The notes beneath the pieces are model-generated. The model saw nothing but the letters and a program-made list of their open reading frames with translations, ran no database searches and was not told where the DNA came from. A program made the position numbers and the translations under genes. A stretch of 41,118 nucleotides of DNA from assembly GCA_944322955.1 (NCBI GenBank), contig CALUQQ010000066.1, forward strand, positions 1-41,118, read 5' to 3'. This DNA comes from Candidatus Gastranaerophilales bacterium (lineage in GTDB: Bacteria > Cyanobacteriota > Vampirovibrionia > Gastranaerophilales > Gastranaerophilaceae). Positions within the stretch are counted from its first letter, which is position 1. Each line of letters starts with the position of its first letter. Of this stretch, positions 1 through 41,118 are shown in pieces.

Positions 1-175
1 TCGCCCCTTGTATTGTTATGTTCTTGCTCATTGTCTTTAAATTAAATCTTATTTTGGTTATACGATAGCCCAATGCTCTCGCTAATTTGGTATGTATTTT
101 TTCTACCTGCTCTGCATTTACTTCCTCATTCGCTTTCGTTTCTTGCTGCAGGTATATTGCTGCTTCCGGTTTCAT
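1..175 (-). CDS. Partial phage-cluster protein, function unknown
   Basis: This reading frame starts with ATG at 175 and stays open for 58 codons to the left edge, so the C-terminus is missing. An AGGAG Shine-Dalgarno sequence lies 7 nt upstream of the start (183-187). The visible part is hydrophilic and helical, beginning MKPEAAIYLQQETKANEEVN, with no motif I recognise. It follows the baseplate-like gene at 225-794 on the same strand, so it is probably the next gene of the phage late operon, where tail, fibre or lysis genes are expected. Translation and placement are reasonably secure; function is not known. Confidence 0.6.
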   Translation of the reverse strand, partial: MKPEAAIYLQQETKANEEVNAEQVEKIHTKLARALGYRITKIRFNLKTMSKNITIQGA

Positions 176-224
176 TTTTTTTCTCCTTTCTTTGTTTTAT
201 CTACTACTTTTCACATTATGTTAA

Positions 225-794
225 CTAATAACTTATGTCCTCCAGGTACACGCCGTCACCCAAAATCTGACGGATATATTCAATTGTATTTCGCGTCAGA
301 ATTAAGCTTTTGCCCGTCAATTTTATTTTTAAGCAGCACGCGGCGGTTTTTGTCAAATATACGTGTTCGGCATTAGTTATGGTTTTTACAATTGATATAA
401 TGTCTTCACGGGTTCCGCAAGAGGAATTTGCCCCTATGTATGCATAAATTTTCTGGATAAATTCAGCATCCGAAAGACTTAAAGGGCTTTCGGGATTTAA
501 ACCTGACGACAAAAAATAAATCCGTTTTTCCTCATTAATATGATATCTGTTTACACACAAATAATTCCCGAAATCCATTTCATCCCTTTGGGATCCGACT
601 TCAGCCCCTGCATAATCCAACCAAACTCCACGCGCCAAACGGATATTATATGTATTACACAAATATTCTATGGCATCTTGCAAATTCGTAAACTGCAAAC
701 CTATTGCGCTTAATATAGCTGCTATATCCGAATTCGTACGCAGATACGGAATTATATACTTCAAAGCTTCTACTTGATAATTTAGTAAATTCAT
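225..794 (-). CDS. Phage tail/baseplate-like protein (DUF2612-like)
   Basis: A 189-residue protein starting at ATG 794 behind a strong AAGGAGG sequence. The N-terminal half has a short helical repeat region followed by the segment RLARGVWLDYAGAEVGSQR. This resembles the 'G-x-x-L-D-x-x-G-x-x-V-G-x-x-R' pattern of DUF2612-type phage proteins, which sit at or near the baseplate next to the baseplate J-like protein. The C-terminal half (about 115-175) looks like the small alpha-beta domain found in the same proteins, including SCGTREDIISIVKTITNAE. It comes after neck genes in the operon, as expected for a late tail gene. The family assignment is from pattern memory, so the exact tail role is uncertain. 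Confidence 0.6.
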   Translation of the reverse strand: MNLLNYQVEALKYIIPYLRTNSDIAAILSAIGLQFTNLQDAIEYLCNTYNIRLARGVWLDYAGAEVGSQRDEMDFGNYLCVNRYHINEEKRIYFLSSGLNPESPLSLSDAEFIQKIYAYIGANSSCGTREDIISIVKTITNAEHVYLTKTAACCLKIKLTGKSLILTRNTIEYIRQILGDGVYLEDISY

Positions 795-803
795 TTCCCC
801 TCC

Positions 804-1331
804 TTATTTGTAATTTATATCCATAAACAATTCTTTGCCTTCTTCGGCTATATATTCTTTTATATCCTCAAATTCGAATACAATGCCGATTTCTTTTCTG
901 AACTGCTGGTTTGTTTGAGCAAATGAACTCAAATCTCGTACTCCGCCGGATAAAAGCTCATTTATTACTATACCGGAATTCATAAACATCAGATGAGTGT
1001 CTTCGGTATCAAGAAAAAGCTGTTCTGTATAATCAATAATATCGTCCGACTCCTTTTCCGCATCAATAGGATTAGGACAAAGACTATACACGCCAAAAAC
1101 CACTTCCATTCTGTATTGCGCCCTTATATAAGTCTTTTCACCGGATGTAAACGTTTCAAAACGCCTATTTATCCTCTGCCTTTCACCTGTTTTTAATATC
1201 ATATAAGGATATTCCGGTTCGTCCGCTCTCAAACGTTCCCTAAATATCTTATCCTCCAGCTGAGGAAATTTTTCCGTCATTTTTTCATTGAAAAAGCTGA
1301 ACAGCTTTGTTTTAAATTCATATGTTTTCAT
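804..1331 (-). CDS. Putative tail terminator / neck protein
   Basis: A 175-aa protein starting at ATG 1331 with a GGTGA sequence 6 nt upstream. It overlaps the end of the preceding gene (stop at 1318) by 14 nt, so the two are probably translationally coupled. The central stretch (about 65-105) reads as a beta strand followed by a helix, YRMEVVFGVYSLCPNPID then AEKESDDIIDYTEQLF. Tail-terminator or gp12-like neck proteins of long-tailed phages are of this size and arrangement. Its place after a connector and closure-type protein and before a baseplate-like protein agrees with that. No catalytic motif is visible. The role rests mainly on order and size. Confidence 0.5.
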   Translation of the reverse strand: MKTYEFKTKLFSFFNEKMTEKFPQLEDKIFRERLRADEPEYPYMILKTGERQRINRRFETFTSGEKTYIRAQYRMEVVFGVYSLCPNPIDAEKESDDIIDYTEQLFLDTEDTHLMFMNSGIVINELLSGGVRDLSSFAQTNQQFRKEIGIVFEFEDIKEYIAEEGKELFMDINYK

Positions 1332-1647
1332 CTGTATTCACCAAATAACCTTTATAATAGCTCAATCCAAACATTTGCCGGAATTCAATATCTCTGATTT
1401 CAAAAACATTATCATTTATCAGAATTCTGTCGGAAGGATTAAGCTTTTCTTCACTGTAAAAAACACCTTTTATGCCGTATTTATTACCGGCTTGCGATCC
1501 TACCAGATTTTCATTCGGTTCAAAATATCCCGGAATTTCTCGGTCGGCTACCCATTTTACAATACTGCCGCCGCTTTGCGGATCGATTTTGAGCGTACGT
1601 TTGTATAATTTATACTTTTTATTCGAAAAATATTTTATAATAGACAC
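1318..1647 (-). CDS. Putative head-closure / head-tail joining protein
   Basis: The open frame reaches back to 1716, but the better start is GTG at 1647. It has AAAAAGGA 9 nt upstream, it removes the overlap with the opposing metallophosphoesterase gene, and it gives a 109-aa protein. The C-terminal half is beta-rich and typical of small head-closure proteins: YSEEKLNPSDRILINDNVFE followed by a closing strand YYKGYLV. In phages with HK97-type capsids a protein of this size lies between the connector and the tail terminator, which is where this one is. Nothing enzymatic is visible. The structural role is inferred from position and fold pattern. Confidence 0.5.
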   Translation of the reverse strand: MSIIKYFSNKKYKLYKRTLKIDPQSGGSIVKWVADREIPGYFEPNENLVGSQAGNKYGIKGVFYSEEKLNPSDRILINDNVFEIRDIEFRQMFGLSYYKGYLVNTDENI

Positions 1648-1674
1648 CTGTACTATTCCTTTTTTTATTTTTTG

Positions 1675-1683
1675 TGTTATAAT
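1675..1683 (+). promoter_or_regulatory. Extended -10 promoter of the metallophosphoesterase
   Basis: TGTTATAAT is a perfect extended -10 element (TG-N-TATAAT). The ATG of the gene begins only 8 nt after it, so transcription would start on or next to the start codon. There is no purine-rich ribosome-binding sequence between them. I infer a leaderless or nearly leaderless mRNA. No good -35 box is visible, as is usual with extended -10 promoters. Confidence 0.6.
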
Positions 1684-1691
1684 CAAATTGA

Positions 1692-2381
1692 ATGCGGGAA
1701 TTATTATTAATATCAATTTTAATATTATATTGGATATTCGCGGTTGAACCGGCTATGCTGAACACCGTGACTTATAAAATTCCTTTAAAAGAACTTGCCG
1801 GTAAAAAAGCCGTGCTTGCCGGAGATTTTCATTTTACGGGCAAACACCGGGTAAAAAAAGTGGTCGAAAAAATTAATGCACAAAACGCTGATTATGTATT
1901 TTTAATCGGCGATTACACAGAAAAAATCCCGGCGGAATATATTGTGCAAGAGTTCAATAAAATCAACGCACCGATATTTTCCGTATCAGGAAACCATGAC
2001 ATGCCGGAAGACTTGAATAAATTTCCAAACCTATTGGATAACCGTAACATAAAACTTGATGGAGTGACGATTGCGGGAGTTGATTATTTTTCACCTGACA
2101 TTAAAAAAGCGATTAAAGAAACAAATCCGCCCGTAATCCTTTTGAGTCATGATCCGGATATCATAAAAAAAGTTCCGTCGCGTGTCAATTTAATTTTAAG
2201 CGGACACACTCACGGCGGCCAGATAACCCTTTTCGGCCGGCCGTTTTTTACCCCGTCAAAATACGGATTCAGCAAAGGTGTTATTAATAACAGGCTGGTA
2301 ATAACAGGGGGAACCGGAACAAGTATTATTCCGGCAAGACTTTTTAACCCGCCCGAAATTACCGTTATAGAATTTGAATAA
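1692..2381 (+). CDS. Membrane-anchored calcineurin-like metallophosphoesterase (phage moron)
   Basis: A 229-aa phosphoesterase of the YaeI/YkuE type. It begins with a membrane segment (about residues 3-20), then carries the metal-binding set in order: D45-F-H47, G73-D74, G100-N-H-D103, S152-H153-D and S170-G-H-T-H-G-G. That completes the dimetal site except that the GD motif reads GDYT. Relatives cleave phosphodiester or pyrophosphate bonds at the membrane, including lipid A precursors in some bacteria; the substrate here cannot be read. The gene lies on the plus strand inside a minus-strand phage structural operon, 3 nt from the 122-aa gene and 44 nt from the joining-protein gene. It has its own extended -10 promoter and no Shine-Dalgarno sequence. 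This is the classic layout of a moron expressed from the prophage. Confidence 0.85.
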   Translation: MRELLLISILILYWIFAVEPAMLNTVTYKIPLKELAGKKAVLAGDFHFTGKHRVKKVVEKINAQNADYVFLIGDYTEKIPAEYIVQEFNKINAPIFSVSGNHDMPEDLNKFPNLLDNRNIKLDGVTIAGVDYFSPDIKKAIKETNPPVILLSHDPDIIKKVPSRVNLILSGHTHGGQITLFGRPFFTPSKYGFSKGVINNRLVITGGTGTSIIPARLFNPPEITVIEFE

Positions 2382-2384
2382 ATC

Positions 2385-2753
2385 CTATTTGCCTATTATT
2401 TTAATCCTGTCCGCACGATTTTTAGCAAAATCAGCATAAAGCATTCTTAAAATTGTCTGCCTGTCAAGCGTGGGGTACTTAAGCCCGTATTCAATGCCTT
2501 TTTCATTATTAAAAAGATCAATATCAGTATCATCTCTTCCCGAAAAACCCGGAATTTCATTAAGCCTGCCCAGAATACGCGTAAGCTTTTCGCCACGCAT
2601 TTGTGTAAATACAGCCGCCGCATACTGATGGCGCAAATCATTTGAATAGAGTTTTGGGTTGCGAGAAACACTTTTTAAATAATCACCGACTTCCTGCTCA
2701 AGAATTTTTGTAAAAGCACTGTCAGAAAGAAGTTCTTTTATACCGTAAGTCAA
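2385..2753 (-). CDS. Phage neck-region protein, function unknown
   Basis: A 122-aa protein starting at TTG 2753, with GAGG about 7 nt upstream. Its start overlaps the stop of the preceding connector gene by 4 nt (TTGA), which indicates translational coupling. The sequence is mostly helical and charged, with YLKSVSRNPKLYSNDLRHQY near the N-terminus and RQTILRMLYADFAKNRADRI at the end. I do not recognise a family. It is bounded by a head-tail connector upstream and, past the inserted metallophosphoesterase gene, by a head-closure candidate, so a capsid or neck role is likely but unproven. Confidence 0.5.
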   Translation of the reverse strand: MTYGIKELLSDSAFTKILEQEVGDYLKSVSRNPKLYSNDLRHQYAAAVFTQMRGEKLTRILGRLNEIPGFSGRDDTDIDLFNNEKGIEYGLKYPTLDRQTILRMLYADFAKNRADRIKIIGK

Positions 2754-3199
2754 TATTTTTCCTCATAATATGTATTTTCTATATCAAAACCGGTTTTCAA
2801 AAGTCCGGAAAGAAGCTGCTTTGCGTCAGTACAAATTCTAAAATCTGCATTATCGCTGAAGGTTATGCTGGCAGAGCCGAGCGAAACCGATTTTACGTTT
2901 GAAGATTTTTCAAAGTCATCAGTCAAATACGAATACGCCTGCTCACACACGGCAGCTTTAATTCTATATAGCACATCATACTTTTTGCCGCGAATAATTC
3001 TCGGGAAAGACATCTGCTGCTCAGGGTCAGCTTTTCTTCCCAAAAACGGCTGAAGATCTATCTGTTTTGAAGAGGTAACAAGAGATTTTTCTTTTTGGGT
3101 TTGGTCAAGCTCAGCCCAAAAGTCAGCGTTAAGCTTTTCGCTAAAATATTTATCCGCCTCATCAATTGTTACGTAAGAATTTTTATATATTTCAATCAT
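2750..3199 (-). CDS. Phage head-tail connector-like protein
   Basis: A 149-aa protein. I chose ATG 3199 (AAAGG 8 nt upstream) over GTG 3208. The N-terminal half contains YVTIDEADKYFSEKLNADFW and then LVTSSKQIDLQPFLGRKADP. This pattern (aspartate-rich start, a 'W' helix, an A/V-T-x-x-I-D segment and a tryptophan- or phenylalanine-rich GR/K element) is common in DnaT-like/gp6-type connector proteins placed right after the major capsid gene. The spacing of 51 nt to the capsid gene and coupling to the next gene fit a late structural operon. The function is inferred from family resemblance and position. Confidence 0.6.
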   Translation of the reverse strand: MIEIYKNSYVTIDEADKYFSEKLNADFWAELDQTQKEKSLVTSSKQIDLQPFLGRKADPEQQMSFPRIIRGKKYDVLYRIKAAVCEQAYSYLTDDFEKSSNVKSVSLGSASITFSDNADFRICTDAKQLLSGLLKTGFDIENTYYEEKY

Positions 3200-3250
3200 A
3201 TCAATCACCTTTAGAACACAGGGCAGGCCGAGCCTGCCCCGATAGTATAA

Positions 3251-4201
3251 TTAAGCATCAGCCTCAGGAGCCAAAATTGCAAAAGGGAAACCGCCTGTCA
3301 CGTTTTTACGGGTTACAGGGTTAGCGATTTGCACACCAAGCCGCATTACAACACGTAATGCAACCATGTCCTGCTGCGCAAGGTTATAAGCAATTGTTCC
3401 GTCGGTATTTTGTATAACAGCTTCCGTTAAAAGTTTATAGGTTACATCCTGTCTGATTGAATATACAGCTTTTGAAAAATCGCCGCAGACCATAAGAGCT
3501 TTTTCAGTATCGAAAACTCCGTTATTATCATAAGCAATCGGTCTGCCAACAAGGCTTGATGAAGTGTTTGTAATCAAAGAAGAATTATATAAAAGATTGT
3601 TATTTTTATCTCTCAAATCTCTCAAATAAGCCTCAAAAGTAGCATCTGCATAAAACCCGTTCACTACAAATCCCGATTTTTCTACCATAGACATAATTCC
3701 GCCGACACCTATAATATCAGCAGCAACATCTGTATTAGTTCCTAAAGTAAGGACTTGTTTTTTTTCGGAAGCAGAATCGTAGATAGATTTAGGCCAGCTT
3801 GAGGGTTTATTAGTGCCGAAAAGAATGGCTTTATCAATTGCAATGCCCATAGCTTCAACGATTTGAGGTTTAATTTCTTCCCATATATCAAAAGAAGAAT
3901 CATCAAGAACCGCTTCCGGGATAGGAACGATTACGGCGAGTTCTTCGGCTGTAAGTGTTAACTTATCCCATTCAGCTTTTGTTGTTTTTTTCTGTGCGGA
4001 ATCACCGGACAAAAAATACGCATCCGGCAAAGCGTTTTGGACAGGCAATGTTTTTTGTTTTGACGGCATATTCGGAAGCCTTCTCATCAATGGTAAAAGT
4101 TTTGAAGCCTGAGGAGTTTCTTTGATAATATCTTTTGAAATTTCCACAGGAATAAGCGCGTCTGCGCCTGATCTGTCAATAATGTTTACATCTGTTGTCA
4201 T
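3251..4201 (-). CDS. Major capsid protein, HK97 fold
   Basis: A 316-aa shell protein starting at ATG 4201 with AAAGGAAAAAAT upstream. It has the layout of phage HK97-type capsid proteins: an N-terminal arm, an E-loop-like region (residues about 45-85, including LPVQNALPDAYFLSGDSAQK), then WDKLTLTAEELAVIVPIPEA, the spine helix and P domain (DIWEEIKPQIVEAMGIAIDK and AILFGTNKP), and a C-terminal A domain with VALRVVMRLGVQIANP. It lacks a long N-terminal delta domain, which agrees with a separate scaffold gene just upstream at 4246-4680. Packaging genes lie further upstream in the order normal for siphoviruses. The call is strong. Confidence 0.88.
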   Translation of the reverse strand: MTTDVNIIDRSGADALIPVEISKDIIKETPQASKLLPLMRRLPNMPSKQKTLPVQNALPDAYFLSGDSAQKKTTKAEWDKLTLTAEELAVIVPIPEAVLDDSSFDIWEEIKPQIVEAMGIAIDKAILFGTNKPSSWPKSIYDSASEKKQVLTLGTNTDVAADIIGVGGIMSMVEKSGFVVNGFYADATFEAYLRDLRDKNNNLLYNSSLITNTSSSLVGRPIAYDNNGVFDTEKALMVCGDFSKAVYSIRQDVTYKLLTEAVIQNTDGTIAYNLAQQDMVALRVVMRLGVQIANPVTRKNVTGGFPFAILAPEADA

Positions 4202-4245
4202 ATTTTTTCCTTTCTTTATAAAGTTACTAAAATTTTAATGGGCTA

Positions 4246-4680
4246 TCATCTGCCGGCAGCCTGACGAATAAAAGTATTCATCAACTCCGACGGACTGAGG
4301 TTATTAATATTTGACGGTTTAAAATCACCGCCGTGATTTTCGGAATAATCCTTAAACAAAATCCCGTTATCGCGCTTGTATTCATCTATCCAGAGCTGAA
4401 CATCTTCGCAGTCATCGGGAATAATATTTGCCACAAGATCGGATTTTATACATCCTGATTTATCCAGAAGCATCTGACGTTTTATAAATATATTTTCTTT
4501 TTTAAGGACCGAAAGTTCGTTTTTAACGGTATTGAGTTCATCCTGAGCTGTTTGTTTTTCAGCGGAAAAATTTTTTGCATTAACCCGATACTTTGCGGCT
4601 TCTTTTCTTAAATCGGAAATTTTCTCTCTCAAAGATTGTATTTCCTGTTCAGTACCTGACTGATTAAATTCGTTTTCCAT
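4246..4680 (-). CDS. Capsid scaffolding protein
   Basis: A 144-aa acidic and lysine-rich protein, four bases downstream of the portal gene and directly before the capsid gene. Residues about 12-70 form a long heptad-patterned coiled coil (SLREKISDLRKEAAKYRVNA and onward). A short C-terminal part ends in LSPSELMNTFIRQAAGR, a helical tail like those that bind capsid protein. Scaffold proteins of this DUF4355/gp20-like kind guide procapsid assembly and are then lost. No protease motif is visible, so a separate prohead protease is either absent or outside the window. Order and composition make the call solid although the sequence is low in specific motifs. Confidence 0.75.
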   Translation of the reverse strand: MENEFNQSGTEQEIQSLREKISDLRKEAAKYRVNAKNFSAEKQTAQDELNTVKNELSVLKKENIFIKRQMLLDKSGCIKSDLVANIIPDDCEDVQLWIDEYKRDNGILFKDYSENHGGDFKPSNINNLSPSELMNTFIRQAAGR

Positions 4681-4683
4681 AAA

Positions 4684-5874
4684 TTATTCTCCCCATATAA
4701 TTTCGACATCAGCATCTTTATAACCGGCAAAAGCCAATGCACATTTAACGACTTTTATAATTGCATTGTTTAAAGAAACAGTTCGTATGTCATCAACCTT
4801 TGCCATTGCTGAGGTAAATATTTGTTTTAAACTTTCTCCTGACATATTGGAATCAATATCTATTCCGTAAGCCTGAGGCGGAGTTTTTGCAAGTATATAA
4901 AACATCTGCATCAAAGTTTCAATATGAGATTTGATAGCATCAGCCTGCAAATCAGCTGTAATATATTCAGGCTTTGCCCCGTCGCGGCCTATAGTGATAA
5001 AATCCGAATTCGGGAAATGTCTTTCGCCTGTTGAGGGATCCATCTCTGTATTTTCAATACTGCCTGCAAGTTTGGGATTTGCATGCCTGTTAATTATTTT
5101 GGAATTTTGAGAAATTGTAAGCATAATTTCTTCAATAATACTTTCACAGGATTTGTAATCACTTTCGCCGTAATATGTATCGCTTTCGGTTGTATTTTTC
5201 ACATGAAACAGGACAAAATCATTCCATTTGGAAGAAAAATTGTCCTGAGCTTTAAGCCCGAAAGCCTCAATATTATTAACCGGCTGCAACAATCTGCCGT
5301 TTGAGATCTCCCAGATTTCATTTTCAACAAATCCTTTGTGAATTTTTTCAATATGCTTGTATATTTTGCCGTCTTTTACTATATCGTAAATAAGGATATG
5401 TCCTGCGGGATCATTAATGTTACCGTTATTAAAAACAGGGAACCAGCAGTCCGGACATATAGAAAATATCCTGACTTTGTTACCGGAATACGCAACCTTG
5501 AAAAGCGCATCCCCGAACCTTGAATTATCTATACAAACTTCTTTTATAACAGTTAAAAAATTGTTATCGTTATAAATTTTCTTCCACGTATCAGCGGCTT
5601 CAGGGCTGACTTTGATTTCAAATTTGTTATTTGTTATCAGATATTTATAAAAATCCGTGAGTGCCTTGAAAAGATTAACCTCAATCAAACTTTGCGCTGT
5701 TGTTGCACAAAGCGGATACCTCTGCCGGATTTTTCTTAACACATTGGAAAAAGGTTTTGCAAAATTACTTCTGTATAAATCTCTATATCTTGCGTAATTT
5801 CGCAGACGTTCAATATCTTCAACACTCCATTTCAAATTTTTGAAATTATCGTTTATGTCAAATGTAGTAAGCAT
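4684..5874 (-). CDS. Phage portal protein
   Basis: The frame is open back to 6006, but ATG 5874 has AAAGGA 5 nt upstream and begins 16 nt after the terL stop, giving a 396-aa protein, a common size for siphovirus portals. The mid-region has FLTVIKEVCIDNSRFGDALF and a beta-rich wing domain. The C-terminal half has the helical stem and crown pattern, with TYYGESDYKSCESIIEEIML and TPPQAYGIDIDSNMSGESLK, typical of the SPP1/HK97-like portal superfamily. The portal is the dodecameric ring at the capsid vertex through which terminase pumps DNA. Position between terL and the scaffold gene supports the call. Confidence 0.85.
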   Translation of the reverse strand: MLTTFDINDNFKNLKWSVEDIERLRNYARYRDLYRSNFAKPFSNVLRKIRQRYPLCATTAQSLIEVNLFKALTDFYKYLITNNKFEIKVSPEAADTWKKIYNDNNFLTVIKEVCIDNSRFGDALFKVAYSGNKVRIFSICPDCWFPVFNNGNINDPAGHILIYDIVKDGKIYKHIEKIHKGFVENEIWEISNGRLLQPVNNIEAFGLKAQDNFSSKWNDFVLFHVKNTTESDTYYGESDYKSCESIIEEIMLTISQNSKIINRHANPKLAGSIENTEMDPSTGERHFPNSDFITIGRDGAKPEYITADLQADAIKSHIETLMQMFYILAKTPPQAYGIDIDSNMSGESLKQIFTSAMAKVDDIRTVSLNNAIIKVVKCALAFAGYKDADVEIIWGE

Positions 5875-5890
5875 AAAATTCCTTTCGTTT

Positions 5891-7135
5891 TTATCTTTGC
5901 GTAAGATGTCTATAAAGCCCGTAACGAAGCGCGTCCATACAGTCATCATTACATTTAAGAGGACAGTCGGCGTTTTCGTCAGCATATCTATAAAGTCCGA
6001 ATTCATCCAAAGTATGCATACACTTATTTGAAACTATAAGTCTGTCATAATTTATCAAAGATCTGACAAGAGAAATACTGTCTTCAACTTTTGGCTTTTC
6101 TTCATAAATCACAAGATTTGTATACCGCCTGAGCTTTTCATTTTGTTCCGGACGTGCATTATCGCAGTTTGCATAGCTAAAAAATTTTCCGTATTCATTT
6201 TGTTTTTGGTTAATCCACTTGATAACCCCGTCAGCATCAATTTTTACAGAACAAAGTTCATCAATCACATAACAAAGGCCCGAGCAATCAGCGCCAAGCA
6301 AAAGACATACCGTCGGATGATTCCAGCCCCAGTCAACACCAAGAAAATATTCGGTAATTTCATTATTACGAATTTTTTCTGCCAATGCGTAATCCGATAT
6401 TGTATGTTTATCGAGGGAAAAAGTGTCATAGACAAGGCCTTCAGCAATAACCCAAAGCCCGTCGATTTTTCGCTTTTTAAAAGCTCCTTTATAAAGTTTT
6501 TCCTGATTTTGGATAAAAACATCCGATAAATTGGCGTTGTCATGCATTGTAAAATGCCAGTATTCAAATATTTCTCTGACTTTTTCATCACCGTTCAAAT
6601 AAGGCAGAATTTTTTCCTGATAAAGCCAGTGGTTAGAACTTTCGGGGTTGCTGTCCGCAAACGCCCTTGCACACTCCGGCGTCAAACGGCTCAATGCCAT
6701 ATTATAAAACGCATAATTATGACGCGGGAGTTCGTTCGCATACCAAAAATCCCATGTGCTGCCCTGAATAGCATTTACACTATCAGATTTGCCTCCGCCT
6801 GTTACATAACAGTCGTAATGCTTGCCGAAAAGTTTAATTTCCATCTCGCCTGTTGAGGCGTTATATTTAACAGTTCCGCCCAGATAATTTTCTATAAACG
6901 GTTTTAATTCAGTTAGTACATTATTTTTAACAGAATTTCTTGAATAACCCGAAAAAACTTTGAGGTATTCGCTGCCCGTAAATTCAAAAATCTGCGGGAT
7001 TTTTTGAATTATATTAAGTGTTTTTCCGCTTCTCACAGCTCCGTCAAGCAAAGTAAAAAGCGGAAAATCCTGAGGAGGTTTGCTTAAAAATTTTCTGGTT
7101 TTAGGTCCGTATTTACTGTTTTCCCATTTAATCAT
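5891..7135 (-). CDS. terL: Terminase large subunit (ATPase-nuclease)
   Basis: A 414-aa DNA-packaging motor. The N-terminal ATPase has a Walker A GAVRSGKT (G32-T39) and a Walker B-type segment TWDFWYANEL with the acidic residue at E135. The C-terminal RNase H-like nuclease supplies its acidic residues at D268 (FLGVDWGWNH), D325 (YANCDNARPE) and D397/D398/D401 (NDDCMDALRYG). The two-domain length is normal. It overlaps terS by 8 nt and is followed 16 nt later by the portal gene, the standard order. All key residues are present, so this copy looks intact and functional, not decayed. Confidence 0.92.
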   Translation of the reverse strand: MIKWENSKYGPKTRKFLSKPPQDFPLFTLLDGAVRSGKTLNIIQKIPQIFEFTGSEYLKVFSGYSRNSVKNNVLTELKPFIENYLGGTVKYNASTGEMEIKLFGKHYDCYVTGGGKSDSVNAIQGSTWDFWYANELPRHNYAFYNMALSRLTPECARAFADSNPESSNHWLYQEKILPYLNGDEKVREIFEYWHFTMHDNANLSDVFIQNQEKLYKGAFKKRKIDGLWVIAEGLVYDTFSLDKHTISDYALAEKIRNNEITEYFLGVDWGWNHPTVCLLLGADCSGLCYVIDELCSVKIDADGVIKWINQKQNEYGKFFSYANCDNARPEQNEKLRRYTNLVIYEEKPKVEDSISLVRSLINYDRLIVSNKCMHTLDEFGLYRYADENADCPLKCNDDCMDALRYGLYRHLTQR

Positions 7136-7538
7136 TTTTATTCATCTCCGACATTGCTCTTAAATAGGCATCACGCATTTGAAAATCTGCATCGGCAGAA
7201 GCTTCTTTGCACATATCGGTGAGATTTTTAGCGGCAAAGGCCGTATATGTTGCGTTATAAAATCCTCTGAGTGCAAGATCGTTCAGCATGTCTTTTTGAA
7301 TTGCCTGACATCTTTTATAGATGTCGGCAAATTCCGGATAATGTTTCCGCCAGATATCAAGCGTTTCTGTACTGACACCTATATTCACCGCAAAACGCTC
7401 AAATGTCGGCAGAATATTCGGAACTTCCACAATTTTTTCCGTATTATTCCTGTCAGGTACTATTTTTTCATATGTGTGTGGAATATTGAAAAATTCCAGC
7501 ATTTTTTTACAATAATTTTTTTTATACTTTTTTATCAT
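7128..7538 (-). CDS. terS: Terminase small subunit
   Basis: A 136-aa DNA-recognition subunit of the packaging motor. The N-terminal half includes a helix-turn-helix-like element, TFERFAVNIGVSTETLDIWR, followed by HYPEFADIYKRCQAIQKDML and a helix containing LALRGFYNATYTAFAAKNLT. This string is typical of a widespread phage small-terminase family. The start at 7538 is uncertain: neither this ATG nor an internal ATG at codon 13 has a Shine-Dalgarno sequence. A hairpin (7553-7571) lies 15 nt upstream, so the gene appears to open its operon. Overlap with terL suggests coupled translation. Confidence 0.82.
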   Translation of the reverse strand: MIKKYKKNYCKKMLEFFNIPHTYEKIVPDRNNTEKIVEVPNILPTFERFAVNIGVSTETLDIWRKHYPEFADIYKRCQAIQKDMLNDLALRGFYNATYTAFAAKNLTDMCKEASADADFQMRDAYLRAMSEMNKND

Positions 7539-7552
7539 AATTCTAATAAAAC

Positions 7553-7571
7553 AGGGGCTACAAAAGCCCCT
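7553..7571 (-). terminator. Hairpin directly before terS, terminator-like on the minus strand
   Basis: The arms 7553-7559 and 7565-7571 form a perfect 7-bp stem (AGGGGCT/AGCCCCT) with a 5-nt loop. On the minus strand it is followed by GTTTTATT. It sits immediately before the first structural gene, so read-through from upstream would be reduced, or an antitermination-type control would be needed. A similar hairpin and tail precede the second phage block near 31912-31934. Confidence 0.55.
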
Positions 7572-7795
7572 TATCGGAGTAAAAGATTTCTACACTCTAA
7601 CTTTAAACCATTATTTTTACCGAAACAAGTGCGAACAGGTTTGACTAGGTTTGACTAGGTTTGACTAGGTTTGACTAGGTTTAACTAGGTTTGACTAGGT
7701 TTAAAAATTACACCCACATGGGTTATAGACAAAAGTATACCGGCATACTATCTTAGTTATATAACCAATATATACACATCTGGACAATAGGGAAT
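7572..7795. promoter_or_regulatory. Repeat- and palindrome-rich control region between terS and the 47-aa gene
   Basis: No gene of convincing quality lies here. The stretch holds six tandem 10-bp units (7641-7700) and three short inverted repeats: ACCCA-CA-TGGGT around 7711-7722, a 14-bp near-palindrome GTATACCGGCATAC at 7735-7748 (12 of 14 positions symmetric), and a perfect GTTATATAAC at 7756-7765. Clustered symmetric sites beside a small ribbon-helix-helix-like gene and at the head of the phage late operon suggest operators. Which protein binds them is not shown by sequence. Confidence 0.5.
7641..7700. repeat. Six tandem copies of a 10-bp unit, TTGACTAGGT
   Basis: The unit TTGACTAGGT occurs six times head to tail; the fifth copy (7681-7690) reads TTAACTAGGT. 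A partial unit (CAGGT) precedes the array. Ten bases is close to one helical turn, so bound proteins would line up on one face of the DNA. Each unit contains TTGACT, a good -35-like hexamer. There are no spacers, so this is not a CRISPR array. Confidence 0.9.
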
Positions 7796-7939
7796 ATGGA
7801 AGAGAAGTTAGTTATAAGGTTTCACGACTCAAAAGCCGTTGAAAAAATCAAAAAAATGCGTAAATCCGGAATAAATATTACGCAGGCAGTCACGGAATTT
7901 ATTCTCAGATACGCAATTGACGAAAAAAAACATAATTAA
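7796..7939 (+). CDS. Small ribbon-helix-helix-like DNA-binding protein
   Basis: A 47-aa frame. The pattern is that of an Arc/MetJ-type ribbon-helix-helix: a short beta strand (LVIRF, residues 5-9), a first helix (KAVEKIKKMRKSG), the turn IN, and a second helix (ITQAVTEFILRYA). Such proteins dimerise through the strand and bind short repeated operators. The start is weak (only a loose GGGAAT before it), so expression needs proof. It ends 40 nt before recN and begins just after the repeats and palindromes at 7641-7765, which are plausible binding sites. Whether it belongs to the phage or the host is unclear. Confidence 0.55.
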   Translation: MEEKLVIRFHDSKAVEKIKKMRKSGINITQAVTEFILRYAIDEKKHN

Positions 7940-7943
7940 ATAC

Positions 7944-7972
7944 TTGCCCTCCGGATAATTTGCGGGTAAGAT
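7944..7972 (+). promoter_or_regulatory. Promoter of recN giving a leaderless start
   Basis: A -35 box TTGCCC (7944-7949), a 17-nt spacer and a -10 box TAAGAT (7967-7972) are followed after 7 nt by the recN ATG at 7980. The expected transcription start coincides with the start codon. No Shine-Dalgarno sequence is present. Confidence 0.55.
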
Positions 7973-7979
7973 AATAAGT

Positions 7980-9635
7980 ATGATAAAACAGTTAAGGCTG
8001 AAAAACTACATACTCATTGACGAATTAACGGCGAATTTTGACGGAGGATTAAATATAATCACCGGCGAGACAGGAGCAGGCAAAAGTATTATGATAAACG
8101 CTATAGACCTTGCTTTTGCGCCCAGAGTACCTAAAGACGTTATAAAAACAGGTGCCGAAAAAGCTGTTATTGAACTTGTTATTGAAAACAAAAACCACGA
8201 TATGAGCTGGTTTTATGAACAAAACGGAATAGACAATCTCGGAGATGAAATTATCATAACAAAAGAGATTACCCCGTCCGGTGCACGTTCCAGAATAAAC
8301 GGGACACTGGCAAGCTCGGAAATTTTAAAAAGCTTAAAATCAATTTTTATAGATATACACTCCCAGCACCAGACTTATTCATTTATGCAGCCCAAATACC
8401 ACATTACCCTCCTGGATTCATACGGGAAAGATTCTTACGGCTTGAAACTTGCGCAATACAAAAGTATGTTTACGGATTACAAAAACCTCATATCAGAACT
8501 GGAAAAAGCACAAAATTCCCAAAATACAACCGAATCCGAGCTGGAATTTTTAAAATTTCAGATAAACGAAATAAATTCCGCCGCAATAAAATCCGAAACA
8601 GAAGATGAAGAACTTACACGCGAACTTGAAGTCCTGGAAAATGCGGAAAAGCTGAAAGAGTTGACAGGCGCGTCATACTGGGCGCTCAACGGCGACGAAA
8701 ATTCCATACTGGAAGGACTTAATAAAATTAAATCGAACATTGCAAAGGCCTCAGGCTATGACCCCTCACTTGAAGAATTAGAGCGGAATATAATTGAAGC
8801 CTCAGAAACTTTAAAAGAAGCCGGGAGCGAACTTAACCGCTATAGCAGAGAACTTGAAAATGACACAGGCCGGCTGGATGAAATTCAGGAGCGGCTGTTT
8901 TTGCTGGACAAGTTAAAACGCAAATACGGCGGCACTCTTGAGGCTGTATTCAAAACTTACGAAAACCTCACAACAGAACTTTCAGCAATTGAAATTTCGT
9001 CAGACAACATTGAGGATTTACAAGAAAAAATAGCAAAAGCCGAAGAAGAACTCAAATCACTTGGAGCCGTTATAAGCAGGCACCGCAAGGATTTTGCAAA
9101 AGTTTTATCAGTACAGATACAGGACAAACTTGAGCTTCTGGAGTTGCCGAAATCCCGGTTTGAAATCGCAATCAGACCGAAAGAGCTTTCCGCAGACGGC
9201 ATTGACGATGTGGAATTTTTAATTTCCACAAACATATCAGAGGATTTGAAACCGCTTGCAAAAACAGCTTCAGGAGGTGAAATCTCACGTGTAATGCTTG
9301 CTATCAAAACAATTTTTGCGGAAAACGACGATATTGATACCGTTATATTTGACGAAATTGATACCGGAATTTCCGGCCGTGCAGCCCAGAGCGTTGCGGA
9401 TGAAATTCTTGCGCTTTCAAAATACCGCCAGATAATTTTAATCACACATCAGGCAATTATAGCTTCCAAATCCGACAAACATTTCTATGTAAAAAAATCA
9501 CAGACCGACCAAACCAAAGTTGAAGTATACGTTTTGACAGGAGAAAATAAAATCAAAGCACTGGCTGAACTTGCAGCAGGCGGCATTAACGAACAATCAA
9601 TGGATTTTGCGCGCTCGCTTGTGGAAAATTATTAA
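7980..9635 (+). CDS. recN: DNA repair ATPase RecN
   Basis: A 551-aa SMC-like protein of the usual RecN length. It acts in the cytoplasm at double-strand breaks, holding DNA ends or sister duplexes for RecA-dependent repair. The N-terminus has the P-loop GETGAGKS (residues 29-36). The middle (about 160-380) is a long coiled coil, interrupted as in RecN. The C-terminal ATPase half has the signature SGGEISRVMLAIK (from about 431) and the Walker B/D-loop VIFDEIDTGISG (about 454). The frame is intact. The gene has its own promoter and ends 4 nt into the opposing glycosidase gene, so transcription converges there. I see no LexA-like box upstream. Confidence 0.95.
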   Translation: MIKQLRLKNYILIDELTANFDGGLNIITGETGAGKSIMINAIDLAFAPRVPKDVIKTGAEKAVIELVIENKNHDMSWFYEQNGIDNLGDEIIITKEITPSGARSRINGTLASSEILKSLKSIFIDIHSQHQTYSFMQPKYHITLLDSYGKDSYGLKLAQYKSMFTDYKNLISELEKAQNSQNTTESELEFLKFQINEINSAAIKSETEDEELTRELEVLENAEKLKELTGASYWALNGDENSILEGLNKIKSNIAKASGYDPSLEELERNIIEASETLKEAGSELNRYSRELENDTGRLDEIQERLFLLDKLKRKYGGTLEAVFKTYENLTTELSAIEISSDNIEDLQEKIAKAEEELKSLGAVISRHRKDFAKVLSVQIQDKLELLELPKSRFEIAIRPKELSADGIDDVEFLISTNISEDLKPLAKTASGGEISRVMLAIKTIFAENDDIDTVIFDEIDTGISGRAAQSVADEILALSKYRQIILITHQAIIASKSDKHFYVKKSQTDQTKVEVYVLTGENKIKALAELAAGGINEQSMDFARSLVENY

Positions 9636-11557
9636 CCTTTACGGAATAGCTCCATATATTCCGGAAAAACTTCTTTAATATATTTTTTGTAATCTTTAAT
9701 ATCAAAAAATCCGACCGAAAATTCCGCTGAATTCCGGCCAATCTGCTGTGCATCAGGGACCTCAAGAGGCGGTCCTGCAGGAGTGGAACGCGAAGGGTTT
9801 TCAGGATTTGAAATAATGCCGATACTGCGCAAAATCGTTATTGAAAGCCCGTTTTTAAATACCTCATATTCCGTCAGACCTTTTGTAATTATTCCAAACC
9901 CTTGCGCCCACACCAACCTTTGCATCGGAGCAAAATTCGTCTTGACCTCAATTCCGCGTGTTTTCGGAAGATGTTTGAGCATGTCGTAATCAGGATCAAA
10001 TTCCCGCCGGATAATTGTGTTCATATCCTCAGAAAATGTTTCCGTGACAGGTTTTGGCAATAAAAATCTCACCTGCCAAAGTTTATTTTTTAATTTGTTG
10101 TCCCAGTTTATTGTAAAATGCAAAAGATTTTCGCTGCGTTCAAATTGAATGTCAAAAAAACTTGTTTTAATAATGTTGTCACCGACTTCGAAAATTTCGG
10201 CCTTTTTGCCGTAATCGCCTTCAACAGCTCCAAAATTATATGTATCACCTTTATCTTCACGGATAAGAAATTCAATTCGAACATTCTGCACAAAAAGTTG
10301 ATTGTCTGAAAGCAGCACATTCAAATTTGTTCTGGATTCAGGGGATTTTTTAAGGGTATAAATCGTTTTTAAATCCTCTGTGACAGGAATTTTTTGAGTA
10401 TTATAGAGAATTGAGTTTTCAAAGCCTTTATCTTCTTTTACTATATCATAGCCTTCAAGCAAAACGGGTGAACGCATAACGGGAGTTTTGAAATCATATT
10501 CAAGTCTCAATTCTTCAACAATTGTATCTGCAATTTGGATAATTTTTTCGTAGCGTGTAATATTTTCCCTATGCACCAAATCCGTTGAGCAGCCGCAAAT
10601 ACTATCATGCGCCTGATTTTGGAGTAATAATTTATAGGCATAATCTATAACATTATTGTATTTTGCACCGTATTTTTTTTGAAGTTTGTCGGTTTCTTCC
10701 AGCATATAACAGCATTTAGTATTATATTGTTTGAGTTTCATCCTGGCAGAATATGCGCCCGGCAGAATAAATGTTTTGGAATTATCTCTTAATTCTTCGT
10801 CAAAACATGTTTCAAATTTAACTTTTTCAAAGTAATCAAAAGGTGAGCCGAGCTTGATTTCATAATTTTTGAGATATTTGTTAACCCCGTTGATTTGCTC
10901 CGTAATATCCAGCTCCACCCCGAGATGATCGGCTCCGATAGGCATAAGAATATACTCAGAGGCTTTCTGCGCAATTTTATCAAGATCATTTTCAAGCCAT
11001 TCGGCTTTTTCTTTGACAGAAATCGGAGATGAAAATATATCCATAAAATAACCGCGTATAAGATTAACCGTATTCACACCGTTAAAAATAAAATCCGCCG
11101 GCAAATCGCCTGCCCCGCGCCAGACCACTGCCTTATCAATCCCGAATTCCCGTAAAATCACCGGAACATTTTTGCTGTGTCCAAAAGTATCCGCAAGGTA
11201 TCCGATAAAATCTTCACAGCCAAAATCCTTTGATATTTTTAACCCGATTTCCAAATTCTTTTCAAAACATTTTCTGTCTGTTAAAAATTCGTCCGTCAAA
11301 CAATAAAATGGCCCGATAAAAAGTTTCTTTTCTTTAATAAACTTTCGCACAGCACTTTCTTTTTCAGGCCGCATTTCAAGGTAATCCAAAAGTGCCGCTG
11401 TCTGTCCGTCAAAATAAAATGACGGAATTAACCCTTTATCAAGCATTTCCAGCACATTATCAAAAACTCTCAAAAGTCTGAGCCTGAAGACCTCAAATTC
11501 TCTGTACCATTCCCTGTCCCAATGAGTGTGCAGATATGCAATTACATTCTTTTTCAT
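9632..11557 (-). CDS. GH38-type alpha-mannosidase-like glycoside hydrolase
   Basis: A 641-aa protein. The N-terminal domain starts with the family metal-site motif, HTHWDREWY (about residues 10-18). It continues with LTDEFL and GYLADTFGHSKN, which holds the predicted nucleophile aspartate, and further on has QNQAHDSICGCS, matching the zinc-ligand H-D motif. This is the GH38 core (retaining alpha-mannosidases, calcium- or zinc-dependent). The C-terminal beta domains are shorter than in the roughly 850-1000-residue enzymes, so substrate range may differ. No signal peptide is visible, pointing to cytoplasmic breakdown of mannosyl glycans or mannosylglycerate-like compounds. It has a promoter at 11564-11592 with only 6 nt before the ATG. 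Confidence 0.85.
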   Translation of the reverse strand: MKKNVIAYLHTHWDREWYREFEVFRLRLLRVFDNVLEMLDKGLIPSFYFDGQTAALLDYLEMRPEKESAVRKFIKEKKLFIGPFYCLTDEFLTDRKCFEKNLEIGLKISKDFGCEDFIGYLADTFGHSKNVPVILREFGIDKAVVWRGAGDLPADFIFNGVNTVNLIRGYFMDIFSSPISVKEKAEWLENDLDKIAQKASEYILMPIGADHLGVELDITEQINGVNKYLKNYEIKLGSPFDYFEKVKFETCFDEELRDNSKTFILPGAYSARMKLKQYNTKCCYMLEETDKLQKKYGAKYNNVIDYAYKLLLQNQAHDSICGCSTDLVHRENITRYEKIIQIADTIVEELRLEYDFKTPVMRSPVLLEGYDIVKEDKGFENSILYNTQKIPVTEDLKTIYTLKKSPESRTNLNVLLSDNQLFVQNVRIEFLIREDKGDTYNFGAVEGDYGKKAEIFEVGDNIIKTSFFDIQFERSENLLHFTINWDNKLKNKLWQVRFLLPKPVTETFSEDMNTIIRREFDPDYDMLKHLPKTRGIEVKTNFAPMQRLVWAQGFGIITKGLTEYEVFKNGLSITILRSIGIISNPENPSRSTPAGPPLEVPDAQQIGRNSAEFSVGFFDIKDYKKYIKEVFPEYMELFRKG

Positions 11558-11563
11558 AGCGTA

Positions 11564-11592
11564 ATTTTAACATGTTTTCCGGTTATGCGCAA
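11564..11592 (-). promoter_or_regulatory. Promoter of the GH38 gene, leaderless type
   Basis: On the minus strand TTGCGC (11592-11587), 17 nt, then TAAAAT (11569-11564) preceded by TG-T (extended -10). The ATG at 11557 follows after 6 nt. No ribosome-binding sequence precedes the start. Spacing and box quality are good. Confidence 0.6.
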
Positions 11593-11594
11593 TA

Positions 11595-12992
11595 TTATTT
11601 ATTGAAAAAACGCATTATTTTGTCAAGCAATCCTTCATCTTCCTGAACTAATTCCGTGTGTTCAAGTTTTTGAAGTTTCTGCTCTATTTGTGCATAATCC
11701 TGAGCGCCTTTTGCAAGTTCAAGGTATTTTTTATAAAATTCGACGGCATCGGGTTTATTTTTTATTTTTTCATAAACTTTAGCGAGCTTTCTGACAACAA
11801 GCGCATTACGCTTATCCAGTTCGTACAATTTTTCAAGATAATCCGCTTCTGCTCTGTAATCGCCTATATTTTCTCTGAAATCCGCAAGTTTTTCGAGTGC
11901 TTTCTTGTTTGTCGGTTCAGCTTTTGAAATTTTTTCCCAGAATTCTACAGCGTGATTTTTGTCACCGGTTTCTTCCAGCAAAACAGCAAGAGTATTCATC
12001 AGATCAACATCATCTTCTTTCATTTGCCACGCATTTAAAAATTCATTAACCGCAATATCTTTATTGCCTCTGACAAGATTATATTTACCCCAGTTAAGGT
12101 GAGAGCTGTATTCGTCATTTTTACCTTCAAAAATCAGGGCACGCATTTGGTAGACAAGGGCTGAATTTCTATTGAGTTCATTGTATTTTTCAACATATTC
12201 AAGCGCTTTGTCATATTCTCCCTGTGTATAATAATATTCTGCTCTGAGCGCATAATATTCGGGATTATTTTTGTAAAACGGTTCTATTTCCAGAAGTTTT
12301 TTGTCTGCGTCCGTGTCCTCACCGGATTGAAGCATGCATTTGATTTTTAATAAATCGTCTTTTGTCAAATCTTTTGCAAGGTCGGGTTGATTATTTCGAA
12401 GATAAAGTTTTGCAAGATTTTCCCTGACTTTATCTGTATCAAAGCGTTTTTGCGCGCGTTCAAGAACGTCAATGGCGCTTGTTAGCATATCTTCTTTAAG
12501 GTATAACTCAGCAAGTTTGAGAAAAACTTCCTCATGATTTTCTTCATACTCAAGCGTTTTTAAAAATTCGTCGATTGCCTTTGTTATATTGCCGGTCTGG
12601 TCATACAAATTCGCCAGAGTAAAACGGGTCATAACAATATCGCGCTCATTTTCCGCATGATTAAGCGCTTTTTTATAGTCATTGATTGCATGTTCCAGCT
12701 TATGCTCAACAGAATGGAGATTTCCTCTGTAGATATAATATTTGTACTTGTCAGTATCAACGTAAATATCCATCAGTTGTTCATAGCAAAGGGTATTTGT
12801 CATATCTTTTTCTAAAATTTGTGTATAATAATCAGCTGCTTCATCTTTTTTGTTAAGCATCATGGCCAAATGACCGAGCCTTTCGGTTATACTCAAATCA
12901 TTCGGACGTTTTTCGTGTTCTTTTTTATATTCTTCATAAGCCTGTTCGTATTGTTCATTGGCTTCAAATTGTTCTGCTGTTTGTATGCTCAT
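11595..12992 (-). CDS. TPR-repeat protein
   Basis: The frame is open to 13079, but ATG 12992 has AAGGAG 6 nt upstream, giving 465 aa. The protein is an almost unbroken series of about ten to twelve tetratricopeptide repeats. They show the G/A/Y/A/P spacing, for example ALNHAENERDIVMTRFTLAN, LYDQTGNITKAIDEFLKTLE and AEYYYTQGEYDKALEYVEKY. It ends in a short charged tail (EDEGLLDKIMRFFNK). There is no signal peptide or membrane segment, so it is probably a cytoplasmic scaffold for protein-protein contacts; the partner is unknown. It lies 58 nt downstream of pth on the same strand. Confidence 0.85.
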   Translation of the reverse strand: MSIQTAEQFEANEQYEQAYEEYKKEHEKRPNDLSITERLGHLAMMLNKKDEAADYYTQILEKDMTNTLCYEQLMDIYVDTDKYKYYIYRGNLHSVEHKLEHAINDYKKALNHAENERDIVMTRFTLANLYDQTGNITKAIDEFLKTLEYEENHEEVFLKLAELYLKEDMLTSAIDVLERAQKRFDTDKVRENLAKLYLRNNQPDLAKDLTKDDLLKIKCMLQSGEDTDADKKLLEIEPFYKNNPEYYALRAEYYYTQGEYDKALEYVEKYNELNRNSALVYQMRALIFEGKNDEYSSHLNWGKYNLVRGNKDIAVNEFLNAWQMKEDDVDLMNTLAVLLEETGDKNHAVEFWEKISKAEPTNKKALEKLADFRENIGDYRAEADYLEKLYELDKRNALVVRKLAKVYEKIKNKPDAVEFYKKYLELAKGAQDYAQIEQKLQKLEHTELVQEDEGLLDKIMRFFNK

Positions 12993-13050
12993 TTTATACT
13001 CCTTAAAATTTATTATACACAAAATATTTTGGTAAAAATACTCCTGTAAG

Positions 13051-13608
13051 CTAATTAAAAATATTCTGGGCTTTTTCAATTCCGTCCGTCAGATAGCATT
13101 CAACGGCACTCACGGCACGTGAAAGCACAGGTTTCAAAATTTCAGCCTGCTCTTTTGTAAAAGTGCCCAAAACATAATTTTCGGACGGGATCGGCGGCTG
13201 GGGGCCTATCCCTATTTTTAACCTTGTAAAATCAGATGTGCCAAGATGCTTTATAATTGATTTAACTCCGTTATGCCCTCCGTCAGAGCCTGTTTTACGG
13301 AACCTGAGCCGTCCTAAATCAAGCGCTATATCGTCAAAAATTATCAAAACATCTTTTATATCAATTTTGTAAAAATTGCAAAGCGCTGAAACAGCCTCAC
13401 CTGACAAATTCATAAATGTTACGGGCTTAGCGATTATTATTTCTTCACCGTTAAAATTAAATTTTGTCATCAGACATTTAAACTTCTTTTCTTCACGGAA
13501 CTGCAGATTATTTTTAAACGCCCATTTATCAACAGCCATAAATCCGGCGTTATGACGCGTAAAACAGTATTTTTCTCCGATATTGCCTAATCCTGTGACT
13601 AATTTCAT
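13051..13608 (-). CDS. pth: Peptidyl-tRNA hydrolase
   Basis: A 185-aa enzyme that frees tRNA from peptidyl-tRNA dropped by the ribosome. ATG 13608 (AAAGG 9 nt upstream) gives the family's standard start MKLVTGLGNIG; a TTG at 13614 is the alternative. Active-site elements are all visible: the N in GLGNIG, the catalytic H in TRHNAGF, FMNLSG, the D in IFDDIALDLG, and GGHNGVKSI. The length is typical. It is divergent from the XRE regulator, with an inverted repeat in the shared upstream region. The TPR gene follows it. Confidence 0.95.
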   Translation of the reverse strand: MKLVTGLGNIGEKYCFTRHNAGFMAVDKWAFKNNLQFREEKKFKCLMTKFNFNGEEIIIAKPVTFMNLSGEAVSALCNFYKIDIKDVLIIFDDIALDLGRLRFRKTGSDGGHNGVKSIIKHLGTSDFTRLKIGIGPQPPIPSENYVLGTFTKEQAEILKPVLSRAVSAVECYLTDGIEKAQNIFN

Positions 13609-13657
13609 TTTCAAAAACCTTTTATATTTATTATTTTAACGTAAATAAATATTACCG

Positions 13658-13693
13658 TGTCGATTTGCCGACATTTCGCTTAACAAATCGACA
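13658..13693. promoter_or_regulatory. Inverted repeat between pth and the XRE-type regulator
   Basis: TGTCGATTTG (13658-13667) and CAAATCGACA (13684-13693) are perfect reverse complements separated by 16 nt. A third CGACA half-site lies between them at 13669-13673. The pair lies in the 130-nt divergent intergenic region, 46 nt before the regulator gene. It is a good candidate operator for that helix-turn-helix protein, possibly also affecting pth. Binding is inferred. Confidence 0.55.
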
Positions 13694-13738
13694 AAATAAA
13701 CGTATTTTGAGTGTAAGTTCAATTATGAGGATTAATTT

Positions 13739-14302
13739 ATGAAAGATAAACAGATAATTCAACAAAAAAGTTCGGAAAAAGTTGCGAGATTTTTAGAAAA
13801 AAACGCTTTACACAAAAAAGATTTCGCCGAAATGATAGGGGTAACGCTTTCGTATGTATATAATTTAATAGACGAATCCATACCGTTTTCTACACGCGGA
13901 ACAACATTGGAGAGGATTGCAACGGTTATGGAGGTTGAACCTGAGGAATTTGAGGAATACAAAATTCCGCAGGAACCTGTTTTGTTGGATGATTCCGTAG
14001 AATTTATAATAGACGCTCTTAAATCAAAAAAAATGTCTGTCGTAAATTTTTTGAAAGCATTCCCCAGAAAAAAACGACTGGATATTGTAGATATTTTAAG
14101 AGGTGTGATGCCTTTGCCGATTGATTTCAAAGAATTAACCATGATAGGCCAGGTTCTGGATTTTACGGTAGATGAAGTCTACAACATGTGGGAAAAACGC
14201 ATGAAACAAGTGTTAGAAGTTAACGGGATGAATATTTATTCCAATGCCGCGCTTGTAAATTCCATGTTTGATTGCGCAAAAAAATTCGTACATATTAAGT
14301 AG
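13739..14302 (+). CDS. XRE-type helix-turn-helix regulator
   Basis: A 187-aa protein starting at ATG 13739 behind GAGGATTAATTT. The N-terminal part (about 14-73) is a Cro/CI-type domain: VARFLEKNALHKKDFAEMIG, then VTLSYVYNLIDESIPFSTRG as the recognition region, then TTLERIATVMEVEPEEFEEY. A second helical domain (about 80-180), with MSVVNFLKAFPRKKRLDIVD, has no assignment I know. It may be a sensing or oligomerisation domain, or a second degenerate HTH repeat (FTVDEVYNMWEKRMKQVLEV). The gene ends 8 nt inside the opposing queA. The upstream inverted repeat suggests autoregulation. The target genes are unknown. Confidence 0.75.
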   Translation: MKDKQIIQQKSSEKVARFLEKNALHKKDFAEMIGVTLSYVYNLIDESIPFSTRGTTLERIATVMEVEPEEFEEYKIPQEPVLLDDSVEFIIDALKSKKMSVVNFLKAFPRKKRLDIVDILRGVMPLPIDFKELTMIGQVLDFTVDEVYNMWEKRMKQVLEVNGMNIYSNAALVNSMFDCAKKFVHIK

Positions 14303-15380
14303 GTTTAACCTTATTTCTGATAAACATACAATCGCCATAGGAAAAAAATCTGTAGCGTTCTTCAACAGCTTCTTTGTATGCCTCAAAAATAAAGTCTTTC
14401 CCCGCAAATGCACTCACAAGCATTAAAAGAGTTGACTTAGGCAGGTGAAAATTCGTGATAAGACCGTCTGTAACCTTGAATTCATAAGGCGGATAAATGA
14501 ACAATTCCGACGCGCTATTACAAGCCTTTATACAACCATATTGACTGTATGCGGTCTCAAGCGTCCTGACAGTAGTTGTCCCGACCGCTATCAATTTTTT
14601 GCCGGATGCTTTTGCCCTATTTATAATCTCTGCTGTTTCTTCGCTTATTTCAAAAGTTTCCGAGTGCATTTTATGGTCTTCTATACGCTCACATTTTACC
14701 GGCCGAAATGTCCCAAGCCCCACGTTCAGAGTTACATAAGCTGTCTCCACACCTTTTTCTTCCAGCTGTTTTAATATCTCTTTTGTAAAATGCAATCCCG
14801 CTGTCGGCGCTGCAACTGACCCTTCATCCTTTGCGTAAACCGTCTGATACCGTTCCGTGTCAAATTTCCTTATCTCTTCCGTTTGAAGTTTTCGCTCTAT
14901 ATACGGCGGAAGCGGAATATTCCCGACTTTATGCAAAATTTTAAACAAATCACCTTCATAAATTAGCTCTGCTAACCATTCTCCATCCTCATCAAGCCGT
15001 TTTATCACATGCACGCTTAATTCGCCGCTTATTTTGATTATAGTATCCGGCTTTATCCTTTTGGAAGGCTTTATAAGACATGACCAGGTTTTGCCTTCGT
15101 TTTTGCCCTCTTTTACACCGCCTTTGGGTTCCAGCAAAAATACTTCAATCCGCGCGCCTGTATCTTTTTTCCCGTAAAGCCTTGCTGGAAGTACTTTTGT
15201 GTTATTCATTACAAGCAATGTATGCTCATCCAATAAATCAACTATATCGTAAAAATGCTTATGCTCTATCGTGTGTTTTTCAGGATTAAGCACAAGCATT
15301 CTGGAATTTTCGCGTTTGTCGGCCGGCATTTGCGCTATTAATTCTTCCGGAAGTTCATAATCATATTCCGATACCTGCAA
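14295..15380 (-). CDS. queA: S-adenosylmethionine:tRNA ribosyltransferase-isomerase
   Basis: This enzyme makes epoxyqueuosine at the wobble base of GUN-anticodon tRNAs. The frame extends to 15401, but TTG 15380, 7 nt after AAGGAG, gives the family's start (M)QVSEYDYELPEELIAQ and 361 aa, the usual length. Family motifs present: PADKRENSRMLVL, NTKVLPARLYG, GSVAAPTAGLHFT, THVTLNVGLGTFRPV-like (here AYVTLNVGLGTFRPV), HSETFEI, AVGTTTVRTLE and TNFHLPKSTLLMLVSAF. It follows yidC by 4 nt on the same strand and is probably cotranscribed with it. Confidence 0.95.
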   Translation of the reverse strand: MQVSEYDYELPEELIAQMPADKRENSRMLVLNPEKHTIEHKHFYDIVDLLDEHTLLVMNNTKVLPARLYGKKDTGARIEVFLLEPKGGVKEGKNEGKTWSCLIKPSKRIKPDTIIKISGELSVHVIKRLDEDGEWLAELIYEGDLFKILHKVGNIPLPPYIERKLQTEEIRKFDTERYQTVYAKDEGSVAAPTAGLHFTKEILKQLEEKGVETAYVTLNVGLGTFRPVKCERIEDHKMHSETFEISEETAEIINRAKASGKKLIAVGTTTVRTLETAYSQYGCIKACNSASELFIYPPYEFKVTDGLITNFHLPKSTLLMLVSAFAGKDFIFEAYKEAVEERYRFFSYGDCMFIRNKVKPT

Positions 15381-15384
15381 CGCA

Positions 15385-16470
15385 CTACTCCTTATTGTCA
15401 ATCTTTTTTGCGTTATTCAAATCGCTATCGGTTACAATCGCTTTTTTACGAGCTTCTTCCGCATCCATCTGCTTATTTACAATTACCGTCTGCAATATCT
15501 GGATTAAATTACTCGTCACCAGATACAAAAGCACACCGGCAGGTATCGGGATTATTACAAATGTCGCGATTATCATGATAGGCATAAATGTGCCCATTGA
15601 TTTTTGAATTGCTGCCTGCGTCGGATCCTGCGGTTCAGAGGTCTTTGACGTCGCCATCATTACCTTTTGCGAAATAAACATCGTTATCGCAAATAATACT
15701 ATTAACATTAACACATCAAAATGGAATGCCTGTTTGACCTCAATCGACGGCACTGATGCCGCTAAAATCTCACCCTGACGTGTAAATGTTATCTTTTCCG
15801 TTTCTTTTGTGTTTACATCAGTTATAACCACATCGGCTTTTTCGATTTTTTGAAGCTGGCTGAATTTTAAGTTCAAATTATCAAGGCTGATCTTAAAGTC
15901 AATCGGTTCACCCGGTGTTAATTCACCCTGAATCTCCAATGCCTGATTTGGTTTTGATATCTTTACATTTTCTAAAGTTTCCTCCGGCAAGTATACAACA
16001 GCGGTTTTGCCAGCAATAAATCTGTCGTATTTGGAAACACCCATTTCTCCGTCGTTTGAAATCCCGGCGGACGCTCTTAATGTCGTATCAAGCCTGTTTA
16101 CAAATAAAAACGGTACATTCCCCGCTGTTTGTATAAATTGAGGACTCATCAACGCCGAATATAACAAGATGAATATAGGCATTTGGATTAATAAAGGCAT
16201 ACATCCACCCATTGGGTTAAACTTATGTTCCTTATAAAATTCCATAAGTTTTTGCTGCATTACCTGCGGATTGCTTTTGTATCTGTCCTGTATTGCCTTT
16301 AATTTCGGCTGCAGCGTCTGCATCATACGCATTGAACGCTGCTGAGATACGTTCAACGGCCACAAAAATGCACGAACTATTATCGTTAATACGATTATTG
16401 CCCAGCCGTAACTGCCGACGACTGACGCCAGTTTGCTTAAAAATTCTATTGTTAATGTCGTAAAGTCCAA
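15385..16470 (-). CDS. yidC: Membrane protein insertase YidC, with a cyanobacterial-like insertion
   Basis: A 361-aa insertase for inner-membrane proteins. The start is TTG 16470 behind GGATTAGGGAA. Conserved core: the N-terminal helix (YGWAIIVLTIIVRAFLWPLN, with the hydrophilic-groove arginine in IIVRAFLWPL), the cytoplasmic hairpin QQRSMRMMQTLQPKLKAIQD, GGCMPLLIQMPIFILLYSAL, and two late membrane helices. It lacks the large N-terminal periplasmic domain of proteobacterial YidC. Instead about 120 hydrophilic, beta-rich residues (about 135-255) sit between the membrane segment ending LLYSALMSP and the one starting HFDVLMLIVLFAI. Cyanobacterial YidC has an insertion in the same place. queA follows immediately. 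Confidence 0.92.
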   Translation of the reverse strand: MDFTTLTIEFLSKLASVVGSYGWAIIVLTIIVRAFLWPLNVSQQRSMRMMQTLQPKLKAIQDRYKSNPQVMQQKLMEFYKEHKFNPMGGCMPLLIQMPIFILLYSALMSPQFIQTAGNVPFLFVNRLDTTLRASAGISNDGEMGVSKYDRFIAGKTAVVYLPEETLENVKISKPNQALEIQGELTPGEPIDFKISLDNLNLKFSQLQKIEKADVVITDVNTKETEKITFTRQGEILAASVPSIEVKQAFHFDVLMLIVLFAITMFISQKVMMATSKTSEPQDPTQAAIQKSMGTFMPIMIIATFVIIPIPAGVLLYLVTSNLIQILQTVIVNKQMDAEEARKKAIVTDSDLNNAKKIDNKE

Positions 16471-16503
16471 TTCCCTAATCCTCTTATTCGGCTTTTTTTA
16501 AAA

Positions 16504-16580
16504 TGGTCGGGATGACACGATTTGAACGTGCGACCCCCTCGTCCCAAGCGAGGTGCGCTACCAAGCTGCGCCACATCCCG
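16504..16580 (-). tRNA. tRNA-Pro (TGG anticodon), CCA encoded
   Basis: A complete cloverleaf reads from 16580 to 16504: acceptor CGGGATG/CATCCCG, D arm GCGC-AGCTTGGTA-GCGC, anticodon stem CCTCG/CGAGG with loop CTTGGGA (anticodon TGG), and T arm with TTCAAAT. Discriminator A is followed by encoded CCA. Fragments of the 5' half are repeated upstream (16570-16837). Confidence 0.95.
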
Positions 16581-16837
16581 TAAACTTTTTTTGTAAAAAA
16601 GTTTTACAAAAAAACTGTATTATTTGGTTATTGATGATGTATCTATTTAATTTTCAATGTTTCATGTGCGCTACCAACCTCTCACAAACGATAATCAATC
16701 GTTTGTTCGGCAGAGTGCCACATCCCGTAAACTTTTTTGTAAAAAAGTTTTACAAAAAAAACTGTATTATTTGGTTATTGATGATGTATCTATTTAATTT
16801 TCAATGTTTCATGTGCACTACCAACCTCTTACAAACA
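16570..16837. repeat. Tandem repeat carrying tRNA-Pro fragments
   Basis: Positions 16570-16690 and 16717-16837 are near-identical copies of about 121 bp, offset 147 bp, differing at two bases and in the lengths of two homopolymer runs. Each starts with GCCACATCCCG, the 5' end of the tRNA-Pro gene on the minus strand. Each carries near its other end TTGGTAGCGCAC (or TTGGTAGTGCAC), matching the tRNA D arm. Between the copies is a perfect 9-bp hairpin (16684-16692/16698-16706). Each copy also contains a poly-T/poly-A hairpin. An open frame on the plus strand across this region only reflects the duplication. Confidence 0.85.
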
Positions 16838-16938
16838 AATTTTTTGTCTGACTATTCAGTCTTGACAACACAACAACATTTTGATTGTTAGTATGCCTAT
16901 TTCAAACCTATTCGATTATTTCAATGTTCGCTAATAAA

Positions 16939-16960
16939 AAAGAGGCTTTTCCGCCTCTTT
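16939..16960 (-). terminator. Terminator downstream of tRNA-Val
   Basis: AAAGAGGC (16939-16946) and GCCTCTTT (16953-16960) form an 8-bp stem with a 6-nt loop. On the minus strand it is followed by a T-rich tract (16940-16932). It lies 4 nt beyond the 3' end of tRNA-Val, as expected for its terminator. Confidence 0.85.
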
Positions 16961-16963
16961 ATA

Positions 16964-17039
16964 TGGTGGGCGTTGAGGGACTTGAACCCCCGACCCTCTC
17001 CTTGTAAGGGAGACGCTCTACCAACTGAGCTAAACGCCC
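16964..17039 (-). tRNA. tRNA-Val (TAC anticodon), CCA encoded
   Basis: The minus strand reads GGGCGTT ... AACGCCC-A-CCA with D arm TAGCTCAGTTGGTAGAGC, anticodon arm CTCCC-TTACAAG-GAGAG (anticodon TAC) and T arm GGGTTCAAGTCCC. All arms pair. A terminator follows directly. Confidence 0.95.
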
Positions 17040-17200
17040 TTCGCTTTTTAAGTTAAATATCTTTTAAAAGCCTGTGGGTTTTCATTATCTCGCGGCTCGA
17101 TTGCCCGCAGACTCAATGTTACCAGCAACAAAATTGTTTGTCAACTTCTTTGAAACATTTTTTTAAAATTTCCGTCGTTTGTTTTAGGAGAGTGAGGATT

Positions 17201-18142
17201 ATGATAGCTTGTGAAAATTTATTTGTTAACTTCAATGATTTTGAAAATGAAATCCCGGAAAACGTTGAAACAGAAGATTTAGAAACTGTCAAAACTTTTA
17301 ATTCCATTTCGCACGATGATGATATTTTGCAGATGTATTTAAAAGATATCGGCAAAATTAAACTTTTATCCGCAAAACAGGAGCGTGAACTCGGACGGCA
17401 GATTAAAGAGGATAAATCCGATATTGCCAAAAGAAAACTTATACAGGCAAATTTACGGCTTGTTGTAAGCATAGCCAAAAAATACATCGGACAGGGAGTT
17501 TTGTTTATGGATCTTGTACAAGAAGGCTCTTTGGGCCTGATTAAAGCTGCCGAAAAATTCGATTATTCCAAAAACTTTAAATTCTCAACCTATGCTACCT
17601 GGTGGATTAAACAGACAATTATCCGCGCAATTACTAACAATTCACGCACAATACGCATTCCTGTTCATATGGCTGACAAAATAAGAAAGTATAAAAAAAT
17701 TTATACATCGCTTTCAATTACGCTTGCAAGAGAGCCGCAAGATGAAGAAATCGCAGAAAAAATGGGTATTCCGGCGAAAAAATTACAAGCGGTAAAAAGA
17801 GCTTTGATTAAAGAACCGATTAGCCTTGAAACCCCAGTAACTGATGATTTGAATGTCGGGGATTATGTGGAAGACAAATCCTGCAATTCACCCGAAACTC
17901 ATACACGCAATAACATGGTTAAAGGCAGTATTGACGATTTATTAGCGAGTCTTGACGAAAGGGAACGACGAATCGTTTCATGCCGGTTCGGAATTAACGG
18001 TGAATCGCCCAAAACCCTTGAACAGCTGGGTGAAATTATGGGTTATTCAAAAGAACGTATCAGGCAGCTCGAAGACAGTGCTCTGAAAAAAATCCGCGAA
18101 AAAGAAGAATTCCGCCATTTCAGAGATTTTATTGAGGATTAA
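17201..18142 (+). CDS. RNA polymerase sigma factor, RpoD-like (group 1/2)
   Basis: ATG 17201 is preceded by AGGAGAGTGAGGATT and gives 313 aa; the frame upstream to 17138 is not needed. After a short acidic N-terminus the sigma-70 regions follow in order. Region 1.2-like: [20 protein letters not shown]. Region 2: [33 protein letters not shown] and [17 protein letters not shown]. Region 3 follows. Region 4: [18 protein letters not shown] and [20 protein letters not shown]. The core -10 and -35 recognition helices are well conserved. It lacks a long region 1.1, so it may be the primary sigma of a lineage with a short N-terminus or a group 2 factor. It converges on glnA, 8 nt away. Confidence 0.9.
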
Positions 18143-18149
18143 TCTGTCT

Positions 18150-19514
18150 TTAATATCTTTGCAAATATCTGTCAAGCTCCCACTGGGATACATATGTTCT
18201 GAACGAATCCCATTCCTTTCGCTTTGACGACATGAATTCATTAAAAATATGTTCACCTAAAGCCGCTCGGGCCACAATAGATTTATCAAGCTGTTCCAGT
18301 GCTTCTGCAAGGCTGCCGGGTAATGAATCAATTCGCTGTTTTTTACGTTCCTTTGAGGTAAGCTGATAAATATTGCTTTCTACCGGCATCGGCGGGTCTA
18401 TTTTATTTCTGACCCCGTCAATACAAGCCTCTAAAATGGCCGCAAACGCAAGATAAGGATTACATGCCGGATCCGGCGACCTCAATTCGACCCTTGTAGC
18501 ATTACCTCTTTTGGCAGGAACTCTCAACAATGCGCTCCTGTTTGCAAGTGACCATGCAAGGTATACAGGGGCTTCATATCCCGGTACAAGACGTTTGTAG
18601 CTGTTTACGGTCGGATTAGTAATAGCTGTTATGCTTTTTACGTGTTTAAGCATACCGCCGATTGAATATTTTGCAACATCTGAAAGCTGATATTCCGTAT
18701 CTGCATCATAAAACGCGTTTTTCCCGTCTTTAAATAACGATACATTGCAGTGCATACCGGAACCATTTATGCCGTATATAGGTTTCGGCATAAATGTCGC
18801 AAGCAGATTGTGCTTTGCTGCTATGGCTTTGACAGCTATCCTGAAGGTTACGACGTTATCCGCAGCGGTTAAGATATCAGTGTACCTGAAATCAATCTCG
18901 TGCTGGCCGTCCGCAACTTCATGGTGAGATGCTTCTATATCAAATCCCATTTCCTTCAGGGTTAAAACTATATCACCCCTCACATCTTCACCTAAATCTT
19001 CCGGACCTACGTCGTAATACCCCGCTCTGTCCTGTGTCGTGGTGGTTACATTTCCGTCTTTGTCCTTTGCAAAAAGGAAAAACTCGGCTTCCGGCCCTAC
19101 ATTCATTGAAAATCCTAACTTCTCCGCCTCTTTCATTACTCTTTTTAAATTACATCTCGGACAGCCCTCAAACGGGGTACCGTCTGAATTATAAATATCA
19201 CAAATTAAGCGGGCTGATGTTATTCCGTCTTTTTCTCTCCAGGGCAGTATCTGAAATGAATTTATATCCGGATGAAACATCATATCAGAGGTTTCAATAC
19301 TCCTGAAGCCTTTTATTGATGATCCATCCAGCATAACTTCATTGGCCAAAGCTTTATCTATATGCTCTGACGGTATCGTAAGATTTTTAACCTGACCGTT
19401 TATATCTACAAACTGTAGTTTTATAAATTTTATATTATATTCCTTGATGTATCCTTTTACATCTTCCGGCGTGAATTGTCTGTTATCCAATCTTGTGTGG
19501 CTGAATTCTTTCAT
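18150..19514 (-). CDS. glnA: Glutamine synthetase type I
   Basis: A 454-aa enzyme that joins ammonia to glutamate using ATP, in the cytoplasm as a dodecamer. Motifs in order: VMLDGSSIKGFRSIETSDMM (the DGSSIKG loop), FFLF in the metal-binding GPEAEFFLF, ASHHEVADGQHEIDFRY, NGSGMHCNVSLF, the ATP-site stretch NSYKRLVPGYEAPVYLAWSL, and RVELRSPDPACNPYLAFAAI. The tyrosine loop used for adenylylation in proteobacterial enzymes is not seen, and the length agrees with the shorter GSI-alpha type, so control is probably by feedback or transcription. GGAGAGAAAAA lies before ATG 19514. An 8-bp inverted repeat lies 63-87 nt upstream. Confidence 0.95.
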   Translation of the reverse strand: MKEFSHTRLDNRQFTPEDVKGYIKEYNIKFIKLQFVDINGQVKNLTIPSEHIDKALANEVMLDGSSIKGFRSIETSDMMFHPDINSFQILPWREKDGITSARLICDIYNSDGTPFEGCPRCNLKRVMKEAEKLGFSMNVGPEAEFFLFAKDKDGNVTTTTQDRAGYYDVGPEDLGEDVRGDIVLTLKEMGFDIEASHHEVADGQHEIDFRYTDILTAADNVVTFRIAVKAIAAKHNLLATFMPKPIYGINGSGMHCNVSLFKDGKNAFYDADTEYQLSDVAKYSIGGMLKHVKSITAITNPTVNSYKRLVPGYEAPVYLAWSLANRSALLRVPAKRGNATRVELRSPDPACNPYLAFAAILEACIDGVRNKIDPPMPVESNIYQLTSKERKKQRIDSLPGSLAEALEQLDKSIVARAALGEHIFNEFMSSKRKEWDSFRTYVSQWELDRYLQRY

Positions 19515-19576
19515 TTTTTCTCTCCTTACTGTTCAAGAATATATTTTTTTTTACAAAATGTCCAGCAAAAAAGCTT

Positions 19577-19601
19577 ATTTTTGTACTTATGTAACAAAAA
19601 T
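19577..19601. promoter_or_regulatory. Inverted repeat between glnA and the 150-aa gene
   Basis: ATTTTTGT (19577-19584) and ACAAAAAT (19594-19601) are perfect reverse complements 9 nt apart. They sit between the divergent glnA and 19667 genes. The size suits a dimeric regulator. It does not match the NtcA consensus GTA-N8-TAC, so the regulator is not identified. Confidence 0.4.
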
Positions 19602-19612
19602 ATATTAAACAC

Positions 19613-19640
19613 TTGCCAAATTATAATTCGGGTGTAAAAT
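19613..19640 (+). promoter_or_regulatory. Promoter of the 150-aa gene
   Basis: TTGCCA (19613-19618), a 16-nt spacer and TAAAAT (19635-19640) lie 27 nt before the start codon. A GAGGAGG ribosome-binding sequence stands between them. Confidence 0.5.
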
Positions 19641-19666
19641 AAAATAATCTTAATGAGGAGGTTTAT

Positions 19667-20119
19667 ATGAAAGTAAATGGCGTGGGCAATCAGCCCTTTG
19701 GCGGTCTTTTTTTGAATGAAAAATCAACACGTGTTATTGCTAAAACTTTAGCTGACGGAGTGGATTCCGCAAATGCATCTGTCGGCAAAAAACTGATTAA
19801 CAAATTAAAAGACAGCTCGAAAGCGGATGTTTTCTCAAGTGCAGATGATATCAGCGTGGTAGACAAAATTAACCACAAATCTTATTACGTTATGGGGCTT
19901 TACAAAAAACAGCAAGAAGGCCGCACCGGCTATTTATTCGTTAATGCTATGGATAAAGAAACCGGAAGCGTTAAAACTTTTCAACAAACTGTTTCGCAAG
20001 AAATTTACAAAGCTTTGGACAGTTTCTCGGACAGCCCTTATATGCAAAAACTTTTTGGCGCAGCAGTCATTGAAAACAGCATACCGGCAAAACTCGCTCA
20101 AACAGCAGTTTATGCTTAA
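19667..20119 (+). CDS. Conserved-looking small protein of unknown function
   Basis: A 150-aa protein starting at ATG 19667 after a strong GAGGAGGTTTAT, with a promoter before it and a terminator (20135-20166) after it, so it is a single-gene unit. It starts MKVNGVGNQPFGGLFLNEKS. It continues with an alpha-beta pattern (DDISVVDKINHKSYYVMGLY, then EGRTGYLFVNAMDKETGSVK) and ends in helical turns (PAKLAQTAVYA). No signal peptide, membrane segment or catalytic motif is visible. I do not recognise a family. Good expression signals and host-like codon use make it a real gene. Confidence 0.75.
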   Translation: MKVNGVGNQPFGGLFLNEKSTRVIAKTLADGVDSANASVGKKLINKLKDSSKADVFSSADDISVVDKINHKSYYVMGLYKKQQEGRTGYLFVNAMDKETGSVKTFQQTVSQEIYKALDSFSDSPYMQKLFGAAVIENSIPAKLAQTAVYA

Positions 20120-20134
20120 TTTCAAAAATCCACT

Positions 20135-20166
20135 AAAAAGTAACCCTTAAAAGGGTTACTTTTTTT
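20135..20166 (+). terminator. Terminator after the 150-aa gene
   Basis: AGTAACCC (20139-20146) pairs with GGGTTACT (20153-20160), with a 6-nt loop and a run of T after it (20160-20166). A-rich sequence precedes it, so it could also work on the other strand. Confidence 0.9.
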
Positions 20167-20199
20167 ATATCAAAAATATTAAGTTTTGTAACGATATTA

Positions 20200-20365
20200 A
20201 CTATATATAGCAATTATATACTGCAGAAATACTTTATTAATATGTAAGGATTAAATAATAAACACGAGATAATTATACACACTACCTACTACACACTAAC
20301 CTTCTACACACGAGGAATTACGAAACAAGAATTCCGGACTCTATCGAAAGATAGGGTTTTTTATT
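20200..20365 (+). ncRNA. Candidate small RNA between two terminators
   Basis: No reading frame of note lies here, yet the segment ends in a clear plus-strand terminator (20338-20362). The terminator cannot serve the 150-aa gene, which already has one at 20135-20166, nor the rubredoxin gene on the other strand. The body has three spaced copies of CTACACAC-like sequence (20274-20315), a GGAATT/AATTCC hairpin (about 20314-20335) and AT-rich promoter-like sequence around 20186-20225. A transcript of roughly 120-160 nt is inferred. It does not match any RNA family I know. Confidence 0.4.
20338..20362 (+). terminator. Terminator with a GAAA tetraloop
   Basis: ACTCTATC (20338-20345) pairs with GATAGGGT (20350-20357), one pair being G-U, around a GAAA loop; T residues run from 20357 to 20362. 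It is oriented for plus-strand transcription. Confidence 0.8.
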
Positions 20366-20374
20366 ATATATACG

Positions 20375-20530
20375 TTATTCTTCGCCGAAGCAATTTTCGT
20401 CAATCAGTTCAAAGCTGTCATGGCTTGCTTTGCACACGGGGCAGACCCAATCTTGAGGCAAATCGTCGAAATCTTTGCCTTCTTTTTTATCATCGTAAAT
20501 CCAACCGCACACCAAACATCTGAAACGCAT
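20375..20530 (-). CDS. Rubredoxin
   Basis: A 51-aa iron-only electron carrier starting at ATG 20530 behind AAAGGAGAAAAAAT. The two cysteine pairs that hold a single iron are present: [10 protein letters not shown] at the N-terminus and [15 protein letters not shown] at the C-terminus, with the conserved W before the second pair. The loop between them is about ten residues shorter than in free-standing clostridial rubredoxins, resembling the rubredoxin domain of rubrerythrins. It probably carries electrons to an oxygen- or peroxide-reducing enzyme in the cytoplasm; no such partner is in the window. It suggests an anaerobic or microaerophilic host. Confidence 0.9.
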
Positions 20531-20603
20531 AATTTTTTCTCCTTTCACAATAAATTTAACCCGCTGCTGAAATTTTTTATATTGCCGTAGTTACTTGATT
20601 TTG

Positions 20604-20612
20604 TGGTATAAT
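20604..20612 (+). promoter_or_regulatory. Extended -10 promoter of the thioesterase operon, leaderless type
   Basis: TGGTATAAT (TG-N-TATAAT) is followed after exactly 7 nt by the ATG at 20620. There is no Shine-Dalgarno sequence. A possible TTGCCG -35 box lies 19 nt upstream of the -10 box. Confidence 0.65.
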
Positions 20613-20619
20613 AAAATTT

Positions 20620-21027
20620 ATGAAACACACATTTGAGCAAAAAGTTTATTATGCTGACACTGACGCATACGGTGTTGTATGGCACGGGGCTTATTTAAGA
20701 TGGCTGGAGATGGGACGGGTTATGTGGTGTGAGGAAACCGGCAATAACCTGATTGACTTAAAAAACAACGACATAGTCCTGCCGGTTACAAATATTAATA
20801 TCCGTTACAAAGCGTCCGCAAGACTTGACGATTATGTAGTAATAACAACCCAAATCGAAAAATTCAACGGATTTTGCGTAACTTTCCGGCAGCAAATTTT
20901 ATCAAAAGACACCGGTAAAATATTTATAGATGCCGCAGTAGATGTTGTAGCAATTCATGAAGACGGCAAATTATACCGCAAAATGCCGGCACAGCTTGCG
21001 GAAGTTTTTGAAAGGGCGCTTTTATGA
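20620..21027 (+). CDS. YbgC-type acyl-CoA thioesterase (hotdog fold)
   Basis: A 135-aa single hotdog-fold protein. The family's active-site stretch is at the N-terminus: YYADTDAYGVVWHGAYLRW, with the catalytic aspartate in DTDAYGVV and the long central helix LRWLEMGRVMW. Strands IRYKASARLDDYVVITTQIE and DAAVDVVAIHEDGKLYRKMP follow. Members cleave acyl-CoA or acyl-ACP thioesters; in some bacteria they are linked to the Tol system, but no tol genes are seen. It opens an operon with a pseudouridine synthase and coaE; its stop overlaps the next start by 4 nt (ATGA). The start codon lies 7 nt after a -10 box. Confidence 0.85.
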   Translation: MKHTFEQKVYYADTDAYGVVWHGAYLRWLEMGRVMWCEETGNNLIDLKNNDIVLPVTNINIRYKASARLDDYVVITTQIEKFNGFCVTFRQQILSKDTGKIFIDAAVDVVAIHEDGKLYRKMPAQLAEVFERALL

Positions 21028-21746
21028 CACGCTTGAACAAATTCATAGCCTCCTCAGGCCTTTGTTCCCGCAGGAAAGCTGACGAACTTATTGCAGAAGG
21101 TAAAGTTTTTGTAAACGGCAAAAAGGTTACTGAACTCGGGTTTTCAGTGGAAGAAAAAGACAAAGTGGTAATCGACGGCAAACTTATCCGGCCGGTAAAG
21201 CACGAATATTACAAATTTTATAAACCCGCAGGCTATATTACCACCGCAGATGATGAAAAAGGCAGAAAAACAATCTATGACCTGCTTCCCGAAAATATGT
21301 ACAGCCTCAAACCAGTCGGCAGACTTGATAAAGATTCCACCGGACTTTTAATTCTCACAAACGACGGCGATTTGATAAATCAGCTTACGCACCCGTCCGC
21401 AAAAGTTCCGAAAATCTATATTGTAACCGTTGAGGCCAAAATGCACAAAGCTGATTTTGAAAAAATGGCAAAAGGCATTGAAATAGAACCAGGAAAAATC
21501 GCTTATGCCGATATTTCAGTACTTGAGTCGGATAACAGACATACAACCATGCAGATTGTGCTTTTTCAAGGGATGAACAGACAGATAAGAAAAATGATTG
21601 AATATTTGGGTTATGAAGTCAAATCCCTCAAACGTATTCAGCACGCCACAATTCAGCTTGAGGGGCTTAAACGCGGTGAATTTAAGCCAATAAAACCCGC
21701 TCAAATAAAAGAATTGAGGAATTTTTTATCGAGGAACAATGCGTAA
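21024..21746 (+). CDS. rRNA pseudouridine synthase, RsuA/RluB family
   Basis: A 240-aa enzyme that isomerises uridine in ribosomal RNA. An N-terminal S4 RNA-binding domain (RLNKFIASSGLCSRRKADEL, GKVFVNGKKV) is followed by the catalytic domain with GRLDKDSTGLLILTNDG, where the aspartate is the catalytic residue. Further family motifs are KIYIVTVEAK and QGMNRQIRKMIEYLGYEVKS. The target (23S U2605 as RluB, 16S as RsuA, or others) cannot be read from sequence. It overlaps the genes on both sides and is cotranscribed with the thioesterase and coaE. Confidence 0.92.
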   Translation: MTRLNKFIASSGLCSRRKADELIAEGKVFVNGKKVTELGFSVEEKDKVVIDGKLIRPVKHEYYKFYKPAGYITTADDEKGRKTIYDLLPENMYSLKPVGRLDKDSTGLLILTNDGDLINQLTHPSAKVPKIYIVTVEAKMHKADFEKMAKGIEIEPGKIAYADISVLESDNRHTTMQIVLFQGMNRQIRKMIEYLGYEVKSLKRIQHATIQLEGLKRGEFKPIKPAQIKELRNFLSRNNA

Positions 21747-22302
21747 AATAGCAATAACAGGAAACATAGCTTCCGGCAAATCCACTGTCGGAAATATTCT
21801 TAAACAAAAAGGATATCCCGTGTTTGACACGGATCTTGCAGCGCATAAGATTATGGAAAAAGTTCCGCGAATTCGCGCCGAAATTGAAAAAACCTTTCGC
21901 AGCCACATTTCAGGCAAAATTACACGCCAAAAACTCGCCGAAATAGTATTTGAAGATGAAAAACTCCTCAAAAAGCTTAATTCAATTGTACATCCTGAAA
22001 TTCGTAAAGAAATTTTGATTTTTTTTAAACAAAACAATGAAAAAAAATACGCTTTTGTTTTAATTCCACTCCTTTTTGAAGCAAAAATGGAAGATTTGTT
22101 TGACGAAATTATTCTTGTGTACACGGATGACGCCATAAGGCTGGAAAGGCTTATTAAAAGGAACAATTATACTATTGAATACGCACAAAAACGCATCCTG
22201 TCGCAAAATTCACAAGATGAAAAAGTTCAAAAAGCAGACATAGTAATCAAAAATAACGACACGCCAGAAAAGCTCTTTGAACATGTCAACTCGCTTTTTT
22301 AA
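21739..22302 (+). CDS. coaE: Dephospho-CoA kinase
   Basis: A 187-aa enzyme for the last step of coenzyme A synthesis, phosphorylating dephospho-CoA at the ribose 3' position. The P-loop GNIASGKSTV lies at residues 7-16. It is followed by the substrate-site FDTDLAAHKIM, VHPEIRKEI and the LID-like region RLERLIKRNNYTIEYAQKRI. It starts 8 nt inside the upstream gene behind GAGGAACA, so translation is coupled. It ends facing the CHAP-like gene with a 4-nt overlap. Length is typical. Confidence 0.93.
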   Translation: MRKIAITGNIASGKSTVGNILKQKGYPVFDTDLAAHKIMEKVPRIRAEIEKTFRSHISGKITRQKLAEIVFEDEKLLKKLNSIVHPEIRKEILIFFKQNNEKKYAFVLIPLLFEAKMEDLFDEIILVYTDDAIRLERLIKRNNYTIEYAQKRILSQNSQDEKVQKADIVIKNNDTPEKLFEHVNSLF

Positions 22303-23069
22303 ACCGGCATAAATACTCTTGCGCCGTCCCTGATATTGTGTGTAATTCCTCCGCTTGCCGCAGTTCCATTGCCAAGCGTAATCTCAGTATGCCCGTATTG
22401 TGAACTGTATCCGGCAACACCTTTATCATAAACAAGCACGCACCCTGCCGGGAGTTTTTTCAAATCAATATTTCTCGTGGGAATTTCCCTAAAATTCTTG
22501 TTCCCCGCTAAAATTCCCGCCATTTGATATCCATGTCCCGGTTGATATCCGCCAAGTCCCGCATCCATTATTGCTTCTTTAACATTTCTTGCGCAATACC
22601 CGTCAAATCCTCCGTTTGTTGATACTGAGGCAATTTCTCTTGCTAATTCTGCCCCTTTTTCTTCATTATAACGAATAGGTTCGTCCAAAGCTTTTGGTTC
22701 TGTTTTTAATTCGCGGGTAGATACATCTTGTGCTTTTGGTTTAACCGGCTTTTTCAAGGCAACAGGCGCCTTCGGCTTAACCGGCATTTCAATTGGTTTG
22801 CTCAAGGTCACTTGCGGCCATATTATATCATTATTAATATTATTAGTATTAAAATTAATATTATATATTACGTTTTGTATACTTTTTAACGCATCCGAAA
22901 AAGTATATACCTTTTTAGAATTACTATCCGGCTTAGGGGGAAAAAGACTAATTTCAGGAGAAAAGCCCGCATTATACATGCCGATATTCCAAAATGCAGG
23001 CATAAAAAAGTTTGTGCCGTAACACGGCAAATAAGTCTGATACGCGTTGTTGAATCCCCAAATACTCAA
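22299..23069 (-). CDS. CHAP/NlpC-like cysteine peptidase-type protein with a proline-rich linker
   Basis: A 256-aa protein starting at TTG 23069, 8 nt after AAAGGGG. The first 85 residues are aromatic- and asparagine-rich (MSIWGFNNAYQTYLPCYGTN; NINFNTNNINND). They are followed by a Pro-Lys-Ala linker (about 88-125) and a C-terminal domain (about 140-256). That domain resembles a papain-like peptidoglycan amidase or endopeptidase: a cysteine in FDGYCARNVKEAIMDAG, then YGHTEITLGNG with the histidine. No signal peptide is seen, so the route to the cell wall is unclear. The Shine-Dalgarno sequence is inside a 10-bp hairpin. Catalytic activity is inferred. Confidence 0.6.
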   Translation of the reverse strand: MSIWGFNNAYQTYLPCYGTNFFMPAFWNIGMYNAGFSPEISLFPPKPDSNSKKVYTFSDALKSIQNVIYNINFNTNNINNDIIWPQVTLSKPIEMPVKPKAPVALKKPVKPKAQDVSTRELKTEPKALDEPIRYNEEKGAELAREIASVSTNGGFDGYCARNVKEAIMDAGLGGYQPGHGYQMAGILAGNKNFREIPTRNIDLKKLPAGCVLVYDKGVAGYSSQYGHTEITLGNGTAASGGITHNIRDGARVFMPV

Positions 23070-23077
23070 TTTTATAT

Positions 23078-23101
23078 CCCCTTTATAAATATATAAAGGG
23101 G
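23078..23101 (-). promoter_or_regulatory. Hairpin that includes the ribosome-binding site of the CHAP-like gene
   Basis: CCCCTTTATA (23078-23087) and TATAAAGGGG (23092-23101) form a perfect 10-bp stem with a 4-nt loop. The arm nearest the gene on the minus strand contains AAAGGGG, the ribosome-binding sequence for TTG 23069. Folding would hide it. The hairpin could also act as a weak terminator after the 111-aa gene. Confidence 0.5.
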
Positions 23102-23137
23102 ATTTTTAATCAAAAATTGCCTGATTGTAAAGAAATA

Positions 23138-23473
23138 TTAATAAGTAATGACAGAAGCTTCAGCTTCGCCTGAATCAACCATATCAAAGGGTTTATGCAC
23201 ATCTTCAGTTATTTCAAAATCATTATCCGTAAGGTCAAAAGCTTTTGTGATAATATCTTTGACATTAATATTAGCGTTAAAGAGGTAAAATTTATTAACG
23301 TTTTTCATATAAAGCCCAAAGGCTTTTGTATCACGGAGCTGCTTAAGAAAGTGCTGTTTTAAAATAGCCTTATTTGAGCCGTCAAAAGAAAATTCTTCAG
23401 TTGAGGCGTATTCTTTAATAGTTTCCAGCAGCATGTAAGGTTCAATCCATTTTCTGATAATCAAATTTAACAT
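23138..23473 (-). CDS. Small protein coupled to the ABC exporter, unknown function
   Basis: A 111-aa hydrophilic protein whose start overlaps the end of the ABC exporter gene by 7 nt, so the two are almost certainly cotranslated. It is helical at the start (MLNLIIRKWIEPYMLLETIK), then acidic, with TDNDFEITEDVHKPFDMVDS near the end. No signal peptide, membrane span or known motif is visible. I do not recognise a family. Tight coupling suggests a role with the exporter or its regulation. Confidence 0.6.
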   Translation of the reverse strand: MLNLIIRKWIEPYMLLETIKEYASTEEFSFDGSNKAILKQHFLKQLRDTKAFGLYMKNVNKFYLFNANINVKDIITKAFDLTDNDFEITEDVHKPFDMVDSGEAEASVITY

Positions 23474-25296
23474 ATTTCCTCCTGAGTTTTGAACTGCATT
23501 TCGTAAAGGTGTTTATATTTTCCGTTAGGAATTTCCAAAAGTTCGTCGTGAGAGCCGATTTCAACGAGTTCGCCTTCATTAATAACGGCAATCCTGTGAG
23601 CGTTTTTGATAGTTGATAATCTGTGAGCAATAACAAAAACCGTTTTATTTTGAATAAGGTTATCAAGAGCCTTTTGAACAATAGCCTCAGACTCATTATC
23701 CAAAGCGGAAGTAGCCTCATCAAGAATAACAATCGGAGCGTCTTTAAGCATAGCACGCGCAATTGCGACACGCTGTCTTTGTCCGCCGGAAAGCGTTGTA
23801 CCGCGTTCACCGACAACAGTATCCAGCCCTTTTTCAAGCGTCTGAATAAATTCATCCAGATGAGCCATTTTAACTACATTTTGAATAGCATCATCATCAG
23901 CATTTTCATTCCCCATCAAAATATTTTCTCTTATAGTGCCGGAGAACAAATAATTATCCTGAAAAACAAACGCAATATTATCGCGCAAAGATTTGAGAGT
24001 AAAGTTTCTTATATCAAGACCGTCAAATTCAACAGCACCGGACGTGACATCGTAAAAACGCGGGATAAGATTAACCAGCGTACTTTTGCCGCCGCCGGAA
24101 TTACCAACAAGAGCGATAGTTTCGTTTTTTGCGACCCTCAAATTTATATTTTTCAAAACAGGGACACCGCTTTCATATTCAAAACAAACATTATTAAAAT
24201 TAATATCATTATTTACCCCTTGAAGCGTAAGGGCATTTTTTCTATCACGTATAAACGGCACGAGGTCAAACAATTCAAACACACGTCCCATCGCAACGAA
24301 AGTAGTTTGGAGTCCGGTAAGAGTATTACCGAGATTTTTAACCGGCTTATAAAGAAGCAGAAGTGACGTAACAAAAGACATCATGCTGCCGGCAGACAGT
24401 GCACCGGTAAGAATAAGATGCGTACCGTACCAAAAGACAAGGGCAATACCAATAGAACATATAAAATACATGATAGGTGACATCCAGCCAACACGTTTAG
24501 TCAAAGACATAGCAAGGTCAAACTGCTGATGAATTTGTCCTTCAAACTTTTTATTCTGATCATTTTGAAGATTATAAGCTGCAACGATTTTATTACCGGC
24601 AAAAGTTTCGTTAAAATTAGTTGTCATATTACCGCCGACGACCATAGAGGCGTTGGAAACAGCCTTAATGCGTTTTCTAATCAATGTAACTGGGGTAATA
24701 GCAAATGCCATGACAGTAACCCCGACAATGGCAAGCTGCCAAGAGTTATACAAAAGCACGGCAACCAATCCGACAATACCAAACGCAGTAGAGATAAAGG
24801 ATTGCAGACTGTTAATAATATTTTTTGAAGCCGCATCTGGATCAGACAAAAATCTGGTCAAAACAAGTCCGGATGAATTGACGTCATAGAATTGCGGGTC
24901 GAGCGAGGTCAATTTTTTAAACAAATCAATTTTAAGCGAGTTAGAAATTTTCTGTCCGAGCCAATCAGTAAGGTAGTGGCTAAGGTATTTCAAAACACCT
25001 TGGAAAGCGGCAAAAAGAACAATTCCGATAGGAATAATAGCCGCGAAACCGGCCTGCAGTTGAATATCATGCCCTAAAATATTATAAGTAACGGAAGGAT
25101 TACCGTTAATAACGAGATCCATATAGGGTCTGAGCGAAAGCGCCACAACTCCGTCAAGCAATCCCAAAGGCACGGCAATAATCAGGTTAATAATAATTCT
25201 TGCCCAATAAGGCTTAATATACGGGTATATTTTATTAAGCAAATAACCGTATCTAAAAGCATCTTTCGACACGGTAGTATTCAATTTATAATCCAT
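23467..25296 (-). CDS. ABC exporter, MsbA/lipid-flippase type
   Basis: A 609-aa half-transporter with fused membrane and ATPase domains. I chose ATG 25296 (GAGGG 5 nt upstream) over TTG 25308. The first 330 residues form six membrane helices of the ABC exporter kind, including YLSHYLTDWLGQKISNSLKI with the coupling helix. The ATPase has Walker A GNSGGGKST, Q-loop FQDNYLFSGTIRENI, signature LSGGQRQRVAIARA, Walker B VILDEATSALD and the H-loop VIAHRLSTI. It would work as a homodimer in the inner membrane. Lipid A core or other lipid export is likely but multidrug export is possible. Followed by the coupled 111-aa gene and the CHAP-like gene. Confidence 0.9.
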   Translation of the reverse strand: MDYKLNTTVSKDAFRYGYLLNKIYPYIKPYWARIIINLIIAVPLGLLDGVVALSLRPYMDLVINGNPSVTYNILGHDIQLQAGFAAIIPIGIVLFAAFQGVLKYLSHYLTDWLGQKISNSLKIDLFKKLTSLDPQFYDVNSSGLVLTRFLSDPDAASKNIINSLQSFISTAFGIVGLVAVLLYNSWQLAIVGVTVMAFAITPVTLIRKRIKAVSNASMVVGGNMTTNFNETFAGNKIVAAYNLQNDQNKKFEGQIHQQFDLAMSLTKRVGWMSPIMYFICSIGIALVFWYGTHLILTGALSAGSMMSFVTSLLLLYKPVKNLGNTLTGLQTTFVAMGRVFELFDLVPFIRDRKNALTLQGVNNDINFNNVCFEYESGVPVLKNINLRVAKNETIALVGNSGGGKSTLVNLIPRFYDVTSGAVEFDGLDIRNFTLKSLRDNIAFVFQDNYLFSGTIRENILMGNENADDDAIQNVVKMAHLDEFIQTLEKGLDTVVGERGTTLSGGQRQRVAIARAMLKDAPIVILDEATSALDNESEAIVQKALDNLIQNKTVFVIAHRLSTIKNAHRIAVINEGELVEIGSHDELLEIPNGKYKHLYEMQFKTQEEIC

Positions 25297-25530
25297 AGCA
25301 TCCCTCAAAAAAATTTTGCATGATTAAATTATTACATAAAAAAGTAGAAATATCAAAGGGTTGACAATTAAGTGAGGTTAAGATAAATTAAAAAAGCGGC
25401 GATGCTGCAGAGAAATTGACAATTAAATAAGGATTTCGGAGCCATACCGAGCCAGAGCAATCCTATGCCGAACATAGTGTGGCACCCTGCCGAACGAAAC
25501 GAAGCAGCGGCACTCGGCTGAACAAAACAA
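25297..25530. other. Intergenic region before tRNA-Leu with a GC-richer, structured part
   Basis: No convincing gene. TTGACAATTAA occurs twice (about 25361-25371 and 25418-25428). The first copy is a perfect -35 box with TAAATT 17 nt on, so it may drive tRNA-Leu. From about 25432 to 25525 the sequence is richer in G and C than its surroundings and holds partial inverted repeats (for example GTGTGGCAC, GCGGCAC). A 35-codon frame on the minus strand (25475-25368, beginning MFGIGLLWLGMAPKS) is present but has no ribosome-binding site that I can see. Confidence 0.45.
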
Positions 25531-25609
25531 GGGCATGTGGTGGAATGGTAGACACGCTAGTCTTAGGAACTAGTGCTAACGCGTGGGAGTTCGAGTCTCT
25601 TCATGCCCA
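25531..25609 (+). tRNA. tRNA-Leu (TAG anticodon), CCA not encoded
   Basis: Acceptor GGGCATG/CATGCCC, D arm with GGAATGGTAGACAC, anticodon arm CTAGT-CTTAGGA-ACTAG (anticodon TAG), a short class II variable arm (TGCTAACGCGT) and T arm GGGAG-TTCGAGT-CTCTT. Discriminator A is followed by TTA, so CCA must be added, unlike tRNA-Pro and tRNA-Val in this window. The last 16 nt (25594-25609) form part of a perfect 48-bp direct repeat with 25807-25854. Confidence 0.93.
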
Positions 25610-25611
25610 TT

Positions 25612-25646
25612 AACCAGCTCAGACATTAGTCTGGGCTGGTTTTTTA
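25612..25646 (+). terminator. Terminator of tRNA-Leu
   Basis: AACCAGC-T-CAGAC and GTCTG-G-GCTGGTT form a long imperfect stem with loop ATTA, followed by TTTTTTA. A second copy of the hairpin lies at 25825-25854 without the T run. Confidence 0.85.
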
Positions 25647-25673
25647 TATAAAAATTCAACGCAATAGAGACGA

Positions 25674-25772
25674 GAACTCCCTGCTAGGCGAAGCCTTGCC
25701 GGAGTTCAAGCGAGGAGCGAGCAGAGGGCGAAGGCTTGACGCCGATAATGGCATAGCCATTATAAGGCGGCA
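25674..25772. repeat. Cluster of inverted repeats between the tRNA-Leu direct repeats
   Basis: Three structures follow in series: GAACTCC/GGAGTTC (25674-25680/25701-25707) enclosing AGGC-GAA-GCCT (25686-25696); AAGCCTT/AAGGCTT (25691-25697/25731-25737), which competes with the first; and ATAATGGC-ATA-GCCATTAT (25745-25763), flanked by GCC and GGC. The stretch is GC-richer than the surroundings. It resembles a REP-type or small non-autonomous palindromic element, or a structured RNA. Confidence 0.6.
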
Positions 25773-25924
25773 AACGTAGTCCCGTTTAATGCGAGCGACT
25801 CAAGACAGTCTCTTCATGCCCATTAACCAGCTCAGACATTAGTCTGGGCTGGTTATTATAATTCAACAAAACCTGCAAAGCAGCAAAGCGACAGCTGATT
25901 TTAAAAAACCGGTGCAGGCAAAGC

Positions 25925-26608
25925 CTACACCAGTCCCTCCTTGACCGCTTTGACAGCGGCTTGAACACGATCGTTGACGCACATTTTCTGCAAAATTGAA
26001 CAAACATGTGCTTTTGCAGTATGAACACTAACAATCAATTCTTTAGCAATTTCAGTATTACTTTTGCCAGTGACAAGATGTTTGAGTACTTCGTATTCCC
26101 GCTCAGTCAACGGTACTCTTGTTTCAGAACCCGATTTATCAGGCAGGACGCCCGGATTATCAATTTTCGGGAACGAACTCAAAGCAAGCTGTGCCACCAT
26201 CGGGTCAATCCAGCAGACGCCCGCACACACATCTCTAATAACCTCAGCGAGTTTACTCGGGTCAATATCTTTAAGACAATATGCGTTCGCGCCGGAGCTT
26301 AATGCCGCAATAACTTCTTCTTCTCTGTCGTGTGAGGTCAATGCAATAATCTTAACCTCATTTGACATCTCTCTTAACTTTAACATAGCCTCTATACCGT
26401 TTAATCCGGGCAACCCCAGATCCATAAGCACTATATCGGTTTTGTTTCTTTCAACAAACTGCAGGCAATCCATAGCATTTTCAAATTCACCTACGACATC
26501 AATATCGGGGTTTGCATTCAGGGCACATCTTAAACCTACTCTGGTTAACTTAAAATCCTCGACAATCACCACTTTTATGGGGCCTGTTTTTTCTACATCA
26601 TTTGACAT
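25925..26608 (-). CDS. NarL/FixJ-type response regulator
   Basis: A 227-aa two-component regulator; ATG 26608 follows AGAGGTGATT. The receiver domain has acidic residues in VVIVEDF, the phosphoacceptor aspartate at D63 in IVLMDLGLPG, the conserved T/S in IIALTSHDRE and K in AYCLKDIDP. The C-terminal LuxR-type helix-turn-helix is LTEREYEVLKHLVTGKSNTE then IAKELIVSVHTAKAHVCSIL. No sensor kinase gene is near, so it is an orphan in this window. Target genes are unknown. It lies downstream of the duplicated tRNA-Leu terminator region and convergent to it. Confidence 0.93.
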   Translation of the reverse strand: MSNDVEKTGPIKVVIVEDFKLTRVGLRCALNANPDIDVVGEFENAMDCLQFVERNKTDIVLMDLGLPGLNGIEAMLKLREMSNEVKIIALTSHDREEEVIAALSSGANAYCLKDIDPSKLAEVIRDVCAGVCWIDPMVAQLALSSFPKIDNPGVLPDKSGSETRVPLTEREYEVLKHLVTGKSNTEIAKELIVSVHTAKAHVCSILQKMCVNDRVQAAVKAVKEGLV

Positions 26609-26681
26609 AATCACCTCTCTTCTTAACAAGTCAATTTAAGAATAGCCGTAATATTTAATCCATTACCCGACAGGGCAAACT

Positions 26682-26709
26682 TTGGACCTGCAGTTTTTTG
26701 TGTTATAAT
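26682..26709 (+). promoter_or_regulatory. Promoter of the GH13 gene
   Basis: TTGGAC (26682-26687), a 16-nt spacer ending TGT, and TATAAT (26704-26709); extended -10 form. The gene has a normal leader with GGGAGATAAAATC before ATG 26732. Confidence 0.7.
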
Positions 26710-26731
26710 ATTAATTCAGGGAGATAAAATC

Positions 26732-29005
26732 ATGCTGGATTTTTTATTCGGGAAAAAAGATAAACAAGCGGATAAAGCTGAAAAATTAAACGAAATATAC
26801 GAAAAATTATGCCGCGAATATAAAGTCGATGAAATTTCGAAAGAGCGTAAAGAATATCTCACATCAGCGGTAAAATCAGCTGGGTACTTAGAGTATCCGT
26901 ATTTTAAGGCGCTTGAGGAATTAACGGAAACGGAAACACTTTTTGCACTCCGGGAGAAATGGATTAAAGAGAGAGTATTTTCAGACGGCAAATTCAAATT
27001 TGAAGAAATAAGCGTGCTTGCGAGACATAACGAAAAGAATTCCGGCTGGATAAAAAAAGAAGGCCATGACATCAAACTGATAAACCTTGCGGGCTTAGGG
27101 AATAAAAAAGGCAGTGCCGGCAATTTTTTTGACTGGCTGAAACAGCTGTTGATATTGCCGAGCGGGAACCTTGCCAATAATATATATAATACGACAATAT
27201 ATTTAATACCGTTTCATCCGAGGGAATTCGGCTGTGCATACCTTCCGAAAAGTTCAGAGGTGAGCGAAAATCTTCTTGATAAAAGAATTGAGGAAATAAC
27301 CGGTTTGGATGCCAAAGGCCAGGTAAAACTTTTTATACAAATGGCACAGCTTGCGGGTCATCCGGTAATTTATGACATACTGCCCCAGACAGGGAGATTT
27401 GCGAAATCAGTGCTGGCAAACCCCTATATCGCACGCTGGTTTGACATAACCGCCCTCGACAAAGAACTTGATAAAAAAGTTGAAGAAGTCACAAGCCTTA
27501 TGACGGATGTTTTTGACACTGAAGATTTGGAAGTCATTAAAGGAATATACAGACAAGGCGGCACATCAGGCGATTTGAGCGAATATTACAAAAATATTCT
27601 TACGCAGTTTGAAACAAAAATGGATGAATATAAAAAAGAATATTCAAACAAAATGATGGAAAAACAGACACAGTTCAAAATCCATAAACGCGTAAAAGAG
27701 ATTGTATCACGAATTGAAGGTGTAAAACCCTCCCAAAAGCTTGAAGAAAACGACATAACCAAACAGCTTGACATAATAAAAGAATTGATAAATGAAGGTT
27801 TATGGCCTGCGCCTGGCGGGGCATGGTGTTCAGCGGGTCATCCGGTTTATGACAAAATGAGCGAATGCGGCGGATACCCGACATTCAAACACTATGACTA
27901 CAAAGGCGAAGACGTAACGTGTTTTGCAAACCTTGACTGCCAGACGCCTTATTACTTTGCGTTTTTGGAAAGCGGAAGTTTTAATAAGCCTGTTATAGAT
28001 TATTTTATAAACTATATGAAAAACCTGCAGAAAGAATACAATTTTGACGGCTTCAGGGTGGACCACATAGACCACGTTGCAGACAGCGTATCCGAGCTTA
28101 ACGGCACCCCGATAAGCTACCGTGCGCCAAGAGTTGTGCTCGGACAGCTCAACAGGGCAATGAAAGAAAAAATTCCATACTTCGGAACACTTGCGGAATA
28201 CATGCTCTGGGATAATTTATACAAAGAATACCACGAAGATATGGCCTTTGATCTTTTGTGGGGAAATGACATTGTGTCGCAATCCACAAAAACTCCCGAA
28301 CAAATCACTGAAGATAACGGTTATTTAACAAATTACAATTTGAAATTCAAGCCGGATAATTACCTCTCTATATTAAAAACTTACAACAATCAAGACGGAG
28401 AATTCAGATGTATAGACCAATATCCGGGCCAATTGGGTGAAAAAGGGGCACTATTCAAGTGGTTCAAGTATAAATTTCTGCCTGGCGGAAAATTTGCGGG
28501 CCGCCCCATGCTTTATGTAGACGGCGACGAAAGTTTCACGAAAAAAGGAATTGAACATGCAATCGGCGAAGAAATTTCCATGCCCAGAGAAAAAAACGAG
28601 GAATTTTACGACAAATTTAATGCCATCGACAAATTTGTAAAGACAAATCCCGTAATCACGGACGGAGAAGCGCAGATTATTGAACAGGATGAAGACGGAT
28701 TTGTGTCATGGCTTATCACAAAAGAGCCGTTAAAAACTGCATTCCTTGTTGCCGCAAATTACAAACCTCCGGTTGAAAAAGCCGTAAAAACCGACGAAAA
28801 CGGACAAAATTACGAGGAATTTATTCACAACAAACCCGTTTTTGATAAAACCGTTCACCTGCCGGTGGATTATACTATAGTTGGAGAATTTGTAATAAAA
28901 AATAAAAAATTTGAAAAAATTTCCTATTCGGGAAACTCAAATGATATTACACTGAAAGAGCTTGAAAACGGGCAATTCAGACTGTTTGAATTATTAAAGT
29001 CATAA
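26732..29005 (+). CDS. Divergent GH13 (alpha-amylase superfamily) enzyme
   Basis: A 757-aa cytoplasmic protein. The first 330 residues are unusual for the family, with a basic, coiled-coil-like stretch (about 285-330). The central barrel shows GH13 region II, FDGFRVDHIDHV, with the nucleophile candidate D444, and region III, FGTLAEYM, with the acid/base candidate E489. Region I, normally D-x-x-x-N-H, reads VIYDILPQTGRF here, and no typical N-H-D region IV is visible (VDGDES is a possible substitute). So an active alpha-glucan enzyme is likely but its specificity, and even activity, is uncertain. A C-terminal beta domain follows. Possibly glycogen or trehalose-like metabolism. Confidence 0.75.
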   Translation: MLDFLFGKKDKQADKAEKLNEIYEKLCREYKVDEISKERKEYLTSAVKSAGYLEYPYFKALEELTETETLFALREKWIKERVFSDGKFKFEEISVLARHNEKNSGWIKKEGHDIKLINLAGLGNKKGSAGNFFDWLKQLLILPSGNLANNIYNTTIYLIPFHPREFGCAYLPKSSEVSENLLDKRIEEITGLDAKGQVKLFIQMAQLAGHPVIYDILPQTGRFAKSVLANPYIARWFDITALDKELDKKVEEVTSLMTDVFDTEDLEVIKGIYRQGGTSGDLSEYYKNILTQFETKMDEYKKEYSNKMMEKQTQFKIHKRVKEIVSRIEGVKPSQKLEENDITKQLDIIKELINEGLWPAPGGAWCSAGHPVYDKMSECGGYPTFKHYDYKGEDVTCFANLDCQTPYYFAFLESGSFNKPVIDYFINYMKNLQKEYNFDGFRVDHIDHVADSVSELNGTPISYRAPRVVLGQLNRAMKEKIPYFGTLAEYMLWDNLYKEYHEDMAFDLLWGNDIVSQSTKTPEQITEDNGYLTNYNLKFKPDNYLSILKTYNNQDGEFRCIDQYPGQLGEKGALFKWFKYKFLPGGKFAGRPMLYVDGDESFTKKGIEHAIGEEISMPREKNEEFYDKFNAIDKFVKTNPVITDGEAQIIEQDEDGFVSWLITKEPLKTAFLVAANYKPPVEKAVKTDENGQNYEEFIHNKPVFDKTVHLPVDYTIVGEFVIKNKKFEKISYSGNSNDITLKELENGQFRLFELLKS

Positions 29006-29034
29006 CCCGGAATTATAAAAAATCATACATATGC

Positions 29035-29063
29035 TTGACACCTTTTGAAAAAATTGGTATTAT
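29035..29063 (+). promoter_or_regulatory. Strong promoter of the pilin gene
   Basis: A consensus TTGACA (29035-29040), 17-nt spacer and TATTAT (29058-29063). About 60 nt of leader precede the start codon. Confidence 0.75.
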
Positions 29064-29131
29064 AATCGCATTAATAAAGAAAAAAATTGTTCATAGCTTT
29101 ATTAGTACAAAAAAAGAAAGGTGAAAAGATT

Positions 29132-29884
29132 ATGACAAAAAGATTCGGTTTTACTTTGGCCGAAGTGTTAATCACTTTGGGCATCATCGGTGTAGTTGCC
29201 GCCATGACTATCCCGACATTGATTTCCAACACTAATGGCGCTCAGTTCAAAACAGCTTACAAAAAAGCATTGTCAACATTGAATCAGGCTGTAATTATGA
29301 ACATAGCAATTGATGATACTGACTTTTCAACACTTGAAGATGAAGACGCAGATACAGACGGTGCGGCAAATACAATGTCAGCGTTATTGAGTGCAAGAAT
29401 GCAATCTGCCACTAACATCTCCGAAAGCTACTTTGGAACAGATGGTGTAACAACTAACCTTGCGAATATGGAGTTTCAAGGTGAAGACCTAGCTTGTACA
29501 TCTGAAAACAATGCAAACACTGAAGCAAATACCAGCCCTTGTAAAGGACAAGCCGCTGGTACAACAGTTGCTACAGCGGCAAAAACAGAAGCAACTGTTG
29601 ATGCAACAACATTTAAAGTATTTTCATTTGCTGACGGTACAGCATTCGGTTTTGCTATAGACAATGCTGATTGTACTGACAATACAAAAGGTACTGCAAA
29701 TGCTTGCGTAGGCTTTATTGACGTAAACGGTGCCACAGGCCCGAACACAATAATTGATTGTGCCGAAGCTGAAAGCGGCGAATGCGAATCATCTGAAATC
29801 ACAGACGTTTATCCGGTATATTTGCACGGACAAACTGTTGAACCGGCATCAGATTCAGCAAGAGCAGTATTATTCGGTAAGTAA
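29132..29884 (+). CDS. Type IV pilin-like / pseudopilin protein
   Basis: ATG 29132 follows AAAGGTGAAAAGATT and gives 250 aa; the upstream extension is discarded. The N-terminus MTKRFGFTLAEVLITLGII is a type III signal: prepilin peptidase would cut after the glycine, leaving F+1 and E+5, and the following 20 hydrophobic residues form the assembly helix. The mature domain is acidic, low in lysine, and has cysteines spread through it (CTSENN, PCKGQ, DCTDN, NACVG, DCAEAESGEC), which could form disulfides. It is a major or minor pilin or a secretion pseudopilin; no pilus assembly genes are near. Strong promoter and terminator mark a single-gene unit. Confidence 0.88.
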   Translation: MTKRFGFTLAEVLITLGIIGVVAAMTIPTLISNTNGAQFKTAYKKALSTLNQAVIMNIAIDDTDFSTLEDEDADTDGAANTMSALLSARMQSATNISESYFGTDGVTTNLANMEFQGEDLACTSENNANTEANTSPCKGQAAGTTVATAAKTEATVDATTFKVFSFADGTAFGFAIDNADCTDNTKGTANACVGFIDVNGATGPNTIIDCAEAESGECESSEITDVYPVYLHGQTVEPASDSARAVLFGK

Positions 29885-29892
29885 TTTATTGC

Positions 29893-29926
29893 ATAAAAAA
29901 AAGGCGCTTATGCGCCTTTTTTTTTA
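29893..29926 (+). terminator. Terminator after the pilin gene
   Basis: AAAAAAAAGGCGC, loop TTAT, GCGCCTTTTTTTT: a strong, symmetric hairpin that could stop transcription in both directions, including the phage-like minus-strand operon ending at 30058. Confidence 0.92.
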
Positions 29927-30057
29927 TGCCTTTCAGCAGAGCATTGATTTATGAACATACGTGAATAAATTCAGGTAAAATTGCTAAACCCCGCAAGCTG
30001 CAGTTTTCTATGTACACACAACTGCTTGCTCAGGAAAGATGTTTGATTTAGAACAAT

Positions 30058-30516
30058 TTAGTCCTCAACAAGCGCTTTCAAAGCCTGACGGTGCCAGTAA
30101 AGTATCTTTTCTTTATACTTAAAATTTTTTTCTTCATCATAATCCTCCTCAAATTCAAAAAATTCTTCTATAATCTGCGCCCACTTCCATTTTTCAAGAT
30201 ATCTGTAAACAAGCAGCCTGCGGTATTGCCATTTTTTTACGGCTGCAATAGACTTTTTTATAAATTCATGTTCCGGGAGAATCCGCATCTTGCATTGCTC
30301 AATTTTATTATTAATTTTTTCCAGAGCAATAACATAATGCTCTTGCTCGCTTGTGCGTGTGCCATTACCGGAAGTCACCCTTGATTTGCCGTAATCCGGA
30401 CTTTTTAAAGCTGATATCTTTTCTTTTATAAACTCTTTTTTCCTCAAAAGAAAATCCAGCTCCCGCACATCCTCTGTATAATCATTAAGCATGTCAAGCG
30501 TTAATTTTGCGGGCAT
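30058..30516 (-). CDS. RinA/ArpU-like late-gene transcription regulator
   Basis: A 152-aa protein behind AAGGGGGTTGAA, overlapping the replication gene by 16 nt. It starts with a helical region (KLTLDMLNDYTEDVRELDFL). In the middle is the common phrase SGNGTRTSEQEHYVIALEKI. The C-terminal helix-turn-helix-like part contains RRLLVYRYLEKWKWAQIIEE and YWHRQALKAL. This is the pattern of phage RinA/ArpU/DUF1492 regulators, which switch on packaging and structural genes and normally lie just before terS. Here no terS follows; the next one on this strand is at 7538, past 22 kb of host genes. Confidence 0.72.
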   Translation of the reverse strand: MPAKLTLDMLNDYTEDVRELDFLLRKKEFIKEKISALKSPDYGKSRVTSGNGTRTSEQEHYVIALEKINNKIEQCKMRILPEHEFIKKSIAAVKKWQYRRLLVYRYLEKWKWAQIIEEFFEFEEDYDEEKNFKYKEKILYWHRQALKALVED

Positions 30517-31547
30517 TTCAACCCCCTTAACCGCTCCCCTAATTTTTTAAAACTCTCCGGCATGGGATCTCCTTTAAAATTTCTGACACGTTCGTTACGC
30601 TCGCGAGTTTCCTCGATTTCGCGCCGCGCTCTTTCATTTGCAGCCCGCGCCTGATATACTGCTTTGCTCTCATATTTGCCGTTCAAAATACCTATACGGC
30701 AGTTCAACATTGTTTCAAAATCAATCCGCGTGTTCGCAATTGTCCTCAAAACATTTGCACGTCTGCATAAATCCTTAAACAGTTCCAAATCATAATCGGT
30801 TTCCGAAAGATATACCCTGATTTTTTCGGCCACCTTGCCGCTCATACGCTCACCAGTAAGCCTGATTAGGTTCGGACACATCCTCTCATATTCACTGAAC
30901 ATCAAATCCGCTGCGTCACGTAACCCAATTTTTACATCATTTTTAATATTATTTTTAATATCATTATTATTTGTTTTGATGTTATTGGTATTAATATTAA
31001 TATTTGAATTCACACAGTTTTTATCATTCTTGACTATTTCGTTATGAATTTTAATATCATAATTATTATTTTTGATATTATCATTAATGATTTCATTATG
31101 ATTTTTAATATCATTATTGATATATAAATCAGTATTGATATTATTTTTAATATTAAAATTGATATTATCCTTATCCTTATCCATATCCAGAAGGGTTGGG
31201 CAAGGGTTGGGTAAGAGTTCATTTTTAATAAGACTTTTTAAAATTCCTTTCTGAACATTATTATTTTTTCCGGAAAGAGAATTCATACTCCAGCCGTATT
31301 GAAATTTAATAAAATCTTCAACAAAAACCTTGTTTTCACTAATAAATTTAACCTGTCTTAACCCTTCAAAATCTTTTTTGGAAACAGGTTCATTAAAACA
31401 ATTCTGCAAATTTCGATATGAAATTTCATAAACACCGGCGCAATCACAGTTATCATAAATATATTTTAAAAGAAGTTTCTGCTTTATAGACAAATCCAAA
31501 AACCAATCCTTATTCCAAATTTCAGTATCAACAAATCTTTTAGTCAT
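30501..31547 (-). CDS. Phage-type replication (replisome organiser-like) protein
   Basis: ATG 31547 follows GGGAGAAATTT and gives 348 aa. The N-terminal domain (1-95), with FVDTEIWNKDWFLDLSIKQK then LLLKYIYDNCDCAGVYEISY, is the winged-helix type seen in phage replication initiators. Residues about 115-205 are a low-complexity Asn/Ile/Lys/Asp linker with loosely repeated DIKNHNEIINDNIKN units. The C-terminal domain (about 215-348) has a helical DnaD-like or helicase-loader-like look (LFKDLCRRANVLRTIANTRI) and a basic tail. It probably opens the origin or loads helicase for the phage; no helicase gene is in the block. Confidence 0.6.
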   Translation of the reverse strand: MTKRFVDTEIWNKDWFLDLSIKQKLLLKYIYDNCDCAGVYEISYRNLQNCFNEPVSKKDFEGLRQVKFISENKVFVEDFIKFQYGWSMNSLSGKNNNVQKGILKSLIKNELLPNPCPTLLDMDKDKDNINFNIKNNINTDLYINNDIKNHNEIINDNIKNNNYDIKIHNEIVKNDKNCVNSNININTNNIKTNNNDIKNNIKNDVKIGLRDAADLMFSEYERMCPNLIRLTGERMSGKVAEKIRVYLSETDYDLELFKDLCRRANVLRTIANTRIDFETMLNCRIGILNGKYESKAVYQARAANERARREIEETRERNERVRNFKGDPMPESFKKLGERLRGLKCPQN

Positions 31548-31707
31548 AAATTTCTCCCAAAAGTTCAATACAAAAAGCGCGCTCGTAATCAGACACATCA
31601 GCACACATAACATCTTCCGGCCCAAAATCACCGTCAAACACACGTTTCTGCAGCTCGGTTAATGTCCCGAACCAATCCAGACGCAAAAAATTATCTTCCG
31701 CTGCCAT
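31540..31707 (-). CDS. Small phage-block protein, unknown function
   Basis: A 55-aa acidic frame from ATG 31707 to the stop at 31540. It overlaps the genes on both sides (17 nt with the upstream one, 8 nt with the replication gene), which is typical of compact phage operons. The sequence starts MAAEDNFLRLDWFGTLTELQ and ends CIELLGEIYD. No motif is recognised. The overlap pattern argues that it is translated. Confidence 0.5.
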   Translation of the reverse strand: MAAEDNFLRLDWFGTLTELQKRVFDGDFGPEDVMCADVSDYERAFCIELLGEIYD

Positions 31708-31897
31708 TTTTTAATTTTTTATACCAAAAATCAAGAGTGCCGCGTTTTTCAATAAGTTTTATGTCTTCATTTGCGAGAATAAATGCCGGAATATCGACCT
31801 GGTCCGCACAAATCGTCTTGTAATATTCAATAAGATTTTTACGGATAAATTCCTTTTTCACCGCCTGTTTGTTTGAAATTAATTGTTCAAATACCAT
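31691..31897 (-). CDS. Small early phage-block protein, possible DNA-binding
   Basis: ATG 31897 follows AGAAAGGAAAGTT and gives 68 aa; it is the first gene divergent from the repressor, the position of cro or excisionase genes. It has a helical N-terminus (MVFEQLISNKQAVKKEFIRK) and ends AFILANEDIKLIEKRGTLDF then WYKKLKNGSGR, which could be a small winged or AlpA-like helix-turn-helix. I cannot place it in a family. Function by position only. Confidence 0.5.
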   Translation of the reverse strand: MVFEQLISNKQAVKKEFIRKNLIEYYKTICADQVDIPAFILANEDIKLIEKRGTLDFWYKKLKNGSGR

Positions 31898-31918
31898 AAC
31901 TTTCCTTTCTAATAAAAG

Positions 31919-31934
31919 GGGCGCATTTGCGCCC
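31919..31934 (-). terminator. Hairpin before the early phage operon
   Basis: GGGCGC (31919-31924), loop ATTT, GCGCCC (31929-31934). On the minus strand it is followed by CTTTTATTAGAA and then the Shine-Dalgarno sequence of the 68-aa gene. It is placed like the hairpin before terS (7553-7571), and both share TTCTAATAAAA on the plus strand. Confidence 0.55.
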
Positions 31935-31936
31935 AA

Positions 31937-32199
31937 AGTGGGGATAGAGATTATAAATGTTAACTTTTTTTACAACAAAATTATCCAGTCGGGTGATAGC
32001 CGGTTGTATTTGTTGTAATATAATATTGTTGGAATAAAGCTCAATACAGTCATCCTGACAGCATTTTCACCATCACAAACGGATAATTGGCAGGTTTGGT
32101 GTATTTGAGTAAGCACAATATCAATATAACATGATTGTAGAGTTTTGTCAACATAATTGTTGATTAATTATACAAATTAGTTTCTTGAAGCGAAGGATT
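31937..32199. promoter_or_regulatory. Divergent control region with TGTTG-type inverted repeats
   Basis: The 300 nt between the 68-aa gene and the repressor hold TACAACAAA (31971-31979) and its perfect complement TTTGTTGTA (32009-32017), and a compact 16-bp site TCAACA-TAAT-TGTTGA (32148-32163), 36 nt before the repressor start. TAATAT-rich promoter-like sequence lies between. A shared TGTTG half-site suggests operators for the S24 repressor that would control both directions, as in lambdoid switches. No gene is seen here. Confidence 0.55.
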
Positions 32200-32808
32200 A
32201 TGAAATACAGCAAGGTTTTAACAACTTTACAAAACTTAATAGGATACAAGCCCAAGCAGTCGGACTTATGTAAGATACTGGAAGTACGAACAGCTGCGAT
32301 GTCAGCGAGAGCTACCCGGGACAGCGAATTCTCGGAAGACGAGGTCAAAAGGCTCGAGGAATACTATGGAATAGATCTGGATACCGACTGCGTGGAGCTT
32401 GAATATATAAGCATAACACCTTCCTGCGGACACGGCACCGTGATACTTGATGAAGCCGATGTGACGCCTGTAAAAATAGGACGGGAAATAATTCGTGATA
32501 TGTGGAAAATTCCAAGCCCTGACGCATTAAAATTATTCAAAGCATCAGGTGACAGCATGGAAAGTTTAATAGAAGACGGCAATATTTTGCTGGTTGACAC
32601 ATCGCGCAAAGATTTTAACAACGGCGGAATTTTTATATTAACAATTAACAACGAATGGTACGTAAAACGTTTAAGGCTGCGGATTACCGGAGAGCTTGAC
32701 ATAATTTCCGACAACGAAAAATATCCGATTGAAACCATCCGGCCGGACAGTGACATTACAATTACAATAATCGGAAGGGTTATCAAGAATCTTTCGCGCG
32801 GACTGTAG
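32200..32808 (+). CDS. S24-family (CI/LexA-like) phage repressor
   Basis: ATG 32200 follows GAAGGATT and gives 202 aa. The N-terminal domain (1-60) is a helix-turn-helix of the XRE kind (SDLCKILEVRTAAMSARATR). The hinge holds a Cys-Gly cleavage site, C76-G77 in ITPSCGHGT. The C-terminal S24 peptidase has the catalytic serine S119 in ASGDSMES and lysine K156 in EWYVKRL, 37 residues apart as in LexA. DNA damage with RecA would trigger self-cleavage and so induce the phage genes. The gene is divergent from the early operon across a palindrome-rich region. All catalytic residues are intact. Confidence 0.88.
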   Translation: MKYSKVLTTLQNLIGYKPKQSDLCKILEVRTAAMSARATRDSEFSEDEVKRLEEYYGIDLDTDCVELEYISITPSCGHGTVILDEADVTPVKIGREIIRDMWKIPSPDALKLFKASGDSMESLIEDGNILLVDTSRKDFNNGGIFILTINNEWYVKRLRLRITGELDIISDNEKYPIETIRPDSDITITIIGRVIKNLSRGL

Positions 32809-32892
32809 AGAATTGACATAACGAAAAAAATCCTTAATTTATATGATACCTTACATCAAAAAAATGTGTAGAATAAAATTGAGGGCAGGATA

Positions 32893-33555
32893 ATGTTTTC
32901 GGAAATGTTACAAAAGATGCTGATGAGCGGCGGACAGGCAGCAGCCATTCAAAGAGCCGCACAAATGAATCAGTATATAAATAATTTTTATAAAACCGGA
33001 CGGGTAAACAATAATAATATTTTACCGCCGGAAAAACCGGGTGTACAATCGTTTGAGAAAGTACTTTCGTCAACACAAAAGGTGAACTTCGGGAATCTGC
33101 TTATTAATCCCGAAACAATGAAAGTAAAGGCCGAACTTGCTCAGCAGGAAAATTTAACACCAAATATAAATAACGCCTCCAAAAGCCAGATAATGAACAT
33201 GGTTGAACAAATTTCAACAAAACACGGAGTGGATGACAAACTGGTTAAGGCCTTAATAAAACAGGAATCCGGATTTAATCCAAATGCCAAATCCAAAGCC
33301 GGCGCAATGGGGTTAATGCAGTTAATGCCGGCAACAGCAAAGGGTCTTGGGGTTACAGACGCGTACAATCCGGTACAAAATGTTGAAGGCGGCGTACGGT
33401 ATTTAAAATCCATGCTGAATAAATATAACGGAAACGTAATTTTGGCACTTGCGGCGTATAATGCAGGACCTGGTGCAGTTGACAAATACGACGGTGTGCC
33501 GCCATATAAAGAAACACAAAATTACGTAAAAAATATTCTTTCGAATTATCTGTAA
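32893..33555 (+). CDS. Lytic transglycosylase (SLT domain)
   Basis: A 220-aa protein starting at ATG 32893 behind GAGGGCAGGATA. The N-terminal 90 residues are variable, asparagine-rich linker-like sequence. The C-terminal Slt/GEWL domain (about 100-220) has catalytic E125 in KALIKQESGFNPNAKS, then GAMGLMQLMPATAKGLG, and LALAAYNAGPGAVDKYDGVP. It cleaves peptidoglycan between MurNAc and GlcNAc. There is no signal peptide, so it may leave the cell by a specialised route or act as a structural or phage-type hydrolase. It directly follows the repressor block, but its own promoter-like sequence (TAGAAT) and host-like style suggest a host gene. Confidence 0.85.
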   Translation: MFSEMLQKMLMSGGQAAAIQRAAQMNQYINNFYKTGRVNNNNILPPEKPGVQSFEKVLSSTQKVNFGNLLINPETMKVKAELAQQENLTPNINNASKSQIMNMVEQISTKHGVDDKLVKALIKQESGFNPNAKSKAGAMGLMQLMPATAKGLGVTDAYNPVQNVEGGVRYLKSMLNKYNGNVILALAAYNAGPGAVDKYDGVPPYKETQNYVKNILSNYL

Positions 33556-33636
33556 AAATACTAAACTTGTTGACTAACGATATAATAACAAAGCTGATGT
33601 TGCCTTGCATGTTCAGCCGCTTAACGGAAATAATTT

Positions 33637-34404
33637 TTAAACAACTGCGGGCACGGAATTTTCAGTGTAATCCTTCAATGCCTTGAACACAAACGGGTGC
33701 AGATTTCCGTTTGCAACATCTCTGTAAATTATAGCGAGCGCCTTATCTTTATCCATAGGCGCTTTGTAAACTCTCGGTTCAGTCAGCGCGGAATATTTAT
33801 CAGCAGCCGTTAAGATCTGCAGATTAATATCCGCAAAAAAATCTGCCGGAACTTTTGGATAGCCTGTATGACTTGCATTCTGGTGGTGATATTTTATAAG
33901 ATTAAGAGTTTTCATATCAAGTCCGGAATTTTTTAAAATCTCATAGCTTAATTCTGAATGACGATGCATAATTTTCTTTTCAGCGTCTGTCAGAGAACCG
34001 TTTTTATTCAAAATTTCAACCGGAATAAGTACTTTTCCGACATCGTGCAAATAAGCTGCATCTTTAACCGCCTTCACATCCACATGCTGCTTAAGCGCTT
34101 TCGGCAAGTTTGAAATAATACCTGCAGCTATATTTTGTGTGTCTTTTGCATGATTTTCCGAAAGTTCCTGCAATTCCTTCAGGTTAAGCTTTAAAGGAGC
34201 ATTCATCTGCCTGAGAATGTTTTTTATTCCCGGATTGGCGGATATAGCATTTTCAATGTAATTTTTTGTTGCAAAACGCGCTGCAGATGTACTTTCGAAA
34301 CTGTCCATGCCGGAAGTACCGCCCAAAAACGCACGCTGCGCATATATATTACTTATTCCGCCCACACCAAGCGGCTTTTGAATATCTATTCCCATTTCCC
34401 ACAC
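33637..34404 (-). CDS. HD-GYP-like phosphohydrolase with a degenerate HHE motif
   Basis: Up to 255 aa, starting at GTG 34404 or ATG 34395; neither has a good Shine-Dalgarno sequence. The HD domain has H85 (SENHAKD), H120-D121 (AYLHDVGKVLIP), H149, H173-H174, GYP at 181-183 and D202 (TAADKYSAL). These are the metal ligands of HD-GYP proteins, which break down cyclic di-GMP. The usual H-H-E-x-x-x-G-x-G-Y-P reads HHQNASHTGYP, so one acidic position and a glycine differ. The first 75 residues are not a known sensor domain. Activity on cyclic dinucleotides is plausible but not assured. Confidence 0.78.
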   Translation of the reverse strand: MWEMGIDIQKPLGVGGISNIYAQRAFLGGTSGMDSFESTSAARFATKNYIENAISANPGIKNILRQMNAPLKLNLKELQELSENHAKDTQNIAAGIISNLPKALKQHVDVKAVKDAAYLHDVGKVLIPVEILNKNGSLTDAEKKIMHRHSELSYEILKNSGLDMKTLNLIKYHHQNASHTGYPKVPADFFADINLQILTAADKYSALTEPRVYKAPMDKDKALAIIYRDVANGNLHPFVFKALKDYTENSVPAVV

Positions 34405-34557
34405 TGAAATTATCTACACTCCTATATAAAGTATTTTTTTTAAAGAAAATTGCAAAAAAGTTATAATTTATGAATAAAAATTAACATTACCGAATAAAAA
34501 AAACTTAATTTGCCTAAAAAAAATATATAAGTATAATATAAATAAGGAGCAAAAAAG

Positions 34558-35232
34558 ATGAAAACCAAAGTCATAATAAGTATAATAACAGCTTGCTTAG
34601 TATTTACGCCTGTTTTTGGGGAAGAAAATGAAGGCAGCATAGTGCCGGCGAATTTTCCCCAAAAATACACTCAGGATTACATAAAACAAATCACACCGCA
34701 GTATAAATCAATCGGTAAAGACGAAATTTTTTACGTAGCACTCGATATGCTTAAGGACACCACCGGCGAATTTTCGAGAAAAGCAATACTCGGCAATAAC
34801 CTGACAGAACGTCCGGTAAAAATCGAATTCAAGGATTTAGGCTCAATAAACAAGGCTTATGCAACGTTTGACGCGCTCGGATGGAAAAAAGGCAAACGAC
34901 TTTATATATTCATAAACCCGCGTCACAAAGACGCGCCTCCCGGAGCTTTAGCTGCACTTTTGGCACATGAAGCGCTGCATCAGGATGAATACAACTCGCT
35001 TGCGGAAGAAACTTACGCCTGGACAATGGAAGCCTCTGTCTGGTGCGAAATTCTAAGAGCCTTCCCCGAAAGCGGCGACGATAACCTTCACCCGCTGGTT
35101 GACCGCGAAAACACCCTTAAGCAGCTGCTTGAAAAAGGAAACTATACTAATAAATATATTAAAAAAACAGTAATGCAAAATAAAGGATATGAAAATCTGC
35201 CCGCCACATCGCCCGGTTTTGAAGATTTATAA
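34558..35232 (+). CDS. Secreted HExxH-type putative zinc metallopeptidase
   Basis: A 224-aa protein starting at ATG 34558 after TAAGGAGCAAAAAAG. The N-terminus is a Sec signal peptide (KTKVIISIITACLVFTPVFG, cut near residue 21). The mature part contains LAALLAHEALHQDEYNSLAE. HEALH is the HExxH zinc motif, and the following ETYAWTMEA could supply the third ligand. Predicted to act in the periplasm or outside the cell. I do not recognise a specific family; the motif and surrounding helix are typical of gluzincins. It lies 45 nt before the S41 protease. Confidence 0.65.
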   Translation: MKTKVIISIITACLVFTPVFGEENEGSIVPANFPQKYTQDYIKQITPQYKSIGKDEIFYVALDMLKDTTGEFSRKAILGNNLTERPVKIEFKDLGSINKAYATFDALGWKKGKRLYIFINPRHKDAPPGALAALLAHEALHQDEYNSLAEETYAWTMEASVWCEILRAFPESGDDNLHPLVDRENTLKQLLEKGNYTNKYIKKTVMQNKGYENLPATSPGFEDL

Positions 35233-35277
35233 TCATGACGGTTACTTAAAAAGTATATTGATTATAAATATTTCTTG

Positions 35278-36534
35278 ATGTTAAATATTCTTATGAAGAA
35301 AAAGCAGCTAATTTTATTTCTTATAATAGTAGTATCTTTATTTGCGCTAAACGGCTTGTTTCTGAATGTGCACAATCCTGCGTTTATGGACAACACGGAG
35401 GAAATGATTAACCGTGAGCACATTTCATCTCAAAAACTTTTTGACAAAGTATGGGAAACCGTAAAAGAAAACTATTATGACGGCTCCTTAAATCATCAAG
35501 TCTGGAGTCGGTGGAAAGAACATTACAAAGGCCGCATAAAAACTGATGAAGATGCAAAAGTTGCAATTCAAACCATGTTGGAAAGCCTTGATGACCCGTA
35601 TTCACGTTATATGGACAAAACAGAATACGCAGACCAAAACACCTCAATAAATTCAAAAATCACGGGAATAGGCGTAAATATTGCAACGACAGCCGGAAAA
35701 GTCCAGATTATCAACGTAATGGAAGGTACACCGGCTCAATATGCAAACTTACAAAACGGTGATATAATAACCTCAATTAACGGCAAAGATGTAAACGGGC
35801 TTGCGCTTTCAGAGGTTGCCAATATGGTAAGAGGGCCGGAAAACACCTTTGTAGAACTTTCCATTCTCCGAGACAAAGACAAATTCACCAAAAAAGTTAT
35901 AAGAAAAGAAATTAAAATTAAAACCGTAAGAAGTTCAATGGAGAAAAATATCGGCTATATTCAGATAATGACCTTTATAGGATCTGCGACGCCTAATGAA
36001 TTTTTGGAAGCGCTTGAAAAAACCTCTAAAGCTGACGGTCTGATACTTGATTTAAGGGGAAACACAGGCGGCCTGCTGCCTAATGCCATATTCATCGCGA
36101 ACCTGTTTATCCCGGAAGGAAATATCGTCAGCATAGTCGGCAGAAACGGTTATAGATATGACATTCACGCACAAAACACCGACTTTAACGTCAACAAACC
36201 CATGATAGTACTTGTTGACGGAGCAAGCGCAAGCGCAAGCGAAATTTTATCCGGAGCATTAAAAGATTATAAAAAGGCAAAGCTTTTGGGGTCACAGACA
36301 TACGGCAAAGGCATGGTGCAAAAGATTATACCGCTCCCTAACGAAACCGGCCTAAACCTTACAATAGCCAAATACCTTACGCCAAACGGAACTGATATAA
36401 ACAAAAAAGGTATCACTCCTGATATTGAGGTTAATTTTACAATGGAAGATGTCAAAAAGCAAAACGATGTCCAACTGACGACTGCGAAAAACATACTCAA
36501 TGAAATGATAGGCCAAAAACTGGCCGCGCAGTAA
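35278..36534 (+). CDS. ctpA: C-terminal processing peptidase (S41 family)
   Basis: A protease of about 418 aa. The start is uncertain: ATG 35278 or ATG 35293, neither with a Shine-Dalgarno sequence; a TATAAA box ends 9 nt before 35278. An N-terminal membrane segment (LILFLIIVVSLFALNGLFL) is followed by a helical region, a PDZ domain (about 120-190, with GTPAQYANLQNGDIITSING) and the S41 core. Catalytic S319 (GASASASEI) and K344 (TYGKGMVQ) are 25 residues apart as in Prc. Other motifs: LILDLRGNTGGLL and GITPDIEV. It cuts C-terminal tails of envelope proteins from the periplasmic face. Confidence 0.92.
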   Translation: MLNILMKKKQLILFLIIVVSLFALNGLFLNVHNPAFMDNTEEMINREHISSQKLFDKVWETVKENYYDGSLNHQVWSRWKEHYKGRIKTDEDAKVAIQTMLESLDDPYSRYMDKTEYADQNTSINSKITGIGVNIATTAGKVQIINVMEGTPAQYANLQNGDIITSINGKDVNGLALSEVANMVRGPENTFVELSILRDKDKFTKKVIRKEIKIKTVRSSMEKNIGYIQIMTFIGSATPNEFLEALEKTSKADGLILDLRGNTGGLLPNAIFIANLFIPEGNIVSIVGRNGYRYDIHAQNTDFNVNKPMIVLVDGASASASEILSGALKDYKKAKLLGSQTYGKGMVQKIIPLPNETGLNLTIAKYLTPNGTDINKKGITPDIEVNFTMEDVKKQNDVQLTTAKNILNEMIGQKLAAQ

Positions 36535-36540
36535 AATGTC

Positions 36541-36705
36541 TGCCTGCTGTAATCGGAAACACATCTTCAAAACGCATAAAAAAAACACCTTGTGATATTC
36601 AAGGCCTATCCGTTTAAACAAGAAGAGAGAGCTTTATACTATTATAAAGTCCCATATCTTCTAAAAATTGCTACTTTTCTCATACAAATTTTACAATATT
36701 TAACA
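36541..36705. other. Convergent intergenic region with weak hairpins
   Basis: Between the S41 and thioredoxin genes. CCTTG-N7-CAAGG (about 36588-36604) and CTTTATA-CTAT-TATAAAG (about 36632-36649) are short hairpins without long T runs. They may act as weak bidirectional terminators. No gene is seen. Confidence 0.4.
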
Positions 36706-37188
36706 TTATTTTTCAGAAACATTTTGAGGAACTTGGTCCAAAAGCCCTCTAATCCGCAAATAACGTTCAAGTTCAACTCTGAGTTTTTTCAAATCCATAT
36801 AAATCGCATTATTTAACAAAATCCTGTTATCATATTTGGGGTCAATAATATACATCGTCGGGAACCCGCTCAGTGCAACGTCATCAACCAATTCCTTATT
36901 CGCGGGATCTTCGGCATTAATCATTACGATATTAAATTTATCTTTGTAAATATTATTTATCGTTTTATATTTCGGCATAAATTTCAAACAATACCCGCAC
37001 CAATCGACGTACATCAATGCAAGCATCGGCTTATCCGACTGCAAAGCGTCTGAATACTTTACACCAATTTTGTAATCCGACGGCTTTTTATGCTGCTCTG
37101 TGAAAGGCCCCGTTAACGCATAAGTAATGGCTGATGTCAAAATAACAACACCGATAATTATTAACATTATTAAAAATTTCTTCTTCAT
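36706..37188 (-). CDS. Membrane-anchored thioredoxin-like protein
   Basis: ATG 37188 follows GGGGGAAGATA and gives 160 aa. An N-terminal membrane anchor (KKKFLIMLIIIGVVILTSAI) is followed by a thioredoxin fold with the redox pair C64-G-Y-C67 in YVDWCGYCLKFMP and the cis-proline loop in LSGFPTMYI. It would face the periplasm and reduce or oxidise disulfides, or serve cytochrome or envelope maturation. The CGYC active site is less common than CGPC. It is divergent from the second sigma gene, sharing the palindromic intergenic region. Confidence 0.87.
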   Translation of the reverse strand: MKKKFLIMLIIIGVVILTSAITYALTGPFTEQHKKPSDYKIGVKYSDALQSDKPMLALMYVDWCGYCLKFMPKYKTINNIYKDKFNIVMINAEDPANKELVDDVALSGFPTMYIIDPKYDNRILLNNAIYMDLKKLRVELERYLRIRGLLDQVPQNVSEK

Positions 37189-37276
37189 TATCTTCCCCCT
37201 CACTATAATTCTACATCAAAAAATACTTCCGTTAAAACTTTTTTCAAGTTTTTTAAAATTTTAGTTTTACAATTCT

Positions 37277-37320
37277 TAACATACATGTTAGGCTTAGTAT
37301 ATATCGTGGTATATACTAAG
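37277..37320. promoter_or_regulatory. Two palindromes upstream of the second sigma gene
   Basis: TAACAT-AC-ATGTTA (37277-37290) is a perfect 14-bp inverted repeat. CTTAGTATATA (37293-37303) and TATATACTAAG (37310-37320) are perfect 11-bp complements, 6 nt apart. TATATACT follows again at 37321-37328. They lie 66-110 nt before ATG 37387 in the region shared with the thioredoxin gene. The symmetry suggests binding of one or two dimeric regulators. Confidence 0.6.
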
Positions 37321-37386
37321 TATATACTTTTGTGTAATCTCGTGTCAATCCGTTAAAAAAAAGCGTGTAAAGAAGAGGAGTTTAAG

Positions 37387-38289
37387 ATGAAAAGAAATTC
37401 GCCGATCAAGTTGAAAAAAACTACAAAATTTTCGAATCCGGCAAGGAACGAAGTATTACAAGCCGACAGTGTTTTATCGAATTATGTAAGAGAGATTTCA
37501 GAATACCCGTCACTAAGTGCGAAGGAAGAAAAAGAGCTTGCAAAGCGTGCAAAAGAAGGCGACAAAGAAGCAAAAAAACAGTTAATCCAGTCCAATTTAA
37601 AGCTTGTAATCACGATTGCCAAAAAAGCAATCCACACATCAAATCTGCCTTTAACTGATTTAATTCAGGAAGGGAATTTAGGTTTAATGATTGCGGCAGA
37701 AAAATTCAACTACAAACTTGGGTACAAATTTGCTACCTATGCGAGCTGGTGGATAAAGCAATCAATGTTCAAGGCCATTTCAGAGCAGTCACACTGTATG
37801 AAAATTCCTGTTTATATACAAGAAACGCTTTCAAAATTTTCCAAAATCAAATCCGAAATGGAGCAAACAGCGACAGAGCAGGTCAGGACGGAAGATGTAG
37901 CAAAAAAAATGAATATTTCCGCCGACAAAATCGACACATTTTTATCCGCATACACCAAGACAATTTCAATCGAAAGCGGGCTGGAAAAAGCAGACGGCAA
38001 AGAGCTTGACGTAGCGGACATTTTAGCGGACGAAAAGCCATCCGTAAGCGAAAATGTTGAATTTGAAAATTTAAAAACAGATATAGAAATGGTTGTATCA
38101 ACATTAAAAGACAGAGAGCGCGATGTAGTTAGAATGCGCTACGGGCTTGGGGACACAACAAGAAGAACTCTGGAAGAAATCGGCAGCATATACGGAGTTA
38201 CAAAAGAATGTATCCGCCAGACGGAATTGAGAGCTTTAAAAAAGATGAAACTGACAGGAGAGGCAATCCTTTCAGGCTACATTTCGTAA
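37387..38289 (+). CDS. Second RpoD-like sigma factor (group 2), altered region 4.2
   Basis: A 300-aa sigma factor after GAGGAGTTTAAG. Regions: 1.2-like (SVLSNYVREISEYPSLSAKE), 2.1-2.4 (SNLKLVITIAKKA, DLIQEGNLGLMIAAEKFNY, FATYASWWIKQSMFKAI), 3, and 4 (LKDRERDVVRMRYGLGDTTR; LEEIGSIYGVTKECIRQTEL). The -35 helix, usually V-T-R-E-R-I-R-Q-I-E, reads VTKECIRQTE, so a conserved arginine is replaced by cysteine. Region 2.4 also differs from the factor at 17201-18142. I infer an alternative, non-essential sigma with its own promoter preference. Two palindromes upstream suggest regulation; a terminator follows. Confidence 0.88.
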   Translation: MKRNSPIKLKKTTKFSNPARNEVLQADSVLSNYVREISEYPSLSAKEEKELAKRAKEGDKEAKKQLIQSNLKLVITIAKKAIHTSNLPLTDLIQEGNLGLMIAAEKFNYKLGYKFATYASWWIKQSMFKAISEQSHCMKIPVYIQETLSKFSKIKSEMEQTATEQVRTEDVAKKMNISADKIDTFLSAYTKTISIESGLEKADGKELDVADILADEKPSVSENVEFENLKTDIEMVVSTLKDRERDVVRMRYGLGDTTRRTLEEIGSIYGVTKECIRQTELRALKKMKLTGEAILSGYIS

Positions 38290-38303
38290 TTTCCTTGTAA
38301 GAT

Positions 38304-38330
38304 AAATCGCCTTTTAGGCGATTTTTTATT
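38304..38330 (+). terminator. Terminator after the second sigma gene
   Basis: AAATCGCC (38304-38311), 5-nt loop, GGCGATTT (38317-38324), then a T run to 38327 and TATT. Single-gene unit for the sigma factor. Confidence 0.9.
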
Positions 38331-38369
38331 ATCCTGCAAATGATTGGTTTACTTATTTTAAAAAAACAT

Positions 38370-38375
38370 TATTAT
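38370..38375 (+). promoter_or_regulatory. Possible leaderless promoter of the 177-aa secreted protein
   Basis: TATTAT, 6 nt before ATG 38382, with TTTACT 16 nt upstream of it (38348-38353). The sequence is very AT-rich, so chance matches are likely; this is weaker than the recN and GH38 cases. Confidence 0.35.
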
Positions 38376-38381
38376 AAATAT

Positions 38382-38915
38382 ATGAGAAAAATTTTGACAA
38401 TAATTTTTGCAACAATATTTTTAGCAGGTAATGCCGTTTTTGCCGAAGGCGAAATCTGGGACTACTTTGGGGATCAAAATGTCTACGGGCAGAAACCGGT
38501 GTCAGATAAAGAATTTGAACAAGCTCTGGAGAGCAAGAAGAAAAAGAAAAAACGCGACAAAAACATACCGAAAGGCGAAGAATTTCATCAAAGTAACGAA
38601 ACCCAATTCATAAAAGAAACAGAAGAAGAAATGCCGGTGCTTTGTGTCCCGGTCAACATAAAACTTTCCGAAAACGAAATACTGCCTGTCGGGCACTATC
38701 AGGTAGATGGTAAAAAGAAAAACGGCAAACCATATTTAAAATTTTATCAGGCACACTACCTGATGGCAGAAATTCCGGCCGTTGAAACCTCTGACGACTT
38801 TAATCAGGAAACCGTACATTTTGTAAACATACTTGATAACAACGAAAAACAAGTTAAAATAATTTTCGGTTCACTTGATTTTAACGCTTACAGTATTGTT
38901 GATATTGCGGAATAA
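38382..38915 (+). CDS. Secreted protein of unknown function
   Basis: ATG 38382 gives 177 aa with a Sec signal peptide (RKILTIIFATIFLAGNAVFA, cut after the alanine about residue 20). The frame upstream to 38340 is discarded. The mature part starts with an aromatic segment (GEIWDYFGDQNVYGQKPVSD), then a lysine-rich helix (ALESKKKKKKRDKN) and a C-terminal beta-like domain (about 85-177) with VPVNIKLSENEILPVGHYQV. No Shine-Dalgarno sequence is visible; TATTAT lies 6 nt before the start, so the mRNA may be leaderless. I do not know the family. deoB follows 36 nt later. Confidence 0.65.
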   Translation: MRKILTIIFATIFLAGNAVFAEGEIWDYFGDQNVYGQKPVSDKEFEQALESKKKKKKRDKNIPKGEEFHQSNETQFIKETEEEMPVLCVPVNIKLSENEILPVGHYQVDGKKKNGKPYLKFYQAHYLMAEIPAVETSDDFNQETVHFVNILDNNEKQVKIIFGSLDFNAYSIVDIAE

Positions 38916-38925
38916 ATGAATTTTA

Positions 38926-38934
38926 TGCTATAAT
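38926..38934 (+). promoter_or_regulatory. Extended -10 promoter of deoB
   Basis: TGCTATAAT (TG-N-TATAAT) with TTGCGG 18 nt upstream of the -10 hexamer. The gene has a normal AAAGGAG before ATG 38952. Confidence 0.6.
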
Positions 38935-38951
38935 TCAAAAGGAGCTAAATT

Positions 38952-40121
38952 ATGAAAAGAGCAATAATTATAGTAATAGATTCAATGGGGATTGGCGCAA
39001 TGCCTGATTGCAGGGACTTTAACGATATTCCGGAATGCAATACATTAAAAAATGTCTGCGAATTCAATCACGGACTAAAATTACCAAATATGGCAAAAAT
39101 GGGACTTGGGAATATTCAGGATTTTGAAGGCTTACCTAAAACCGCCGTACCAATTGCAAGATACGGTACGATGTTTGAAAAGTCAAAAGGCAAAGATACA
39201 ACAACAGGCCACTGGGAAATCGCGGGACTAATTTCCGAGAAGCCTTTTGCAACTTTCCCTGAAGGGTTTCCCGATGAATTAATCGAAAAATTTATAAAAG
39301 AAACAAACTGCGGCGGGATTTTAGCAAACATTCCAGCAAGCGGAACAGCTATTATTGCGGAATTGAATGACGAACACCAGAGGACAAAATTTCCGATAGT
39401 TTATACATCCGCCGACAGCGTTTTCCAGATTGCGGTTGATACAGACCTAATCCCGCTTGAAACGCTGTACGACTGGTGCCATATTGCCCGCAGACTACTT
39501 GATGAAGGAAATTACAACGTATCAAGGGTAATTGCACGGCCTTATAGAGTTATTGACGGCAAACCCACAAGGATTTCAAAAGACAGACGAGATTATTCAA
39601 TGGCGCCGAAACACACAATTCTTGACGACATAAAAAATAAAGGCGGAAAAGTCATCGCAATCGGCAAAATCGAAGATATTTTTGCAAAAAAAGGAATAAC
39701 CCACGCTATCCATACAGGCTCCAATAAAGAAGGGCTTGAATTAACGATAAAAGCGGTTAAAAATGAGCTTGAACTTGACAAAATAGCTTACGAGGATAAA
39801 AATTACGGCGAGACGACATTGATTTTCACAAACCTTGTAGATACAGACATGCTTTTCGGCCACAGAAATGACGCACCTGGCTACGGCAAGGCGCTGGAAG
39901 AAATTGACCGCTATCTTGAGATAATATTAAAAGAAGTGACGGACGAGGATTTGCTGATAATTACGGCAGACCACGGCTGCGACCCGACGGTGGAAGGCAC
40001 TGACCATACCCGCGAAACCGTGCCTGTACTTGTTTTCAACAAAAAAACTCAAGGCGGAGATTTAGGTAAATTACAGGGCTTTGATAATGTTGCAAAATTT
40101 ATAAAAGACTGGATATTTTAA
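38952..40121 (+). CDS. deoB: Phosphopentomutase
   Basis: A 389-aa enzyme that moves the phosphate between C1 and C5 of ribose or deoxyribose in nucleoside salvage. Start ATG 38952 after AAAGGAGCTAAATT. Alkaline-phosphatase-superfamily metal motifs: IIVIDSMGIGAMPD at the start, KGKDTTTGHWEIAGL with the phosphorylated threonine, TSADSVFQIAVDTD, and the C-terminal LIITADHGCDPTVEGTDHTRETVPVLVF. Length matches the family. It has its own promoter; the ferredoxin gene follows 68 nt later with a separate promoter. Confidence 0.95.
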   Translation: MKRAIIIVIDSMGIGAMPDCRDFNDIPECNTLKNVCEFNHGLKLPNMAKMGLGNIQDFEGLPKTAVPIARYGTMFEKSKGKDTTTGHWEIAGLISEKPFATFPEGFPDELIEKFIKETNCGGILANIPASGTAIIAELNDEHQRTKFPIVYTSADSVFQIAVDTDLIPLETLYDWCHIARRLLDEGNYNVSRVIARPYRVIDGKPTRISKDRRDYSMAPKHTILDDIKNKGGKVIAIGKIEDIFAKKGITHAIHTGSNKEGLELTIKAVKNELELDKIAYEDKNYGETTLIFTNLVDTDMLFGHRNDAPGYGKALEEIDRYLEIILKEVTDEDLLIITADHGCDPTVEGTDHTRETVPVLVFNKKTQGGDLGKLQGFDNVAKFIKDWIF

Positions 40122-40188
40122 ATTTTTTGTTTTATAATGTGACTGCGGGAAAAATTCCGCGTGTAAATATAAATAAGGAGAAAACGAA

Positions 40189-40365
40189 ATGACAGTAAAA
40201 ATTAATGACGGATGCATCGGATGCGGCGCTTGCGAATCAATTTGCGATGCAGTATTTTCAGTAGACGGAACAGCAACAGTTAACGAAGCAGCAGTTGCTG
40301 ACAACATGGATGCAGTAAAAGAAGCTGCTGATTCTTGCCCTGTTGGCGTTATTGAAATCGAATAG
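40189..40365 (+). CDS. Small [4Fe-4S] ferredoxin
   Basis: A 58-aa electron carrier starting at ATG 40189 after TAAGGAGAAAACGAA. The cluster-binding pattern is C9-I-G-C12-G-A-C15 and C50-P near the C-terminus. An extra C19 (ESIC) is not followed by proline, so one cluster is the simplest reading. The two halves are linked by an alanine- and valine-rich stretch. TATAAT lies about 55 nt upstream with a small GCGG/CCGC hairpin in the leader. It and the rubredoxin (20375-20530) fit an anaerobic metabolism. A double terminator follows. Confidence 0.92.
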   Translation: MTVKINDGCIGCGACESICDAVFSVDGTATVNEAAVADNMDAVKEAADSCPVGVIEIE

Positions 40366-40386
40366 TTTCAAAAAATAATAAAAAAG

Positions 40387-40444
40387 AGCCGCCCGGACGG
40401 CTTTTTTATATTAAAGAAAAAAACGGGCAAAAGCCCGTTTTTTT
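40387..40444. terminator. Two terminators between ferredoxin and the PEP carboxykinase-like gene
   Basis: AGCCG-CCCGGA-CGGCT with a T run (40387-40408) ends the ferredoxin transcript. A second, symmetric hairpin with A and T runs (40417-40444; ACGGGC-AAAA-GCCCGT) can end transcription from either side, including the minus-strand gene that stops at 40450. Confidence 0.9.
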
Positions 40445-40449
40445 CATAT

Positions 40450-41118
40450 TTACACTCTAGCAAGAGAAGTTGCTTCTTTAACAACAGATTCAAGAGCCTG
40501 CAAAGCATCGGCCGGAAGTTTGTCAATGCCTGCTTTTTCGGTTTCTCTTGATTTAACGAATTCAATTCTGTCGTTCATACGGGCAACAAACTGAGCTGCG
40601 TATTCTTTGTTGGAGAATGATGCGTCAAATCCGTCGATATCCATAATTTCAATATCTGAGAAGTTTTCCCATTTATGGAATTTAGCAGTGCCTTCAACAA
40701 TAGCCTCAATAATTCCGAGAGTATGCTTCGGCTGAACTTTAGTTCCCATAAATTCGCCCGTATTCAGGATATAGCAGTCAACGCCGTCAGCGATTAACTG
40801 TTTAAACCTTGTATAGTCAACCTCTAACGGGTAAACTCTGAACGGGTTAGCATAAGGTTCAACAACGAGCGCGTTCGGGTCAACGCCTGCCGCAAGTCTT
40901 TCAGCGGAAGAACGTTTTGTAGCGAGTGTTGCACCCATGGCAGAACCGAGTGAAGCGCCTGACAATTTCAATACAGGAGGAATTGTCGGGTCTTTCATAA
41001 GCCAGAAAATAGCGTTAATCGGCTGGTCAATTCTGTCAACTCTGTTTGGTGACCAGAGTTTTGATTTAACAGCGCGGCCGTTGCCGTTTCTGATATCTTC
41101 GGTAACAGAAACCACTTT
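40450..41118 (-). CDS. Phosphoenolpyruvate carboxykinase-like protein, C-terminal part
   Basis: The frame is open to the right edge, so only the C-terminal 222 residues are seen and the true start lies outside. Visible motifs: RNGNGRAVKSKLWSPNRVDR, then PPVLKLSGASLGSAMGATLA, FRVYPLEVDYTRFKQLIADG, CYILNTGEFMGTKVQPKHTL and GIIEAIVEG. The order of nucleotide-site, capping and NTG-x-x-x-x-x-K/H elements resembles the end of ATP-dependent PEP carboxykinase, which links oxaloacetate and PEP. The canonical P-loop would be upstream and is not visible, so the family call needs the missing part. It is convergent with the ferredoxin gene across shared terminators. Confidence 0.6.
   Translation of the reverse strand, partial: KVVSVTEDIRNGNGRAVKSKLWSPNRVDRIDQPINAIFWLMKDPTIPPVLKLSGASLGSAMGATLATKRSSAERLAAGVDPNALVVEPYANPFRVYPLEVDYTRFKQLIADGVDCYILNTGEFMGTKVQPKHTLGIIEAIVEGTAKFHKWENFSDIEIMDIDGFDASFSNKEYAAQFVARMNDRIEFVKSRETEKAGIDKLPADALQALESVVKEATSLARV

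Follow-up and report, generated by a model that had tools for sequence, protein, structure and literature searches.

A small structured element, here called E, lies between an intact tRNA-Leu gene and an extra copy of that gene's 3' end, and it belongs to a family dispersed through the Gastranaerophilales. E is probably a non-autonomous, structure-dependent mobile palindromic element of about 80-100 bp, which enters loops and other tolerant sites in these bacteria; where it enters tRNA genes, the forms with a duplicated tRNA end would be those that survive. The observations behind this reading are the family itself, its covarying structure, the tail and the P1 stem that match the host RNA, the patchy presence of the units, and in-frame insertions set against empty homologues. 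The window, in what follows, is the whole stretch of 41,118 nucleotides that was analyzed.

The layout of the locus is given in Table 1. An earlier sequence-only reading had reported a perfect 48-bp repeat of the tRNA-Leu 3' end together with its terminator, and both points were borne out. The two copies, spaced by 213, are identical at 48 of 48 positions (98% over 51 bp); each consists of the final 16 nt of the tRNA, starting in the T-loop, and 32 nt of terminator hairpin. A chance origin of such a repeat in 41 kb is ruled out. Upstream of the tRNA gene are two repeats of the type TTGACAATTAA(G/A)T(G/A)AGG (25361-25377 and 25416-25432 of the window), which are possibly duplicated promoter parts.

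Table 1. Features at the tRNA-Leu locus, in window positions.
Feature	Position	Strand	Basis
GTGTGGCACCCTGCCGAACGAAACGA before the tRNA gene, probably a decayed copy of the D-loop family	25478..25510	+	Weak likeness to the ATGTGGTACTCTGCCGAACAAAACGA units that precede tRNA-Leu in relatives
Intact tRNA-Leu(TAG), host gene	25531..25609	+	ARAGORN; Rfam RF00005
Direct repeat copy 1: tRNA 3' end (25594-25609) and terminator hairpin (25612-25641), then T-run	25594..25641	+	Identical to 25807-25854
Left strand of P1, AGAGAC, which repeats the start of the tRNA tail in inverted form; complement GTCTCT at 25808-25813, inside repeat copy 2	25666..25671	+	Fold
P2 hairpin GAACTCC..GGAGTTC; right arm similar to 5' side of host T-stem	25674..25707	+	Fold
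Element E, one copy of the dispersed structured family	25710..25804	+	Covariance model R1 match, E value 8.7e-20; alignment; covariation
Conserved arms of E	about 25717..25733 and 25775..25796	+	Alignment A1
Variable inner hairpin of E	25741..25768	+	Alignment A1
Direct repeat copy 2: extra partial tRNA 3' end and terminator	25807..25854	+	Identical to copy 1

The 165 nt between the repeats (25642-25806) had been described as a gene-less palindrome. The absence of genes was confirmed: ARAGORN, Rfam and an examination of open reading frames detected no tRNA, Rfam RNA or plausible gene inside the segment. In the Rfam search of the locus at gathering score the tRNA was the sole match, and a low threshold also gave nothing significant over E. 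The segment is highly structured, with an RNA fold of -55.5 kcal/mol compared with -40.9 ± 3.8 in shuffled sequences (z = -3.8); the whole 264 nt including the repeats reaches z = -8.4. It folds less well as DNA (z about -3) than as RNA. However, it is not a single palindrome; the predicted fold is a three-way structure made of the P1 stem, the P2 hairpin and E.

When relatives were searched with the tRNA plus the element, the inner part matched many sites away from tRNA-Leu. The right-arm pattern AGWCMCGTTWAAYGCGAG occurs in at least 117 stretches of a public genome collection, nearly all of them labelled Candidatus Gastranaerophilales or Melainabacteria. Matches in Bradyrhizobium, in Terriglobia and at one further locus (L153) were set aside as chance pattern matches by their appearance, and a contig labelled Fusobacterium (L073), which holds a tRNA-Asp E unit of Gastranaerophilales type, is probably misbinned. 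Covariance model R1 found 10 copies in this genome at an E value of ≤0.001 and 13 at 0.01. Copy number in the relatives ranged from 0 to 49, with up to 49 in a congener and zero in some relatives that are at least 97% complete. In a sample of the phylum the model detected E in 116 of 292 genomes, all from the same family except one from the same order; the genomes are mostly MAGs, one per species, in which arrays break at contig ends. No record in the phage and plasmid collections matched the repeat unit of the window. The E pattern is present in seven viral contigs, one of which (L174) has a tRNA-linked unit, and two others (L170 and L173) show E-like tails. In L174 (IMGVR 3300032167_000393, positions 1-2700) the phage genes reach as far as an E unit whose tail matches tRNA-Val; it looks as if a prophage had inserted between tRNA-Val and this unit.

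E measures about 95 nt here and about 80-100 nt across the family. In an alignment of 52 diverse copies invariant arms flank a very variable inner hairpin. The stem covaries: 97.6% of cells are paired, as against 25-44% in slid controls, and 62 double changes were counted compared with 17.8 after shuffling (0 of 500), in an alignment of sequences found partly through their conserved arms. Examples are the A-U/U-A exchange at columns 14-85 (29/19) and the G-C/U-A exchange at columns 18-80 (42/10). Some G-U pairs are also part of the structure.

Where E adjoins a tRNA gene, it is nearly always lodged in an extra copy of the end of that gene. Among the matches listed, 37 of 122 public E copies have the 3' end of a tRNA or tmRNA gene on the same strand less than 300 nt before them; about 0.4% would be expected, assuming 45 tRNA genes in 1.7 Mb, and the copies are not independent. 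There are 45 distinct units at 22 RNA species (21 tRNAs and tmRNA), in which E is downstream of the intact gene; the functional tRNA gene thus stays whole. Three permutation tests, all of which ignore relatedness among the units, connect the flanks of E with the host RNA: the sequence after E is the host's own 3' end from the T-loop on (a match of 13.4 nt, compared with 4.4 nt for other isotypes; 0 of 2000), the bases before the T-loop GTTCGA, on the side of the P2 right arm, match the host T-stem (3.2 versus 2.3 of 6 in the 45 units; 0 of 2000), and the left parts of 40 units pair better with their own tail than with permuted tails (-10.6 versus -8.2 kcal/mol; 0 of 5000). Because tail, T-stem and left pairing all match the host, E lies in the T-loop of a partial extra tRNA copy, the tail of which is also present in inverted form. 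The direct repeat is 14-110 nt long across the units, follows the sequence of each host RNA and often includes the terminator.

A comparison of the tRNA-Leu loci of relatives, which the sequence-only reading had proposed, showed that the unit is patchily distributed. At the orthologous locus it is present in three genomes (G000, G009, G012), altered in three (G002, G010, G024) and absent from seven (G004-G008, G011, G013). E copies from different genomes resemble each other no more closely when they share the host RNA (0.68) than when their host RNAs differ (0.70), so descent is not simply vertical. Nearly the same core (96% identity) is found next to tRNA-Asp and away from tRNA genes, with other outer stems and tails in each setting. 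Tandem units are found at tRNA-Asn (L041), at tRNA-Ser (L044) and with a tRNA-Tyr-type tail (L139), and each of their copies carries E; a plain array of at least three tandem copies that lack cargo, as slippage would leave it, was not seen.

Outside tRNA genes, E occurs in frame in genes for UvrD, ValRS (ValS), a CCA-adding-type enzyme and a C5 methylase (Dcm), host families that were confirmed by Pfam. The UvrD copy is a 26-aa in-frame insertion, and homologues that are 85-94% identical are without it. These in-frame copies encode the peptide ADCE(L/Q)RA...DP(L/F)NASNQ or a close variant (also written ADCE..RA..DPxNASNQA) and have no flanking direct repeat. Other copies directly follow stop codons. 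One (L061) lies in a loop of RNase P RNA, between CAGAAATG and AGACTGCC, that carries several unrelated inserts of 50-120 nt in some sister species but none in others (L311-L318, L304, L307); in the congeners checked, none of the RNase P inserts is E except in L061. Some copies are nested within other palindromes. In one genome (G001, L253-L263) several E copies lie within a second palindrome, TTCACTTTTTCTTTTTGC..AAAGAAAAAGTGAAC, and have been amplified with it as a composite. A general rule that all non-tRNA copies sit in hairpin loops was rejected, as the excess is modest (-8.1 versus -7.06 ± 0.43 kcal/mol, 1 of 300).

A mirror-image family, CTCTGCCGA..hairpin..GAGAGG, occupies D-loops in the partial 5' copies that precede tRNA-Leu, tRNA-Val and tRNA-Met. 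We found it at eight loci (L003, L005, L009, L012, L014, L048, L098, L164), in tandem copies of up to four units (L003). From its sequence, the stretch upstream of tRNA-Leu listed in Table 1 is probably a decayed member.

We propose that E inserts, or is copied, into T-loops of tRNA and tmRNA genes, RNase P RNA, loops of palindromes, sites behind stop codons and in-frame sites of protein genes. Insertion into an essential tRNA gene would be lethal unless the same event, or one before it, had duplicated the 3' part of the gene, and hence duplicated forms alone would survive. The surviving product would be an intact tRNA followed by tail and terminator, P1, P2, E, and again tail and terminator; the direct repeats would then permit tandem growth and loss. 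We infer that E moves by a dedicated process, probably acting on a folded strand, and that survivorship is behind the duplication. Several points count against this explanation: the searches described below gave no mobilising enzyme, the genomes compared, one per species, showed no insertion or excision between strains, and the outer stems and P1 follow the host, for which an ordinary transposon gives no explanation. We give a minor share of belief to a more far-reaching reading. E would then represent a new class of minimal mobile element, able to recognise the universal T-loop (GTTCGA) and accompanied by a second family specific to the D-loop. It would rebuild its terminal stems via an RNA or single-strand intermediate to match the tRNA that it has entered, which would make every tRNA gene a safe target.

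Less probable still is an origin by local accidents of replication or template switching, in which inverted repeats at the tRNA arms provoke partial tandem duplications and the E-like palindromes are immobile by-products. The inverted copy of the tail in P1, the tandem arrays and the nesting of palindromes are all what such accidents would leave. However, they cannot make a conserved, covarying core that is common to unrelated loci and species. This contradicts the explanation for the E core; the duplication step could still arise in this way.

An RNA route is rather unlikely. According to it, E RNA or an E-tRNA chimera was joined to a pre-tRNA and copied back into DNA, bringing tail and terminator along. 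The covarying structure with its G-U pairs, the enrichment of structured RNA genes, including RNase P RNA and tmRNA, among the targets, and the frequent inclusion of the terminator in the repeat are consistent with this idea. Exact termination of the repeats at the transcript end, which was also considered, found no support: the repeat ends show no sharp clustering at the T-run. The copies after stop codons and in coding sequences also argue against an RNA route.

The sequence-only reading had pictured a minimal non-autonomous element mobilised by an integrase, the scar of a deleted island or an empty landing site. The non-autonomous part is in line with the dispersed family and its patchy presence at orthologous loci; neither an integrase nor an island scar nor an empty landing site found support. 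A relic of attachment sites, left either by a tyrosine integrase that inserted a small element at the T-loop or by deletion of an island between attL and attR, is very improbable. A repeat that runs from the T-loop past the tRNA 3' end is what att repeats can look like, and on one viral contig a phage adjoins an E unit with a tRNA-Val tail. However, one and the same core is found at 22 RNA genes with 22 different repeat sequences, repeat length is far from fixed, and the in-frame copies in protein genes have no repeats at all. Recombinase counts point the same way: this genome has one Xer-type tyrosine recombinase, E-free relatives carry as many recombinases as E-rich ones, and recombinase number does not track E copy number. 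In the 30-41 kb part of the window, Pfam and PHROGs searches of ten open reading frames each gave no recombinase. Neither the recombinase survey of this genome and its relatives nor six RAYT-like loci yielded a mobilising enzyme.

Slightly less credible still is a regulatory or decoy RNA module retained by selection at tRNA 3' ends; the conserved three-way structure, the host-matched stems and the many isotypes would suit it, but the unit is patchy at orthologous tRNAs, absent from some nearly complete relatives, not vertically inherited, positioned behind the terminator and also present in protein genes. The least probable is that E is a REPIN which a RAYT transposase moves in trans: RAYT-like Y1 proteins of about 180 aa do occur in several relatives (L324-L329), but E is absent near all six loci examined, at least four of these have a different REP, of the GTAGGTTGGG..CCCAACA type, directly upstream, and G001 has 31 E copies and no Y1 match.

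If E is the mobile palindromic element proposed above, essential single-copy tRNA genes can be colonised harmlessly by elements too small to encode anything. The 22 RNA species would then document numerous independent insertions in nature and allow the rule of targeting and the mechanism of copying to be worked out. It would also tie together RPE-like elements in proteins, hairpins nested in RNase P RNA and the question of why integration takes place at tRNA genes. In genomes of this sort, 'att repeats' beside tRNAs would be no sure sign of islands.

Several known systems resemble E in part. Integrative elements of the T-loop class that target tRNA genes are flanked by direct repeats that begin in the T-loop and cover the 3' end of the tRNA. 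The repeat of the E unit also begins there; however, this 213-bp unit has no integrase or cargo, its repeat varies in length with no fixed att core, and it has many targets. In the cyanobacteria, a sister lineage, small dispersed repeats and STRR of about 20-30 nt, or short tandem repeats, are nested in stem-loops of structured RNA genes, namely rnpB and tRNA-Leu introns. E shares this nesting and differs in its 80-100 nt length, its own covarying fold and the duplication of the tRNA tail. The P6b repeats of Nostoc trnL are an example of the cyanobacterial repeats (PMC4476775). REPINs and REPs with RAYT transposases are non-autonomous hairpin DNAs with dozens of copies (PMC3116915), as is E, but E is absent beside the RAYT genes examined, at least four of which come with a GTAG-type REP of their own, and it enters coding genes. 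Mitochondrial hairpin and double-hairpin elements (RHE) are mobile in intergenic and in coding or rRNA sites without flanking duplication, and an RNA route was suggested for Allomyces (PMC2800124). E is likewise a hairpin of intergenic and coding sites; RHE are organellar, and host-matched tRNA ends are not reported in that paper.

The closest known kind are the Rickettsia palindromic elements (RPE), palindromic repeats of about 100-150 bp with many copies, which enter intergenic spacers and also unrelated protein genes, where they keep the reading frame and encode a conserved peptide (PMC10969869, PMC1950309; Ogata 2000). With its 80-100 nt, its up to 49 copies per genome and its covarying stem, E behaves like them, and its core in frame in UvrD, ValRS, the CCA-type enzyme and Dcm with a conserved peptide, in RNase P RNA and in other palindromes points to mobile palindromic behaviour of the RPE type. 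Entry into partial tRNA and tmRNA ends with host-matched stems, in tandem units, differs from RPE; this tRNA arrangement looks unreported, as no description of it was found in the literature searched, which covers the field in part. Because of this difference, and because the likeness is one of description (size, copy number, in-frame insertion), we call E RPE-like and not an RPE.
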